64,000 nt of DNA, from positions 1,116,001 through 1,180,000 of the forward strand of contig NZ_JAKCFI010000003.1 in the NCBI RefSeq assembly GCF_021412625.1. Direction: 5' to 3'. The notes under the pieces were generated by a model that saw only the letters and a program-made list of their open reading frames with translations, did not search any database and was not told the origin of the DNA. A program made the translations under genes and the position numbers. Shown here one piece after another: positions 1 to 64,000 of the stretch; position 1 is the first letter of the stretch, and every line of letters starts with the position of its first letter. Source of the stretch: Myxococcus stipitatus (lineage in GTDB: Bacteria; Myxococcota; Myxococcia; Myxococcales; Myxococcaceae).

Positions 1-8
1 GCGCGCCG

Positions 9-932
9 TCAGTCGCGCAGCGGCAGCTCCAGGGTGAGGCCGTCGTAGGCCACCTCCACCGGTCCCTTGTACTCCTCGCGCGCCTGCGTGAGCAGCTTCG
101 AGGGGTCGGTGTCGTGGCGGCTGGAGAGGTGGGTGAGCACCAGCCTGCGCGCCCCCGCCTCCCGTGCCACCCGCGCCGCCTCGCGCGCCGTGGAGTGGCG
201 CGTCTCCAGCGCCCGCTCCTGCTCGTCGTCGGAGAAGGTGGACTCGTGGATGAGCAGGTCCGCGTCCTTCGCCGCGCGCACCACGGAGGCGCACGGGCGC
301 GTGTCCCCGGAGATGACCAGGCGGCGTCCGGGGCGCGGCGGGCCCAGTACGTCCTCCGGCTTCACCGTGCGGCCGTCCTCCAGCACCACGCTCTCGCCGC
401 GCTGGAGCTTGCCGAAGCTCGGCCCCGGCGGCACGCCCAGCTCGCGCGCCTTCTCCAGGTGGAAGCGCCCCGGCCGGTCATCCTCCACCAGCGCGTACGC
501 CAGCGCGTTGATGCGGTGGTCCACGCCCACCGCGTGCAGCGCGTAGCCGTTGCGGGGGATGACGTCCCCGTCCTTCACCTCGTGGATTTCGACGGGGAAG
601 GACAGCGTGTCCAGGCCCAGGTGCACGGCCTGGTGGAGCAGGCGCCGCGCGGGCGGAGGCCCATACAGGTGCATGGGCGTGTCGCGGCCCATCATCCCCA
701 GCGTGCGCAGGAAGCCGATGATTCCCAGGTAGTGGTCGGCGTGGAAGTGCGTGAAGAAGACCGCGTCCACCGTGAAGCCGGTGCCGAAGCGCACCATCTG
801 CCGCTGGCTGCCCTCGCCGCAGTCGAACAACAGCAGGTCCGCGTCCGCCTTCACCGCCAGCCCGGACAGGTTGCGGTGCAGCGTGGGCTGGGCGGCGGAC
901 GTTCCAAGGAAGGTGAGTCTGAGGAGGGACAT
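9..932 (-). CDS. rnz: Ribonuclease Z (tRNA 3'-processing endonuclease)
   Basis: Metallo-beta-lactamase-fold endonuclease that removes 3' trailers from tRNA precursors; cytoplasmic. The 307-residue protein has the RNase Z N-terminus (LTFLGTSAAQPT) and the zinc motif THFHADH at residues 61-67, with later metal-ligand segments SGDTRP and HEST, and a C-terminal LTHLSSR. Its length equals the usual short bacterial form of about 305 residues. An in-frame ATG 60 bases upstream would add a 20-residue extension that does not match the family, so I place the start at 932, preceded by a weak GGGAAG. Family assignment is confident; the exact start is inferred. Confidence 0.95.
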   Translation of the reverse strand: MSLLRLTFLGTSAAQPTLHRNLSGLAVKADADLLLFDCGEGSQRQMVRFGTGFTVDAVFFTHFHADHYLGIIGFLRTLGMMGRDTPMHLYGPPPARRLLHQAVHLGLDTLSFPVEIHEVKDGDVIPRNGYALHAVGVDHRINALAYALVEDDRPGRFHLEKARELGVPPGPSFGKLQRGESVVLEDGRTVKPEDVLGPPRPGRRLVISGDTRPCASVVRAAKDADLLIHESTFSDDEQERALETRHSTAREAARVAREAGARRLVLTHLSSRHDTDPSKLLTQAREEYKGPVEVAYDGLTLELPLRD

Positions 933-1046
933 TCCGGCACTTCCCACGGCGAAGAGGACCTCCCGCGCCGACACACGGGCGCGAGGCGCCATTTAGCAGG
1001 GTTTCGCCTCGCCCGTGCTATGAGCCCGGCCCCCTGAGACACCGCC

Positions 1047-1724
1047 ATGCCCGAATCCCTGACGTTCGCTCCCACCCCCGACCCCCGGCGCGTGCGCGCC
1101 CCGGATGGCCGCGTCCTCTCCGTGCCGGAGGGCTGGGCCCTGCTGCCCCCCGGTGACGCGGGCCTCACCCGTCGTGTGAAGGCCGCGGGGCCTTCGTGGA
1201 CGGTGGTGGAGAAGGTGGGCCGCAAGCTCTTCTCCCGCGGGGTGTGGGCGCCGGAGGCTCACATCGTCCAGGCCCGCGCCGCCCTGGAGGCCGAGCGCGC
1301 CACGCCCACCTACGCGAAGAAGCTGGCCGCCGGCCGCGAGCGCCGCGCCCGCGAGCAGGAGCAGTACGAGGTCGACTTCGCCAACGCCGTGCTGCGCTTC
1401 CTCGCCTTCTCGCCCGCCTGGTTGCCTCACGCCAAGCGCATGGCCGTCCTCGTCGCCACCCATGCCACGCCCGTGGGCAGCGGCACCGTCGCCCGCACCG
1501 AGCGCATCCCCCTGGAGCGCCGCGCCGAGGCCGCCGTCATCGCCTGGATGCGCCACCAGACCACCAGCTACGACCACATGAAGATCGCCCGCGTGAAGGG
1601 CGCCCGCCGCGAGGTGCGCCGCGATCTGGCGGAGGTCTCACGCGCCGTGCTCGACCTGCACCGCCGCGACGTCCCCCACGGCCCCACGGCGTGTCCCCTC
1701 TGCACCGCCCTGGTCCGGACCTGA
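1047..1724 (+). CDS. DUF2293 domain protein
   Basis: Uncharacterised 225-residue protein. The central part (about residues 90-200: FANAVLRFLAFSP, then AEAAVIAWMRHQTTSYD) resembles the DUF2293 domain, found in bacteria and fungi without a known activity. The Arg/Lys-rich stretch near residues 95-110 could be a nucleic-acid or rRNA contact, but this is a guess. The sequence ends in a Cys pair (CPLC) that could bind metal. It is transcribed divergently from rnz with a 114-base gap. No signal peptide or membrane segment is visible. Confidence 0.75.
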   Translation: MPESLTFAPTPDPRRVRAPDGRVLSVPEGWALLPPGDAGLTRRVKAAGPSWTVVEKVGRKLFSRGVWAPEAHIVQARAALEAERATPTYAKKLAAGRERRAREQEQYEVDFANAVLRFLAFSPAWLPHAKRMAVLVATHATPVGSGTVARTERIPLERRAEAAVIAWMRHQTTSYDHMKIARVKGARREVRRDLAEVSRAVLDLHRRDVPHGPTACPLCTALVRT

Positions 1725-2045
1725 GCCCAGCCAGGGGAGGGTCCGTACAGACCTCCTCTGTTCGATTCCCGGTCAGCGGCCCTGGAAGCCCGACAAGGAT
1801 GGAAATTCCGCCCAAGTCCTTGGATTTGCTGGAGATTCCAGGAGGTGTGTCAAGGGTGCTGACAGTCGCGCGGTGAAGGGCCGCGCGGGGGAGTACCAGG
1901 GGCCGGGGACGCGCGGCGGCGGTTCGCTGGGAAGGCCCGGCTGGCGGGGACTGGCGTGGTGTTTGCTCAATGGACCGCCACGCCGGGGCGCCTCGCGTGG
2001 AAGCGGGACTCCCGGTCTCACCCTCATCTCACCTCGGGAAGAACG
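1725..2045. other. Intergenic region, 321 bp
   Basis: No convincing gene. It should contain the promoter of the downstream metalloprotease. A GTTCGATTCCC string near 1759-1769 looks like a tRNA T-loop, but no T-stem, D-arm or acceptor stem surrounds it. No convincing promoter hexamers or terminator hairpin were recognised. Confidence 0.5.
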
Positions 2046-2864
2046 ATGCTCCATCTGCGCTCCATGGCTTTGTTGGCGGGTGTCTCGCTGCTCGGTACGG
2101 CGTGTGGCGGTCCGGAAGCGGAGGCGCCGCAGCAGGACGGTCTCTCCGGGATGTCCTACGAGGCGTTCCGTCAGGGCGTCTTCCAGGAGCCGGAGTCCGG
2201 GGTCTTCATCGCGTTCGGCGACGAGGCCTTCGAGAGCGAGGCCCTGCTGCGCGAGGCGTTCGAGCAGGCGCGTGACGGGCTGGGCACCACGCGGGACGGG
2301 CTGGCGGTCTACTACGCCAGCAGGAAGGACGTGAAGTGGACCGCGAGCCAGGCGCTCAACCTCACCTACTGCGTGAGCACCGGCTTCGGCGCCAACTACA
2401 GCAAGGTGGTCAGCGCCATGAACACCGCGACGAGCGCGTGGGAGGGCGCGGCCAACGTGAACTTCGTCCACGTGTCCGCGCAGGACTCCAACTGCAACGC
2501 GCGCAACAGCAACGTCATCTTCGACGTGAGCCCGGTGAACGTGGGCGGCCAGTACCTGGCGCGCGCCTTCTTCCCCAACTCCAGCCGCCGCAGCCGCAAC
2601 GTGCTCATCGACAACTCGTCCTTCTCCGCCGGCGCGCCGGGCCTGGACGGCATCCTGCGCCACGAGCTGGGCCACACGCTCGGCTTCCGCCACGAGCACA
2701 CCCGCCCCGAGGCCGGCGCGTGCTTCGAGGACAACCAGTGGCGCGCGCTGACGCCGTATGACTCCAGCTCCGTCATGCACTATCCGCAGTGCAACGGCAC
2801 CAACACCTGGAGCCTGACGCTGACCGCCCTGGACAAGCAGGGCGCCGCCCTCCTCTATCCGTAA
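2046..2864 (+). CDS. Secreted zinc metalloprotease, M57-like lipoprotein
   Basis: Predicted exported zinc endopeptidase of the metzincin type. The start at 2046 has a GGGAAG ribosome site and begins a lipoprotein signal peptide (hydrophobic stretch then LLGTACGG), so the mature protein is probably lipid-anchored. Of 272 residues, HELGHTLGFRHEH at about 206-218 supplies the three zinc histidines and the catalytic Glu, and SVMHYP downstream is the Met-turn. The arrangement matches the myxobacterial 'dual-action HEIGH' metallopeptidases (M57). Four cysteines in the mature part may form disulphides. The substrate is unknown; a role in predation or extracellular proteolysis is an inference. Confidence 0.85.
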   Translation: MLHLRSMALLAGVSLLGTACGGPEAEAPQQDGLSGMSYEAFRQGVFQEPESGVFIAFGDEAFESEALLREAFEQARDGLGTTRDGLAVYYASRKDVKWTASQALNLTYCVSTGFGANYSKVVSAMNTATSAWEGAANVNFVHVSAQDSNCNARNSNVIFDVSPVNVGGQYLARAFFPNSSRRSRNVLIDNSSFSAGAPGLDGILRHELGHTLGFRHEHTRPEAGACFEDNQWRALTPYDSSSVMHYPQCNGTNTWSLTLTALDKQGAALLYP

Positions 2865-2998
2865 GGCCCGGCGGGCCTCGCGCGCCCCTCCCCACCGGGA
2901 GGGGTGATTCATGACAGGCGGCCTCCTCGACTCAGAGGGGCCGCCTGTCTTCGTTTCGACGCCCCCTGGTCCGCCAGGGCGCCTCATGGCGGTATTTC

Positions 2999-3059
2999 TG
3001 ACCCGCCGTTCAGTCATCCTTGCGCCATTAATGACCGGCGGGTTAGTCATGGCGGGTCA
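2999..3059. promoter_or_regulatory. Candidate TetR operator cluster
   Basis: Two related 18-base imperfect palindromes of the form TGACC-N9-GTCA lie at 2999-3016 and 3032-3049. They share 14 of 18 bases and their starts are 33 bases apart, about three helical turns. A third half site, GGCGGGTCA at 3051-3059, is the exact reverse complement of bases 2999-3007 and touches the start codon of the TetR gene. Position and symmetry suggest autoregulation by the adjacent TetR-family protein; this is inference. Confidence 0.5.
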
Positions 3060-3814
3060 TGCCCCGACCCGCCGACCCGCACGCCAGGGAAGCCCTGATG
3101 ACCGCCGCCCGGGCGGAGTTCGCCCGCAAGGGGTTGAAGGGCGCGCGCATCGAGGACATCACCGCCGCGTGCGGGCTCTCCAAGGGCGCCTTCTATCTGC
3201 ACTTCGAATCCAAGGAGGCGCTGTTCGGGGAGGTCGTGTCCGCCCTCGAGGCGAAGCTGAACGACGTCAACGCGCGGCGCATCGCCACCGCAGAGGCCCT
3301 CATCCGCGAGCACGGCGTCCCCGGTCCGCGGGACCGGTTGGAGCACACCGAGCGCTACCAGCGCTTCAGCGAGCTGGACTCCACCTTCGACCTGGAGGCG
3401 CTGGAGCTGATGTGGGCCAACCGCGACCTGGTCGCGGTGCTCGTCAGCGGCAGCCAGGGCACGCCCTTCGAGAACCTGCTGTGGCGCCTGACGGACGCGC
3501 AGGTGACCCGCGTGGCCCGCGACTTCCGGCGGATGCAGGCGGTGGGCGCCGCGGACCGGGAGATGGACGCGGACCTGTTCGGCTCCATCATCGTCGGCGC
3601 GTACCTGCTGCTGACCCAGCAGATGGTTCGCCTGGAGGAGAAGCCGGACCTGGTCGCCTGGGGCCGCACGCTCCATCGCCTGTGCGACCACGGCACCCTC
3701 CCTCGGACCGACGCGGCCCAGCCCGTGGCGCGTGCCTCCCGTCCCTCCAACCCTTCCCAGCGTCGGCTCCCCGCCCGCGCCAAGTCCCGTCCCACCTCGA
3801 GGAAACGTTCGTGA
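3059..3814 (+). CDS. TetR/AcrR-family transcriptional regulator of the RND operon
   Basis: One-component repressor, 251 residues. The N-terminal helix-turn-helix spans about residues 12-60, with the recognition-helix segment LSKGAFYLHFESKEALF typical of the family. The C-terminal ligand/dimer domain is helical and followed by a basic tail of about 25 residues. The gene overlaps the efflux adaptor by four bases (GTGA), so regulator and pump are co-transcribed. Candidate operators lie immediately upstream and reach the start codon, suggesting autorepression relieved by a pump substrate. The ligand cannot be read from the sequence. Confidence 0.9.
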   Translation: MPRPADPHAREALMTAARAEFARKGLKGARIEDITAACGLSKGAFYLHFESKEALFGEVVSALEAKLNDVNARRIATAEALIREHGVPGPRDRLEHTERYQRFSELDSTFDLEALELMWANRDLVAVLVSGSQGTPFENLLWRLTDAQVTRVARDFRRMQAVGAADREMDADLFGSIIVGAYLLLTQQMVRLEEKPDLVAWGRTLHRLCDHGTLPRTDAAQPVARASRPSNPSQRRLPARAKSRPTSRKRS

Positions 3815-4923
3815 ATCCCACCTGGAACATCCCCGTCCTCCGCGCGCTCGCCACGGCGGGTGTCGCCGTCGTGGCGCTGTCCCTCCCTGGTTGCACGAAG
3901 GCGGACGCCTCGGCGGCCGCCGCTTCCGCCGCGGCGCCGGGCGAGGTGAAGCCGCTGGCCGTGAAGGTCATCGCGGCGCGCGCCGTCCGCGCGGCGCCCC
4001 GGGAGGAGGTGACGGGCACGCTGTTCCCGGCGCAGGCGCTCCAGGTGGGGTTCGAGGTGGGGGGCCGGCTCGCGGTGGTGAAGGGGGCCAAGGGGCAGGC
4101 GGTGAAGAAGGGCGACGTGCTGGCCCAACTGGACCCCGAAATCGCCGACGCGCAGGTGGCGCAGGCGGAGGCGGCGGTGGCCGCCGCGGAGGCCGCGGCG
4201 ACGATGGCCGCGGATGTCGCCGCCCGCAACCTGAAGCTCCAGCAGGAGGGCGGGGTGAGCGACCTGCAGAACCGCACCAGCGCGTCCACCGCGGCGCAGG
4301 CCCAGGCGCAGCTGCTCGCGGCGAAGGCGCAGCTGGCGCAGGCGCGCGCGTCGCGGCGACGGCACGACCTGAAGGCGCCCTTCGCGGGCACGCTCGTCGA
4401 CGCGCCGGAGCAGACGGGCGCCACGGTGGGGCCGGGCGCGGCGCTGTTCGTCCTGGAGCACCTGGACACGCTGCTGCTCAAGACGACGGTGGCCGAGTCC
4501 ATGCGCTCGCGGCTCAAGCCGGGCGTGAAGGTGCGGGTGGAGTCCATCGGCTCGCGCGTCTTCACCGAGGACGCGGTGGTGCGCAACGTGCTGCCCTCCG
4601 CGGACCCCGCCACCCGGCGCGTGCCGGTGGAGCTGGCGGTGCCCAACGCGGACGGGCGCTTCGTGGCGCACACCCTGGCGCGCGCGGTGCTGCCGCTGGG
4701 CGAGGACCAGGACGCGCAGGTGCTGCCCGGCACGGCGCTGGTGTCCTCCAACGGCGACCACGTGCTGGTGGTGGCGGACGGGGGCGAGGTGCGCCGCGTG
4801 GACGTGCAGGTGCTGGAGCGCCGCGAGCGCGAGGTGGTGGTGCTGGCGTCAGCCGCGCTCTCCGCCGTCATCGACTACCCCACGCCCGGCCTCTCCCAGG
4901 GTTCGCGCGTCACCGTGAAGTAG
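3811..4923 (+). CDS. RND efflux periplasmic adaptor (membrane fusion) lipoprotein
   Basis: Periplasmic adaptor linking an inner-membrane RND pump to an outer-membrane channel. The GTG start overlaps the TetR stop and follows GAGGAAA at 3799-3805. The 370-residue product begins with a lipoprotein signal peptide ending LPGC (Cys28). A split biotinyl-lipoyl domain (about residues 65-115 and 185-220) flanks an Ala/Gln-rich helical hairpin (about 110-185), followed by a beta-barrel domain and a C-terminal membrane-proximal domain. The transporter follows after 25 bases. No TolC-like partner lies nearby, so the channel must be encoded elsewhere. Confidence 0.92.
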   Translation: MNPTWNIPVLRALATAGVAVVALSLPGCTKADASAAAASAAAPGEVKPLAVKVIAARAVRAAPREEVTGTLFPAQALQVGFEVGGRLAVVKGAKGQAVKKGDVLAQLDPEIADAQVAQAEAAVAAAEAAATMAADVAARNLKLQQEGGVSDLQNRTSASTAAQAQAQLLAAKAQLAQARASRRRHDLKAPFAGTLVDAPEQTGATVGPGAALFVLEHLDTLLLKTTVAESMRSRLKPGVKVRVESIGSRVFTEDAVVRNVLPSADPATRRVPVELAVPNADGRFVAHTLARAVLPLGEDQDAQVLPGTALVSSNGDHVLVVADGGEVRRVDVQVLERREREVVVLASAALSAVIDYPTPGLSQGSRVTVK

Positions 4924-4948
4924 CCGCGAAGGCCCCGGGAGTCCCTCC

Positions 4949-7900
4949 ATGTTCCTCAGCGACGTCTCCATCCGCAGGCCCGTCTTCACGGTCATGCTGT
5001 CGCTCTGCCTCATCGTCCTCGGACTGATGGGGTTGGGGCGGCTCGGCACGGACCTGTACCCGGACGTGTCCTTCCCCATCGTCGTGGTCAACACCGTCTA
5101 CAAGGGCGCGGGCCCCGGCGAAATCGAAACGCAGGTCATCAAGCCCGTGGAGGACGCGGTCGCCGGCATCAGCGGCGTGGACCGCATCCACTCGTACAGC
5201 CGCGAGAACCTGGGCACGGTGGTGGTGCAGTTCACCCTCTCCACCAACCTGGACCGCGCGGTGCAGGAGGTCCGCGACAAGGTCGCCGGCATCGCCAACA
5301 AGCTGCCGCAGACGGCGGACGCGCCGGTGGTGAGCCGGGTGGACCTGTCCGCCACGCCCATCCTCACCTACGCGGTGTCCGCGGACATGCCGTCGCAGGC
5401 GCTGCGCCGGCTCATCGACGACCGCATCAAGCCGGCGCTCGCGCAGCTGGAGGGCGCGGCCGAGGTGCGCATCACCGGTGGCGACACGCGCGAGATTCAA
5501 ATCGACCTGGACCTGGACAAGGCGCGCGCGGCGGGCGTGTCGCCGCTGGACATCGCGCAGCGGGTGGGGGCGGAGAACCTGGACCTGCCGGCGGGGCGGC
5601 TGTTGCTCGGGGCGAGCGAGCTGACGGTGCGTTCGCTGGGGCAGTTCCGCGACGTGGACGAGATTCGCGCGCTGCCGGTGGCGCGCAGCCGCACGGGCGC
5701 GCAGGTGCGGTTGGATGAGATCGCCACGGTGACGGACGGGGTGGCGGAGCGGCGCACGGTGGCGCGGCTCAACGGGCAGGACGCGGTCATCCTGGAGCTG
5801 GTGAAGCAGCCGGGCTCCAACACGGTGGCGGTGAGCGACGCGGTGAAGCGGGTGCTCGCGGCGATGGGGCCGGAGGTGGGGCAGGGGTTCAAGGCGACGC
5901 TGCTCATCGACCAGTCGGACCTCATCAAGGAGAACGCGCACGAGGTCTGGGTGGCGCTCATCTTTGGCGGCGCGATGGCGGTGCTCATCATCCTGATGTT
6001 CCTGTTGGACGGGCGCGGCACGTTCATCTCCTCGCTGGCGCTGCCCACCTCCGTCATCGGCACGTTCTTCGTGATGTACACGCTGGACTACACGCTGAAC
6101 CAGATGACGCTGCTGGCGCTGTCGCTGGCCATCGGTCTGCTCATCGACGACGCGGTGGTGGTGCGCGAGGCGATTACGCATCGGCTGGAGCAGGGAGAGG
6201 ACCCGCTGAGCGCGGCGTCCAACGGCACCAAGGACGTGGGGCTCGCGGTGCTGGCGACGACGCTGTCGTTGGTGGCGGTGTTCGTGCCGGTGGCGTTCAT
6301 GCCGGGCATCGTCGGCCAGTTCTTCAAGCAGTTCGGCATCACCATCTCCGCGGCGGTGCTCGTCTCGTTGTTCATCTCCTTCACGCTGGACCCCATGCTC
6401 TCCGCGCGGCTGGCGAAGCGGCGCGTGCCCGGGGAGAAGCACCGGGAGAACGCGGTGGCGGCGGGGCTGCGGCGCATGCTGGACGGCACGGAGCGCTTCT
6501 ACGAGGCCATCCTGCGGTGGGTGCTCTCGCACAAGTGGACGACGGCGGGCATCACGGTGCTGGTGCTGGTGCTGTCGTTCGGCGCGGCGAGCCGGCTGGG
6601 CGCGGAGTTCCTCTCCGCGGAGGACCGCTCGCAGTTCCTGGTGGACCTGACGCTGCCGGACTCGGCGAGCCTGCAGGAGACGGAGGCGCGCACGGCGGAG
6701 GCGGAGAAGGCGCTCCAGGCGCTGCCGGAGGTGGCGGATATCTACGCCATCGTCGGCACCAACGGCGACGTGAACAAGGCGCGGCTGCGGGTGTTGACGG
6801 TGCCCAAGGGCCAGCGGGCCAAGGGCATCCCGGTGTTGAAGGAGGAGGCGCGCGCGGCGCTGGCGGGCCTGGTGGCCACGCGGGTGAACCTGAGCGACCC
6901 CCCCATCCTGGAGGGCCTGGGCGACTACTACCCCATCATGGTGCGCGTGACGGGGCCGGACCTGGCGCGCGTCAACCAGGAGGCGGAGCGCATCGCGGGC
7001 ATCCTCCGGAGCCTGAAGGGCACGGAGGACGTGCGGGTGGAGGCGAACCCGCCCAAGCCGGAGCTTCAAGTCCACATCGACCGGGCGCGGGCGAGCGACG
7101 CGGACGTGAACGCGGCGGGGCTGGCGACGCAGCTGCGGCTGGCCATCAGCGGCGACGTGGTGGCGAAGCTGCGCGAGGGGACGACGGAGACGGACATCCG
7201 CGTGCGGCTGGCGGAGTCGGACCGGAACACGCCGGAGCGGGTGCGGCAGCTGGAGGTGTACACGCCGCGCGGGCTGCGGCCGGTGACGGACCTGGCGGCG
7301 GTGGAGCTGAGGGACGGGCCGAGCGTCATCGAGCACGAGAACCGGGAGCGGCAGCTCGCGGTGTACTCGCAGCTGGGCAAGGGCGCGGCGCTGGGTGACA
7401 TCGCCACGGCGCTGAAGGAGCGGGTGGCGGCGGAGCCCCTGCCGCCGGGGTACGCGGTCATCTACGACGGGCAGATCAAGAGCCTGGCGGAGCAGAACGA
7501 CGCGTTCGGCATGGCGGGGGTGCTGGCGCTGGTGTTCATCTACATGGTGCTGGCGAGCCAGTTCGAGTCGTTCAAGCACCCGTTCACCATCATGGTGTCG
7601 CTGCCGCTGGCGCTGGTGGGCGCGCTGTTGAGCCTGGTGGTGACGGGCTACCACCTGTCGATGGGCGCGATGATTGGCGTCATCCTGTTGATGGGGTTGG
7701 TGACGAAGAACGCGATTCTCCTCATCGACGGCGCGTTGCAGCACCTGCGCGAGGGCGACTCGGTGGACGAGGCGCTGATGAAGGCGGGGCCGCGGCGGTT
7801 GCGGCCCATCCTGATGACGAGCGCGGCGATGGCCATCGGCATGGTGCCGACGGCGGTGGGCACGGGGACGGGCTCGGAGTTCCGGGCGCCCATGGCCATC

Positions 7901-8062
7901 TCGGTGATTGGCGGCGTCATCACCTCCACGTTCCTGACGCTGCTGGTGGTGCCGGTGGTGTTCGCGGCGGTGGAGCGCCTGGGGTGGCTGAGAGGCGCGA
8001 CGAAGGCCACGCCTCCGGAGCCGGTGCCGCGGCCGGCGGGTGGCCCCAGTCAGGCGGCGTGA
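4949..8062 (+). CDS. RND-family multidrug efflux transporter (HAE1 type)
   Basis: Proton-driven inner-membrane exporter of 1037 residues, the usual AcrB-family length. The N-terminus ([17 protein letters not shown]) is the first transmembrane helix, followed by a large periplasmic porter loop, a central membrane block (about residues 335-500) containing the proton-relay segment [14 protein letters not shown], a second periplasmic loop, and a C-terminal membrane block including [16 protein letters not shown]. It is the third gene of the TetR-adaptor-transporter operon. The substrate is unknown. A GC-rich hairpin follows the stop codon. Confidence 0.95.
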
Positions 8063-8073
8063 TGGCGCCCTCG

Positions 8074-8099
8074 CGCCGGCCCTCGGCGGGGGGCCGGTG
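8074..8099. terminator. Hairpin between convergent genes
   Basis: Inverted repeat CCGGCCC (8076-8082) / GGGCCGG (8091-8097) with an 8-base loop, extendable by wobble pairs. It lies in the 45-base gap between the stop codons of the RND pump and the minus-strand gene, so it can serve both directions. There is no U tract, as is common at this GC content. Confidence 0.55.
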
Positions 8100-8107
8100 T
8101 TGGCGGG

Positions 8108-8617
8108 TCAGTCGGGGAGGCCCGCGAACCTGCGGGCCTCCGAGATGCTCTCGGAGGCGGGGAACACCTGGCTGGCGCGGGTCGCGGTGTCCACGGCCTC
8201 CGCGGTCTTCTCCTGCTCGCCCTGGGCCTCGATGAGGCCGGCCCAGGACTCCTCGAGGAGGGAGAGCGCCTTGGTCGCGGCCTCGCGATAGAGGGCCTCC
8301 GCCTGGGCGGGAGCGTCCCGCACCACGCTCTGGAAGCGCGCCATGCCGATGAGCGCCTCGGGCGAGCGATTCGAGGCGTCGAGCGCGTGGTGGAGGATTC
8401 GCTCCACCTCGTCGAAGAACACGTCAGGCTGGGGGACATCCTCCTTCCCCCAGAGCATGGCCCGGCTGGAGAGGAGCAGTCCGGGGACGAAGGACGGGCA
8501 GTGCCCGCGCAGCCGCTCCAGGTGCTGGAGTTGCTCGGGGCTCCCCCGCTCCAACGAGAGGGCCGAGGACAACAAGCGCTGGAGCTCAACGGGACTCGGG
8601 TGCATGCGGACTCTCAC
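8108..8617 (-). CDS. Hypothetical helical (TPR-like) protein
   Basis: Unrecognised 169-residue, almost entirely alpha-helical protein without signal peptide. Paired amphipathic helices with Ala/Leu spacing (for example EALYREAATKALSLLEESW and EAVDTATRASQVFP) resemble tetratricopeptide repeats, suggesting a protein-binding scaffold. The GTG start at 8617 overlaps the stop of the upstream lipoprotein gene in a GTGA arrangement, indicating translational coupling. An ATG at 8605 is an alternative start. The two proteins probably work together, but no function can be assigned. Confidence 0.65.
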   Translation of the reverse strand: MRVRMHPSPVELQRLLSSALSLERGSPEQLQHLERLRGHCPSFVPGLLLSSRAMLWGKEDVPQPDVFFDEVERILHHALDASNRSPEALIGMARFQSVVRDAPAQAEALYREAATKALSLLEESWAGLIEAQGEQEKTAEAVDTATRASQVFPASESISEARRFAGLPD

Positions 8618-9069
8618 AGCTTCTGGAGCAGGCGGGAATTGTCCTTGGCGACGTCCTTGAGGAGCTTGAGCGCCACCTGAAGCTCCTTCTTCGTCCCGAC
8701 ACTGAAGTCTGCCGAGTCATACATCTTCTGGAGTTGGTACCGGGTGAAGTCCTTGAGCCGGGCAGGGAAGGAGGGGACGCGTTGTAACCGCGCGGGGATG
8801 TCCCCGAGCTTCATGGAGAGGTCCGCGATGGTGCGCCTGAAGGTCGTGGCCGCGGATTGCTCGATGAGCCCCGCCGTGGCGGACTCCTGGATGAGGACCT
8901 CGGCCTCGGCGAACTGGCCTTCGCCAATCAAGTGCACGATTCGGGCTTCCGCGCTGTTGCGGCCAAAGCCTCCTCCGCTTCCGCCGTCCGAATGAGCGCA
9001 CGAGGCGAACAGGGGCCAGAGGACCAGCAGCGTGAGCGTCCATCCCGTGCTTCGGCCATGACAGGGCAT
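8614..9069 (-). CDS. Small putative lipoprotein, function unknown
   Basis: 151 residues. The N-terminal hydrophobic segment WTLTLLVLWPLFASCAHS ends in a lipobox-like LFASC, followed by a Gly/Ser linker, so it is probably a lipoprotein. The rest is helical (HLIGEGQFAEAEVLIQES, then IADLSMKLGDIPARLQR) and ends in a Lys-rich helix. It is coupled to the downstream TPR-like gene by a 4-base overlap. An upstream in-frame extension of the reading frame has no signal-peptide character and was not used. Confidence 0.65.
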   Translation of the reverse strand: MPCHGRSTGWTLTLLVLWPLFASCAHSDGGSGGGFGRNSAEARIVHLIGEGQFAEAEVLIQESATAGLIEQSAATTFRRTIADLSMKLGDIPARLQRVPSFPARLKDFTRYQLQKMYDSADFSVGTKKELQVALKLLKDVAKDNSRLLQKL

Positions 9070-9146
9070 GACGGGCCAGCGTAGGGGACTTTGCTTTCGT
9101 GGCGCCAACGGGTCACCGGCGTTCTGTCCGGTGCCCGTCGCCCGCC

Positions 9147-9899
9147 TCACTCGCTCGTGTAGTGCGGCGTCATCGCGTCGAGGATGGTGCGCATCAGGGC
9201 CTGGCCGTCCGGAGTATCCGGGCACAGGCCGCCCCAGGCGAGCGTGAGCCGGTCCGCCACCGGGCGCCAGTACATGCGCCCGCGCATCCGCACCGGCTCG
9301 TAGCTCTCCCGCCCTCCGGCCAGGTAGTCCTCTTCCGGCACGCCGAACACCGCGTAGTACGTCAGGTCCGGCGCGTCCGCGTCCTGCAACCGGTGCAGCC
9401 CGCTGGGGATGATGCAGCGGACATCCGCGCTGTGCCACGCGCCCTGACGCCCCAGCTCCACCTCCAGCACCTCGAAGCACATCCTCGACGGCGGACACCC
9501 CAACTCCCCCGCCGTCAGGAAGTTGTAGTCCAGCCGCGGAATCTCCAGCATCTCCTCCACGTCCGGCCGCCCGTCGCTCCGGAACCCCCACGGGTTCCCG
9601 TCACGCTTGTACGAACGCAACCCGTAGGCCCCGTAGAACACGTTGTACCAGGGGCTGAACGGGTTGAAGTAATCCGAGCACCCCGTCCCACTCGGGAAGT
9701 CCCCGATGGTGAAGGCCACCAACAGGTCGAACAACCGCTTCGTCTCGAACGCCGCGAACGGCTCGTGCGCCACCGCCCCGATGGCCCCGCGCACCGTTGG
9801 CACCGGTGTCACGACCCCCAGCTCCTCCAGGAAGTTCCTTTTTCCCGGGAGTGGCGTGGCGTTCATGGCCATCACGGCCAGCTCTCGTTGCAGACCCAT
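9147..9899 (-). CDS. Hypothetical protein
   Basis: Not recognised. With the start at 9899, about 12 bases after an AGAGGGG ribosome site, the protein has 250 residues, is soluble and is rich in aromatic residues (SDYFNPFSPWYNVFYGAYGL). It contains several Cys (CPPSRMCFEVLE, VRCIIPSG). The compact, Trp/Tyr-rich composition with no membrane helix suggests a cytoplasmic, possibly immunity- or effector-like globular protein, but nothing specific supports that. It is divergent from the DUF2378 gene with a 55-base gap, so the promoters must overlap. Confidence 0.6.
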   Translation of the reverse strand: MGLQRELAVMAMNATPLPGKRNFLEELGVVTPVPTVRGAIGAVAHEPFAAFETKRLFDLLVAFTIGDFPSGTGCSDYFNPFSPWYNVFYGAYGLRSYKRDGNPWGFRSDGRPDVEEMLEIPRLDYNFLTAGELGCPPSRMCFEVLEVELGRQGAWHSADVRCIIPSGLHRLQDADAPDLTYYAVFGVPEEDYLAGGRESYEPVRMRGRMYWRPVADRLTLAWGGLCPDTPDGQALMRTILDAMTPHYTSE

Positions 9900-9954
9900 G
9901 ATGAATTTCCGTCCCCTCTGCCGGCAGCCTACCGGACCGGGGTAGACTCCGCCC

Positions 9955-10512
9955 ATGCCGGAGAAGCTCGTCTTCGAGCACACCTTCGAGGGCCTCTTCG
10001 TGCGCGGGCTTGCCCACCGCGTCACGCCGGCCCTGCGCGAGCGCCTCCGCGAGGTGGGGCTGGACCTCGAGCGCAAACTCCAGCCCACCTACAGCTTCGA
10101 CACGTGGTGCTCCGCCGTGCGCGCCGCCGCGCTCGAGCTGCACGCGGGCGAGCCTCCGGAGGTCGCCTACGCGCTGCTGGGCGAGCGCATGGTGGACGGC
10201 TACCGCGAGACGGTGATGGGCCGGGCCCTGTTCAGCGTCATCCAGCTGCTCGGCCCCCGGCGCGGCGTGGGGCGCGCGCGGCAGATGTTCCGCTCCGGCA
10301 ACAACTACACGGAGGCGCGCATCCAGGACGTGGCGCCGGACACGGTGGACCTGTGGATGAACGAGGCGGGCCCCATCCGCTACTTCACCCAGGGCGCCGT
10401 GCGCGCGGGGCTGCGCGCCACCGGCGCGGTGCGGCCCCAGGTCGTCGTGCGCGAGTACTCCGCCGAGGACGTCGTCTACCGCTGCACCTGGAGCGATGGG
10501 CTCCCCCCCTGA
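9955..10512 (+). CDS. DUF2378 / TIGR02265 myxobacterial paralogue
   Basis: Member of a paralogous family known essentially from myxobacteria, about 180-190 residues; here 185. Recognisable family features are the N-terminal FEHTFEGLFVRGL, the central LGERMVDGYRETVMG, and RMFRSGNNYTEA with a C-terminal beta-rich segment. Its function is unknown; the family has a helical body and a haem-NO-binding-like layout has been suggested for related proteins, which I cannot verify here. It overlaps the following RuvC-like gene by 17 bases, so the two are expressed together. Confidence 0.85.
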   Translation: MPEKLVFEHTFEGLFVRGLAHRVTPALRERLREVGLDLERKLQPTYSFDTWCSAVRAAALELHAGEPPEVAYALLGERMVDGYRETVMGRALFSVIQLLGPRRGVGRARQMFRSGNNYTEARIQDVAPDTVDLWMNEAGPIRYFTQGAVRAGLRATGAVRPQVVVREYSAEDVVYRCTWSDGLPP

Positions 10513-10987
10513 GCGCGCCCCCGGCCTGCTCGCGGTGGACCTGGGCCTGCGCTCGGGGCTGGCCCTCTATGGCCCGGACGGGCGCCTCGTCGAATACCAC
10601 TCGCGCAACTTCGGCAACCGCGCGCGCCTCAAGCGCGCCGTGCCCTCCGTGCTGACGGGCCTGGGGCCCCTGGCGTGGCTCGTCCTGGAGGGCGGCGGCC
10701 CCGTGGCGGACATCTGGGAGCGGGAGGCCTCCCGCCGCGCCCTCCAGGTCCTGCGCGTGTCCGCCGAGGACTGGCGGGAGGCGCTGCTCTACGCCCGGGA
10801 GCAGCGCAGCGGCGCCCAGGCCAAGGACGTGGCGGACGGGCTCGCCCGCCGCGTCATCGACTGGTCCCGCGCGCCGCGCCCCACCTCGTTGCGGCACGAC
10901 GCCGCCGAGGCCATCCTCCTGGGCCTGTGGGGCGTGCTGGAGGTGGGCTGGCTCACGCACGTGCCACCCGAGGTCCGCGCCCGATGA
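10496..10987 (+). CDS. RuvC-like RNase H-fold protein
   Basis: A 163-residue protein, close in size to RuvC (about 170). The sequence shows the RNase H-fold opening strand GLLAVDLGLRSGLALY (Asp15), a second acidic strand WLVLEGGG (Glu65), and a C-terminal HDAAEAILLG helix with Asp135 and Glu138. This D-E-D-(D/E) set lies at nearly the same spacing as the catalytic residues of Holliday-junction resolvase RuvC, so nuclease activity is plausible. The start overlaps the DUF2378 gene by 17 bases and has GGAG three bases ahead of it. It is not canonical RuvC: the junction-binding helices are not recognisable. Confidence 0.6.
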   Translation: MGSPPERAPGLLAVDLGLRSGLALYGPDGRLVEYHSRNFGNRARLKRAVPSVLTGLGPLAWLVLEGGGPVADIWEREASRRALQVLRVSAEDWREALLYAREQRSGAQAKDVADGLARRVIDWSRAPRPTSLRHDAAEAILLGLWGVLEVGWLTHVPPEVRAR

Positions 10988-11030
10988 GCCGCGCGCGCCC
11001 GCGTGGCGCCAGGAAGACGAGGAGGCTTAC

Positions 11031-11507
11031 GTGAAACGATGGGTGGACCCCCTGGCGCGCACGGCCTACCGGGGCGCGTACGCGCTCGCGCGGGTGTACT
11101 GGTTCGTGCGCAGGCCCCACACGCACGGCGTCTTCGTGGGTGTGTGGCACCAGCACCGCGTGCTGCTGTTGCAGAACTCCTACAAACACACGCTCAGCAT
11201 GCCGGGCGGCGGCATGGAGGCCGGCGAGTCCCCCGAGGAGGCCGGCGCGCGCGAGCTCCTCGAGGAGGTGGGCCTCCGCGTGGACGCGACGGCGCTCCGC
11301 CCCGCCTTCGAGACGGTGGGCACCACCGAGCACAAGCACGACCACGTCCGCTTCCTCGAGATGGAGCTCCCCACCGAACCCGCGCTCACCATCGACGAGC
11401 GCGAGGTGACGTGGGCGGCGTTCATCGACCTGGACACCGCGTGGAGGCTGCCCGTCTCGCCGCTCGTGCGCGCATACCTGGAACACGCGCGTCGACGCCG
11501 GGGATGA
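11031..11507 (+). CDS. Nudix hydrolase
   Basis: Hydrolyses a nucleoside diphosphate linked to another moiety. The full Nudix box GGGMEAGESPEEAGARELLE continues with EVGL at about residues 57-80, providing the Mg2+-binding glutamates. The product has 158 residues, the usual size for a single-domain enzyme. The GTG start is set by an ideal AGGAGG seven bases upstream. It follows the RuvC-like gene after 43 bases. The substrate cannot be predicted; a house-cleaning role is an inference. Confidence 0.92.
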   Translation: MKRWVDPLARTAYRGAYALARVYWFVRRPHTHGVFVGVWHQHRVLLLQNSYKHTLSMPGGGMEAGESPEEAGARELLEEVGLRVDATALRPAFETVGTTEHKHDHVRFLEMELPTEPALTIDEREVTWAAFIDLDTAWRLPVSPLVRAYLEHARRRRG

Positions 11508-11545
11508 CGCAGCCGGGTGGTCCTCGAGGGGAGTGCGGGGCTTCG

Positions 11546-11572
11546 GGCGCGACGCGGGCGGTGGGTCGCGCC
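11546..11572. terminator. Hairpin between convergent genes
   Basis: Perfect 8-base inverted repeat GGCGCGAC (11546-11553) / GTCGCGCC (11565-11572) with an 11-base loop, located between the Nudix stop and the stop of the minus-strand STAS-like gene. Probably a bidirectional terminator. Confidence 0.5.
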
Positions 11573-11584
11573 AGGGGGGCGTCG

Positions 11585-12007
11585 TCAGCGGGCGGCGTGC
11601 GAGACGTGGTGCCCGTCGTGCAGGAAGAAGCGCGTGCGGGCCTTGTCGAGCTGCTTCTTCGCCTCCTCCAGCGAGACGCAGTCCACGGTGAGGTCGTCAC
11701 CGGGCGTGGCCTCCGACGCCACCCGCGCCGTCTGGAGCCGGGCGATGGTCGAATCCGAGACGTGGGCGCACATCACGCAGCCCTTCTCCCGGCCGTATGC
11801 CACCACCTCGCCGAAGATGGCCGCGGACTCCGGCTCCAGCGCGCGCAGCCCGCGCATGTCCGCCAGCACCAGGTGGCGCCCTCCACCGTACGCGTCCGTC
11901 TCCGCCCGGTACCGCGAGGCGAACTCCTTCATCTCGTTGGGTCGGACAAAGCCGCTCAGCCGCACGGTGACCGTACGTCTGTTCGTATCGTTGGTGACCT
12001 CGAACAT
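11585..12007 (-). CDS. STAS-like (anti-sigma antagonist fold) protein
   Basis: 140 residues. The sequence RTVTVRLSGFVRPNEMKEFAS followed by LVLADMRGLRALEPESAAIF resembles the alternating strands and helices of STAS/SpoIIAA-type domains, although no clear phosphorylatable Ser is present at the usual position (DMRGL replaces DLSGV-type sequences). The start at 12007 is chosen over an upstream ATG because a GGGAGGG ribosome site precedes it. A regulatory protein-protein interaction role is inferred from the fold alone. Confidence 0.55.
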   Translation of the reverse strand: MFEVTNDTNRRTVTVRLSGFVRPNEMKEFASRYRAETDAYGGGRHLVLADMRGLRALEPESAAIFGEVVAYGREKGCVMCAHVSDSTIARLQTARVASEATPGDDLTVDCVSLEEAKKQLDKARTRFFLHDGHHVSHAAR

Positions 12008-12215
12008 GGGCCCTCCCTGTGGGGATGACAAAGAATAACAAACAGCGCGCCGCGTTCGTAGTCACCCCCGGACACTATGTCCTCCCTGGAATAGTCGAGA
12101 GGAATTGTGTCGCCATCAACCGAGCCTGGCGGAAGTTTCCCACCGCCTCGCAGTCACGTCTCACGCCAGCGAAAACCTCCAGGCGAGATGTCGCTTCGAG
12201 TCAGGGATGACTCAC

Positions 12216-12782
12216 TCATGCTCGCTGACTGCTCTCTCCGGTGACAACGGCCGAGCCGATGAGGTGTGCGAGTCTCAACGGTTCGGGCACGTGGCCCCTG
12301 TCTGTAATTGCTTGCAGGAGTTCCCCGACTTCATCGGGAGTCGCGCCCTGGCACTGGAAGGTGAAACCCCGCACCTGGTGGATGGGGCCGGCGCGCAGGA
12401 GCTTCGCCCAGCGGGCGTCGGCGCGGGGCAGTCGCCGGAGGGCGCGCTCCACGGCGTCCAGGTCCGGGGGCCTGCGCATCACCGCGACGCAGGGCTTCTC
12501 CAGGCGCGCGGCGAGCAGGGGCAGGTCCACGACGTTGAAGCCGCCGAAGGCGATGCCATCCAGCAGCACGGCGTGCAGCTGGGGCAGGAACTTGCCGCCC
12601 TCCAGCAGCCGGCACACCGCGTCGGTGGCGTTCCAGCCGTCGCGGCGCACGCGGCCCCAGACGAGCCCCTCGAAGCGGGTGCCCGCGCACACCACGCCGG
12701 CCAGGGGCACGGCGACCCCCGCGCGCCTGGGAAAGGGACCGTCGTCGAAGCCGATGACTCGTGGGAAGCGGGGCAGGCGCAT
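12216..12782 (-). CDS. DUF99 family protein (endonuclease V-like fold)
   Basis: 188 residues matching DUF99 along its length: GFDDGPFPRR near the N-terminus, VVCAGTRFEGLVWGRV, then VLLDGIAFGGFNVVDL and PCVAVMRRPPDL, ending LRLAHLIGSAVVTGES. DUF99 is distantly related to endonuclease V, and its acidic residues (GFDDG, LLDGI) are in the expected places. Known members are mostly archaeal, with scattered bacterial cases. Enzymatic activity has not been established for the family. It lies downstream of the cold-shock gene on the same strand but is separated from it by a likely terminator. Confidence 0.85.
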   Translation of the reverse strand: MRLPRFPRVIGFDDGPFPRRAGVAVPLAGVVCAGTRFEGLVWGRVRRDGWNATDAVCRLLEGGKFLPQLHAVLLDGIAFGGFNVVDLPLLAARLEKPCVAVMRRPPDLDAVERALRRLPRADARWAKLLRAGPIHQVRGFTFQCQGATPDEVGELLQAITDRGHVPEPLRLAHLIGSAVVTGESSQRA

Positions 12783-12830
12783 GAGGTCCGCGCGAGCCTC
12801 GCAAAGGGCGCGCGGGCGTGGAAAGGAAGA

Positions 12831-12861
12831 AGCCCGACACCGCTCGCGCGCGGGCCGGGCT
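12831..12861 (-). terminator. Intrinsic terminator of the cold-shock gene
   Basis: On the minus strand, AGCCCG and CGGGCT (genomic 12856-12861 and 12831-12836) pair around a GC-rich loop and are followed by the pyrimidine tract TCTTCCTTTCC. This lies about 27-57 bases downstream of the csp stop. It is the most classical rho-independent terminator in the window. Confidence 0.65.
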
Positions 12862-12887
12862 CCAGGAACTACCGAAGGACGGATGGC

Positions 12888-13091
12888 TCAGACTGCGCGC
12901 ACGTTCTGCGCCTGCAGGCCCTTGGGGCCACGGCCGACTTCGAACTCGACCTTCTGGCCTTCCTGCAGCGTGCGGAAGCCATCCATGTTGATGGCGCTGT
13001 GATGGACGAACACGTCCTCACCGCCTCCGTCCTGCACGATGAAGCCAAAGCCCTTCGCATCGTTGAACCACTTGACGGTACCAGTTGCCAT
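12888..13091 (-). CDS. Cold-shock domain protein
   Basis: 67-residue single-stranded RNA/DNA-binding protein of the CspA family, acting as an RNA chaperone. Both nucleic-acid-binding motifs are intact: KGFGFI (RNP1) and VFVHHSAI (RNP2), plus the N-terminal GTVKWFND. Length is typical. The ATG at 13091 follows a GAGA-containing leader. It is flanked downstream by a good intrinsic terminator, so it is probably monocistronic. The exact paralogue (CspA-E) cannot be told. Confidence 0.97.
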
Positions 13092-13364
13092 GAATCGTGT
13101 TCTCTCGTGCTGGCGCGGCTCGCCGCGGTTTTCGGCCTCTCAGAATGTGAAGGCCGTACTTCAAGGCCTGAGTCTGCACGCGCCGGGCGTCCGAGTGGAA
13201 GCCCCCTCGGTCGTCTGTCTCACGACGGGGTGAGCGGTGGTAGCCGGGTTTCCTACTCCCGGAGGACAGGCGGGCGGGGAGGGTATCCGCTGTCCCAGGG
13301 GGGCCCGTGGCTACCGTGAAGGGGGAGAGGTCGCACCCCCTGCTCCACGCGAAAGGAGTCCGCC
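13092..13364. other. Leader/promoter region between divergent csp and membrane-protein genes
   Basis: 273 bases without a gene, between a minus-strand and a plus-strand start. Near csp, CGCGGC-TC-GCCGCG (13114-13127) can form a 6-bp hairpin that would lie in the csp mRNA leader about 25-35 bases before the start codon. csp genes commonly have structured leaders; whether this one is thermoregulated is unknown. GGCCT and AGGCC arms at about 13134 and 13159 form another possible stem. No promoter hexamers could be assigned. Confidence 0.35.
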
Positions 13365-13916
13365 ATGGCCGAGTCGCTCCCCCCTCCCATCCCGCTGTCC
13401 TCGGCGCGTCCTCCCCGGAGGGAGTGGGCGCCGAGGCGCCTGGCGAGGCACCTGATGGACACCAGCGCCCGGGCGGGAATCCTGTCCCGGCCCCTGTTCG
13501 GGCGGCTCCCGGCGCGGCGCTGGGTGCCGTCGGAGGTGCATTCGCTGCTGGACTACCGGGGAGGGGTGCTGGCCCTGGTGGCGGGGCAGCTGTCCTCCAA
13601 CCCGGTGGCCCGGCGGGCGGGGCGGGTGCTGGGGGCGTGCGCCATTGGCCTGGCGCTGGTGACGGACACCCGGCTGAGCGTGGCGAAGCTCGTCCCCATC
13701 GAGGCGCACGAGGTGGGGGACTACGTGCTGGGCAAGGCGGCGGTGCTGGCGCCCTTCGTGCTGGGCTACGCGCGGACGAACCCGGTGGTGGCGGCCGTGC
13801 ACGTGCTGGTGGGGTTGTCCTCCATCGGCGTGGCGCTGGTGACGGACTACCGGTGCGTGACGGGCATGCACCTGGGCGGGGAGCGGCTGACGGACCCGGA
13901 GGGAATCGGGGCCTGA
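13365..13916 (+). CDS. Small multi-pass membrane protein
   Basis: 183 residues: a Pro/Arg-rich cytoplasmic N-terminus of about 55 residues and then about four hydrophobic segments (GGVLALVAGQL, LGACAIGLALVTD, AAVLAPFVLGYA, AAVHVLVGLSSIGVALVTD). The phrase SEVHSLLDYRGG before the first helix recalls the H-x-LDY element of SPW-repeat membrane proteins, and the second half looks like a repeat of the first (both end in ALVTD). No function is known. The start has a GAAAGGAG ribosome site. Confidence 0.6.
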   Translation: MAESLPPPIPLSSARPPRREWAPRRLARHLMDTSARAGILSRPLFGRLPARRWVPSEVHSLLDYRGGVLALVAGQLSSNPVARRAGRVLGACAIGLALVTDTRLSVAKLVPIEAHEVGDYVLGKAAVLAPFVLGYARTNPVVAAVHVLVGLSSIGVALVTDYRCVTGMHLGGERLTDPEGIGA

Positions 13917-13923
13917 ACGCGCA

Positions 13924-13959
13924 CGCGGCGGGGCGCCCTCGTCGGAGCACCCCGCCGCG
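13924..13959. terminator. Bidirectional terminator hairpin
   Basis: Perfect 10-base inverted repeat CGCGGCGGGG (13924-13933) / CCCCGCCGCG (13950-13959) with a 16-base loop, in the 73-base gap between convergent genes (small membrane protein and pyrophosphatase). Confidence 0.6.
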
Positions 13960-13989
13960 CGTGTCAGTCCGGGAGGACGCGGGGACGGC

Positions 13990-16494
13990 TCAGGCCGTCT
14001 TCACCGCGGCCTCGGGCTTGGCGTCCGTGGTGCTGGTGCCGCCGGCGATGCTCTGGATGCGCATGCCGTAGAAGCTGCGGTAGACGAACACCGTCGACAG
14101 GACGAAGAACACCGCGGACAGGACGCGGGTGAGCTGCCCCTGGCCGGCCGCCTCCAGCTCCACCGCCAGCTCCACCGCCAGCAGGCCGAAGAGGGTGGTG
14201 AACTTGATGACCGGGTTGAGCGCCACGGAGGAGGTGTCCTTGAACGGGTCGCCCACGGTGTCGCCCACCACGGTGGCCGCGTGCAGGTCCGTGCCCTTGG
14301 CCTTCAACTCCACCTCCACCAGCTTCTTGGCGTTGTCCCAGGCGCCGCCCGCGTTGGCCATGAAGACGGCCTGGTACAGGCCGAACACCGCGATGGAGAT
14401 GAGGTAGCCCACGAAGAAGTACGGCTCGAAGCAGGCGAAGGCGAGCGTGCTGAAGAAGACGGCGAGGAAGATGTTGATCATCCCCTTCTGCGCGTACTGG
14501 GTGCAGATTTCGACGACCTTCTTGGAGTCCGACACGCTGGCCTTCTCCACGCCCTCCAGCTTGATGTTGGCCTTGATGAACTCCACCGCGCGGTAGGCGC
14601 CGGTGGACACCGCCTGCATGGACGCGCCGGAGAACCAGTAGATGACCGCGCCGCCGGTGATGAGGCCGAGCAGGAACGGGGCGTGGAGCAGCGACAGGTA
14701 CTGGGCCTTCTCCGCGTTGAGAGTGCCGTTGGTGATGCCCACCAGCAGCACGATGATGGAGAAGATCATCGTCGTGGCGCCCACCACCGCCGTGCCGATG
14801 AGCACCGGCTTGGCCGTGGCCTTGAAGGTGTTGCCCGCGCCGTCGTTCTCCTCCAGGTACTCCTTGCCCCGCTCGAAGTCCGGCGTGAAGCCGAAGTCGC
14901 GCTTCACCTCCTCCTTCACGTCGGGCACGTTCTCGATGAGCGACAGCTCGTAGACGCTCTGCGCGTTGTCCGTCACCGGGCCGTAGGAGTCCACGGCGAT
15001 GGTGACCGGGCCCATGCCCAGGAAGCCGAAGGCGACCAGGCCGAACGCGAACACCGGCGCGGCGATCATCAGCTGGCCCACGCCCTGGCCGGGCACGCCC
15101 GCGCCGCTGAACCAGAAGGCCAGGCCCATCAGGATGGCGATGATGAGGCCCATCCAGTAGGCGGAGAAGTTGCCGGCGACCAGGCCGGAGATGACGTTGA
15201 GCGACGCGCCACCCTCGCGGCTGGCCGTGACGACCTCGCGCACGTGGCGGCTCTCCGTGGAGGTGAAGACCTTGATGGCCTCCGGGATGATGGCGCCCGC
15301 CAGCGTGCCGCAGGTGATGATGGCGGACAGCTTCCACCACAGCGTGGGGTCACCGCCCAGGTTGGGGATGAGCAGGTAGCTCACCAGGAACGTCAGCCCC
15401 ACCGACAAGAGCGACGTCACCCACACCAGCGCCGTGAGCGGGTGCTCGAAGTTCATGTGGTCCGCGTTCTTGTACTTGGCGGACTGGAACACGTTGTTGA
15501 GCGCGTAGGCGGCCAGCGACGCGAGCACCATCACGATGCGCATCATGAAGATCCAGACCAGCAGCTCCACGCGGTAGTCCGCGCCCACGGCCAGCAGGAT
15601 GAAGGTGATGAGCGCCACGCCCGTCACGCCGTAGGTCTCGAAGCCGTCCGCGGAGGGGCCCACGCTGTCGCCCGCGTTGTCGCCGGTGCAGTCCGCGATG
15701 ACGCCCGGGTTGCGCGCGTCGTCCTCCTTGATGCGGAAGACGATCTTCATCAGGTCGGAGCCGATGTCGGCGATCTTCGTGAAGATGCCGCCCGCGATGC
15801 GCAGCGCGGACGCGCCCAGCGACTCACCGATGGCGAAGCCGATGAAGCACGGGCCCGCGAAGTCCGCCGGGATGAACAGCAGGATGGCCAGCATCAGCAG
15901 GAGCTCCGTGCTGATGAGCACCATGCCGATGGACATGCCCGCCTGCAGCGGAATCGCGTAGGTGGGGTAGGGCTTGCCACGCAGCGACGCGAACGCCGTG
16001 CGGCTGTTGGCGAAGGTGTTCACCCGGATGCCGAACCAGGCCACGCCGCACGAGCCGGCGATGCCCACCAGGCTGGCCGCCAGGATGATGGCCACCCGGC
16101 CCGCGTCCAGGTGACGCAGGAAGCCGAAGTAGCCCACCATCACCACCGCGATGAGCGCCCACAGCACGCCGATGAACTTCAGCTGCGTCATCAGGTACGT
16201 CTTGCACGTCTCGTAGATGAGTTCGGAAATCTCCAGCATCGCCCGGTGCACCGGCATCTTCTGGAGGCTGGCGTACTGGAGGAAGCCGAAGACCAGGCCG
16301 AGCACGCTCACCGCGATGCCCGACAACAGCAGCTGGTGGCCGTTGAGGCCGCCCAGGAAGGACTTGGAGGCGAAATCAGGGAGGACGAGGTCCGCCTCAC
16401 TGGCGTGGGCGGCGCTGGCGCCTAGGGCCGTCAGGAGCCCCAAGGCCCTGGCGGATACACCGGTGACGCTCTTCTGACGGAGGACACGTGTCAT
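13990..16494 (-). CDS. hppA: Membrane-bound ion-translocating pyrophosphatase
   Basis: Integral membrane enzyme coupling pyrophosphate hydrolysis to cation pumping, 834 residues with about 16 transmembrane helices. The start at 16494 follows GGAG and yields a signal-like N-terminus ending AAHA. The substrate-binding region reads KIADIGSDLMK then CTGDNAGDSVGPSADGFETY, differing from the canonical ADVGADLVGKVE and NVGDNVGDxAGMxADLFE. The segment GNTFKATAK has Lys where K+-dependent enzymes carry Ala, so a K+-independent pump is predicted. Whether it moves H+, Na+ or both cannot be read. It could recycle PPi made during biosynthesis. Confidence 0.9.
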   Translation of the reverse strand: MTRVLRQKSVTGVSARALGLLTALGASAAHASEADLVLPDFASKSFLGGLNGHQLLLSGIAVSVLGLVFGFLQYASLQKMPVHRAMLEISELIYETCKTYLMTQLKFIGVLWALIAVVMVGYFGFLRHLDAGRVAIILAASLVGIAGSCGVAWFGIRVNTFANSRTAFASLRGKPYPTYAIPLQAGMSIGMVLISTELLLMLAILLFIPADFAGPCFIGFAIGESLGASALRIAGGIFTKIADIGSDLMKIVFRIKEDDARNPGVIADCTGDNAGDSVGPSADGFETYGVTGVALITFILLAVGADYRVELLVWIFMMRIVMVLASLAAYALNNVFQSAKYKNADHMNFEHPLTALVWVTSLLSVGLTFLVSYLLIPNLGGDPTLWWKLSAIITCGTLAGAIIPEAIKVFTSTESRHVREVVTASREGGASLNVISGLVAGNFSAYWMGLIIAILMGLAFWFSGAGVPGQGVGQLMIAAPVFAFGLVAFGFLGMGPVTIAVDSYGPVTDNAQSVYELSLIENVPDVKEEVKRDFGFTPDFERGKEYLEENDGAGNTFKATAKPVLIGTAVVGATTMIFSIIVLLVGITNGTLNAEKAQYLSLLHAPFLLGLITGGAVIYWFSGASMQAVSTGAYRAVEFIKANIKLEGVEKASVSDSKKVVEICTQYAQKGMINIFLAVFFSTLAFACFEPYFFVGYLISIAVFGLYQAVFMANAGGAWDNAKKLVEVELKAKGTDLHAATVVGDTVGDPFKDTSSVALNPVIKFTTLFGLLAVELAVELEAAGQGQLTRVLSAVFFVLSTVFVYRSFYGMRIQSIAGGTSTTDAKPEAAVKTA

Positions 16495-16776
16495 GGGGGT
16501 GCAACTCCTCACAGTGGCTCGCCCGGAAGCTCGGCCCGACCACGCCTCGCTCCCGGGATGACAGGGAGTGGTGTCGAGGGGTTGGCCGCCTGCGAGCGGG
16601 GATGCCGCGCGCCGACGCTTCAGCACAGCCTCGCCCTTCGAGGCGCAAAGTCACACGCCTGGAAGGCGGATGCGCGAATACCACGGACCCGCACTTGAAG
16701 TCGAATTCCCCCCGGGTTTCGCAGGATTTCGAGCGGATGTGTCTGGGATGGTTGGATGTAGGTCAACTGTCAGACA

Positions 16777-18168
16777 TCACGGCCGCAGGCGGAAAAGAAA
16801 TCCATCCTCCGGGTGCGGGTAGGGCGTGCCGGGTGGCAGCGTTCGCCGCAGTGCGCCAGCGACCACGGTGGACCCCTGGTCGTCCACGGCCACGCTCCTG
16901 GGGGAGGCGGGCGCGGGGCTGGTGAGGCCGCGGACCCACAGCGACTGGCCCGCGTCCGGCAGGAGCCGGGCGACGTAGAGGCCAGCGGGGGCGCGGGTGC
17001 GCGCCAGGTCCAGGCCGCCATCGTGGGTTCCCACGAGGGTGAGCTGGCCGGCCTCGTCCGTGGCGAGCGCGTTGGCGGTGGCGGCGAAGGAGCGCGCCCA
17101 CCGCTCATGGCCCTCCGCGTCGTAGGCCACCACGAAGCCATGGTGTTCGCCGGCGTCGTGGAGCTGGCCCTGGAAGTAGAAGCGGGTGGTGAAGCCGCCG
17201 GCCACGAAGACGCGGTCGGAGGCGACGGCGACGGCGCTCGCGGCGCCCGTGGCCCCTCGGAGATCATGACTCCAGGCGTGCTCGCCCTGGCGCGACAGCT
17301 TGAGGATGAAGGGTGTGTGCTGGCGCACGGTGACGAAGGCCGCGCCGCCGAAGCAGACGTTGCCCGAGTACGCGCCGGCCACGTGGACGCCGCCGAAGAC
17401 GTCCACCGCCACCGCGCGCGCGGACACCACGCCTTCGGCGCCCGCGGACCACACGCGGCTCCACTGCGTGCGCCCGTCCATGCCCAGCCGGGCCACGAAG
17501 GCGCCGCGTCCACCATCGGACGGTTCGCGCACGGCGTCTCCGAAGTCGCGCGCGCCGGAGAGGTCGCCCACCACCACCACGCCGCTCGCCCCGTCCGTGG
17601 CCACCGCATGGACGGTGAGCGCGCCCTCGCCGGGGAAGGCCTTCACCCGCTCCACCGCGCCCTCCGGCGACAGCCGCGCGACGAAGGGGCCCTCTGGAAA
17701 ACGTGTCATGCCCAGGGTGAATCCAGACGCGCTCCCCACCAGCCAGACGTGGCCCCGGGGGTCCACCGCGAGGCCGCCCACCCGGGTCCGGGTCGTGCCT
17801 GTCTTCGCGGGCACGAACCCGCGCGCCCAGTGAAGCGTGCCATTCCGCCCGAAGCGCGCCACCAGCAGGTGTGGCCTCGAGACGCCCTGGTCGAAGGGCA
17901 GGGGGCCTCCCCCTATGTCCAAAGGCTCACGGTATGTCGCCGCGACGAGGACATCCCCGTTGGGCGCCACCGCCGCCGACGGCGCCTCGCTGTCCCCGTG
18001 CGCCAGCGAGCGCGTCCACGTCAGGGCGCCCTTGCCCCCGTCTCCACCTTCTCCCGCCCCCACCACCGCCAGGCCCGGAGCGCGCGGCGTCGCCTGGGCC
18101 TTCTCCCCGCACCCCACGAGGAGAGAGCCCAGCACGCACACCACGCTCGCCCAACGCCACGCCACCAT
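16777..18168 (-). CDS. Beta-propeller repeat lipoprotein
   Basis: 463 residues. The start at 18168 has a GGAGCGGGA ribosome site and leads a lipoprotein signal (VVCVLGSLLVGCGEK). The rest is built of repeats of about 50-60 residues with the pattern A-V-A-x-D-x-x-G-x-V-x-V-A-G followed by 'xxFVARL..G...W.R' (for example GLAVDPRGHVWLVGSA, AVAVDVFGGVHVAGAY, SVAVDDQGSTVVAGAL), typical of SBBP/NHL-like propellers common in myxobacterial envelopes. No enzymatic motif is visible. It is probably surface- or periplasm-facing and adhesive or binding in function; the ligand is unknown. Confidence 0.8.
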   Translation of the reverse strand: MVAWRWASVVCVLGSLLVGCGEKAQATPRAPGLAVVGAGEGGDGGKGALTWTRSLAHGDSEAPSAAVAPNGDVLVAATYREPLDIGGGPLPFDQGVSRPHLLVARFGRNGTLHWARGFVPAKTGTTRTRVGGLAVDPRGHVWLVGSASGFTLGMTRFPEGPFVARLSPEGAVERVKAFPGEGALTVHAVATDGASGVVVVGDLSGARDFGDAVREPSDGGRGAFVARLGMDGRTQWSRVWSAGAEGVVSARAVAVDVFGGVHVAGAYSGNVCFGGAAFVTVRQHTPFILKLSRQGEHAWSHDLRGATGAASAVAVASDRVFVAGGFTTRFYFQGQLHDAGEHHGFVVAYDAEGHERWARSFAATANALATDEAGQLTLVGTHDGGLDLARTRAPAGLYVARLLPDAGQSLWVRGLTSPAPASPRSVAVDDQGSTVVAGALRRTLPPGTPYPHPEDGFLFRLRP

Positions 18169-18671
18169 TCCCGCTCCGGCCTGCCCCTGCCCCCAACTCC
18201 GACAACCCCCTGCCCATCGACCGGGAAGACCCTTTTGCAAGGGCATTGCCAGGGGGGCTGTGGGAAGGGTCTTCCCTCTCAACGCGCCGTGGAGCCCCAC
18301 CCACGGGGCGAAGGATGTGTCCGCCCGGCTGAAAAAATCCCTGTCCACCACCGGACGCGGGAGGAAAAACGACGCATCGGTCCGTCCGGAGGGAGCGGAG
18401 GAGGGCATGCGAGCGTGGCGCGCGTGCCCCACGTGTCGAACGCCTGACATCGCCAGACATCCCCGCTCGCGGTCGTCGTGACTCTTCGCTGGCAGAGATT
18501 TGACGCAAACGAGTCAGCGCTTGTCTGTCCAATCGGGCACTTTGCAAGCCGCGACAGGTCGGGTGTCCCGGTCCCGTCGCTCCTCTCCCATCCGAGAAGC
18601 CCACCCCGTCCCGCGCCGCGGGAGAGGCCACGCATTGCCTGCGCAGTTCCACAAACACCAAGGAGTCGTTC
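18169..18671. other. Divergent intergenic region, 503 bp
   Basis: Lies between the minus-strand propeller lipoprotein and the plus-strand PstS-like gene, so it must hold promoters for both. I find no complete gene: open frames here have no start with a ribosome site and no family resemblance. A TTGACG near 18500 could be a -35 element for the plus-strand gene, but no matching -10 was recognised. Confidence 0.4.
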
Positions 18672-19781
18672 ATGCACAGCATGAAGTGGATGGTGTCCGC
18701 CGCGGTCTTGTCGCTGTCCGTCGTGGGGTGTGGTGGTCAGTCCGAGGCGGGGCCGGCGGCCACGGGCCAGGTCTCCGCGTCGCTGACGGATGGCAACAAG
18801 CTGTTCGGTTCGGACACGCTGAAGGGCTCGCTCATCGCCATCAACGCAATCACTCCCAAGACGCTGGCCATCGAGGGCAGGGGCTCCAGCGTCGGCGAGG
18901 GGTGTATGCGCTCCGGTTCCGGCACGTTCTGCAGCGGTCGCCAGCAGACGATCGCCGGCATGTCGCGCGACTTCCGCTCCACCACCAACGCCTGCGCCAA
19001 CGGTGGGCCGTCCGGTGGCACGGACGCGAACGGCAACCCGCGCAACGCGGCGTGCTGCCCGGGTGAGAGCAGCAACGTCATCGCGCTGGACGCGGTGAAC
19101 CTCTGGGTCCACAAGAACAACGACGTGACGAACATCACCTCGGCCAACGCCAAGGCCCTCTACTGTGGCACGGACGGGTCGGGTTCGGCCGCCGCCTGCA
19201 CCATCACCACCTGGGGACAATTGGGCAGCACCGTCAATCCGAACGGCGTCATCGCCAAGTACCGCCGCGACGACCTGTCCGGCACCACGGACACGTTCAA
19301 GTCGCTGCTGGGCTGCACCAACTTCTGCGCGGATGTCGTCCTCGTCGCCGACGGCGCCCTGCCCCCGGCCTGCGCCGGCCAGGCCAGCGCCACCGAGTGC
19401 ATCGGCGAGCTGACCTCCACGAACATCAACGCCGTGGGCTACTCCGGTGACTCCGCCCGGAAGGTGGATGGCTCCAACAATCCGCGCAACAAGGCGCTGT
19501 TCGTCAATGGTATCGAGCCCAGCGCCGCCAACGTGCGCAAGCTCATCACCGACCCGGCCAACGCCTATCCGCTGTCGCGCCACCTCTTCCTGAACGAGAA
19601 CACCAGCATCGCGAAGGAGCCCCAGGAGCAGGCTCTGTATGACTGGGTCTACGCCAACAAGGGCACCGCCCAGGGCATCCTCGTGGGTCAGGGCTTCATC
19701 GCCTGCAGCACCCTGGGGCCCCTGCGCTGCGGTGGCGTCTCCGGCGACGGTCGTGGCGCGGGCCTCTGCAAGGGCAACTGA
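18672..19781 (+). CDS. Orphan PstS-like substrate-binding lipoprotein
   Basis: 369 residues with a lipoprotein signal (AAVLSLSVVGCGGQ) after an AAGGAG ribosome site. The mature part has the phosphate-binding PBP layout: GSDTLKG near the N-terminus (substrate loop), a Gly-rich GRGSSVGEG, SSNVIALDAVNLWVHKNN, and CGTDGSGSA. Canonical PstS proteins bind phosphate for the Pst ABC importer, but no pstC/A/B genes are here. The protein is Cys-rich (about ten Cys in the mature part), unusual for PstS, suggesting disulphides and an extracellular location. Function as phosphate scavenger, sensor or surface protein is open. Confidence 0.75.
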   Translation: MHSMKWMVSAAVLSLSVVGCGGQSEAGPAATGQVSASLTDGNKLFGSDTLKGSLIAINAITPKTLAIEGRGSSVGEGCMRSGSGTFCSGRQQTIAGMSRDFRSTTNACANGGPSGGTDANGNPRNAACCPGESSNVIALDAVNLWVHKNNDVTNITSANAKALYCGTDGSGSAAACTITTWGQLGSTVNPNGVIAKYRRDDLSGTTDTFKSLLGCTNFCADVVLVADGALPPACAGQASATECIGELTSTNINAVGYSGDSARKVDGSNNPRNKALFVNGIEPSAANVRKLITDPANAYPLSRHLFLNENTSIAKEPQEQALYDWVYANKGTAQGILVGQGFIACSTLGPLRCGGVSGDGRGAGLCKGN

Positions 19782-19880
19782 GCTCCACCGCTCCACCTGA
19801 AGCCTGAAGCACGCGGTGGGACGGGCATGCCGGGGAGGGCTCCGGCGTGCTCGTCCCTCGTCGTCGCTGGGAGATGCCTC

Positions 19881-20204
19881 ATGAATCGCGCTCGCCCGTT
19901 CCGCTCGCTGTTCGTCGCCGCCGCGCTGCTGTCCACTCCGGTCCTCGCCTCCCCGCCGTCCGCCAACCCCTTCATCTGCCGTCGTCCGTCCGGCGTGGCC
20001 GGGACGTTCAAGGAGTTCCCCCTGTCCACCGAGGAGTCCGGCCCGACCGGCATCACCGTGGGGCCGGACGGCAACCTCTGGTTCACCCAGTCGGGCTCCG
20101 GCACCATCGGCCGCGCCACGCGTGATGGCGTGGTGACGGAGTTCCCGCTGCCCTCTGAATACTCCCTGCCCCGCCGTCACCGTCCCGTGATGTCCCCTCC
20201 GTGA
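19881..20204 (+). pseudogene. Truncated virginiamycin B lyase-like protein
   Basis: 107 codons: a clear signal peptide (FVAAALLSTPVLA) followed by one and a half blades of a Vgb-type propeller (FKEFPLSTEE, GPTGITVGPDGNLWFTQSG, IGRATRDGVVTEFPLP). Full virginiamycin lyase-like proteins have about 300 residues and seven blades; here the frame departs after the second FPLP and stops. None of the three forward frames continues the pattern downstream, so the rest was deleted rather than shifted. The start codon follows GGGAG. Probably a decaying gene, although a short secreted product could still be made. Confidence 0.7.
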
Positions 20205-20220
20205 ATCCGTGACAGTGCCG

Positions 20221-20266
20221 CACCCCGCCATGGAGTGTGTGAGGGTTTGATTGTCACGGCGGGGTG
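20221..20266. repeat. Long hairpin downstream of the Vgb remnant
   Basis: CACCCCGCCATG (20221-20232) pairs with CACGGCGGGGTG (20255-20266) except for one A-C mismatch, giving a 12-base stem with a 22-base loop. It may terminate the PstS-like/Vgb transcript or mark the deletion junction. Confidence 0.4.
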
Positions 20267-20364
20267 AAAACAGACGGCCCGACCTGATGGGTGGTGTTTG
20301 TGTTGTCGATTGTCGGACGGGAGTTTTGGTATTGGGCCGGCGGGGACTCCACAAGGAGCGGTCC

Positions 20365-23091
20365 ATGCGGTTGGAGAGGAATTGGCTCGCGCGGTTTCGG
20401 GCTTCCTGGGTGACCTGTCTGACGTTGGCCTTCATGAACGGCTGCTCCTCGGAGAAGGAGCCTTCTCCGGAGGAGCGGGTCGTCGTGGGAGAGCAGTGCT
20501 TCGCGGCGGCCCGCACGTCGGAGCGCTTCCCCATGCGCGGGACGACGAGCCGGGCGCCGGTGGCCAAGGAGGTCTTCAGCACCCTCAAGTCGCAGGTGGA
20601 TGCGCAGTGCGGGGAGTGCCACCGGGCGCCCGCGATGCAAGGGGGCTTCCAGTATGCCTCCGACCTCGCGGGGCTGAAGGAGGCGGCGCCCCGCATGGCG
20701 GCGCTGGCGTCGCAGGGGGCCATGCCACCGCTGGCCTCGCCCGAGCAGAGCCGGGCCTCCGCCAGGCTGGCGTGCGCGCTGGAGGCGTGGCTGGCGCGAG
20801 GGGCTCCGGAGAGCGAGCCCTTCGACCTGTCGTGCGAGCAGGAGGTCGTCGAGGGGCACCGCGTGTCGCTCGGGGTGTCCCGGGGGATGAGTGACCTGGG
20901 GCACTGCATCCCGGGGGCGGCGCACGTGGGCTCGGACCCGGAGAAGGACGCCTTCTTCGAGAAGCTGACCGAGCTGCCCGAGGACCTGGCCGACACGGAC
21001 ACCGACATCCCGACCTTCGACACGCTGAAGCTGGCGCGGCGTGGCACCTTCGCCTTCGCCCCCACGTATCCGCTGTTCTCCGACCACGCGAAGAAGCTGC
21101 GCATGGTGCACGTTCCGGCGGGCAAGGCCATCACCTACGACGCGACGAAGAAGCGGTTCGTCATCCCGCCCAACACCCGCTTCTACAAGACGTTCTTCAA
21201 GCCGGTGACGAACGCGGCGGGCCGCACCGAGTACCGCCGCATCGAGACGCGCCTCATCGTCACGCGCGAGAAGTGGCGGGACGCGCTGTTCGGCACGTAC
21301 GTGTGGAACGAGGAGGGCACCGCGGCGCGGCTGCACGACCTGCGCTACCGCGACGGCTCGCGCTTCTCCGATCGCGTCCTGGTCCACACCACGAACGAGG
21401 CGCGAGGCGAGACGCGCAACTACGCGCTCCCGGGGCGCCACCGCTGCGTCAACTGCCACAGCGGGGCGGAGGCCCAGGACTTCGTGCTGGGCTTCACGCC
21501 GCTCCAGGTGAACCGGCGCGCCCAGGGCGAGGGCGGCACGGACCCGGACATGGAGGTGCTGGAGGACGAGCTGTCGCAGGTGGACCGGCTCATCTCCTAT
21601 GGGGTGATTCGAGGGCTGCGGTCGGCGGCGGAGCTGCCCCGACTGGAAGACCAGGCTCCCGCTGGCAGGGCCTATCGCGGCGAGGAGGAGCTGGCCCTGC
21701 AGGGCTACTTCATCGGCAACTGCGCGCAGTGCCACAACCCGAACGGCTTCGCGGTGCAGAGCAACCCCGCCATCGCGGACCTGGACTTCTCCGCGGGGGG
21801 CGTGCTGCCGGGCTTCGACACGCGGCGGATGGAGAGCAACGGGCGGAAGTTCTACGCGGACGTCCGCGCGGGCGTGGACTTCGAGCGCGACCTGCGCGCC
21901 GCCGCGCCCACCAGCACCTTCTACCAGCGGGTGATGCAGGAATCGCACGAGGTCTACCTCCACATGCCGGCGAATGTGCCCGGGCGCGACTGCCGGCTGG
22001 TGTTGCTGATGGCGAAGTGGATCGGCTCGTTGGAGCGCGCCAGCGACGCCTCGCTGTCGGAGGAGCAGAAGGCGAGCGCGAAGCGCGCCCGCATCAAGCT
22101 GGCCGGGGACATCGTCTGGGAGACCTGCAAGAACCCGAAGGACGTGCGGTGGGTCTCCGAGGATTTCACCGACCGGATCCCCTATGAGCCACGCAACCGG
22201 GACTGGCTCGCGCAGCTCCGGCAGGGCTCGCACCAGCACCTGATGGGATACGCCGTCACGGAGCGGCACGCGCAGCTGGCCGCGCGCCTGTTCCCGACCA
22301 ACTTCTGGGTGGCCCGGCAGGAGTGTGTCTTCGAGGATGCCCCGGAGCCCGCCACGGTCGAGCCGTGGATGACGGATGAGCTGGGCAACCCCCGGCAACC
22401 GTGGGGAGAGCTGTACTTCTCCACGCCCGGGGCCACCGTCTTCCAGGGCGTCTGCGCGAACTGTCACGGGCGCACGGCGGATGGGCAGAGCGGCGCGGCC
22501 AAGGCGCTCGTCACGCTCAACGGGGCTCGGGTGGCGAACCTCGTCGAGGGGATGTTCGGGCACGGCGCGGATGGGACGAGCCACCTGGCGGCGTTCGACG
22601 CGGCGCTCGGGGCCGGGGGCGCGGCGAAGTACCTGGTGTTCATGGGGACCGGCGGCACCCAGGTGACCTTCCTGCCGTCGTTCATGCAGGCCTGGGTGAA
22701 GTACGGCGAGGTGGACATCGACTTCTCCGGCGACGCGGACGACTGGGGACGCTGGGGCGCGAACATGTTGGGCGCTGCGCGCGGCGCATGTGACCTGGTG
22801 CGCGTGGGGAAGTTCGGCACGGGGTCGTCCTCCGAGCCTCGCAGCGGCAATCCCCGGGCCCTGGGCGGCGCCACGATGTGGCGGGAGATCTGCACGCTCG
22901 ACAACCCCCTCACCGACGCGGTGCGCACGGGAGAGGCCGCCGCGAAGGCGGAGTGGCTGCGGCGCGCGGAGTTCAACGCGGGGGTGATGGCCTACTTCTA
23001 CCTGCGGGACCACCTGGCTCAGGGCCGGCCCCCATACCCCCTGGCCAGCGAGTGTCAGAAGCGGACCGCCGTCGGCTCCGGCGCGCGGTGA
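20365..23091 (+). CDS. Tetraheme c-type cytochrome-like lipoprotein
   Basis: 908-residue exported lipoprotein: start with an AAGGAG site, signal ending AFMNGCSS. Four CxxCH haem-attachment motifs are visible: CGECH (Cys82), CVNCH (Cys361), CAQCH (Cys453) and CANCH (Cys697). Between them are long domains without known active-site motifs, so this is much larger than a simple electron carrier. The layout resembles the large 'planctomycete/myxobacterial' cytochrome c proteins of unknown function. It is likely periplasmic or on the outer membrane and involved in electron transfer. The next gene is a repeat lipoprotein 47 bases downstream, probably co-transcribed. Confidence 0.8.
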   Translation: MRLERNWLARFRASWVTCLTLAFMNGCSSEKEPSPEERVVVGEQCFAAARTSERFPMRGTTSRAPVAKEVFSTLKSQVDAQCGECHRAPAMQGGFQYASDLAGLKEAAPRMAALASQGAMPPLASPEQSRASARLACALEAWLARGAPESEPFDLSCEQEVVEGHRVSLGVSRGMSDLGHCIPGAAHVGSDPEKDAFFEKLTELPEDLADTDTDIPTFDTLKLARRGTFAFAPTYPLFSDHAKKLRMVHVPAGKAITYDATKKRFVIPPNTRFYKTFFKPVTNAAGRTEYRRIETRLIVTREKWRDALFGTYVWNEEGTAARLHDLRYRDGSRFSDRVLVHTTNEARGETRNYALPGRHRCVNCHSGAEAQDFVLGFTPLQVNRRAQGEGGTDPDMEVLEDELSQVDRLISYGVIRGLRSAAELPRLEDQAPAGRAYRGEEELALQGYFIGNCAQCHNPNGFAVQSNPAIADLDFSAGGVLPGFDTRRMESNGRKFYADVRAGVDFERDLRAAAPTSTFYQRVMQESHEVYLHMPANVPGRDCRLVLLMAKWIGSLERASDASLSEEQKASAKRARIKLAGDIVWETCKNPKDVRWVSEDFTDRIPYEPRNRDWLAQLRQGSHQHLMGYAVTERHAQLAARLFPTNFWVARQECVFEDAPEPATVEPWMTDELGNPRQPWGELYFSTPGATVFQGVCANCHGRTADGQSGAAKALVTLNGARVANLVEGMFGHGADGTSHLAAFDAALGAGGAAKYLVFMGTGGTQVTFLPSFMQAWVKYGEVDIDFSGDADDWGRWGANMLGAARGACDLVRVGKFGTGSSSEPRSGNPRALGGATMWREICTLDNPLTDAVRTGEAAAKAEWLRRAEFNAGVMAYFYLRDHLAQGRPPYPLASECQKRTAVGSGAR

Positions 23092-23138
23092 GACGTCCCG
23101 GCATGCGCCGCGGGCTTTCTTCCTGGGAGGGATGTGTC

Positions 23139-25109
23139 ATGACGAGACCTGCTTTCAGACGATGGATGCTCGCGGTGGGACTGGGGCTCACGGTCCTGTT
23201 CGCCGGATGTGGTGACGACGAGCCGTCGGATCCGCCAGACGGTGGGACTTCGACATGCGCGGATGGTGGCCCGCGCCTGCCGGACGGAGGTTGCGGTCCG
23301 ATGACGTGCGCGGATGGCGGCCCGCGCCTGCCAGACAGGGGCTGTGGTCCGATGACGTGCGCGGATGGGAGTCCCCTCCTGCCGGATGGGGGCTGTGGGC
23401 CCACGACGTGCGAGGACGGGAGCCCGCGGCTGCCGGATGGAGGATGCCCGGTGCCTCCGCCGACCTGCGCGGATGGCGGGACGCCGCTGCCGGATGGGGG
23501 ATGTGTCCAGACTCCGCCGACGTGCGCGGATGGCGGGACGCCGCTGCCGGATGGAGGTTGCATGGAGCCTCCGCCGGTCTGCGATGGGGGCGTGGCCTCG
23601 CCGGATGGCGGCTGCGGAGAGCCCCATCCGTCCGTGGCCTATGTGCGCTTCGTCAATGCGTCCCTGGGATTGAAGGACAACCCGAGCGACAGCGACAGCG
23701 CGCCGTGGCGGCCCTATCGGCTCGACGTCCGCCAGGGGACGCGGGAGCTGTTCGACGCGGTGGCGCCCGGGGAGGAGGCCGTCACGGGGTACCAGGAGGT
23801 TCCCGCGGGCACGGCGCTCGAGTTCACGGTGTCCGACGCGGAGGTCGAGGGCGGGCCCGTGCTCGCCCGGTCGGAGCCCGTGACGCTCGCGCAAGGGGAG
23901 CGACTCACGCTGGTGTCGGTGGGGTTCTCCAACCGCCTGGAGGTGGACCGCGTCGAACGGGCCCGGCTCCTGGCGCTGCGTGAGGCGTTCGACGCGCCCG
24001 TGGAAGGCAAGGCCCGGATGCGGCTGGTGGCGGCCGACCGGGTCACCATCATCCCGGAGCAGGGGCGCACGCGGCGGCTGGGATTGGAGAGCGCGTCGGC
24101 CACGCCGGTGGTGACGCTCAATCCCTATTCGGCGGACGCGGCGGCGGGGGTGGCGATTCCCGCGACGACGCGGCGCCTGGTCATCTCCACCTCCGGGGAC
24201 ACCGGCTTCGCGCCGGCCTTGAGCAAGCGGCTGTTCTTCTCCCTGCCGGAAGGCGCGTTGCCAGACGGGAGCGCGTGGTTCGCCGTCCTCACGGGAGACG
24301 ACCGTCGTCCCTTGCCAGACGCGGGACAGCCCGCGCTGCTGCTGGTGCGCGCCGGCGTGGAGCAGTCGCTGCGCCTGAAGCGAGACCCGCTGCTGTATGT
24401 CTTCAACGCGCTGCTGCCGGTGGACGAGAACGCCGACCCGCTGGTGCTCCAGGTGTTGCAGGGGACGACCAAGGTGGCCGTGGGGAGCGAGTTCAACTTC
24501 TCGCCCGTCATCGGGGAGCTGCCCGTCACCACCACGGGCCACTCGCTGCGGGTGGCTCGCAACGACGACACCAGCGCGACGGTGGTCGCGGATGGGGCGA
24601 CGGGGCCGCTCGTCGCGGGGGGCCGCTACCTCGCGGTGGTGACGGGACGGGCAGGGCAGACGTCGGGGGCCCAGGCGCCTCGGCTGCTCGTCGTCCAGGA
24701 CCGCTATCCCACGGGCGTGATGGGCGCGCGGGTGCGCGTGCTGAACGCCATCTCCAACGGGCCGAGGGAGGGCGTGGACTTCGGCTACTTCGACGTCGCG
24801 GCCAACGGCACGAGCAAGGGGACGGTGTTCACCCCGGTGGTGACGAAGGTCGCCTTCGGTGACCTCACCGGACCGGACGACGGCGTCGCCTTCCCCGCGC
24901 CCGTCACCACGGGGACCACGCCGCTGAACTACTACGGGCTGCGTCTGGCGGGGGCGGCGAACGCGCTGGCCGCGCAGGGCAACGCCATGGAGCGTCCGCA
25001 CTTCATCGTGTTGTTCGGTGATTGGGACGTGGGGTTCTTGCTCTTCCTCGGCTTCAACGTGAGGGAGAACACCTGGTCTGGCGTGGCCCCGTTCGACGTC
25101 TTTCAGTGA
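23139..25109 (+). CDS. Cys/Gly-repeat lipoprotein with DUF4397-like domains
   Basis: 656 residues. After a lipoprotein signal (LGLTVLFAGCGDD) come seven short units of the type CADGGxxLPDGGC with Pro/Thr spacers (about residues 38-165), a stalk that would hold the protein away from the membrane. The remainder has segments such as YVRFVNASLG and ARVRVLNAIS followed by VDFGYFDVAANG, resembling DUF4397 beta-sandwich domains. No catalytic motif is visible. The gene follows the tetraheme lipoprotein closely, suggesting joint envelope function. The start at 23139 uses GGGAGG; an upstream frame extension overlaps the previous gene and lacks a signal sequence. Confidence 0.75.
   Translation: MTRPAFRRWMLAVGLGLTVLFAGCGDDEPSDPPDGGTSTCADGGPRLPDGGCGPMTCADGGPRLPDRGCGPMTCADGSPLLPDGGCGPTTCEDGSPRLPDGGCPVPPPTCADGGTPLPDGGCVQTPPTCADGGTPLPDGGCMEPPPVCDGGVASPDGGCGEPHPSVAYVRFVNASLGLKDNPSDSDSAPWRPYRLDVRQGTRELFDAVAPGEEAVTGYQEVPAGTALEFTVSDAEVEGGPVLARSEPVTLAQGERLTLVSVGFSNRLEVDRVERARLLALREAFDAPVEGKARMRLVAADRVTIIPEQGRTRRLGLESASATPVVTLNPYSADAAAGVAIPATTRRLVISTSGDTGFAPALSKRLFFSLPEGALPDGSAWFAVLTGDDRRPLPDAGQPALLLVRAGVEQSLRLKRDPLLYVFNALLPVDENADPLVLQVLQGTTKVAVGSEFNFSPVIGELPVTTTGHSLRVARNDDTSATVVADGATGPLVAGGRYLAVVTGRAGQTSGAQAPRLLVVQDRYPTGVMGARVRVLNAISNGPREGVDFGYFDVAANGTSKGTVFTPVVTKVAFGDLTGPDDGVAFPAPVTTGTTPLNYYGLRLAGAANALAAQGNAMERPHFIVLFGDWDVGFLLFLGFNVRENTWSGVAPFDVFQ
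23252..23625 (+). repeat. Tandem Cys-Asp-Gly coding repeat
   Basis: Six full units and one degenerate unit of 51-57 bases encode CxDGxxxLPDGGC plus a spacer. DNA similarity between units is high (GCGGATGG...CTGCCGGATGG...TG), consistent with slippage or recombination. One unit has PDRGC instead of PDGGC. Confidence 0.8.
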
Positions 25110-25269
25110 GGAGTGGCCGGGAGCACGGTGCCCGCGCTGGGGCGACCTGAGCGTGGTGCTCGACGGACGGCGGCTGGCGGCGCCGGACTCCGACGCGGAG
25201 GCGCTGAAGGGGGATGCTGGGGGTGTGGGGGCTTGCGAACAGCGAGAACCCCGCCTATCGAGGCGATGC

Positions 25270-25306
25270 TGGCCGCGAACGCGCTCCCTCAGCGCGTTCG
25301 CGGCCA
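25270..25306. repeat. Perfect 16-bp hairpin in intergenic DNA
   Basis: Left arm 25270-25285 and right arm 25291-25306 are exact reverse complements (core GGCCGCGAACGCGC), with the 5-base loop CCCTC. It sits in the 263-base gap between the repeat lipoprotein and the next gene. No T tract follows. It may be a terminator or a REP-like extragenic palindrome. Confidence 0.65.
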
Positions 25307-25372
25307 ACCAGGCCTTGTTCGAGTCACGGCGCGAGGCGCACCGGTTCCAACTGAAGTGGATGTGGAGTTCGC

Positions 25373-26014
25373 ATGGGTTCGAAGAGGTTGGCGCTGGAGG
25401 CGGGAGAGACTCCGCGTCTGGAGTTGTCGTGGGGGTTGAGGTGGAAGCGGTTCGTGGTCGCCCTGGATGGCAAGGTGGTGGGGACGGTGGACGAGGGGGC
25501 GTCCGCGCTCAAGAAGGGGGTGTCCTTCAAACTCCCGGACCGCAGCACCCTGCGCATCCGGATGCTGTCCAGGGTCTTCCCCGCCGAGCTGTCGGTGACA
25601 CGCGATGGCGTGCCCCTGCCGGGCTCGGACACCGACCCCGAGCGGCAGATCCGCACCGCGATGCTCCTTCTCTACATTCTGGCGGGCTTCAAACTGCTGA
25701 TGGGGGGCGTCGCCCTGGTGTGGTCGAGCGAGGAGATGGGGGGGCTCGGCTCCGTCCTCATGGGCGCGGTGTTCGGCGTGCTCGGCTACTTCGTCGCCCG
25801 AGGCACGCGGGCCGGGGCCCTCCTGGCCATCCTCTTGTATGGCTCAGACATGCTCCTGTCGGTGGTGGAGAGCATCTCCGCGGGGGGCCAGCCAAACTTC
25901 TTCGGCCTCCTGATTCGCACCTACATCATCATCATGTTCACCAAGGCCGCCCAGGCGACGTGGGTGCTGCACCAGCGCGGGGAGGCGGAAGCGGACGTGT
26001 CTCCCCAGTCCTGA
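25373..26014 (+). CDS. Membrane protein with N-terminal beta domain
   Basis: 213 residues, unrecognised. The first ~90 residues are polar and strand-rich (LELSWGLRWKRFVVALDGKVVGTVDE; FKLPDRSTLRIRML), ending before DPERQIR, and look like a small cytoplasmic beta domain. Three to four transmembrane helices follow (AMLLLYILAGFKLLMGGVAL, VLMGAVFGVLGYFVA, LLAILLYGSDMLLSV, LLIRTYIIIMFTKAA). Comparable proteins are annotated only as hypothetical. It is convergent with the next gene. Confidence 0.65.
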   Translation: MGSKRLALEAGETPRLELSWGLRWKRFVVALDGKVVGTVDEGASALKKGVSFKLPDRSTLRIRMLSRVFPAELSVTRDGVPLPGSDTDPERQIRTAMLLLYILAGFKLLMGGVALVWSSEEMGGLGSVLMGAVFGVLGYFVARGTRAGALLAILLYGSDMLLSVVESISAGGQPNFFGLLIRTYIIIMFTKAAQATWVLHQRGEAEADVSPQS

Positions 26015-26027
26015 GGCAGGAGACACC

Positions 26028-26070
26028 GACGCCCGCGAGGTGGACCCGGGGTGGGCCACCAGCGGGCGTC
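26028..26070. terminator. Bidirectional terminator hairpin
   Basis: GACGCCCGC (26028-26036) pairs perfectly with GCGGGCGTC (26062-26070), and inside it GGTGG pairs with CCACC, giving a nearly continuous 14-bp stem. It lies in the 82-base gap between two convergent genes. Confidence 0.65.
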
Positions 26071-26096
26071 CGTTACAGCGTGGGTTCGGAGCGGGA

Positions 26097-26603
26097 CTAC
26101 TGCACCTTGACCTGGAGCTCCTTGAGCACCTGGTCACCGCGCATCACCGTCACCGTCCAGTTGCCCGGCTTGTTCAGCCGCACGCCGGTCCACTGACGGG
26201 CGCGCCAGCCGTCGCCCTTGAGCTTCACGTCCTTGGTCTCGCGCACCACGGTGCCCTGCTTGGTCTGCACCATGACGTCCTCGACCGAGTCACCCTGCGG
26301 TACCAGGTACGCCTGCCACAGCATGACGGAGGTGTTCGCCTTCACGCCCTCCGCGCCGACCTCGGCGGTGCACTCGTACTTGTTGGGGCCTTCCTTGGCC
26401 ACCTCCGTACAGAGCTTGGCCTCCACCAGCACCGGACCCTGACCCTGGCCCTTGTAGAAATAGTTCCACGTGTCACGCACGGCGTCCGCGCTCGGCGCCT
26501 TCACCGGCTCCTTGGGCGCCTCGGGCGCGGCGTCCTGCGCCACCGCCAGCGTCGACATCCCCAGCACCGCACACACCAGGCTCCGCGTCAGCAGCTTCTT
26601 CAT
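26097..26603 (-). CDS. Exported protein of unknown function
   Basis: 168 residues with a clean Sec signal peptide (MKKLLTRSLVCAVLGM, cleavage after AVA). The mature part begins with a Pro/Ala/Glu linker and continues as a beta-rich domain containing a Cys pair (AKLCTEV, NKYECTAEV) and ending GNWTVTVMRGDQVLKELQVKVQ, a strand pattern like an immunoglobulin-type or DUF2914-like domain that binds a ligand. Periplasmic location is predicted. It lies downstream of atoE on the same strand (92-base gap) but has its own signal and ribosome region. Confidence 0.65.
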   Translation of the reverse strand: MKKLLTRSLVCAVLGMSTLAVAQDAAPEAPKEPVKAPSADAVRDTWNYFYKGQGQGPVLVEAKLCTEVAKEGPNKYECTAEVGAEGVKANTSVMLWQAYLVPQGDSVEDVMVQTKQGTVVRETKDVKLKGDGWRARQWTGVRLNKPGNWTVTVMRGDQVLKELQVKVQ

Positions 26604-26695
26604 CGTCAGGGTCCCCTCTTTGTCGGTCCATGGCCCGCCTCCCAGGCCAGCCATGCCCCTTGATGTAGCACGAAATTCATCACGTCCACCCGGGC

Positions 26696-28039
26696 TCACC
26701 CCCACAGGAAGAACGCCAGCGTCACCAGCGGGAAGTACACGAGGAACGCGACCAGCAGGAAGCCGAGGATGTCCTTGAACTCCAGCCGCGCCACCGCGAG
26801 CAGCGGGAGCGCCCAGAACGGCTGGATGAGGTCGGTCGCCATGTCGCCCCACGCGTACGCGAGCACCACCTTCTCCGGCGCCACGCCCAGCGTCCTCGCC
26901 GCCTCCAACAGGTATGGCGCCTCGATGGCCCACTTCGAGCCGCCCGACGGCACGAAGTAGTTCACCACGCCGCTGTAGAGATAGACGATGGCGGGGAACG
27001 TCGCCTTCGTGGAGAGGGACACGAACAGCTCTCCGATGCGGTCCGTCAGCCCCGTGGCCTTGAAGATGCCGTAGATGCCCGCGTACAGCGGGAACTGGAG
27101 GACGATGCCGTGCAGCACCCCGCCGGCCTCCTCCGACGCCTTGATGAGCCGCGCGGGCGTGCCGTGCAGCAGCACCGCCAGCACCAGGAAGGTGAAGTTC
27201 ACCACGTTGAGGTTGAGCGCGCGCCAGCCGCCGTTGAGCCACAGGTAGCGCCCCAGCCACACCAGCCCCAGCACGCCGAACACGAGGTTGAGCAGCCGCG
27301 CGTGGTCCAGCCACGTCGCGAGGCTCTTCTCCTCGGGCCGCTCGGGCGGCACGAAGTCACCCAGCTTCTCCAGCACCGCCGCGTCCACGCGCACCACCCG
27401 CTCCGCCTTGGGGTGCAGCGCCCAGGCCAACAGCGTCATGCCCGCCACCACCACCACCGTGAGCCCCACGTTGAAGGGCGAGAAGAGCGTGCGGTCGATG
27501 GGGATGACGCCCACGGACTTCTCCAGGAAGTGCCCCGGCGTGGCCACCAGCAGGGGCGCGGACGCGGACAGGCCCGCGTGCCACGTGGCGCCCAGGCCGA
27601 AGTACGCGCACGCCACCAGCAGCCGGTAGTCCACGTCCGGCCGCCGCCGCGCCACGAAGCGCACCAGCATCGCGCTGGCCACCAGGGACAGGCCCCAGTT
27701 GATGTAGGCCAGCCCCATGGACACGACCGCCATCAGCGCCACCGCCCCGCGCGGCGTGCGCGCCAGGCCGGAGGCCCACTCGAGCAGCCGGCGCACGGGC
27801 GTGGTGAGCGCCAGCAGGTAGCCGGTGAACATCACCAGCGCCATCTGCATGGAGAAGGTGAGCAGCTCCCAGAAGCCGCCGCCCCAGCCGTCGAGCACCT
27901 TCGCGGGGGCCGCGTCCGCCCAACCCATGGCGAGCCCCATGGTGAGCAGGCTCAGCAGCACGGCGATGGCGAACGCGCTGGGGACGAAGCGCGCGGAGAA
28001 GCGACCGAGGGCTTCGGCGATGCGGACGAGGGTCTCCAC
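26696..28039 (-). CDS. atoE: Short-chain fatty acid transporter, AtoE family
   Basis: Integral membrane carrier for short-chain fatty acids, 447 residues from a GTG start. Family hallmarks are RFVPSAFAIAVLLSLLTM at the N-terminus, GLSASAPLLVATPGH, a membrane span with NWGLSLVASAM, and PSGGSKWAIEAPYLL with GDMATDLIQPFWALPLLA near the C-terminus. Around ten membrane segments are visible. There is no Shine-Dalgarno before the GTG, so the start is inferred from family length. No beta-oxidation genes lie next to it; a glutathione S-transferase gene precedes it after about 100 bases on the same strand. The gene symbol rests on family similarity only. Confidence 0.85.
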   Translation of the reverse strand: METLVRIAEALGRFSARFVPSAFAIAVLLSLLTMGLAMGWADAAPAKVLDGWGGGFWELLTFSMQMALVMFTGYLLALTTPVRRLLEWASGLARTPRGAVALMAVVSMGLAYINWGLSLVASAMLVRFVARRRPDVDYRLLVACAYFGLGATWHAGLSASAPLLVATPGHFLEKSVGVIPIDRTLFSPFNVGLTVVVVAGMTLLAWALHPKAERVVRVDAAVLEKLGDFVPPERPEEKSLATWLDHARLLNLVFGVLGLVWLGRYLWLNGGWRALNLNVVNFTFLVLAVLLHGTPARLIKASEEAGGVLHGIVLQFPLYAGIYGIFKATGLTDRIGELFVSLSTKATFPAIVYLYSGVVNYFVPSGGSKWAIEAPYLLEAARTLGVAPEKVVLAYAWGDMATDLIQPFWALPLLAVARLEFKDILGFLLVAFLVYFPLVTLAFFLWG

Positions 28040-28137
28040 GAGGTGAGGGCTCCCGGCGGGTGGCCGTCTCCCCGACAGGGGGCGGCAGGAGCGTTCTACG
28101 GCATCCTCCCGCGCCCGGACCACCACCTCGGCGCGGC

Positions 28138-28776
28138 TCAGCGCGACGCCGGAGCGCCCGCGAGAATCTGCTTCCACGCGGGACGGGTGCTGATGCGCTC
28201 CCACCACGCGGCCACGTTGCGGCGCGTCAGGATGAGGTCGTCCTGCCTGGCGATGACGAGGAACTGGAACGTGGGGACATAGACCAGGTCCGCCATCGAG
28301 TACGTGCTCCCGGCGAGATAGGGGCGACCCTCCAGGGCCCGCTCCAGCACGTCGAGCACCCCGGCGACGCCCGCGCGCGCCTTCTCGACCTCGGCCGGGT
28401 CCGTCTTCCCGCCGAACATGGGGTTGAGGAACAGCTGCTTGCGAATCTCGAAGACCGACGGCTGGAGGTATGACGGCTCCACGCTCACCCACTGCTCCAT
28501 CACCGCTCGCGCCTTGGCGTCGGTGGGGATGAGGCTGGGCGCGGAGGAGGGGAGGCCGTCGACGTACCGGATGATGGCGCCGGACTCGTACAGGTGGAAG
28601 TCCCCGTCGAAGAGCACGGGAATCTTCGCGAAGGGGTGCAGGGCCCGGTGCTGCGGGGTGCGCTGCTCGCCCTTGGCGAGGTCCACGGGGATGAGCTCGA
28701 CGGCGTGGCCCTTCTCGGCCAGGGCGAGCAGGGCCTTCAGGGTGCAGGTGCTGTAGGAGTTTCCATGGAGCTTCAT
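28138..28776 (-). CDS. Glutathione S-transferase family protein
   Basis: 212 residues with the two GST domains: an N-terminal thioredoxin-like domain (MKLHGNSYSTCTLKALLAL, KIPVLFDGDFHLYESGAII with the cis-Pro and Glu-Ser glutathione-binding pair) and a C-terminal helical domain (YSMADLVYVPTF). The N-terminal Ser/Cys (YSTCT) is the likely thiol-stabilising residue, pointing to theta/phi-like or bacterial classes. The start is supported by AGAGG. It conjugates or reduces electrophiles in the cytoplasm; the physiological substrate is unknown. Confidence 0.92.
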   Translation of the reverse strand: MKLHGNSYSTCTLKALLALAEKGHAVELIPVDLAKGEQRTPQHRALHPFAKIPVLFDGDFHLYESGAIIRYVDGLPSSAPSLIPTDAKARAVMEQWVSVEPSYLQPSVFEIRKQLFLNPMFGGKTDPAEVEKARAGVAGVLDVLERALEGRPYLAGSTYSMADLVYVPTFQFLVIARQDDLILTRRNVAAWWERISTRPAWKQILAGAPASR

Positions 28777-28934
28777 GGCGGACCTCTGGGGGTGGGCCGG
28801 GCCTCTGTCGGCGCCGGCATCGAGAGACCCCACCCTGCGCCCCCGGTGTGTCAGCCGTATGTCAGGTTTGTTCCCGGGGGCGTTCGCCTCGTGCCGTGGC
28901 GCTTCCCTCCGCGAGCGAAGGACTCCCGGGCGCG

Positions 28935-28978
28935 GGGGCCGGACCTCATCCACGCGGTGGTCGATGAGGCCCGGCCCC
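28935..28978 (-). terminator. Strong hairpin downstream of the dab-type operon
   Basis: Two 16-base arms (28935-28950 and 28963-28978) are complementary except for one A-C mismatch, with a 12-base loop. It lies just beyond the stop codon of the last gene of the minus-strand operon and probably terminates it. No T tract follows on the minus strand. Confidence 0.6.
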
Positions 28979-29009
28979 GTGCCCCCAAGAGGTCACCTTC
29001 CGTTCGACG

Positions 29010-29702
29010 CTAACGACCGCTGCCGCCGATGGCCTGCACCTGCGAGTCGAGCTTCTGCCACTCGGCTCGCGCCTCGCGCTGCTGCTTCAGGTCGTTCTCG
29101 ACGACCTGCTGCGTCTGCTGGGCCTTCTGCTTCGCCTCGTCCACCTTGCGGGCAAACTCATTACCGTTGAGCTTCTCCGCGCGGACATCGCCGCTGTGCT
29201 GGAGGGTCTGGTAACGCGCCTGCTCCAGCTCCGCCTCGGCGACATCGCGCTCGCGCTCGCGCATCGTCTTCAGGGACTTGCGCGTGGTGGCCACCCGCTC
29301 GCGCCAGGTCACCTGGGCCTTGGCCGCCGCCAGCTGGGCGTCCGCCTGCTCGAGGCGCTGCTGGGCGTTGGGGTCCTCACCTCGGCCCGTCTCCTTCGAG
29401 GCCTTCACCGCGGACTGGGCCGCGTCCCTGCTGGCCTTGGCCGCCTTCTCCTCCTTCTTGGCGATCTTCAGCTCGCGCTTGCCGTCCTCCTCGGCGACGC
29501 TGGCCCGCGTCACCTGGTCCTCCGCCTTGTTCAAGGTGGCCTGCGCCTGGCGCACGTCGTTCATCTGGTCGGGCGGCACCCGCGCCAGCCAGGACTCGTC
29601 CACCTTCGTGCTGTGACGGCTGGAGCTACAGCCGCCGCTCAGGCCCAGCAGTAGCGCCGCGGAGAGGCTCCCCAGGACGTTGCGTTGCCTCGACTGGAAC
29701 AT
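29010..29702 (-). CDS. Coiled-coil lipoprotein at the end of the dab-type operon
   Basis: 230 residues. The start at 29702 is fixed by AGGAGGG and a lipoprotein signal (LLLGLSGGCSSS). The mature part is a long, highly charged heptad-rich helix (about residues 45-220: QATLNKAEDQVTRASVAEED, KIAKKEEKAAKASRDAAQSA, QQTQQVVENDLKQQREARAE), i.e. an elongated coiled coil anchored by a lipid. The gene overlaps the preceding NuoM/MrpD-like gene by 77 bases in another frame on the same strand. Whether it belongs to the carbon pump functionally or only by position is unknown. Confidence 0.75.
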   Translation of the reverse strand: MFQSRQRNVLGSLSAALLLGLSGGCSSSRHSTKVDESWLARVPPDQMNDVRQAQATLNKAEDQVTRASVAEEDGKRELKIAKKEEKAAKASRDAAQSAVKASKETGRGEDPNAQQRLEQADAQLAAAKAQVTWRERVATTRKSLKTMRERERDVAEAELEQARYQTLQHSGDVRAEKLNGNEFARKVDEAKQKAQQTQQVVENDLKQQREARAEWQKLDSQVQAIGGSGR

Positions 29703-31077
29703 GGTGTTCCCTCCTATTCCGGATGTCTTCCAGCAGACGGTGGTCACGCCGCGCGTCGATGGAAGGTGCCATGGAGGGAGGGAGAGACGACGGACCGAGG
29801 CCCAGTCCTCCGGCGAGGAGGGCGGCGACCAGCGCCACCGCCACCCACCGCTCCCGGGGAAGCAGGTCCGTGAAGGGGCGCGACGAGGGGGGGCCGAGGA
29901 AGGTGCGCTGCCAGGCTCGCAGGAGCGTGACGGCGTCGAGCACCAGGGCCAGCAGGAGCGGGAGCGTCGACGCCGGCTGGCTCTCGAAGACGGCGCGAAG
30001 GAGCAGGTCCTCGCTGGTGAAGCCGAGCGTCCCCGGGAGGCCCATGCCGGCGAGGGCGAGCAGCAGGAAGAGCGCAGACATGCGTCCGGCCGACCCCTGG
30101 AGCCCTCCCAGCTTCGTCATGTCCGCGGTCCCCGCTCGGCCCTCCAACGACTGGACCAGCAGGCCCAGCCCCGCGAAGGTCAGCCCGAGGACGATGACCT
30201 GGAGTCGCGCGGCGCCCGCGTCTCCCCAGGCCATCGCCGCGAGCAGCAGGCCGGAGTGGCTCGACAGCACGAAGCCCAGCATGCGCCGGAGGTCCGTCTG
30301 GGCCCACGCCAGCACGGCCCCGTGGAGCGCGGTCCCGACGCCCAGGATGCCCAGCCACGTCGGCACCCCGGGCCCGAGCGCGGGAGACAGCCGCTCCCAC
30401 AGGACGAACCCCGACAGGACGTTCATCAGCGGGAAGGCCATCCCCATGGGCATCCTCGTCACCACCGTGGGGAGCCAGGAGTGGAAGGGCACCACGGCCA
30501 TGCGGACGCCCACCGCCACCACCGTCAGCGAGGCCAGTCCCAGCGCTCCGAACGGCGCGCCGACGTGGGCGAGCCGCGAGAGGTCCGTGTCACCGGACAG
30601 GTCCAGGCCCAGCAGCGCCAGCAGCGGCAGCGCGCCCACGAGCATGGACAGGTGGAGCACGCGCGCCTCGTGAGGGCCCTCGCCGTCCGGGGCTCGTCGA
30701 GCCAGCAGGATGCCCAGGGGAACCGGGAGGGCCATGAGACAGCCGAGCCACGCCGCCGGGGCGCGCGCGAGGACGACGCCCATGGTCGCGCTCTCGGTGA
30801 GCAGCAGGGCCATCGACATCTCCCGGTCCAGGAGCCCGCGAGGACCTCCGACCAGCGTCGCGACGACGAGCAACGCGACGAGGGGACAGAGCGCGGGCGC
30901 CTCCGGGGAGACCCGCGCGGACGGCGCGAGGGTGAGCAGCGAGAGGCCCAGCGTGAGGAGTGCCCAGAGCGTGGCCACCCGCGTGGCGCGCGCGACCGTC
31001 CGCGTCCGGATGAGCGACAGCGCGCCCACGAGGGGCAGCGCTGGCAACAGCGTCGTGAGGGAGGGGAGCGGGAGCAT
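29626..31077 (-). CDS. NuoM/MrpD-like proton-channel subunit
   Basis: 483-residue multi-pass membrane protein related to antiporter-like subunits of complex I and Mrp antiporters. Family marks: VVPFHSWLPTVVTRMPM, QTDLRRMLGFVLSSHSGLL, and GMGLPGTLGFTSEDLLLRA. It starts with a TGATG overlap on the stop of the DabB-like gene, so it is translationally coupled. DAB systems usually have one such subunit (DabB); here a second follows, suggesting a heterodimeric ion channel. Its C-terminal 25 codons overlap the coiled-coil lipoprotein gene. Confidence 0.85.
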   Translation of the reverse strand: MLPLPSLTTLLPALPLVGALSLIRTRTVARATRVATLWALLTLGLSLLTLAPSARVSPEAPALCPLVALLVVATLVGGPRGLLDREMSMALLLTESATMGVVLARAPAAWLGCLMALPVPLGILLARRAPDGEGPHEARVLHLSMLVGALPLLALLGLDLSGDTDLSRLAHVGAPFGALGLASLTVVAVGVRMAVVPFHSWLPTVVTRMPMGMAFPLMNVLSGFVLWERLSPALGPGVPTWLGILGVGTALHGAVLAWAQTDLRRMLGFVLSSHSGLLLAAMAWGDAGAARLQVIVLGLTFAGLGLLVQSLEGRAGTADMTKLGGLQGSAGRMSALFLLLALAGMGLPGTLGFTSEDLLLRAVFESQPASTLPLLLALVLDAVTLLRAWQRTFLGPPSSRPFTDLLPRERWVAVALVAALLAGGLGLGPSSLPPSMAPSIDARRDHRLLEDIRNRREHHVPVEATQRPGEPLRGATAGPERRL

Positions 31078-32414
31078 CACGCGGCTCCCGTGGAGGGCTT
31101 GCCGGGAGAGGGCTCGCCGGGGCGGGTGGGTGCTGCTCGTGGCGCGGTCTCCTCGGTGAGGCGTCCCACCCAGCGACGCTCGGCGGAGTCCAGCGCGTGT
31201 GCGACGCGCCGCAAGGGTTGGAGGACCCAATGCTCGCAATGCGCGTCCACGGCGAAGCGCTCCAGGGCGAGGCGGTAGAGGCGTGGTTCGAGGGAAGGCG
31301 GCGCGAGCCGGTGCAGCCAGGCGAAAGAGGGCGGGCGCGTGTCGCGCAGGGCGGCGCGGCGTGTCTGGGCGTGGCGCAGCGCGGAGGGCGCCTGGAGGAA
31401 TTGGAGACAGCGCAGGCTGGCGTGCGCCAGCAGGTGGAGCAGGGCCAGTGAGGTCAACCCGAGCCCCACCTCCACGAACATCAACCCCACCTGCGTGAGG
31501 ACCCCCTGGGCCAGCGCGCCCTTCACGTCTGGCTGGACGCGCCAGACGAGCGTGGCGTGGAGCGCGGTGAGCAGCCCCACCAGCACCATCGCGCCGCGGG
31601 CGAGGGGCGCCTGCATCAGCAGGGGCGAGGCTCGCAGCATCAGGTAGACCCCGGCATGGATGGAGAGCGCGCCATAGAAGAGGGCGCTGGAGGGCGTCGG
31701 GCCTTCCATCGCGCGCGCCAGCCAGCCGCTGAAGGGGAGCTGGGCCGATTTGCCCAGCGCGGCGAGCAGCAGGCACAGCGCCAGGGCCGTCGCCGGGAGC
31801 CCCTGCGCGGAGGTGGGCCAGCGCGCGGTCCCCGTGGCGTGATGGAGCCAGGCCAGCGCCGCGAGCAGGCCGACGTCGCAGAGACGGTAGGCCCCGAACG
31901 CGCGCAGGCTCGCGCGGACGGGGCCCGCGCGCTCCTGGAAGAACCCGATGAGCAGGGCCGAGGACAGGCCCACCCACTCCCAGCCGACGAGGAGCACCTC
32001 CAGGCTGCCTCCACCCACGAGCAGGTGCATCCCCGCCGAGAACAGCGCCAGCAACAGGAAGAAGCGCGCGAAGCCCGGCTCGCGGTGCAGATAGGAGACG
32101 GAGAAGCGCCCCACCAGCAGGGTGACGGTGCTCACCAACACGAGCAGGGGCGCGGACACCCCGTCCACCTGGAAGGGGTGCCCCGAGGGAAGCCACGCCA
32201 CGAACACGGGCTGGGGATGCACGGCCCACCACGCGCTCACTCCCACCGCGCATCCCCACGACAGCCACAGGGCCCCGAGCACCTGTCGGGCTACCGCGCG
32301 CTCGCTCGGGGCGCGCGCGAGGAGCATCGTCCCTCCCAGCAGGAGGAAGGACAGCAGCGGCGACAGGGGAATCGCCGCGGCGAACCAACCCGGGTTGAGC
32401 TCAGGGAACGCCAT
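31077..32414 (-). CDS. dabB: DabB-like (NuoL-type) subunit of an inorganic-carbon pump
   Basis: 445-residue membrane protein of the NuoL/NdhF/MrpA type. It carries LVGWEWVGLSSALLIGFF (conserved Glu), LGKSAQLPFSGWLARAMEG (conserved Lys, then the family signature) and PTPSSALFYGALSIHAGVYL. In known DAB/MpsAB systems this subunit conducts cations and drives bicarbonate or CO2 hydration by the DUF2309 partner. It starts 14 bases inside the end of dabA. The first residues (FPELNPGWFAAAIPLSPLLS) are the first membrane helix. Function is inferred from the DabA partner. Confidence 0.87.
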   Translation of the reverse strand: MAFPELNPGWFAAAIPLSPLLSFLLLGGTMLLARAPSERAVARQVLGALWLSWGCAVGVSAWWAVHPQPVFVAWLPSGHPFQVDGVSAPLLVLVSTVTLLVGRFSVSYLHREPGFARFFLLLALFSAGMHLLVGGGSLEVLLVGWEWVGLSSALLIGFFQERAGPVRASLRAFGAYRLCDVGLLAALAWLHHATGTARWPTSAQGLPATALALCLLLAALGKSAQLPFSGWLARAMEGPTPSSALFYGALSIHAGVYLMLRASPLLMQAPLARGAMVLVGLLTALHATLVWRVQPDVKGALAQGVLTQVGLMFVEVGLGLTSLALLHLLAHASLRCLQFLQAPSALRHAQTRRAALRDTRPPSFAWLHRLAPPSLEPRLYRLALERFAVDAHCEHWVLQPLRRVAHALDSAERRWVGRLTEETAPRAAPTRPGEPSPGKPSTGAA

Positions 32415-35400
32415 GGGCCTCTCCTTCCGATGGGGCCGTGCCGCTCGCGCCAAGGATGAGCGCGGGAGGGAGGAAGTCGCGCTGCCCCGCGTACCAGTCG
32501 GGTGAGGACGCGGCTCGGGGCAGCGGTGTGTCCGGTGTGTCGAGGGGCTGGAAGCCCTGGGGCGTGAACCGACGCTGAGCGCCGGTCGTCGGGTCCACGC
32601 TGACCAGCTGGACCCAGGCATGGGCGACGAGCTCTCGCAGGGCGGGCTGTCGCTCCAGGATGTCCGACAGCACGGTGACGCTCGCCTCGACGACGAGCAG
32701 CAGGCGCATGGGCTCGTGCAGCTCGACCATCTGGCGCGGGAGGCCCGTGCGCAGGTCGCTCTCCGCGCCGTCCATCACGCCCAGCAGGCCCGTCAGGTTG
32801 TGAGGCAGCTTGGTCCCACAGCCATGGCGCTCGTTGTCGACGTGGGAGAAGTAGTACTCGAGGCTGATGCCCGCGCCGACGGGGGCCGCCGCGAGCAGGA
32901 GGCGCTCGATGATGGCGCCGCTCGCGTCGCGTCGCGGGTCGTAGGAGATGAGGAAGGCGCGCCGGTCGAGGAACAGCCCGCGCGTGAGGGCCCGCCGGCC
33001 CACGATGCAGACGGCGTTCATGGCGTGGCCCAGCTCGGGCCGGGGCTGGCCCAGGTCCGCGGCGCGCGCCTCGACATGGCGCAGGGCCTGGGTGGGGGAC
33101 AGCTTCCCTGGCGCCGAGTCGAAGCGACGGCAACGTTCGTGCGCGGACAGGGCACGGGCATGGTCGAGCGCTCGGCGAAGCGCGGACAGCTCCCCGTGGA
33201 GCCGGGCGGGCACTTCGTGGAGGTCGTACAGGTGGACTTCATCGGTGGTCGTGTCGTGGAGCCCGCCGATGAACCAGGAGGTGTCGGGGAGGGCGATGCC
33301 TCGTTCGCGCAGGCGCGCGCGGACCTCCGGGCGATTGGCCATCTGCGCGAAGAGCCGCGCGTTGGGCCCTCCCTGCCTGCCACCACAGGCGCCGCAGTCA
33401 TAGGCCGCCCGATGCGGGTTGTTGACGCTCGCGGCGCCATGGCCGAGGACGACCACGAGCGGCGCGAAGCCCTCCACGAGCCCCATGCCCTCCAGCGCGC
33501 TCGCGACACGCTGCGCCTGCTCGTCGACCGTGAAGCCCCGTGGCTTCGCGCCTGGCTCCGCGTCCGCTGGCTCGCGCAGGGTCGTCAGCCGCGTCCTCGG
33601 CGTCGGCAGGAAGGTCGAGGCGAACGCTCGACGCAGCTGCTCCAGCCAGCGTGGAAGGAGCACCTGGAACGGGAGGAGCACCAGGGAGAGCAGCCCGAGC
33701 ACCGGCGTCAGCAACCACGCGACCTCGAGGGCCTGGCTGCCGTGGTCCAGGCCGTGCTGGAGCCTCGCACCGTGCGCGCGCCGTCGCGCTCGCAGGCGGG
33801 CGCGGGCATCCTCGGCGGGGAGCGGATGCTCCTCCACGATGTGGGCGGGCGTCATGACCACGGGACAGAGGGCGACGGACCGCGCGTCGTCCAGCCCCTG
33901 GTAGTCGAAGGCCACGCCGAAGAAGCCCGCGATGCCGAAGGTCTCGTGGCGGGTATCCTGCTCCTCGAAGTGGCGGCGCATGGATTCCTCGCGGTCGTCC
34001 ATGCAGAACCACAGTTGGAAGCGAGGGGCGCGCACCTCGCGCTCCGCCTCGGGGCGCAGCCGGTTGCGCGCGAGCCCCCAGGCCAGCTGCTGGCGGTAGT
34101 GGCGCTCATGGGCTTCGTGCCAGAGGCGCCGCCTCGTCGAGGGCGAGAAGCGCTCGATGGCCTCCAGGAGGAGCTGTCCGCGTCGAGGGGGAAGCTCCGC
34201 GACCTCCATCGCGGACACGCCCAGGTGCTGCATCCACTGGAAGAACCGCCAGCTGCCTTCCTCCAGGGGAGGGGCTCCGGCCTCGGCGCGCATCGCGTCG
34301 CGCGCCACGTCCGCGAGCGCGGCCAGCGGGCCGTGATGTCCCAGGTGCTCCCGAGCGGCGGCCTCCAGGGCGGCGCGCTCCAGGGTGAGTCGCACCGCGA
34401 GGAAGTCCATCAACCTCGCGGGCGGCGCATCGGCGGGGCGGGTCGCGTCGTGCTCCAGGCGGTGGAACATGCCCGCCCAGCCGGGCAGCGCCCGCAGCAC
34501 GCGGACGAGGTACGGCTCCCACCGCGCCTCGGGGACGCCCAGGGCCTCGAGCACGTCGAGCACCGCGTCCTCCGCGGAGTCGGCGCCGTCACCGAGGTCC
34601 TGCTCCGGTGGGCGAAGCCACGCCAGCTCGGCCCCCAGTCCCGCGCGGCGGAGCGCGAGCCACGCGGCGTAGAGGCCCCGCCGACGATGAGGCATGGGCC
34701 AGTGGGAGAAGCCTTCGTCCAGGAAGGCCCCGCAGACGCGGATGAGGTGCGGATGGAGCCAGTCTCCGACATCGACGCCCGTGGCCGCGAGCAGCAGCTC
34801 GCGATGGTCGCGGAGGGGCGCGGGCCCGTTGGAGGGCGGCGGACACACCGTGAGCCGCTGTGCCTGGCTCTGGGACCAGAGCGCGGCCACGGCGAGTGGC
34901 TCGCAGTCGCGCTCCAGCTGCTCCCAGAGCGAGGCCCAGGTTCCCTCCCCACCGAAGGCCGTGGCGAGCGCGCGAGGGAGGATGGCGGCTTCGGCGCTCA
35001 GCCACCGCTCCATCGTGAGCGTTGGCGTGTCCCGGACCGTCTCCTTCACGCGCACCAGATAGTCGGCGGCGCGCGCGTGGGGGATGCCCAGCCTTCGCAA
35101 GGCGACGTCCATGGGGAGGACGCGTTGGAGGCAGAGCGCGGCGGCGCGGACCGAGTCGCCGAGGGTGGGTTCCAGCAAGGCGCTCGCCAGCGTCGTCAAC
35201 GTCCAGTCGCGCGCCACGCGGTCCAGCCAGCACCGGAGCCCGGTTCGGGAGGCGGCCAGGAAGCGCCGCCGCGCTTCCTCGGAGACGTCCTCGCGGAGGC
35301 GGCGCGCGGCGGACAGCTCCGTGAGGCGCCATCGCAGGGAGGACGAGGTCTCCCGGGGCACCGGATGGAGCAGCGCGAGCAGCGCCACGCGCTCGGGAGA

Positions 35401-35856
35401 GAAGAGGGCCTCCACCGAGTCATCTGGCCGCATCGCGACGCGGTCCCCCACCGGCGCCTCGGCGTCGCGGCGGGTCGACGCGAGGTGGAGGGCGCGTGGA
35501 GCAGGCGCCGCGCCTTCCTCGCTCCACGCCCGGGGGGAAGGAAGTGGGGCTCGCGGTCGCGTCGTGACGCCTTCCTCCTCCAGCACGGCGAGGAGGTCGT
35601 CGATGGTGATTCGCCCCTGGCGATACAGCTCCAGATAGCGCGCCTCGGAGAGATAGCCCTCCGCGCCGAAGGTCTCGCTCGCGGCGGCGAGGGCGTCGTG
35701 GAAGGGCAGGTGCTGGAAGGCGTGCAGCGTGTTGTGGTGGACGAACGTGCCGATGGGGCCCTGCGCGGGGAGCAGGTGGGCGGCGCGCTCCAGGGCCTCG
35801 CGCAGGCGCGCGGCGCGGCTCCCGGTCGAAGGCGTGGGGATGGGGGCGGGATGCAT
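32401..35856 (-). CDS. dabA: DabA (DUF2309/UPF0753) zinc protein of an inorganic-carbon pump
   Basis: Large cytoplasmic/peripheral protein, 1151 residues, longer than common DabA (about 800-1050). The four residues of the beta-carbonic-anhydrase-like zinc site are present: Cys618 and Asp620 in WFCMDDREES, and His806 and Cys821 in LGHGAASVNNPH and YDCGACGG. The 15-residue His-Cys spacing equals that of characterised DabA, so the site is probably functional. DabA with a NuoL-like partner hydrates CO2 vectorially, trapping bicarbonate in the cell. Start with GAGGGAGA; only 12 bases separate it from the upstream SulP gene. Confidence 0.92.
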   Translation of the reverse strand: MHPAPIPTPSTGSRAARLREALERAAHLLPAQGPIGTFVHHNTLHAFQHLPFHDALAAASETFGAEGYLSEARYLELYRQGRITIDDLLAVLEEEGVTTRPRAPLPSPRAWSEEGAAPAPRALHLASTRRDAEAPVGDRVAMRPDDSVEALFSPERVALLALLHPVPRETSSSLRWRLTELSAARRLREDVSEEARRRFLAASRTGLRCWLDRVARDWTLTTLASALLEPTLGDSVRAAALCLQRVLPMDVALRRLGIPHARAADYLVRVKETVRDTPTLTMERWLSAEAAILPRALATAFGGEGTWASLWEQLERDCEPLAVAALWSQSQAQRLTVCPPPSNGPAPLRDHRELLLAATGVDVGDWLHPHLIRVCGAFLDEGFSHWPMPHRRRGLYAAWLALRRAGLGAELAWLRPPEQDLGDGADSAEDAVLDVLEALGVPEARWEPYLVRVLRALPGWAGMFHRLEHDATRPADAPPARLMDFLAVRLTLERAALEAAAREHLGHHGPLAALADVARDAMRAEAGAPPLEEGSWRFFQWMQHLGVSAMEVAELPPRRGQLLLEAIERFSPSTRRRLWHEAHERHYRQQLAWGLARNRLRPEAEREVRAPRFQLWFCMDDREESMRRHFEEQDTRHETFGIAGFFGVAFDYQGLDDARSVALCPVVMTPAHIVEEHPLPAEDARARLRARRRAHGARLQHGLDHGSQALEVAWLLTPVLGLLSLVLLPFQVLLPRWLEQLRRAFASTFLPTPRTRLTTLREPADAEPGAKPRGFTVDEQAQRVASALEGMGLVEGFAPLVVVLGHGAASVNNPHRAAYDCGACGGRQGGPNARLFAQMANRPEVRARLRERGIALPDTSWFIGGLHDTTTDEVHLYDLHEVPARLHGELSALRRALDHARALSAHERCRRFDSAPGKLSPTQALRHVEARAADLGQPRPELGHAMNAVCIVGRRALTRGLFLDRRAFLISYDPRRDASGAIIERLLLAAAPVGAGISLEYYFSHVDNERHGCGTKLPHNLTGLLGVMDGAESDLRTGLPRQMVELHEPMRLLLVVEASVTVLSDILERQPALRELVAHAWVQLVSVDPTTGAQRRFTPQGFQPLDTPDTPLPRAASSPDWYAGQRDFLPPALILGASGTAPSEGEAHGVP

Positions 35857-35868
35857 CGCCGGTCTCCC

Positions 35869-37515
35869 TCAGGAGGTGAGCTCCAGGCCCGCCGTCGCGC
35901 TCTTCTTCCTCGCCGACAGGGGATGGTGGGAGAGCCCCCGGTGCTGCTCCATCCCGAGCAGCCCCAGCGCGCGTCCCTCCCTGGAGAACTCCCGCTCCAG
36001 CTCCTGGAACCGCTGCATCACCGTGTGGTCGATGAGCCTCGCGTCGGCCAGGTCCACGTCGACGCGGGGGACCCGCGCGTGCCGGGTCAGTCGCTTCTTG
36101 AGGGCGAGGAAGTTGGTGAACACCGCGGCGCCCCGCACCCGCAGCACCACGCGCTCCGCCGTCACCTGCTCCTCGATGTCCGCGCGGAAGAGGCCGCGCG
36201 CGGGCGCTCCGTTGAACAGGTTCACGCCCACCTTCACCACGATGCCCGCGGCCACGCCCAACAGCAGGTCCGTCGCCAGGGTGACGCCCAGCGTGACGCC
36301 GAAGATGAGGAGCTGCTCCACGCCGACCCGCAGCGTCTTCACCCACTCGCCCGGCGACGCCAGTCGCACGCCCGTGAAGATGAGCATCCCCGCCAGCGCC
36401 GCGAGCGGAATCCGGTGGATGAGCATGGGCGCGAACGCCACGAACGACAGCAGGAACACGCCGTGGAAGAAGTTCGAGAGGCGGCCCCGCGCCCCGTAGC
36501 CGATGTTCGCCGTGCTGCGCACGACCTCCGAAATCATCGGCAGCCCCCCCAGCATCCCCGCCACCAGGTTGCCGACGCCCGTGGCGAACAGGTCCTTGTC
36601 CAGGTCCGAGCGGCCCTGGTCCGGCGCCATCAGGTCCACCGCCTTGACGGTCAGCAGCGACTCGACGCTGCCCACCAGCGCGAACATGACGATGTATTCG
36701 AGCGACGTGGGCGTCAGGACGGCGGAGAAGTCCGGGAACGTCACCGCCGTGAGCAGGTTGCCCGGCAGGTTCACCAGGTGGTTGGGGCCCACCGTGAAGA
36801 CCGCGTGGGAGAAGGTGAAGGTGTGCGAGTGCTCCAGGTCGAACGCCACACCCAGGGGCACCGTCACCAACAGGACCAGCAGCGGCGCGGGCACCCGCTT
36901 CAACGCGGAGACGCGCCGCGCGAGCGCCGCGTGGCCGAAGAGCAGCGCGAGCGACAGCGCGCCGATGAGCGCGATTTCGGGGTTCAGCCTCGCCACGCTG
37001 GAAGGAATCTCCCCCAGCAGGCGCAAGGGCTCCTTCGCGACGGGCGTCACCCCCAGCAGGACGTGGACCTGCTTGGCGCAGATGATGACCCCGATGGCCG
37101 CGAGCATCCCGTGGACCACCGAGGACGGGAAGAAGTCCCCCAGCCGTCCCGCGCGCAGCGCCGCGAACGCTATCTGGAGGACGGCGGCCACCACGATGGT
37201 CGCCAACGCGCGGCGATAGCCGAGCCCCAGGTCACCGTCCCCCAGCTCCGTCACCGCGCCCAGCGCGATGACGATGAGGCCCGCCGCCGGTCCCTTGATG
37301 GTCAGCGCCGCGCTCCCCGTCCACGTGCTGACGAGCCCACCCACCACCGCAGTGAGGATGCCCGCCACGGGAGGGAAGCCGCTCGCCATCGCGATACCCA
37401 GACAGAGCGGCAGCGCGATGAGGAAGACGAGGAAGCCGGAGACCAGGTCACCCTTCCACGTGGCTCGCCCTCGGGTCTCGTGGGAATGACAGACAGCGGA
37501 CGGCGGATGTCGCAT
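35869..37515 (-). CDS. SulP-family (SLC26) anion transporter
   Basis: 548 residues with about 12 hydrophobic spans and a C-terminal STAS-like domain (about residues 435-520: VVLRVRGAAVFTNFLALKKR). SulP marks include LPLCLGIAMASGFPP, TIKGPAAGLIVIALGA, and SVESLLTVKAVD with GRSDLDKDLFATGVGN and GGLPMISEVVRSTANI. Family substrates are sulphate, bicarbonate and other anions. Being first in an operon with dabA and dabB, bicarbonate is the likely substrate (BicA-like). An AGGAGG site precedes the start. It is divergent from an ECF sigma gene. Confidence 0.9.
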   Translation of the reverse strand: MRHPPSAVCHSHETRGRATWKGDLVSGFLVFLIALPLCLGIAMASGFPPVAGILTAVVGGLVSTWTGSAALTIKGPAAGLIVIALGAVTELGDGDLGLGYRRALATIVVAAVLQIAFAALRAGRLGDFFPSSVVHGMLAAIGVIICAKQVHVLLGVTPVAKEPLRLLGEIPSSVARLNPEIALIGALSLALLFGHAALARRVSALKRVPAPLLVLLVTVPLGVAFDLEHSHTFTFSHAVFTVGPNHLVNLPGNLLTAVTFPDFSAVLTPTSLEYIVMFALVGSVESLLTVKAVDLMAPDQGRSDLDKDLFATGVGNLVAGMLGGLPMISEVVRSTANIGYGARGRLSNFFHGVFLLSFVAFAPMLIHRIPLAALAGMLIFTGVRLASPGEWVKTLRVGVEQLLIFGVTLGVTLATDLLLGVAAGIVVKVGVNLFNGAPARGLFRADIEEQVTAERVVLRVRGAAVFTNFLALKKRLTRHARVPRVDVDLADARLIDHTVMQRFQELEREFSREGRALGLLGMEQHRGLSHHPLSARKKSATAGLELTS

Positions 37516-37591
37516 CGAACCAGGCCTCCTGATTCACCGGCCCGCATCTCCTCGGCGGAGGCGTGTCTCCGGTGCATCGAGGCCTGGAGAT

Positions 37592-37614
37592 GGAACGAAA
37601 CACGAACGGGTTCC
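37592..37614. promoter_or_regulatory. Inverted GGAAC/GTTCC pair in a divergent promoter region
   Basis: GGAAC (37592-37596) and GTTCC (37610-37614) form an inverted pair separated by 13 bases in the 161-bp region between sulP (minus) and the ECF sigma gene (plus). GGAAC is the common -35 core of ECF promoters, so the two could be divergent -35 elements or an operator. No convincing -10 was found for either direction. Confidence 0.3.
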
Positions 37615-37676
37615 CGGGAATGCCTTGCTTGTCGTTTTCAGGGCCGACGCCGTCCGAGCGCCTTAGAGACAAGGGA

Positions 37677-38315
37677 ATGGAGACGGAAGCAGTGCGGGGG
37701 GCCGTGTCTGGATTCGACATGGGACAGAGGCGGGACGACGGCGGCGCGCTGGCGCGCGCGCGTTTCGAGGCGGCGGTGGAGCCCTTGTTGCCGAGGCTGT
37801 ATCGCTTCTGTCTGGCTTTGTGTCACAGCCGACAGGAGGCGGAGGACCTGCTGCAGGACTCGCTGGTGCGGGCCTACCTGAACCGCGATGACGTCCAGGA
37901 GGGGCTCTCGCTGGGCTGGCTGTGCGGTATCGCACGCAACCAATTTCTCGAGAATCGGCGCTCGCTGGCGCGGCGGCGCTCGCTGCTGGACGCGGTGCTG
38001 GAGGGGGCCACGTCCGTGCTGGGGCCGTTGTTCGCGGGAGGCGTCGAGCAGCCGGACCCCGAGGCGCGGCTGGGCGCCTCCGAGGAGGTGGACCGGCTGT
38101 GGCGCTGCCTGCGCGAGCTGCCGGAGAAGTTCCGGCTGGTGGTGCTGCTGTGTGACGTGGAGGAGCTGGGGCACGACGAGGCGGCGCGGGTGCTGGGGCT
38201 GCCGGTGGGGACCGTGAAGAGTCGACACTTCAGGGGGCGCGCCAGGCTGGGGGTCTTGTTCGCGTCCTCGGTGGGGCGACACGCTCACCCTGTCAGTGAA
38301 GGAGGCCGTCCATGA
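37677..38315 (+). CDS. ECF-type RNA polymerase sigma factor
   Basis: Extracytoplasmic-function sigma factor of 212 residues. Region 2 is seen as LYRFCLALCHSRQEAEDLLQ with DSLVRAYL, and region 4 as LRELPEKFRLVVLLCDVEEL and VLGLPVGTVKSRHFRGRARL, with an intervening linker. The start at 37677 has AAGGGA only one base ahead; an ATG at 37719 is an alternative. The gene is divergent from the sulP-dab operon and overlaps the next gene by an ATGA, the usual sigma/anti-sigma organisation. Its regulon may include the divergent operon; this is inference. Confidence 0.9.
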   Translation: METEAVRGAVSGFDMGQRRDDGGALARARFEAAVEPLLPRLYRFCLALCHSRQEAEDLLQDSLVRAYLNRDDVQEGLSLGWLCGIARNQFLENRRSLARRRSLLDAVLEGATSVLGPLFAGGVEQPDPEARLGASEEVDRLWRCLRELPEKFRLVVLLCDVEELGHDEAARVLGLPVGTVKSRHFRGRARLGVLFASSVGRHAHPVSEGGRP

Positions 38316-38938
38316 GTGAGCATGACGAGGCCCATCCGCCCCTGTCCGACGAGGTGCGCGCCGCGCTCACGGCCCTCCGGGAGGAGAAGCCCTCGGCCCG
38401 GCTGAAGGCCCGCGTGAGCGACGCGCTCGCCCGGGCCGACCTGGCGCCCACCGCCGCGCGCGCATCCGACGACGGACCGGGTCGCGCTCGCGCGTGGGGC
38501 GGGTCGCCGCTCTCCGTCCTCTCCCTGGCGAGCCTGGGCCTGGGCGGGGCGGTGGTGCTGTGGGGGCTGTTCTGTGGCGTGGAGGCACGGGACGCGGAGC
38601 GGGTCCCCGCGCGCGAGGTGGCGTTCCAACGGTCGGGCGCGGGAGAGGGATGGCTGGAGCTGCCGTGGTCCCACGCCGTCCACTCCGGAGAGCCGGCGAC
38701 GGTGTGGTTGGAGACCTCGCCTCCGCTGGATTTCCGCCCCCACCTGAGGGACCTGCCCTCGCTGGCGCTGGTGAACTGCGACGCGGCCCGCTGCGTCCAT
38801 GCCTTCACCGCGAGGACCGGGCAGGAGGCGACGCCCCTGCGCGTGCGCATCGATCGCCCCGGTCGCTACGAGCTGCGCCTGTCCCACGTCTCGGAGGTCC
38901 GTCACGTCCAGGAGCGCTTCGTCGTGGTCGTCGATTGA
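38312..38938 (+). CDS. Putative anti-sigma factor
   Basis: 208 residues translated by 4-base overlap with the sigma gene. A cytoplasmic Arg/Ala-rich N-terminal region (about 65 residues) is followed by one transmembrane helix (LASLGLGGAVVLWGLFCGV) and a periplasmic beta-rich domain containing a Cys pair (NCDAARC). No zinc-binding HxxxCxxC motif is visible, so if it is an anti-sigma factor it is not of the ZAS type. Function is inferred from position and topology. Confidence 0.65.
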   Translation: MSEHDEAHPPLSDEVRAALTALREEKPSARLKARVSDALARADLAPTAARASDDGPGRARAWGGSPLSVLSLASLGLGGAVVLWGLFCGVEARDAERVPAREVAFQRSGAGEGWLELPWSHAVHSGEPATVWLETSPPLDFRPHLRDLPSLALVNCDAARCVHAFTARTGQEATPLRVRIDRPGRYELRLSHVSEVRHVQERFVVVVD

Positions 38939-38996
38939 GTCCGACCTCGCGAGGGGCTGTAACCAATCCAGGGGCGCGGACGGGGGCGATTGGGGT

Positions 38997-40484
38997 ATGA
39001 GCGCCCTCATGTCTGCTTCCGAGCAACCCCCGAGACCGGATGGGCGCGTGTCGACCGGTGTCCCGGGGCTCGATGCCGTGCTGAATGGCGGTCTGGTGTC
39101 CTCGGGCGTCTACATCGTCGTGGGCGAGCCCGGGGCGGGCAAGACGCTGCTGGCCAACCAGCTCTGCTACCACCAGGGGCGCGCGGGCGCCCGGTGTCTG
39201 TACGTCACGCTGCTGGCGGAGTCCCACGCGCGCATGCTCGCCAACATGCGGGACATGGCGTTCTTCGACCCGGCGCTGCTGCCCGAGGGGGTCTATTACG
39301 TCAGCGGCTTCCGCACGCTGGAGGAGCAGGGCCTGCCGGGGCTGCTGGAGCTGCTGCGCCGCGAGGTGCGCAACCACAACGCCAGCATCCTCGTGCTGGA
39401 CGGACTGGTGCAGGCGCAGGAGGCGGCGGGCAGCAGCCGCGACTTCAAGAAGTTCATCCACGAGTTGCAGGTGGCCGCGGGGCTGGCGCGCTTCACGGCG
39501 CTGATGCTCACCAGCTCCAACGGCCCCACCGTCCACCCGGAGTACACCATGGTGGATGGCATCCTGGAGCTGCGCGAGCGGACCATGGGCGTGCGCTCGT
39601 GGCGCGAGCTGCAGGTGCGCAAGTTCCGCGGCGGCGCGACCCTGCCGGGTGTCCACACCTTCCGCATCAGCAACGAGGGCCTGGAGGTCTTCCCCCGCCT
39701 GGAGGCGCGCGTGCGCCGCTCGCAGCCGCCGGCGCCGGACACCGCGCGGGTCCACTTCGGCATCCCGTCGCTGGACGACCTGTTCCCCGCGGGCCTGGCC
39801 GCGGGCTCCAGCACGTTGATGCTCGGTCCCCCCGGCAGCGGCAAGACGCTCATGGGCAGCAGCCTGCTGGCCGAGGGAGTGAGGCAGGGCGAGCCCTGCC
39901 TCTACATGGGCTTCTACGAGGCGCCCGAGCGACTGCTGCACAAGTTGGCGGCCGTGGGCATGGACCTGGGCGATGCGGTGAAGGTGGGGAGGATGCACAT
40001 CGTGTGGCAGCCGCCCGTCGAGTGCACCCTGGACGTGCTGGCGCACCAACTGCTCTCCACCGTGGAGCGCCACGGCATCCGGCGCGTGTTCGTGGATGGC
40101 CTGAGCGCCATGGGGCAGGCGGCGCCGGACGCCTCGCGGATGAGCTCGTTCTTCGCGGCCCTCACCCAGGAGCTGCGCTACCTGAAGGCGACCACCATTT
40201 TCAGTCTGGAGACGCCCCGGCTCTTCGGGGCGGTGCTGGACATGCCGCTGGAGGTCGGTCCCTCGGCCGTGGCGGAGAACCTCCTCTTCCTCCGGCACGT
40301 GGAGCTGGAGGGGAGGCTGCGGCGGCTGCTGTCCATCTTCAAGCTGCGCGACGCCGACTTCGACTCCTCCCTGCGGGAGTTCGTCATCTCCCAGCAGGGC
40401 ATCGAGGTGCAACCCCCGTTCAACTCCACCCTGGACACCCTGCTGACGGGCCTTGCCCGACGCGCACCGGGTGGCCATCCCTGA
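38997..40484 (+). CDS. KaiC-like double RecA-domain ATPase
   Basis: 495 residues with two tandem RecA/KaiC domains. Walker A motifs are GEPGAGKT (43-50) and GPPGSGKT (277-284); Walker B-like strands are ILVLDGL and RVFVDGL. The layout matches KaiC-like proteins without KaiA/KaiB partners. The second domain has TIFSLETPRL, like 'circadian' family ATPases that associate with response regulators. The start at 38997 has GGGGGCG upstream; 39009 is an alternative. It lies directly before a single-domain response regulator, so the pair probably forms a signalling unit. Confidence 0.88.
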   Translation: MSALMSASEQPPRPDGRVSTGVPGLDAVLNGGLVSSGVYIVVGEPGAGKTLLANQLCYHQGRAGARCLYVTLLAESHARMLANMRDMAFFDPALLPEGVYYVSGFRTLEEQGLPGLLELLRREVRNHNASILVLDGLVQAQEAAGSSRDFKKFIHELQVAAGLARFTALMLTSSNGPTVHPEYTMVDGILELRERTMGVRSWRELQVRKFRGGATLPGVHTFRISNEGLEVFPRLEARVRRSQPPAPDTARVHFGIPSLDDLFPAGLAAGSSTLMLGPPGSGKTLMGSSLLAEGVRQGEPCLYMGFYEAPERLLHKLAAVGMDLGDAVKVGRMHIVWQPPVECTLDVLAHQLLSTVERHGIRRVFVDGLSAMGQAAPDASRMSSFFAALTQELRYLKATTIFSLETPRLFGAVLDMPLEVGPSAVAENLLFLRHVELEGRLRRLLSIFKLRDADFDSSLREFVISQQGIEVQPPFNSTLDTLLTGLARRAPGGHP

Positions 40485-40512
40485 CTCATTCGCGAGGAGC
40501 GGCGCCCGCCGT

Positions 40513-40887
40513 ATGGAGACCATCCTGGTGGTGGATGACGAGCAGGGAATCCTGGAGGCCCTGGCGGATCTCCTGCGCGAGGAGGGCTATCGCGTCCTGA
40601 CGGCCTCGCATGGCCGCGAGGCCCTGGAGCGAATGGCGGAGCTGCTCCCGGACCTGGTCCTCACCGACTGGATGATGCCGGTGTTGGACGGGCCCGCGCT
40701 CGTCGAGCGCATCCGCGGCGAGTCGGCCTGGGCGGGGGTGGCGCTGCTGGGGATGAGCGCGGTGGACGTGGGGGCGCTGCGAGTCCAATACCCAGGCATC
40801 CCGTTCCTCCAGAAGCCCTTCGACATCCCCGCGCTGATGCGCCAGGTCCGCAAGGCCCTGGATGGTGGTCGCGCGTCGCTTGGCTGA
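40513..40887 (+). CDS. Single-domain response regulator
   Basis: 124-residue stand-alone receiver domain. The acidic pocket (VVDDE), phospho-acceptor Asp52 (DLVLTDWMMPVLDG), switch Ser (LLGMSAVDV) and Lys (PFLQKPFD) are present. It has no output domain, so it must act through a partner, perhaps the adjacent KaiC-like ATPase or the CheR/poly-HAMP kinase unit downstream. The 28-base gap to the KaiC-like gene suggests co-transcription. Confidence 0.93.
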   Translation: METILVVDDEQGILEALADLLREEGYRVLTASHGREALERMAELLPDLVLTDWMMPVLDGPALVERIRGESAWAGVALLGMSAVDVGALRVQYPGIPFLQKPFDIPALMRQVRKALDGGRASLG

Positions 40888-40914
40888 GCCCTCGCCTCCG
40901 CTCCAGGAAGGTCC

Positions 40915-41733
40915 ATGCTCTACCTCCTCAAGTTCGGTCCGGTGCCGCTCTCGCAGGGGAGCACGCAGGTGTACCTGCGCATCTCCGAGACGGGTGAGCC
41001 GTCCCAACCCATCTTCGAGCACGACGACGAGGCGGGGCTGCGCGCGCTCCTGGAGGGCGTGACGGTGGAGGAGGTCCGCTGCGAGCCGGCGCTGGCCGAC
41101 GCGGCGGCGGCCCTGGGCGTGACGGTGGAGGAGCCGCCCACGGCGGCGCTCTCGTCGCGCGCGGCCATCGCCACGTTCCTGGCCTGGGGGCAGCGGGGCC
41201 TGTCCGGGCTGGGCTCGGACAAGGCGCTGCTCTTCGTCCAGGCAGCCACCGAATACTGGGACTCCCAGCCGTGGTCGCACTGGGACGACAGCCAGCCGTT
41301 CGAGGTGGCGGTCTCCGGTCCCATGACGCACACCTTCGAGGGGTGTGTCTTCCTCACCGAGGACGGGCGCGCGGGGATGGCGCTCTACTTCAAGCCGGGC
41401 GCGCTCCAGATGCTGATGGAGATGCAGGCGCGCGGTCAGGGCGAGGCGGCGCAGGCCCTGCCCGCCATCGCCGTGTCGTTGGACACCTCTCCCGCGTACG
41501 CGGTGAAGGCGCTGGCCGCGGCGCGGCGGGTGCCCCGCCTGCCCATGCCGTTGAAGACGGGGCGCGACGGCGTGAGCGTGCCGTCCACGGTGGAGGCGCT
41601 CGTCCTGGTGGCCACGCTGCGCGCCGTCGCCCGGCTCTCTCCCGAGCAGGACGAGGTCCACAGCAGCGTGGTGGCGGGGGAGGAGCGCATGGACGTCCGC
41701 GTGCGCGCGCCCACGCCTCGCGTGCGTCACTAG
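40915..41733 (+). CDS. Hypothetical protein
   Basis: 272 residues, not recognised, no signal peptide or membrane segment. The N-terminus (LYLLKFGPVPLSQGSTQVYLRI) is strand-rich; the middle contains WDSQPWSHWDDSQP and FEVAVSGPMTHTFEGCVFLT, suggesting a small alpha/beta domain. It lies 27 bases after the response regulator and about 200 bases ahead of the giant hybrid kinase, and could belong to that signalling unit. It looks myxobacteria-specific; nothing more can be said. Confidence 0.6.
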   Translation: MLYLLKFGPVPLSQGSTQVYLRISETGEPSQPIFEHDDEAGLRALLEGVTVEEVRCEPALADAAAALGVTVEEPPTAALSSRAAIATFLAWGQRGLSGLGSDKALLFVQAATEYWDSQPWSHWDDSQPFEVAVSGPMTHTFEGCVFLTEDGRAGMALYFKPGALQMLMEMQARGQGEAAQALPAIAVSLDTSPAYAVKALAAARRVPRLPMPLKTGRDGVSVPSTVEALVLVATLRAVARLSPEQDEVHSSVVAGEERMDVRVRAPTPRVRH

Positions 41734-41930
41734 GCGTGGTCCGAAAGGCCCCACCGTCGAGCGGATTTCACACCAGGTGACGCATGGCGCGGGCCATGTG
41801 TTGGCTGGTTCACGCAGGGGCCTCCGAGTGTCGGGTGGTGACCAGTCGCCCCGCCCGAGGGGGCTGGCCGCCTCCGGTCAGGCGCGGGAGAACCAGGGTC
41901 CTTTCGACGTCTCCGTTGGGGCTCACTCTC

Positions 41931-47827
<5,897 letters not shown>

Positions 47828-47831
<4 letters not shown>

Positions 47832-48661
47832 GCGGGGGCGCGTCCGGCGCGGCGCTGGAGTCCCTGGAGGCGGACCTGCTCCTGGAGGGCGTGGCCCGTC
47901 ACTGGGGCTTCGACCTGCGCAGCCACGCGCGGCCCCTGCTGCTGCGGCGGCTGCGCCGGCACCTGCGCGAGGAGCGGCTCGCGTCCTTCTCCGCCCTCCA
48001 GGCCCGGGTGCTGCACGACGCGCAGGCGCTGGAGTCGCTGCTGCGCGCGCTGTCCTGTGCCGAGCCGACCCTCTTCACCGACGCCGCCTTCTTCCGCGAC
48101 TTCCGCGCGCGCGTCGTCCCCGTGCTGCGCACCTGGCCCTCCGTGCGCGTCTGGCACGTGGGCTGCGGCACGGGCGAGGACACGCACGCGCTGGCCATCC
48201 TCCTGCACGAGGAGGGGCTGTGGGGGCGCTGTCGGCTGTACGCGTCCGACGCCTGCGAGGGCGTGCTCGCGGACGCGCGCACCGGCGTGGTGCCCCTGCC
48301 CGACGCGGCCGCCGCCCGGCGGTACGAGGAGTCCGGAGGGCGGGGGAGGCTGGCGTCCTGGTACACGCGCGACGGCGACTGGGCGCAGCTGCGCCCGGAG
48401 CTGCGCGACGGCATCTTCTTCACCCAGCACAACCTGGCCACGGACGGCTCGTTCAACGAGTTCCAGGTCATCGTCTGCCGGGACGTGCTGCTCGCCTTCA
48501 ACCGCTCGCTGCACAACCGCGCGCACACGCGGCTCCACGAGAGCCTGGCGCGCTTCGGCTACCTCTGCCTGGGGCGCAAGGAGTCGCTGTCGCGCACGCC
48601 CCAGGTCGCCGCGTACGAGGAGCTGGAGGGCTCGGGCCGCATCTTCCGGAGGGTGACATGA
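47828..48661 (+). CDS. CheR-type methyltransferase
   Basis: 277 residues; ATGA overlap with the hybrid kinase. SAM-dependent glutamate O-methyltransferase fold: N-terminal helices ([18 protein letters not shown]), SAM-binding [19 protein letters not shown], and [19 protein letters not shown] as the NxxFR-like acidic segment. Canonical CheR methylates chemoreceptors; no chemoreceptor is nearby. In myxobacteria such CheR proteins also modify kinases or other proteins. Coupled to the next gene by another ATGA overlap. Confidence 0.88.
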
Positions 48662-49203
48662 GCCTGGGCCTGCTGGTGGTGGGGGCGCCCCGGGGCGCGG
48701 CGGCGGACGTGGAGGCGCTCCTGGCGCGGCTGCCCCCGGCGCTCCCCGTCCCGGTGGCGCTGGTGCTGCACCGGGGCCCCTTCGACGCGCTGGCCGCGCC
48801 GCTGGGCCGCGGTTGTCCTTTCCCCGTGGTGGAGCCGGACGACAAGGACGACCTGGTGCCCGGGCGGGTCCACCTGGCTCCGGCGGGCTACCACCTGCTG
48901 GTGGACCGGGGCACCGTCGTGCTGTCGGTGGAGCCTCCCGAACACGGGTGCCGCCCCGCCATCGACGCGCTCCTCGAGTCCGCGGCGGACAGCTACGGCG
49001 CGTCCGCCGCGGGGCTGCTCTTCACCGGACACGAGGACGGCGTGGCGGGCCTGGCCCGGCTCCAGGCCAGGGGCGGCCAGGTGGCGACCGTGGGCGAGGC
49101 GGAGGCGGGGCTGGAGGGCGGGGTGGAGCACCTGGCCCCGGCGGAGGTGGACGCGTGGCTGGGGCGGCTGCTCCACGCGCCGCGCGGGCGGGTGGTGCCA
49201 TGA
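48658..49203 (+). CDS. CheB-like protein lacking the catalytic serine
   Basis: 181 residues, overlapping CheR by four bases and the next gene by four. It has the CheB methylesterase fold: N-terminal LLVVGAPRGAAADVEALL, VALVLHRGPFD with the active-site His, and LLFTGHEDGVAGLARL with the active-site Asp. In active CheB the first loop is GASxGG with the nucleophilic Ser; here it reads GAPRGA, so the serine is replaced. The protein also lacks the N-terminal receiver domain of classical CheB. It is probably catalytically inactive or uses another nucleophile. Confidence 0.85.
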   Translation: MSLGLLVVGAPRGAAADVEALLARLPPALPVPVALVLHRGPFDALAAPLGRGCPFPVVEPDDKDDLVPGRVHLAPAGYHLLVDRGTVVLSVEPPEHGCRPAIDALLESAADSYGASAAGLLFTGHEDGVAGLARLQARGGQVATVGEAEAGLEGGVEHLAPAEVDAWLGRLLHAPRGRVVP

Positions 49204-50294
49204 GCGGCGCGCCCACGCGCGAGCGGCTCCCCGCGGTGACGGTGGAGCCCACCCGCATCCTCCTCGTCGACGACCAGCCGGAGGGGCTGCTCGCGCTGGA
49301 GGCGACGCTGGCCCCGCTGGGGCAGCGGCTCGTCGTCGCGCGCAGCGGCCGGGAGGCGCTGCGCCACCTGCTCACCCAGGACTTCGCGGCCATCCTCCTG
49401 GACGTCGTCATGCCCGGCATGGACGGCTTCGAGACGGCCGCCCTCATCCGCGAGCGCGAGCGCAGCCGCCACACGCCCATCCTGTTCCTCACCGCCCTGT
49501 CGCGCGGACAGCTCCCGGAGCTGCGCGCGTACGCGGTGGGCGCGGTGGACTACCTCCTCAAGCCCTACGAGCCGGAGATACTGCGCTCCAAGGTGGGCGT
49601 CTTCGTGGACCTGCACCGCAAGACGACGCTGGTGCGCAAGCAGGCGGAGGCGCTGCGCCAGACGCAGCAGCGCGAGCACGAGCACGAACTGGCCGAGGCC
49701 GTGCGTCGCGCGGACGAGGAGCGCGCCCGCGTCCGGGAGGAGCTGCTGCGCCGGGAGATGGAGTCGCACCGCAACCAGCAGCGCTGGCTGGAGGCAGTGC
49801 TCGCCGCGCTGCCCACGCCGCTCGCCTTGGTGGAGCCCGGCAGCGGGCGCACGCTGCTGGCCAACCGGGCGGCGCAGGGCCTGGCCGGAGGATGCCTGGC
49901 GTACCGCGAGGCCCAGGGACTCCACGCGGAGGTCGTCGTCCGGGGAGCCGACGGACAGCCGCTGCCCCAGGCCGCCCAGCCGCTCATGCGGGCCGCCCAG
50001 GGCGAGGTGCTCCAGGGGCTCCGGGTCGACTGGGAGCTGGGCGGCCAGCGCGGGAGCGTGCGCGCGTACAGTGCCCTGCTGCCGAAAATGTACGGACGTC
50101 CGGAGACCGTCTTGTTAGCGCTGCTGGATGTGTCCCATCCCGACGCCACCGCTCGCCTCGCCGAGGGCCTGCGTCACCTCGCGGGCCCCGTCCCCGCGCT
50201 GGCGGGAAAGGAACGACCCCCCGCCCTGGAGGGAGACCTGGCGGAGGGCCCTCCCTCGACGGAAGGTGAACACCTCGACACAAGAAAAGATTGA
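49200..50294 (+). CDS. Receiver-PAS-like signalling protein
   Basis: 364 residues, overlapping the CheB-like gene by four bases. Receiver domain with VDDQPEG, phospho-acceptor Asp68 (AAILLDVVMPGMDGFET), FLTALSR and Lys in YLLKPYEPE; then a coiled coil (about residues 135-200) and a PAS-like domain (about 205-320). No kinase or output domain. This architecture occurs as an adaptor with poly-HAMP/CheB-CheR kinases and could receive phosphate from the upstream giant kinase. The C-terminus is Pro/Glu-rich and unstructured. Confidence 0.87.
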   Translation: MSGAPTRERLPAVTVEPTRILLVDDQPEGLLALEATLAPLGQRLVVARSGREALRHLLTQDFAAILLDVVMPGMDGFETAALIRERERSRHTPILFLTALSRGQLPELRAYAVGAVDYLLKPYEPEILRSKVGVFVDLHRKTTLVRKQAEALRQTQQREHEHELAEAVRRADEERARVREELLRREMESHRNQQRWLEAVLAALPTPLALVEPGSGRTLLANRAAQGLAGGCLAYREAQGLHAEVVVRGADGQPLPQAAQPLMRAAQGEVLQGLRVDWELGGQRGSVRAYSALLPKMYGRPETVLLALLDVSHPDATARLAEGLRHLAGPVPALAGKERPPALEGDLAEGPPSTEGEHLDTRKD

Positions 50295-50324
50295 CGCACA
50301 AAATATCGTGGGCAAGGTGGGCCT

Positions 50325-50717
50325 GTGAGCGACGCCGGACTTCCCATGCGGGTCCAGCGATTCATCACGACGCACATCGATTCCCTGGAGAAGCTGGAGG
50401 TGCTTCTCCTGCTCCGTTCCCACGCCGGGAGGGAGTGGACCGCGTCGTCGGTGAGCCTGGAGCTGCGCATCACAGAATCCTCCGCGGCCGCGCGGCTGGC
50501 GGACCTCACCGAGCGCAAGCTGCTGGTGAGCGACGGCGGCGCTCCGCCCGTCTATCGTTTCAGTCCGGCGAGTTCGGAGGACGTGCAGGCGGTGACGGAG
50601 CTGGCGGCGGTGTACGGGGCCAGGCGGGTGAGCGTCATCTCCTTCATCTTCTCGCGGCCCCTGGACAAGGTCCGGGGGTTCGCGGAGGCCTTCGTCCTGA
50701 AGAAGGACAAGGAGTAG
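50325..50717 (+). CDS. Small winged-helix-like protein
   Basis: 130 residues. The start is a GTG preceded by AAGGTGG; ATG at 50346 is an alternative. A helix-turn-helix-like segment (EKLEVLLLLRSHAGREWTAS then LELRITESSAAARLADLTER) resembles a winged-helix DNA-binding domain of the MarR/ArsR kind, followed by a charged helix. It sits 30 bases after the REC-PAS gene and 4 bases before the first DUF5985 gene, so it is part of this polycistronic unit. The fold is inferred from the amphipathic pattern; the target is unknown. Confidence 0.6.
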   Translation: MSDAGLPMRVQRFITTHIDSLEKLEVLLLLRSHAGREWTASSVSLELRITESSAAARLADLTERKLLVSDGGAPPVYRFSPASSEDVQAVTELAAVYGARRVSVISFIFSRPLDKVRGFAEAFVLKKDKE

Positions 50718-50721
50718 GGCC

Positions 50722-50982
50722 ATGGCCGAGGCTGTCTACATCCTCTGTGCGCTGACGAGCGTGGCGTGCGCGGTGCTGCTGTTGCGCGGGTGGAAGCGCA
50801 GCCAGTCCCGGTTGTTGCTCTGGAGTGGTCTGTGCTTCGTGGGCATGGCCGTCAGCAACGTCCTGCTGTTCGTGGACCTGGTCATCCTGCCGACGACCAT
50901 CGACCTGTACATGCCCCGGCTGCTGGCCACGCTGGCCAGCGTGGCCGTGTTGCTCTACGGACTCATCTGGGACGCCTCGTGA
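50722..50982 (+). CDS. DUF5985-family small membrane protein
   Basis: 86 residues, three hydrophobic segments (VYILCALTSVACAVLLLRG, LLLWSGLCFVGMAVSNVLLF, MPRLLATLASVAVLLYGLIW) separated by short charged loops (RGWKRSQSRLL). This matches the short DUF5985 proteins that are often encoded in pairs. The function is unknown. The next gene is a paralogue 12 bases downstream; the two probably form a heteromeric membrane unit. Confidence 0.7.
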   Translation: MAEAVYILCALTSVACAVLLLRGWKRSQSRLLLWSGLCFVGMAVSNVLLFVDLVILPTTIDLYMPRLLATLASVAVLLYGLIWDAS

Positions 50983-50994
50983 GGTAGCTCGCCC

Positions 50995-51267
50995 ATGCTC
51001 AGGTCCATGATCAATGGCGCGGTGGCGATGGGGTGGCTGGCGTGCGCGCTGTTCTTCCTGCGCTTCTGGAAGCAGTCCCGGGAGCGACTGTTCGCTTTCT
51101 TCTCGCTGTCGTTCGTGATGTTGGCGGCCAACTCCGTGGCGGCGGCGCTGATGGATGCGCAGGACGAGCGGCGTTACTACCTCTACCTCGCTCGACTCGT
51201 CGCCTTCCTCATCATCCTGTACGCCATCTGGGACAAGAACCGCGCGGCTCGCAACGGCGGAGGATGA
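50995..51267 (+). CDS. Second DUF5985-family small membrane protein
   Basis: 90 residues with the same layout as its neighbour: AMGWLACALFFLRFWKQSRERLFAFF, LSFVMLAANSVAAALMDA and LYLARLVAFLIILYAIWDKN. The shared pattern FWK-QSRERL / GWKRSQSRLL between the two proteins shows a common origin by duplication. It ends with a TGA overlapping an ATG at 51264. Confidence 0.7.
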   Translation: MLRSMINGAVAMGWLACALFFLRFWKQSRERLFAFFSLSFVMLAANSVAAALMDAQDERRYYLYLARLVAFLIILYAIWDKNRAARNGGG

Positions 51268-51329
51268 GGGAGCGGTGGGCGGTGCGTGGGCGCGGGTCCT
51301 GTGGTGCCGGCGTCCGAGGGGGCGTAGCC

Positions 51330-52505
51330 GTGCGTCGTCTGGACCGTCGAGACTTCCTTCGTCTCTCCGCGCTCGCGGGTGGGACGCTGGCGTTCGGGAG
51401 TGCCTTCTGGCGGGCCGCGTACGCGCTGCCGGCCCGACCCGGGAAGGGGCCCTACGGGGCGATGTCGAGCGTGCCGGACGCGCGGGGCCTGCGCCTTCCG
51501 GCGGGCTTCACGTCCCGGCTCATCGCGCGCACGGGCCACGCGGTGACGGGCGCGGGCTACACGTGGCACCCGGCGCCGGACGGGGGCGCGTGCTTCGCGC
51601 AGCCCGATGGTGGCTGGGTCTACACCTCCAACAGCGAGGTGCCCTCGGGTGGGGGCACGGGCGCGGTGCGCTTCTCCAGCGCGGGCGAGGTGGTGGACGG
51701 CTACCGCGTGTTGAGTGGCACGCGGATGAACTGCGCCGGAGGGGCGACGCCCTGGGGGACGTGGCTGTCGTGCGAGGAGCGCTCGGGCGGGCGGGTCTGG
51801 GAGTGCGACCCGGCGAGTCCCTCGCAGGGCGTGGTGCGCCCGGGGCTGGGGACGTTCGCGCACGAGGCCGTGGCGGTGGACCCGGACCGTCGGCGGTTGT
51901 ACCTGACGGAGGACACGCCGACCGGGCGGCTGTACCGCTTCACGCCCGTGGTGTGGCCCGTGCTGAAGGCCGGCCTGCTGGAGGCGGCGTGGATGACGGG
52001 GGACGCGCTGGCGGGGACCGCGCGGTTGGGGTGGGTGGGCTGTGCCTCCACGAAGCCCGCGTCCCAGCAGCCCAACATCGCGCCGCGCACGACGGTGTTC
52101 GATGGCGCGGAGGGGTGTTGGTACGACGACGGCGTCGTGTACTTCACCACCAAGGGGGACAAGCGCGTCTGGGCCCACACGCCGGACACCGGCGCCGTGG
52201 AGGTCATCTACGACCATGCCTACTACCCGGGCGCGCCGCTCACCGGCGTGGACAACGTGCTGGTCTCCCGGTCGGGGGACCTGTTCGTGGCGGAGGACGG
52301 CGGCAACATGGAGGTCTGCCTCATCACCCCGGGGCCCGAGCGGGTGGTGTCCTCGTTCCTGCGCCTGACGGGGCACGCCGGTTCGGAAATCACGGGGCTG
52401 GCCTTCAGCCCGGATGGGCGCCGGCTGTACTTCAGCTCGCAGCGCGGCACGACCAACGCCGACGCGGACGGCTACACCTTCGAGGTCTCCGGCCCCTTCC
52501 GTTGA
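51330..52505 (+). CDS. Tat-exported DUF839 (PhoX-like) protein
   Basis: 391 residues beginning at a GTG with GAGGGGG eight bases before it; an ATG at 51264 that overlaps the previous stop has no properly spaced ribosome site. The N-terminal signal is of the twin-arginine type (RRLDRRDFLRLSALAGGTLAFG). The mature protein has DUF839 features, a beta-propeller-like repeat set (GTFAHEAVAVDPDRRRLYLT, GDLFVAEDGGNMEVCLITPG). PhoX-type alkaline phosphatases are in this superfamily; the metal-ligand set cannot be checked by eye, so phosphatase activity is only possible. Confidence 0.8.
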   Translation: MRRLDRRDFLRLSALAGGTLAFGSAFWRAAYALPARPGKGPYGAMSSVPDARGLRLPAGFTSRLIARTGHAVTGAGYTWHPAPDGGACFAQPDGGWVYTSNSEVPSGGGTGAVRFSSAGEVVDGYRVLSGTRMNCAGGATPWGTWLSCEERSGGRVWECDPASPSQGVVRPGLGTFAHEAVAVDPDRRRLYLTEDTPTGRLYRFTPVVWPVLKAGLLEAAWMTGDALAGTARLGWVGCASTKPASQQPNIAPRTTVFDGAEGCWYDDGVVYFTTKGDKRVWAHTPDTGAVEVIYDHAYYPGAPLTGVDNVLVSRSGDLFVAEDGGNMEVCLITPGPERVVSSFLRLTGHAGSEITGLAFSPDGRRLYFSSQRGTTNADADGYTFEVSGPFR

Positions 52506-52568
52506 CGGTGCCGCGTGGGGGGCGCGGGGTGGCTTGACGCGCTGGAGGGGCTCCTGCACAACGGATGC

Positions 52569-53519
52569 ATGACCTCCTCGCTCCCTCGCTTCATGCCTCG
52601 TCGCGCGCTCGGGCGCACCGGCTTCGTCGCCACGGCGGTGGGGCTCGGCGACATCGCGGACCGTGCGGTGCCGCGGGCCTCGCTCGTGGACACGCTGCGT
52701 CGGGGGCTGGACGCGGGGCTCAACGTCATCGACACCGCGCCCAACTACGAGGAGGGGCTGAGCGAGGAGGTGGTGGGCGAGGCGCTGCGCGGCCGTCGCG
52801 ACGGCGTCTTCCTCATCGACAAGGTGGACGAACACGACGCGCCGGTGGCGCCGCAGGTGGAGGGCAGCCTGCGGCGGCTGGGCCACGAACGGGTGGACCT
52901 GTTCGTCTTCCACGCCGTGTCGGAGCCGGACGCGTGGCGGAGGCTGGCCGCGCCCGGCGGGGGCATGGAGCAACTGGGCGCGTGCGTGCGCGAGGGCAAG
53001 GCGCGCTTCCGGGGCATCTCCAGCCACCACCCGGACGTGCTCGTCGCGGCGCTGCGCTCCGGCCTGTGCGACGTGGTGATGTTCCCCCTGGGCCCCTTCG
53101 TGGACACACGCTACGTGGACGACGTGCTCCCGCTGGCGCGCTCGCTCGGGGTGGGCGTGGTGTCGTTCAAGACGTTCGGCGCGGGCAAGCTCCTGGGCGA
53201 CACGGAGGGCTACGGGCGGCCATTGACGGCGCGCCCCCGAGGCAAGGTCGGCTCCGGTGGACACGACGACCGGGGCGCTCCGGTGTTGCCACATCTTTCC
53301 GTGGAGGAATGCGTGCGATACACGCTCACGCTGGACCCGGATGTGATGTTGATGGGAATGAGTCATCCCAACGAACAGGACGCGGCGCTCCACGCGGCCA
53401 ACGCCTGGGCGCCGCTCTCCGACGAGACGCTGGGACACGTGCGTTCGCGCGCGCGTGCCGCCATCGATGGAAAGGGCGCGGTGTGGTGGAATCCGCCCGC
53501 TGTCTCGGATGTCGGCTGA
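52569..53519 (+). CDS. Aldo/keto reductase family protein
   Basis: 316 residues with an AKR TIM barrel: opening RALGRTGFVATAVGLG, and the full catalytic tetrad Asp55, Tyr60 (VIDTAPNYEEG), Lys85 (FLIDKVDE) and His115 (LFVFHAVSE). It is NAD(P)H-dependent and reduces carbonyl compounds. The barrel ends with GMSHPNEQDAAL, the usual cofactor-phosphate segment. The start lacks a good Shine-Dalgarno; a GTG at 52515 is an alternative. The substrate is unknown. Confidence 0.9.
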   Translation: MTSSLPRFMPRRALGRTGFVATAVGLGDIADRAVPRASLVDTLRRGLDAGLNVIDTAPNYEEGLSEEVVGEALRGRRDGVFLIDKVDEHDAPVAPQVEGSLRRLGHERVDLFVFHAVSEPDAWRRLAAPGGGMEQLGACVREGKARFRGISSHHPDVLVAALRSGLCDVVMFPLGPFVDTRYVDDVLPLARSLGVGVVSFKTFGAGKLLGDTEGYGRPLTARPRGKVGSGGHDDRGAPVLPHLSVEECVRYTLTLDPDVMLMGMSHPNEQDAALHAANAWAPLSDETLGHVRSRARAAIDGKGAVWWNPPAVSDVG

Positions 53520-53671
53520 GACCTCGTGAGCAGTGATTGACCCAGGCACGGGTCTGGCAGCGGACAGTCGCATCGCATGAAGCGCGGATGGCATTGTCGC
53601 GCCGTCCAGGCCAACGTCGTGGCACGGTCTGATATTGCCCGGTGTATCTCCTGCATCACGGATTGCTCCCA

Positions 53672-56104
53672 ATGTCCGCCGAGACGAACCCAACCCCTGT
53701 CTTCCTGCGTGCGAACCCGGGCGGCCCCCCTGGAGTGGACACGACGCCCGAGGAGCGCGTCGAGTCCCCCGCCGAGATGGGCATGCGCCTGGCGTTCCTC
53801 GCGCGGGCGGGGGAGTTGCTGAGCGCGTCCCTCGAGTGGCGCACGGTGCTCCAGCAGCTGGCGGAGCTGGTGGTGCCCACGCTGGCGGACTGGTGCGCGG
53901 TGGACGTGCTGTCGGACGATGGCCACGTGGAGCGCGTGGCGGCGGCGCACCGGGAGCCGGAGAAGGTGTCGCTCATCCACGAGATGTCCCGGTTGCAACC
54001 GCCGGACCTGGTGTCCCCGGGGGGCCTCTCCGAGGTGCTGCGCACCGGGCGGCCAGTGGTGATGGCGGAGGTGACGGAGGACGTGCTGCCGTCGCTGGTG
54101 CGCCGCCCGGAGCAGGTGGAGGTGATGCGCAGGCTGGGCATCCGGTCGGGCCTGGTCATGCCGTTGCAGGGGCGTGGCCGGGTGCTGGGGGCCGTGTCGC
54201 TGGTGCGCTGCGAGGCGGGGACGCGCGTCACGGGGGCCGACATGGAGCTGGCGCGGGAGCTGACCCGCCGCGCGAGCCTCTCCATGGACAACGCGCTGCT
54301 GTACGAAGAGGCGCGCGAGGCGCAGGCGCGCACCGAGCGGCTCCAGGCCGTCACGGCGGCGCTGTCGCGCGCGGCGACCGCGGAGGAGGTGGCGGACGTC
54401 CTGACGAACGAGGGGCTCCGCGCCACGGGGGCGTGTCGGGGCGCGGTGGTGGAGGTGAACGACGAGGGGCGGCTGCACGTGCTGGGCGCCTTCGGGCACG
54501 ACGAGGAGGCCGCCCGGAGCTTCGAGGGGCGGCGCGCGGGCGTCTTCCCGGTGCTGCGGCTGGCCATGGCGCGGCGCGAGGCGCAGTGGTTCTCCTCGCT
54601 GGAGGACCTGCTCCCCGTCTCGGGCCTCCCCCGCGCCGCGCTGGAGTCACAGGGGCGGGGGGCGCGCGCCATCCTCCCGCTGACGACCGAGCGACGTGTC
54701 CGCGGCTTCGTGGTGCTGACGTGGAGCGTGGCGCGCGTGTTCCCGGTGGTGGAGCGGCGCTTCCTGGAGGCGCTGGCGCAGCAGGCTGCGCAGGCGCTGG
54801 AGCGCGCGGTGCTGTACGGCACGCTGCGCGAGCGCGGCGAGCGGTTGCACAGCGCGCTCCAGGTGGGCAAGGAGGCCGAGGAGCGGCTCTTCTTCCTGCT
54901 GGAGGCGAGCCGCGCGCTGGCCGAGCACCTGGACGACGTGGAGTGGACGCTGGAGCACGTCGCGCGCGTGGCCGCCAGCAGCGTGGCGACGCTGTGCCTG
55001 GTGGAGCTGGCGGCGGTGGACGGGGCGCTGCGGTGCGTGGCGGCGTCGCACCAGGAGTCGAGCCGCAACGCGGAGGTGCTCGCCGCGCTGGAGCTCGAGG
55101 GCACGCTGCCGTTGTCCCGCGAGTGCTACGAGACGGGCGAGCCCCGCTACCTGCCGGACGTGCGCGTCTCGCTCGAGGGCTCCCTGGGGATGAGCCCCGG
55201 GCACCGGGCGCTCCTGGACATGCTGGGGCCCGGCACGCTGCTGGTGGTGCCGGTGCGCACGCGGGGGCGCACGCTGGGCGTCATCACCCTGGGGACGTCC
55301 TCGCCCCAGCGCCCGCTGGCGATGGCGGACGTGTCGATGATGGAGGAGCTGGCGCGCCGGGTGGCGGTGGCGCTGGAGAACGCGTCGCTGTACCGGGACG
55401 CGCAGGCGGCGGTGCGGCTGCGCGACGAATTCCTGTCCGTGGCGAGCCACGAGTTGAAGACCCCGCTGACGAGCCTCAAGCTCCAGCACGGCCTCATCGA
55501 GCGGGTGCTGGGGCCGGAGTCCCGGGAGAAGGTGGCGCCGAGGCTGGCCACGGCGGTGCGGCAGGTGCAGCGGCTCACCACGCTGGTGGACCACCTGCTC
55601 GACGTGAGCCGCGTGTCGCTGGGGCGGCTGGCGCTGGAGCCCACGGAGCTGGACCTGGGGCAGGCGGTGCGCGACGCGGTGGAGCGCATGGAGGAGGTGT
55701 TCACGCTGGCGGGGTGTTCGGTGCGGCTGCACATCTCCACGCCGTTGCAGGGCCGGTGGGACGCGCTGCGGCTGGACCAGGTGCTGGTGAACCTGCTGAC
55801 CAACGCGGCCAAGTACGGCGCGGGGCGGCCGGTGCAGGTGGAGGCCGCCGCCGAGTCGGACGACCTGGTGCGGCTGTCGGTGCGTGACGAGGGCATCGGC
55901 ATCTCGGAGGAGGACCTGCCGCGTCTGTTCGGCCGCTTCGAGCGCGCGGTGTCGGACCGGCACTACGGCGGCCTGGGGCTGGGGCTCTACATCAGCCGGC
56001 AGATCGTCGAGGCCATGGGCGGGCGCATCGAGGTGGAGAGCCGTCCGGGGCTGGGCTCCATCTTCACCGTGCGCCTGCCACGCGGGACGTCCGGGGCGCG
56101 CTGA
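53672..56104 (+). CDS. Multi-GAF soluble histidine kinase
   Basis: 810 residues, no membrane helix. Three consecutive GAF-like domains (about 40-200, 210-370 and 400-560) precede HisKA with His593 in FLSVASHELKTPLTSLKL and HATPase with LDQVLVNLLTNAAKYG, DEGIGISEEDLPRLF and GGLGLGLYI. No receiver domain. GAF domains point to a small-molecule or light signal. It stands alone without a cognate regulator next to it. The start 53672 has no strong ribosome site; a GTG at 53642 is possible. Confidence 0.93.
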   Translation: MSAETNPTPVFLRANPGGPPGVDTTPEERVESPAEMGMRLAFLARAGELLSASLEWRTVLQQLAELVVPTLADWCAVDVLSDDGHVERVAAAHREPEKVSLIHEMSRLQPPDLVSPGGLSEVLRTGRPVVMAEVTEDVLPSLVRRPEQVEVMRRLGIRSGLVMPLQGRGRVLGAVSLVRCEAGTRVTGADMELARELTRRASLSMDNALLYEEAREAQARTERLQAVTAALSRAATAEEVADVLTNEGLRATGACRGAVVEVNDEGRLHVLGAFGHDEEAARSFEGRRAGVFPVLRLAMARREAQWFSSLEDLLPVSGLPRAALESQGRGARAILPLTTERRVRGFVVLTWSVARVFPVVERRFLEALAQQAAQALERAVLYGTLRERGERLHSALQVGKEAEERLFFLLEASRALAEHLDDVEWTLEHVARVAASSVATLCLVELAAVDGALRCVAASHQESSRNAEVLAALELEGTLPLSRECYETGEPRYLPDVRVSLEGSLGMSPGHRALLDMLGPGTLLVVPVRTRGRTLGVITLGTSSPQRPLAMADVSMMEELARRVAVALENASLYRDAQAAVRLRDEFLSVASHELKTPLTSLKLQHGLIERVLGPESREKVAPRLATAVRQVQRLTTLVDHLLDVSRVSLGRLALEPTELDLGQAVRDAVERMEEVFTLAGCSVRLHISTPLQGRWDALRLDQVLVNLLTNAAKYGAGRPVQVEAAAESDDLVRLSVRDEGIGISEEDLPRLFGRFERAVSDRHYGGLGLGLYISRQIVEAMGGRIEVESRPGLGSIFTVRLPRGTSGAR

Positions 56105-56113
56105 GGCGGGCGT

Positions 56114-56875
56114 TCAGCGGGGCTTGCGCGCCTCGATGAGGAAGCGCGTCGTGGTGGCGACGAAGGGGCCGTCGCGTTGGATGCGCTCGTGCAGCTCGCG
56201 CAGCCGGGGACGGTGGTGCTCGACGGTGAAGCCGGGGACCATCCAGATGACCTTGCGCAGGAAGTAGATGACGGCGCCGACGTCGAGGAACTCCGTGCGC
56301 AACGACTCCAGGCGCAGGTCGACGACCTGGAGTCCGGCGGCCTCCGCCTGCGCGCGCGCGTCGTCCGGGTGGCGCTTGCGGCGGACGGCGTCGGGCTGGG
56401 GGCCGAGGAAGTACTCCACCAGCTCGAAGACGCTCGCGGGGCCGACCTGCTGGGAGAAGTAGGTGCCACCCGGCTGGAGCACCCGGGCGATGTCGCTCCA
56501 CCAGGTCGTCACCGGGTGGCGGCTGACGACCAGGTCGAAGGCCTCGTCGGCGAAGGGCAGGGGCGGCTCGTCGGCGTCCGCGACGACGACGACCCCGCGC
56601 GGGTGGAGCCGCTTCGTGGCCCTGGCGATGTTGGGAGGCCACGACTCGGTGGCCACCACCAGGGGTGGCAGCTTCGCGATGCCCGCGAGCACCTCGCCGC
56701 CTCCCGTCTGGATGTCGAGCGCGGCGGTGGCCCGGGCCATCCGCTCGCCCATGGCGCGCTGATAGCCCCAGGAGGGGCGCTGCTCGGTGGCGCGGCCCTC
56801 GAGCCAGGAGAAGTCCCAGCCCTCCACCGAGACCCCCGCCGCCTCCGCTTCCAGCTCCTCGTAGGTGCGCGACAT
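56114..56875 (-). CDS. Class I SAM-dependent methyltransferase
   Basis: 253 residues. The start at 56875 is set by AGGAGGTGG seven bases upstream. The SAM-binding strand is seen as ATAALDIQTGGGEVLAG, followed by VVVVADADEPPLPFADEAFD and LVVSRHPVTTWWSDIARVLQPGG, a typical Rossmann methyltransferase. The C-terminus (VIYFLRKVIWMVPGF) resembles methyltransferases acting on small molecules. It is convergent with the histidine kinase (9 bases between stops). The substrate is unknown. Confidence 0.88.
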   Translation of the reverse strand: MSRTYEELEAEAAGVSVEGWDFSWLEGRATEQRPSWGYQRAMGERMARATAALDIQTGGGEVLAGIAKLPPLVVATESWPPNIARATKRLHPRGVVVVADADEPPLPFADEAFDLVVSRHPVTTWWSDIARVLQPGGTYFSQQVGPASVFELVEYFLGPQPDAVRRKRHPDDARAQAEAAGLQVVDLRLESLRTEFLDVGAVIYFLRKVIWMVPGFTVEHHRPRLRELHERIQRDGPFVATTTRFLIEARKPR

Positions 56876-56987
56876 GCGCCACCTCCTATCGCGAGGCACG
56901 CGCGCGGGCCACCGCGAAGCGCCAGCGGTGTCCGGCAGTGGAGGCCCGCGCGACGCGGCTCCGCGCGGCGGGACGCGGCGTCCGGGC

Positions 56988-59294
56988 TCAGCGGGGCGCG
57001 GATTGGGTGAGCCGCGCGGGAGCGCCGGGCGGGGCGCGCAGGAAGAGGAGGGCGCGTTCGAGCACCTCGTCACGCCCGGCGCGCAGTCCCCGGACGGTGG
57101 GGCGCGCCTCGACGTCCGGTCGCAGGCCCGGACCCTGGACCGGCTGTCCATCGGGCAGCTCGAGGCGCTGACCCGTGAAGAGGACGCAGACGTTCCCCGG
57201 GAGGCAGACGCTCGTGGTGTCGCCCACGGCGCCGGCGGTGGGGGCGCCGACGAGGGTCGCTCCCGATGCGGCCCGGAGCATCATCGCCGTGTACTCGCCC
57301 TGGCTCAGCGTGCGTTCGTCCACCAACACCACGACGCGGCCCGTGTAGAGGGGGCCGCGCGTGGCGGGCAGCGTGTCCTGGAAGCGCAGCTCGCGGACCT
57401 CGCCCGCGGACAGCAGGGGGCGGGAGATGAGGGCGGACGAGGTCGCGCCTCGCGTGTTGAGGCGGGACGCGAGCGCCCAGGCGCTGCCCTGGGGATAGCC
57501 TCGCAGGTCGAGCACCAGCGCGCGCGTGTCCTTCATCGCCTCCAGCATGGCGTCGACCGAGTCGGCGCGCAGCAGGCGCAGGTCGGCATAGCCGACGCCG
57601 TCCTCGAGCATCTTCCAGGGGCTGTCGTCGCGCGGTGGCTCGCGGAGGAAGGGGAGGAAGTCGCGCGAGCGGAGCAGCCGGCTCTCCTTCATGCGTCCGT
57701 CGGCGCCCTGGAACAGGACCTCCACGGAGGCGCCGTCCGCCCCCGCGAGCAGCAGGCTGGCCACCCGCGCCTCGAGGGCCGCTGGATGCGAGGCCCCCAG
57801 CAAGGCGCGCAAGCGCGCCGCGCGCGTGGCCACGGGCTCGCCATCCACGGCCACCACCTGGTCCCCGAGGGAGATTCCCGCCGCGCGCGCGGCCTCCGGG
57901 ACCGGCAGCTCCGTGACGAGGAAGCGGCCCTCGATGGCGCGGAGCACCAGCGGCACGGTGCCCTCGGCGAGCGAGCGCAGCGGGACGTCTGCCTCCGCGA
58001 CGAAGATGTGGCCGTCCCGCACGCGCGCGGCGAGCGAATACAGGACACGGGCGTATTCGCGCGCGTCGGTCGCCGCGCGGGCCTGGGCGATGGCCTCGGG
58101 GAGCACCGCGTCCCAGTCGCCGAGCGCCTTCGGGTCCGGATGGAAGAAGCGCATCACGTTCCAGAAGCGGATGACGGCGAGCAGTCGGTAGGGCTCGGTC
58201 GGGTAGGGCATCGCCGCGTGGGCGTCGGCGGGTCGCTCTCTCGGAATCGACGGGGACTCCTCCCGGCCGCGTGCCGGGGCCCTGCCCGGGCCCGAGCGCA
58301 GCAGTCGGAGCGCGGCCTGGAAGGCCGGCCCGGCGTCTCCGGTGGGCGCGTCCGCGGGCACGGTGACGTCCGCGCGCAGGCCCGGCGAGCCCGCGGGGAA
58401 GACATGCTCCGAGGCGCGCACCACCGCGTCGCGTCCACCGGGCAGACGCAGGCGCTTCACCTGGACGGCGGTGGACTCGTCCAGCGCGCCCTGCGCCACG
58501 AGCCAGGTGCGTGGCGACGCGCGCAGGGCGAGCAGCGGGGGCGGCAGCGGGGTGTGTCCGTTGACGAGCAGGACCCATGAGCGCTTCGGCGTGCCAGGGG
58601 CGGGCGTGAACGTCTTCGACACGCGCGTCTCGACGGAGGCGGTGAAGCCGCCGGAGCTCGGGCCTCGCTGCACGGGGAAGCCCGAGTACACGCGGAAGCG
58701 CTCGGCGGGCGCCGTCAACGGCTCCGAGGGGAGGGACGTCTCCAGGAAGCCGAGCGCCATCTCCATCCAGCGCGCCTGCTCCGGGCCGCTGGCGCGGACA
58801 TCGAGGATGACGCGGCGGGCGCGGGCCAGCTCGGGCTCCAGCGCGCGCATCTCCGGATGGAGCGCGTGGAGATTGGCGTAGGTGCGGTCCAGGTCCACGA
58901 CGAGCACGTCCCCCACCCAGCGGGAGAGGGGACCGGGAGCGCGGGGCGTGGGCGCGGGCGTGTCCTCGACGCGGGTCAGCGGGTCATCGAGCCGGCGGAG
59001 CATTCCGGACACGGCGTGTTCCAGCGCCGGAGGCGCGGTGGCGGCGAGCGCTTCCGGGAGGGCCTCCACGAGCGCCGCGTCCCAGTCCACCTCGCGGAAG
59101 ACCAGGGCGGGATGGGTGTACTCGACGAGGCCCCATACCCGTCCCAACACCGCGACGTTGCGTGCGGCCTCGTCGGCCGTCGCGCGTGGGACGACGGGCT
59201 CCTCGGCCCAGGCGAGCCCAGGGCCCAGGGCCCATGCCCAGAGGGAGACACAACCCGTCCAGGCGAACCACCACCCACCGCGTGCGTGTTCCAC
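56988..59294 (-). CDS. Duplicated S41 peptidase, N-terminal half degenerate
   Basis: 768 residues from a GTG with GGAGG five bases upstream and a signal peptide ending LAWA. Two halves are homologous: RNVAVLGRVWGLVEYTHP (start) and YRLLAVIRFWNVMRFFHP (from about residue 369). The second half has a PDZ-like segment (ISLGDQVVAVDGEPV), catalytic Ser664 in DERTLSQGEYTAMML, and GAPTAGAVGDT. The first half has LLVNGHTPLPPPLLALRAS at the same place, with the serine lost, and LPGG...GLRADV mirroring LPDG...GLRPDV. So a pseudo-protease is fused to an active C-terminal S41 protease. Periplasmic protein turnover is likely. Confidence 0.85.
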   Translation of the reverse strand: MEHARGGWWFAWTGCVSLWAWALGPGLAWAEEPVVPRATADEAARNVAVLGRVWGLVEYTHPALVFREVDWDAALVEALPEALAATAPPALEHAVSGMLRRLDDPLTRVEDTPAPTPRAPGPLSRWVGDVLVVDLDRTYANLHALHPEMRALEPELARARRVILDVRASGPEQARWMEMALGFLETSLPSEPLTAPAERFRVYSGFPVQRGPSSGGFTASVETRVSKTFTPAPGTPKRSWVLLVNGHTPLPPPLLALRASPRTWLVAQGALDESTAVQVKRLRLPGGRDAVVRASEHVFPAGSPGLRADVTVPADAPTGDAGPAFQAALRLLRSGPGRAPARGREESPSIPRERPADAHAAMPYPTEPYRLLAVIRFWNVMRFFHPDPKALGDWDAVLPEAIAQARAATDAREYARVLYSLAARVRDGHIFVAEADVPLRSLAEGTVPLVLRAIEGRFLVTELPVPEAARAAGISLGDQVVAVDGEPVATRAARLRALLGASHPAALEARVASLLLAGADGASVEVLFQGADGRMKESRLLRSRDFLPFLREPPRDDSPWKMLEDGVGYADLRLLRADSVDAMLEAMKDTRALVLDLRGYPQGSAWALASRLNTRGATSSALISRPLLSAGEVRELRFQDTLPATRGPLYTGRVVVLVDERTLSQGEYTAMMLRAASGATLVGAPTAGAVGDTTSVCLPGNVCVLFTGQRLELPDGQPVQGPGLRPDVEARPTVRGLRAGRDEVLERALLFLRAPPGAPARLTQSAPR

Positions 59295-59634
59295 CAACAC
59301 CTCCGATGGCGGCTCCTGACATCCGTGGACACGAAAAGGTTTCACGCGTTCGCGCCCGGTCGCCTCCCTGGTGTCTTGCTGCAAACTTCCGTTCCGTCGC
59401 CAAACATCGGGCTGGGAGGCGTCACGCGTGGCCGGGCGCCGGCGTGGTGGGTCTTCGTCGTGTGGTGACAGTGCTCACGATGGTATGACTGGAGGGGCCG
59501 GGTGACGGGCTCTGGTCTTCACCTCGGGACACGGCTCGGGTCGTCGTCGAGAGAAGCCTCGCGGCGGGGTGCACGTTGTCTCGGAGGCCCTCGAGAGGGC
59601 TCGTCACCCGTACACCCGCAACTGGAGAATGTTC
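59295..59634. other. Divergent intergenic region, 340 bp
   Basis: Lies between the starts of the S41 peptidase (minus) and a repeat lipoprotein (plus); it should hold both promoters. Short open frames here lack ribosome sites and family resemblance. No clear promoter hexamers were identified. Confidence 0.4.
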
Positions 59635-60180
59635 ATGCGAAGTCCGAACCGCGTGGTTGCTTCCTCTGTGACGCTGGCGCTGTGCGCGCTGTTGATGGGC
59701 GCGTGCGGAGGCTCTCCTGGGGCCGACGAGAGCGGTGAGCCGGGAGGACCGGTGACGGGCGGCCTGGAAGAGATGCCCTCCACGGAGGGTGAGGCCAGCG
59801 GCAATGGAGGCAACAAGAGCGACGAGTCGGAAGGCGACGCCTTCACCCAATTCAAGGTCACCCTGTGTCACATCCCTCCGGGGAACCCCGCCAACGCGCA
59901 CACGATTACGGTGGGCGCTCCGGCCCTGAAGGCGCACGTGAAGCACGGTGACACGCTGGGGGCCTGCGACGGCGAGCCGGACGGCGGCAGCGGTGAGCCG
60001 GACGGTGGCAGTGGCGAGCCGGATGGCGGCAGCGGCGAGCCGGACGCTGGCAGCGGCAATCCGGACGGTGGCAGCGGGCCGACGTGCACGCCCGCCGGCG
60101 AGGCCTGTGATGAGAGCACCGTGTGCTGCACCGGTCTCTCGTGCTCCCCCGAGGGCCTCTGCGAGCCTGAGATCAACTGA
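59635..60180 (+). CDS. Repeat lipoprotein with CHIPPGN motif
   Basis: 181 residues. The start at 59635 follows GGAG and leads a lipoprotein signal (LALCALLMGACGGSPG). The mature part contains an acidic Gly/Ser linker, a motif VTLCHIPPGNPANAHTITVG followed by HVKHGDTLGAC that is seen in many surface proteins, five GEPDGGS-type units (about residues 115-145) and a C-terminal knot-like Cys cluster (CTPAGEACDESTVCCTGLSC). The whole appears to be an extracellular, disulphide-rich module of unknown function. Confidence 0.7.
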   Translation: MRSPNRVVASSVTLALCALLMGACGGSPGADESGEPGGPVTGGLEEMPSTEGEASGNGGNKSDESEGDAFTQFKVTLCHIPPGNPANAHTITVGAPALKAHVKHGDTLGACDGEPDGGSGEPDGGSGEPDGGSGEPDAGSGNPDGGSGPTCTPAGEACDESTVCCTGLSCSPEGLCEPEIN

Positions 60181-60190
60181 GGTCGCGCAT

Positions 60191-60228
60191 CCCTCCGGAG
60201 GGGCGTGCATCGCGTCCCTCCGGAGGAA
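60191..60228. terminator. Pair of palindromic hairpins after the lipoprotein
   Basis: CCCTCCGGAGGG (60191-60202) and CCTCCGGAGG (60217-60226) occur in two near-copies of a ~26-base element just beyond the stop codon of the repeat lipoprotein. Either may be a terminator; the duplication also looks like a small repeat. Confidence 0.45.
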
Positions 60229-60268
60229 CGTGTGTCGAGGTCTCGCGCGCGTGAGCTTGCCGCGGCGA

Positions 60269-60444
60269 TGACTCCACACCGTGGTGCCACTCGCGCGGGG
60301 GCGCCGACGCGGTGACTCCGCATCGCCGTCCCATTCGAGTGGGTCCGTTGAGGCCGTGACTCCGCATCGTCGTGCGATGCGAGTGGGTCCGCCGAAGCGG
60401 TGACTCCGCATCGCCTGTTCCAGGCGAGGTCGCTCGCCGTGCCC
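60269..60444. repeat. Four 44-bp direct repeats with variable hairpins
   Basis: TGACTCC recurs at 60269, 60313, 60357 and 60401, an exact 44-base period; copies 2 and 3 match at about 36 of 44 positions. After the conserved TGACTCCGCATCG start (copy 1 differs) each unit carries a short hairpin of different sequence: GTGG/CCAC, CCCA/TGGG, GCATCG/CGATGC and CGCCTG/CAGGCG. Spacers are not unique in the CRISPR manner. Confidence 0.7.
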
Positions 60445-61037
60445 GCGCGTCCATGCCACGGGCGGAGGGGCCCGGATGGCGCCCGCTCAGGCGCCTCTCG
60501 TGCCCGGCTCGCGGGGCTGATCCTCTGGTGCCTCGGCCCCGCGACGTCCCGTCCCCATCGCCGTGCGTCGCGTGTTTCCCTCAAGAAACCCGACCTCGGA
60601 CGTCTACACGTAGGTGGGTGTCGACCGGCGGGTGGGCCCGTTCAGGGGAAACCGGTGAAGCGCGACGGACTACAGCGAAATCCCCGAACCGGCCCGAACA
60701 AGAGGGAGTCAGGCGGTAATGTTTTCAACCAAATGGCTGTAGTTTATGCCGGGAGGAAAGGGGGACACTTTCGACCCACGCCGATGACCCCCCTTGGCTC
60801 TGTCCAGAACCTGAACCACTTCAACACCTTCGCGTGAAGGTCCGTGAATCACGGATTTGAATGCGCGGGTGGCATGCGGCTCGCAAAGCAGTCCGTATCG
60901 ACCCCAGTCCCTCCTCCCTTTCCGCCCCCGTGTTCGTCCCGAACGTCATGTGCTCCTGCGTGCCTCCTCACTCCGACCCGAGTGAGTGCCCGACGTGGGT
61001 GCGTCCGCACCGGAACACACCCGCCGAGGGGAACACG

Positions 61038-62834
<1,797 letters not shown>

Positions 62835-62914
62835 CCCGGCGACCGGGCACGCGCGGCCGGGCGGTGTACCTTGCGTCCTGGGGGTGGCTCCTCGTTAATC
62901 CACCTCCGGTACCC

Positions 62915-64000
62915 ATGGCCTCCGACTCCGACGACACGTTGCCACCCCAGGGGCGCTTCACCCGGATGCGCAAGCTCGCCGGCCTGTCCATGCAGGTGGG
63001 CGCGGACGTGCTCAAGAGCGGCGCGAAGCGCCTGGCCGGCGGCACGCCGGAGCTGCTCAGCAAGGGCGCCGCGGAGAAGCTGGTCTCCACCCTGGGCGAG
63101 CTCAAGGGCGCGGCGATGAAGCTGGGGCAGGCCATCTCCATGGACCCGGACCTGCTCACCCCGGAGGTGCGCCAGGTGCTCGCGCGCCTGCAGAACCAGG
63201 CGCCCGCCATGTCCTACGACATGGTCTCCCGCGTGGTGCGCGAGGAGCTGGGCGCCGCGCCCGAGGACGCGTTCCGCGAGTTCGGCCGCGAGCCGCTCGC
63301 CGCCGCTTCCCTGGGGCAGGTCCACCGCGCGGTGCTGCCGGACGGCCGGCCCGTCGCGGTGAAGGTGCAGTACCCCGGCATCGCCGACTCCATGGCCCAC
63401 GACATGGAGAACCTGGGCATGGTGGTGAAGACGGTGGGCAAGGCGTCGCGGCTGATGGATGGCTCGGCGTACTTCCAGGAGTTCCGCGACGAGCTGCTGC
63501 TGGAGCTGGACTATCGCCGCGAGGCGACGCTCGCCCAGGGCTTCGCGCGCAGCGTGGCGTCCCTGGAGGACCTGTACGTCCCCGCCGTCATCTCCAGCCA
63601 CAGCACCGGGCGCGTGCTCACGCTGGAGCTGCTGGAGGGGCCCACCCTGAAGGACTGGGTCGTCACCGGCGCGTCCAACGACGAGCGCTTCCGCGTGTCG
63701 CGGCAGCTCATCCGCGCCACGTACGGGCCGTTCTTCGGCGCGGGCGAAATCCACGCGGATCCGCACCCGGGCAACTTCCTGGTGATGCCGGACGGACGGC
63801 TGGGGCTGCTGGACTTCGGCTCCATCAAGCGCTTCAGCCCGCGCTTCGTCTCCGCCAACCGGCGCATGTTCCAGCAGGCCATGCGGCTGGAGGCCATCGA
63901 CGTGATGCCCTTGAGCCGCGAGGTGGGCTTCACGGTGGAGCTGCCGGACGAGGAGGCCGCGGAGCTCATCCGCGAAGTGCTGCACATCGCCGGCCGGCCC
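62915..64000 (+). CDS. AarF/UbiB (ABC1) family kinase-like protein, partial at window end
   Basis: 362 codons of an ATP-binding atypical kinase reach the right edge, so the C-terminus is missing. Family marks: the KxGQ motif (GAAMKLGQAISMDPDLL), the Ala-rich loop AAASLGQVHRA in place of a glycine loop, VAVKVQYPG (Lys150), LDYRREA, HADPHPGNFLV and LLDFGS. UbiB-like proteins support ubiquinone synthesis or lipid metabolism. The start lacks a strong Shine-Dalgarno; the ATG at 62915 fits the family N-terminus. It follows the PilZ kinase after 80 bases. Confidence 0.93.
   Translation, partial: MASDSDDTLPPQGRFTRMRKLAGLSMQVGADVLKSGAKRLAGGTPELLSKGAAEKLVSTLGELKGAAMKLGQAISMDPDLLTPEVRQVLARLQNQAPAMSYDMVSRVVREELGAAPEDAFREFGREPLAAASLGQVHRAVLPDGRPVAVKVQYPGIADSMAHDMENLGMVVKTVGKASRLMDGSAYFQEFRDELLLELDYRREATLAQGFARSVASLEDLYVPAVISSHSTGRVLTLELLEGPTLKDWVVTGASNDERFRVSRQLIRATYGPFFGAGEIHADPHPGNFLVMPDGRLGLLDFGSIKRFSPRFVSANRRMFQQAMRLEAIDVMPLSREVGFTVELPDEEAAELIREVLHIAGRP

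Follow-up and report, generated by a model that had tools for sequence, protein, structure and literature searches.

The window, a stretch of 64,000 nucleotides of Myxococcus stipitatus DNA, carries five closely packed genes on its minus strand. The first encodes a SulP-family anion transporter (35869..37515, 548 aa; Pfam Sulfate_transp 5.4e-54 and a weak STAS match). It is followed by genes for a DabA of the clade-C type (32401..35856, 1151 aa; Pfam DabA 3.8e-251), a DabB of a short type (31077..32414, 445 aa; Proton_antipo_M 1.1e-34), a NuoM-like subunit for which ‘DabM’ is a possible working name (29626..31077, 483 aa; Proton_antipo_M 1.6e-24), and a lipoprotein (29010..29702; no Pfam match, with the lipobox and the coiled coil recognised by eye). 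The coordinates confirm the spacing given in the earlier note, a 12-bp gap and then overlaps of 14, 1 and 77 bp, and the Pfam matches show that the extra antiporter-like subunit and the SulP transporter placed by it in a DabA/DabB-family operon are real. On the plus strand lie a gene for an ECF sigma factor (37659..38315; Pfam Sigma70_r2 6.2e-11 and Sigma70_r4_2 3.9e-16), whose start codon is uncertain within a frame open from 37563, and, overlapping it, a gene for a one-helix membrane protein (38312..38938; one hydrophobic segment by eye, no Pfam match). Other neighbours are genes for a KaiC ATPase (38997-40484; PF06745 2.3e-56), a GST and an SCFA transporter (PF02667 4e-116).

Each of the ten close relatives examined (L018-L027) has the same SulP-DabA-DabB-NuoM-like order; thus, the four-gene arrangement is not due to chance. 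The proposed five-gene unit, by contrast, is not conserved, the lipoprotein gene having been found in seven of the ten stretches (not in L019, L024 or L027); in the genome of L024 a copy lies ~6 kb further on. Lipoprotein homologues are present in 25/25 genus genomes searched, 16 of which have no DabA, and at four sites (L150-L153, with KaiC 80–82% identical) the gene order KaiC, lipoprotein, SCFA transporter persists without the module. These four are the informative ones among 12 regions fetched for the lipoprotein site, the other eight containing another lipoprotein copy that says nothing about it. We therefore rejected the lipoprotein as a fifth subunit: it is a resident gene in DabA-less Myxococcus genomes and a neighbour of the module, and its membership in the complex, as assumed before, was not borne out.

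The ECF sigma gene is divergent from SulP in 22 loci, accompanied in 20 of them by the one-helix gene (L027 is cut there), and it was not found at the four sites lacking the module. An ECF-type promoter-like motif, GGAACC-N11-CGTTCCATC (37589..37614, minus strand), lies upstream of SulP, and such a motif points toward SulP in all 22 SulP-sigma intergenic regions. The exact motif occurs once per genome in nine other DabA-bearing Myxococcus genomes; the genome of the window has another exact match, in front of a polysaccharide-export gene, which was set aside, as these nine relatives have one each. Judged from gene content, the module is SulP-DabA-DabB-NuoM-like with a divergent ECF sigma factor, its one-helix partner and a promoter motif of its own. 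The one-helix protein is a candidate anti-sigma factor, and the ECF sigma factor of the module may control expression of the operon.

We take the window to belong to ‘clade C’ of the COG3002/YbcC operons described with COGNAT, a large branch in which ybcC lies upstream of nuoL together with COG0659 (sulfate permease type) and COG1008 (NuoM) genes (Klimchuk et al. 2017, PMC5700660). The arrangement, regarded earlier as unusual, has therefore already been in print: in the window, too, the DabA gene lies upstream of the DabB gene and is accompanied by genes for SulP and NuoM. The 2017 paper suggests that the number of ions moved rises with that of the membrane subunits and guesses at ion export powered by an exergonic reaction (PMC5700660); its application section predicts no function for YbcC and describes neither a DabB truncation nor a sigma module, the latter two being seen in the window. 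The new part appears to be the residue-level differences between clade-C and characterised proteins. The clade-C type was found in Myxococcota, Planctomycetota, Acidobacteriota, methanotrophs and nitrifiers; the wider set comprises the best 80 of at least 582 loci, and phylum shares in it are meaningless. In a tree of 77 rows built with a quick method, clade-C rows split from classical DabA with an SH-aLRT of 100; the L028 and classical groups, both on long branches, join each other there, so the deepest clade-C splits are unsure. A search of the open-access literature, with most subscription papers outside it, found no experiments on clade-C systems.

Among characterised systems, MpsAB of Staphylococcus aureus resembles the window in that DabA/DabB homologues supply inorganic carbon in a heterotroph. 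There, however, mpsA and mpsB suffice to complement carbonic-anhydrase-minus E. coli (PMC6689103), whereas a NuoM-like subunit is added in the window; Na+/bicarbonate symport has been proposed for MpsAB, as cited in the DAB2 paper (PMC13144422). The adjacent NuoL-like PF00361 partner of DAB/MpsAB systems is present (DabB, 1.1e-34). The structure of DAB2 from Halothiobacillus neapolitanus (PDB 9rd0) contains two subunits, with 15 TM helices in DabB2 (PMC13144422). As far as that account goes, DAB2 and the window share the DabA family, zinc ligands, Asp-Arg dyad, membrane finger and NuoL-like partner; the window has a third subunit, and finger Glu444, Leu658 and DabB TM12-15 are all missing from it.

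The window's protein almost certainly belongs to the DabA family, matching PF10070 over profile positions 2-747 of 747. Alignment to characterised DabA2 (C351, D353, H524, C539) bears out the zinc-site residues named in the earlier note, Cys618, Asp620, His806 and Cys821, and the Asp-Arg dyad is intact (D620-R622). Across clade-C DabA, C351, H524, D353 and R355 are conserved in 93/93 rows and C539 in 92/93, with two genomes counted twice (L040 with L025, L041 with L018). The AF2 model (mean pLDDT 79.2) retains the finger helices (680-708 and 710-733), and its match to CsoSCA (2fgy_A, Z 10.6, rmsd 4.8, 317 aligned) points to a beta-CA-like fold. The fold matches listed for the DabA and DabB models (library to April 2026) include no DAB2 chain, which has no bearing on likeness. 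In our alignments DabA2 and DabB2 were used as fragments.

Glu444 of the DabA2 finger, whose replacement by Ala or Gln abolished DAB2 activity (PMC13144422), corresponds to Pro in the window. This column is Glu in 0/93 clade-C versus 5/5 classical DabA, and in 0/38 versus 10/11 in the Myxococcota census. None of columns 425 to 465 is acidic in more than 30% of clade-C rows; Asp occupies column 444 in 16/93, all from methanotroph/nitrifier-type proteobacterial loci. At the column of Leu658, reported as strictly conserved in 150 DabA homologues (PMC13144422), the window has H944, located in a low-confidence AF2 stretch (943-946), and His is found in 92/93 clade-C DabA, at odds with that report. 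Neither search pattern spans column 444 or 658.

For ordinary beta-CAs, a Gln or His in this position has been proposed as the transition-state residue (PMC13144422). The near-universal clade-C His, together with SulP lying nearby in 35/38 clade-C versus 0/11 classical Myxococcota loci (several classical flanks are cut), would fit a carbonic anhydrase that works reversibly, is coupled to a SulP bicarbonate exchanger and serves pH or anion balance, not bicarbonate accumulation. We hold this to be quite improbable: DAB2 Leu658Gln showed no CO2 hydration in vitro (PMC13144422), and many clade-C loci showed no SulP nearby, the gene being seen in 17/28 single-type or undetermined and 5/23 multi-type loci with both flanks. 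DAB2 Leu658 mutants remained active in vivo (PMC13144422), so the clade-C His may matter little. The best NCBIfam match of the window's SulP is DauA (155 bits, far below the cut-off), and BicA scores 124.9 bits against a cut-off of 880; we lean slightly towards bicarbonate as the transported anion.

The window's DabB consists of NuoL-like TM1-11 followed by an amphipathic C-tail, and TM12-15 are lacking in its sub-branch. From Lys347 on, nearly all single-type rows retain 82–133 residues (50 of 52; the exceptions are a fusion and a row cut by its contig), compared with 179–200 in six classical Myxococcota DabB rows. The AF2 model contains eleven membrane-length helices or helix groups, and E. 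coli NuoL 1-562 aligns on its residues 8-411 (7p7c_L, Z 40.9, rmsd 3.3, 395 residues), which we read as TM12-14 being skipped in DabB. E146, R177, D180, K222, K298, H327 and H331 are retained; Y247 and R335 replace DabB2 His260 and Lys347. The column of NuoL Glu144 is Glu in 83/83 DabB rows, including the window, unlike DabB2 with its Ile151 (PMC13144422).

The NuoM-like protein of the window lacks the TM5 Glu and the TM8 Lys, has Arg at the TM7 Lys column, and keeps E356-D357 in TM12. In single-type rows Glu144 and Lys234 are each present in 0/49, and Lys265 in one (L093, a truncated multi-type locus), another row being cut before it. Column 408, which adjoins the column homologous to NuoL Lys399 and so occupies the position of Asp400, is acidic in 47/47 usable single-type rows; L093 and L044 (cut by a contig end) are excluded from these 47, and the count leaves out fusions and chains shorter than 380 residues outside the Myxococcota set, the L044 frame excepted. 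E407 alone was rejected as the conserved acid, not being Glu in most planctomycetes, while column 408 is acidic throughout. The C-half is conserved above the N-half (0.76 vs 0.63; 0.56 vs 0.45). Natural DabB-NuoM fusions occur in L042 and L075, and L217 and L218 are DabB fusions with the C-terminal part of NuoM only, L217 matching the NuoM-like profile weakly (21 bits).

A multi-channel pump, as suggested in the earlier note, would have a complete proton channel in both DabB and the NuoM-like subunit, with two protons entering per CO2. The NuoM-like profile does align across almost all of E. coli NuoM, and the upstream and second downstream NuoM-like proteins of a nested multi-subunit branch keep Glu144, Lys234, Lys265 and Glu407 in 42/42 rows (actinobacterial rows uncounted). 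In all usable single-type relatives, however, as in the window, the inner half-channel residues are missing, the NuoM-like N-half is the less conserved one, the C-terminal NuoM part is all that two loci retain in fusion with DabB, and DabB itself lacks outer half-channel helices. A second channel is thus not supported for the window's complex, where we regard this pump as improbable; multi-pump versions are likely in the methanotrophs, nitrifiers and actinobacteria of the nested sub-branch, as far as conserved residues indicate.

Another possibility is that the NuoM-like subunit replaces DabB TM12-15 as a scaffold that holds the DabA finger and moves no protons, DabB alone conducting. In DAB2, DabB2 TM11-14 pack against the finger (PMC13144422); the short DabB lacks most of this region, the finger helices are still present, and the shortest natural forms retain the C-terminal helices of NuoM only. 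A bare scaffold, on the other hand, would need neither the invariant TM12 acid nor the invariant DabB Glu, and DabB alone, with the finger Glu gone, has no evident outer half-channel. We consider a pure scaffold unlikely.

DabA, DabB and the NuoM-like protein very likely form a three-subunit complex: 60 of 65 loci with sufficient downstream sequence have both partners, in the same 60 loci, a locus being counted as having DabB if any match to it lay on the strand of DabA. This complex is predicted, with good probability, to hydrate CO2. We favour one composite path across DabB and the NuoM-like subunit over two parallel channels, at roughly even odds of being right. The inner (cytoplasmic) half-channel would be formed by DabB TM4-8 with E146, R177, D180 and K222, and the outer one by the NuoM-like TM9-13 bundle with the TM12 acids E356/D357. 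The halves would meet at an interface analogous to that of NuoM and NuoL in complex I, where the NuoL K229/D178 pair is proposed to open on protonation of NuoM E407. Protons entering down the membrane potential would drive or gate conversion of CO2 to bicarbonate at the beta-CA-like zinc site of DabA, with SulP probably in support by moving an anion, most likely bicarbonate. The family is that of NuoM/NuoL and MrpA/MrpD, and DabB also has the same modelled fold; unlike complex I and Mrp, no redox-arm or small Mrp subunit genes were found beside the antiporter-like genes at the locus, and some of the usual channel residues or helices are missing from DabB and from the NuoM-like protein alike. 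Further PF00361 genes sit elsewhere in the genome, on contigs C9 and C10.

The composite path is consistent with the intact zinc site, the loss of finger Glu444, the short DabB, the DabB interface Glu, the column-408 acid, the better conserved NuoM-like C-half, the fusions and the co-occurrence of both partners. Several observations speak against it: Asp at column 444 in some clade-C DabA; the loss of Glu at column 407 of the NuoM-like protein in most planctomycetes; Arg at column 234, which could substitute for Lys and leave a weak NuoM-like channel of its own; the NuoM remnant in L217 and L218, which could just refill the missing DabB TM12-14 in a different geometry; and the five loci with neither partner nearby. 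The explanation as a whole, a clade-C DAB-type vectorial carbonic anhydrase with a two-subunit proton path, could equally well hold or fail.

The RuBisCO large chain was not found in the 10.1-Mb genome, consistent with the host being an apparent heterotroph, as supposed earlier. Two beta-carbonic anhydrases are also encoded there, and DabA occurs in 10/27 genus genomes only; thus, the system is accessory.

As to how the membrane potential forces a carbonic anhydrase to work in one direction, the 2026 DAB2 structure points to Glu444 of the finger, and its authors note the strict conservation of Leu658 (PMC13144422); a branch spread across several phyla does without both. Tentatively, clade-C DABs may be mechanistically separate proton-driven carbonic anhydrases, with a transition-state His, no finger switch and NuoM-NuoL-like two-subunit coupling, extended in methanotrophs and nitrifiers, with additional expansion in some actinobacteria, to a chain of four or five antiporter-like subunits taking several protons per CO2. 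The altered key residues make the coupling mechanism newly testable, since swaps of features between branches bear directly on the coupling model, and in the multi-subunit forms nature would have run its own experiment on how many protons enter per CO2.

The positions, small gaps and overlaps that the earlier note had given for five minus-strand genes were confirmed from the coordinates: SulP (35869-37515), DabA (32401-35856), NuoL-like DabB (31077-32414), a NuoM-like protein (29626-31077) and a lipoprotein (29010-29702). Each of the ten near relatives examined (L018-L027) conserves the order SulP-DabA-DabB-NuoM-like. In seven of these ten stretches the lipoprotein gene was found, and at L018 it lies ~1.2 kb from the NuoM-like gene. 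All 25 genus genomes searched carry homologues of the lipoprotein, including 16 that lack DabA. At four sites without the module, KaiC, lipoprotein and SCFA-transporter genes keep the same order, and no sigma pair and none of the four operon genes were found in these stretches. Thus, the module comprises the SulP-DabA-DabB-NuoM-like operon together with an ECF sigma factor and the sigma factor's one-helix partner, and excludes the lipoprotein. A KaiC-family ATPase gene (PF06745; 38997-40484, plus strand) adjoins the sigma pair; since genomes lacking the module keep this gene in position, it probably has no link to the module. At one further locus, L028, a sigma-SulP pair (67% and 75% identical) has as its convergent neighbours DabA-DabB-NuoM genes from a different lineage (whose DabA is 39% identical over the matched part), so these partners probably came together more than once.

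SulP and sigma genes are divergent with a readable gap in 22 loci. A motif resembling GGAACC-N11-CGTTCC(A/G)TC faces SulP in all 22 gaps (exactly in 16), and ten also hold a sigma-facing copy. The exact motif occurs once per genome in nine other DabA-bearing Myxococcus genomes, at most a few kb from DabA; among seven DabA-less genomes, six have no copy and one has a single copy. Reversed-pattern controls gave no match in all 16 genomes. We infer that the ECF sigma factor recognises GGAACC-N11-CGTTCC. A second exact copy in the window's genome (L228:9958-9983, contig C19), ahead of Poly_export/Wzz genes, probably arose by chance, since none of the nine DabA-bearing relatives has a second exact copy.

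We searched genome contigs with ten DabA of the window's type and kept the best 80 of at least 582 relatives. These come from Myxococcota, Planctomycetota, Acidobacteriota, Verrucomicrobiota, methanotrophs, Nitrosospira, Actinomycetota and others; many are metagenome-assembled, and collection bias and the choice of the best 80 limit statements on abundance. Where at least 3.5 kb was available downstream, 60 of 65 loci carry DabB on the same strand, the same 60 have a downstream or fused NuoM-like partner, and five have neither. At L060, L065, L076, L087 and L088 a clade-C DabA has no DabB or NuoM-like gene downstream within the available stretch; L076 keeps an upstream NuoM-like gene. A NuoM-like gene upstream of DabA, or at least two downstream, was seen in 32 of the best 80 loci, the typical full multi-subunit order being NuoM-DabA-DabB-NuoM-NuoM. 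In a DabA tree built without trait columns, and carrying a long-branch warning, clade-C rows stand apart from classical DabA (SH-aLRT 100) and multi-subunit loci are nested inside clade C (support 100).

Of the 49 loci examined in a Myxococcota census, 38 belong to clade C and 11 are classical. Clade-C loci have DabB downstream in 37 cases, a NuoM-like partner that is separate in 35 and fused in two, and SulP within the stretch in 35; one locus (L219) is ended by its contig. No NuoM-like or SulP gene was found in the 11 classical loci, several with cut flanks, and DabB is upstream in all six where it is visible.

The two DabA types differ at several columns (DabA2 numbering). In the census, column 444 is Glu in 10/11 classical and 0/38 clade-C proteins, column 356 is Ser in 11/11 and Glu in 38/38, and column 658 is Leu in 11/11 and, in clade C, His in 36, Asn in one and a gap in one. 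A wider set comprised 93 clade-C rows (two genomes counted twice) and five classical ones. Zinc ligands and the Asp-Arg dyad hold across its clade-C rows, except for Tyr at C539 in L093. Column 444 is Glu in none of the 93 and Asp in 16, all of methanotroph/nitrifier type; at column 658 one row has Asn and the other 92 have His. Two more positions next to the zinc site vary: 87 of the 93 rows keep His at column 585, and at column 590 Asp occurs in 59 rows and Glu in 33 rows. Ordinary beta-CAs have Gln or His at the place of Leu658; the DAB2 study reports this Leu as strictly conserved in 150 homologues and its mutation as causing no loss in vivo (PMC13144422). The finger persists in the window's DabA model (mean pLDDT 79.2), whose fold is beta-CA-like with CsoSCA as the top match (Z 10.6); His944, at column 658, lies in a low-confidence stretch.

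Glu occupies the NuoL Glu144 position in each of the 83 clade-C DabB rows, and Arg182, Asp185 and Lys235 are likewise present in all of them. Tyr replaces His260 in 79 and Arg replaces Lys347 in 78; the remainder are four actinobacterial/chloroflexal rows with His and Lys, and one gap. From Lys347 on, single-type DabB has 82-133 residues in 50/52 rows, and six classical Myxococcota rows have 179-200. On these lengths truncation marks the single type only, since multi-type DabB mostly has 169-198. The window's AF2 model (mean pLDDT 85.9) contains eleven membrane helices; residues 386-423 form a long helix at the C-terminus, and residues 8-411 span E. coli NuoL 1-562 in structural alignment. We take the model to comprise TM1-11 and then the beginning of the lateral helix, which in NuoL lies along adjoining subunits.

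As references for the NuoM-like proteins we took NuoM of E. coli and NuoM of the window's genome, each with Glu144, Lys234, Lys265 and Glu407. Among single-type copies, the mis-sorted L093 alone has Lys265, and all 47 usable rows are acidic at column 408. The two-channel idea of the earlier note fits multi-subunit forms but not the window's, as Glu144 and Lys234 occur in 0/49 single-type proteins. In multi-subunit loci, upstream and second downstream copies have all four residues (42/42), and first downstream copies lack Glu144 and have Arg234, Lys265 and His408 (23/23). The C-terminal half is clearly more conserved than the N-terminal half in single-type proteins (0.76 versus 0.63; 0.56 versus 0.45) and slightly so in first downstream copies (0.74 versus 0.70); complete copies show no such lean (0.79 versus 0.82; 0.75 versus 0.77).

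DabB is fused to a whole NuoM-like protein at L042:11026-14340 (Sorangium, complete sequence), through an arginine-rich linker with a roughly 100-residue Arg-Arg-Ala-type repeat, and, through a longer linker, in the metagenome-assembled L075. At L217 and L218, all that follows DabB is a set of helices corresponding to the C-terminal portion of the NuoM-like profile (21 and 43 bits), and the acidic pair is retained. The fusions point to two products that act next to each other, and to the C-terminal part as the portion that must be kept.

DabB would supply the retained inner half, and the NuoM-like subunit the retained outer acid, of a single proton path common to both. The kept halves, missing complements and absent finger Glu fit one such two-subunit path; that this residue pattern makes a working channel is a step that we infer. 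In complex I, the NuoL Lys229/Asp178 pair is proposed to open when NuoM Glu407, across the joint, becomes protonated. DAB2 lacks a NuoM-like neighbour, and at the column of the clade-C Glu144 equivalent it has Ile (PMC13144422).

In methanotrophs, Nitrosospira and a Nitrotoga MAG, DabA lies amid three NuoM-like genes and DabB (L048, L055, L062, L063, L073, L074, L099, L109, L117, L118 and others). Judged by their residues, these loci may be true multi-proton forms, because all four channel residues are present in two of their three NuoM-like proteins. Actinobacterial L081 and L102 carry SulP, NuoM-like, DabA, and a much longer DabB that keeps His260/Lys347, followed by another three NuoM-like genes, of which the final one has Lys at column 407.

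The window's genome (10.1 Mb, 47 contigs) encodes one DabA, two beta-carbonic anhydrases and four SulP matches including a fragment; a RuBisCO large chain was not found in these 10.1 Mb. On contig C13 (L229) another SulP gene has a beta-carbonic anhydrase match close behind on the same strand, a candidate separate inorganic-carbon pair. DabA is accessory in genus and phylum, carried by 10/27 and 45/195 genomes, respectively. The gene arrangement is already in print: it was described in 2017 as clade C, with its function given as unknown there (PMC5700660).
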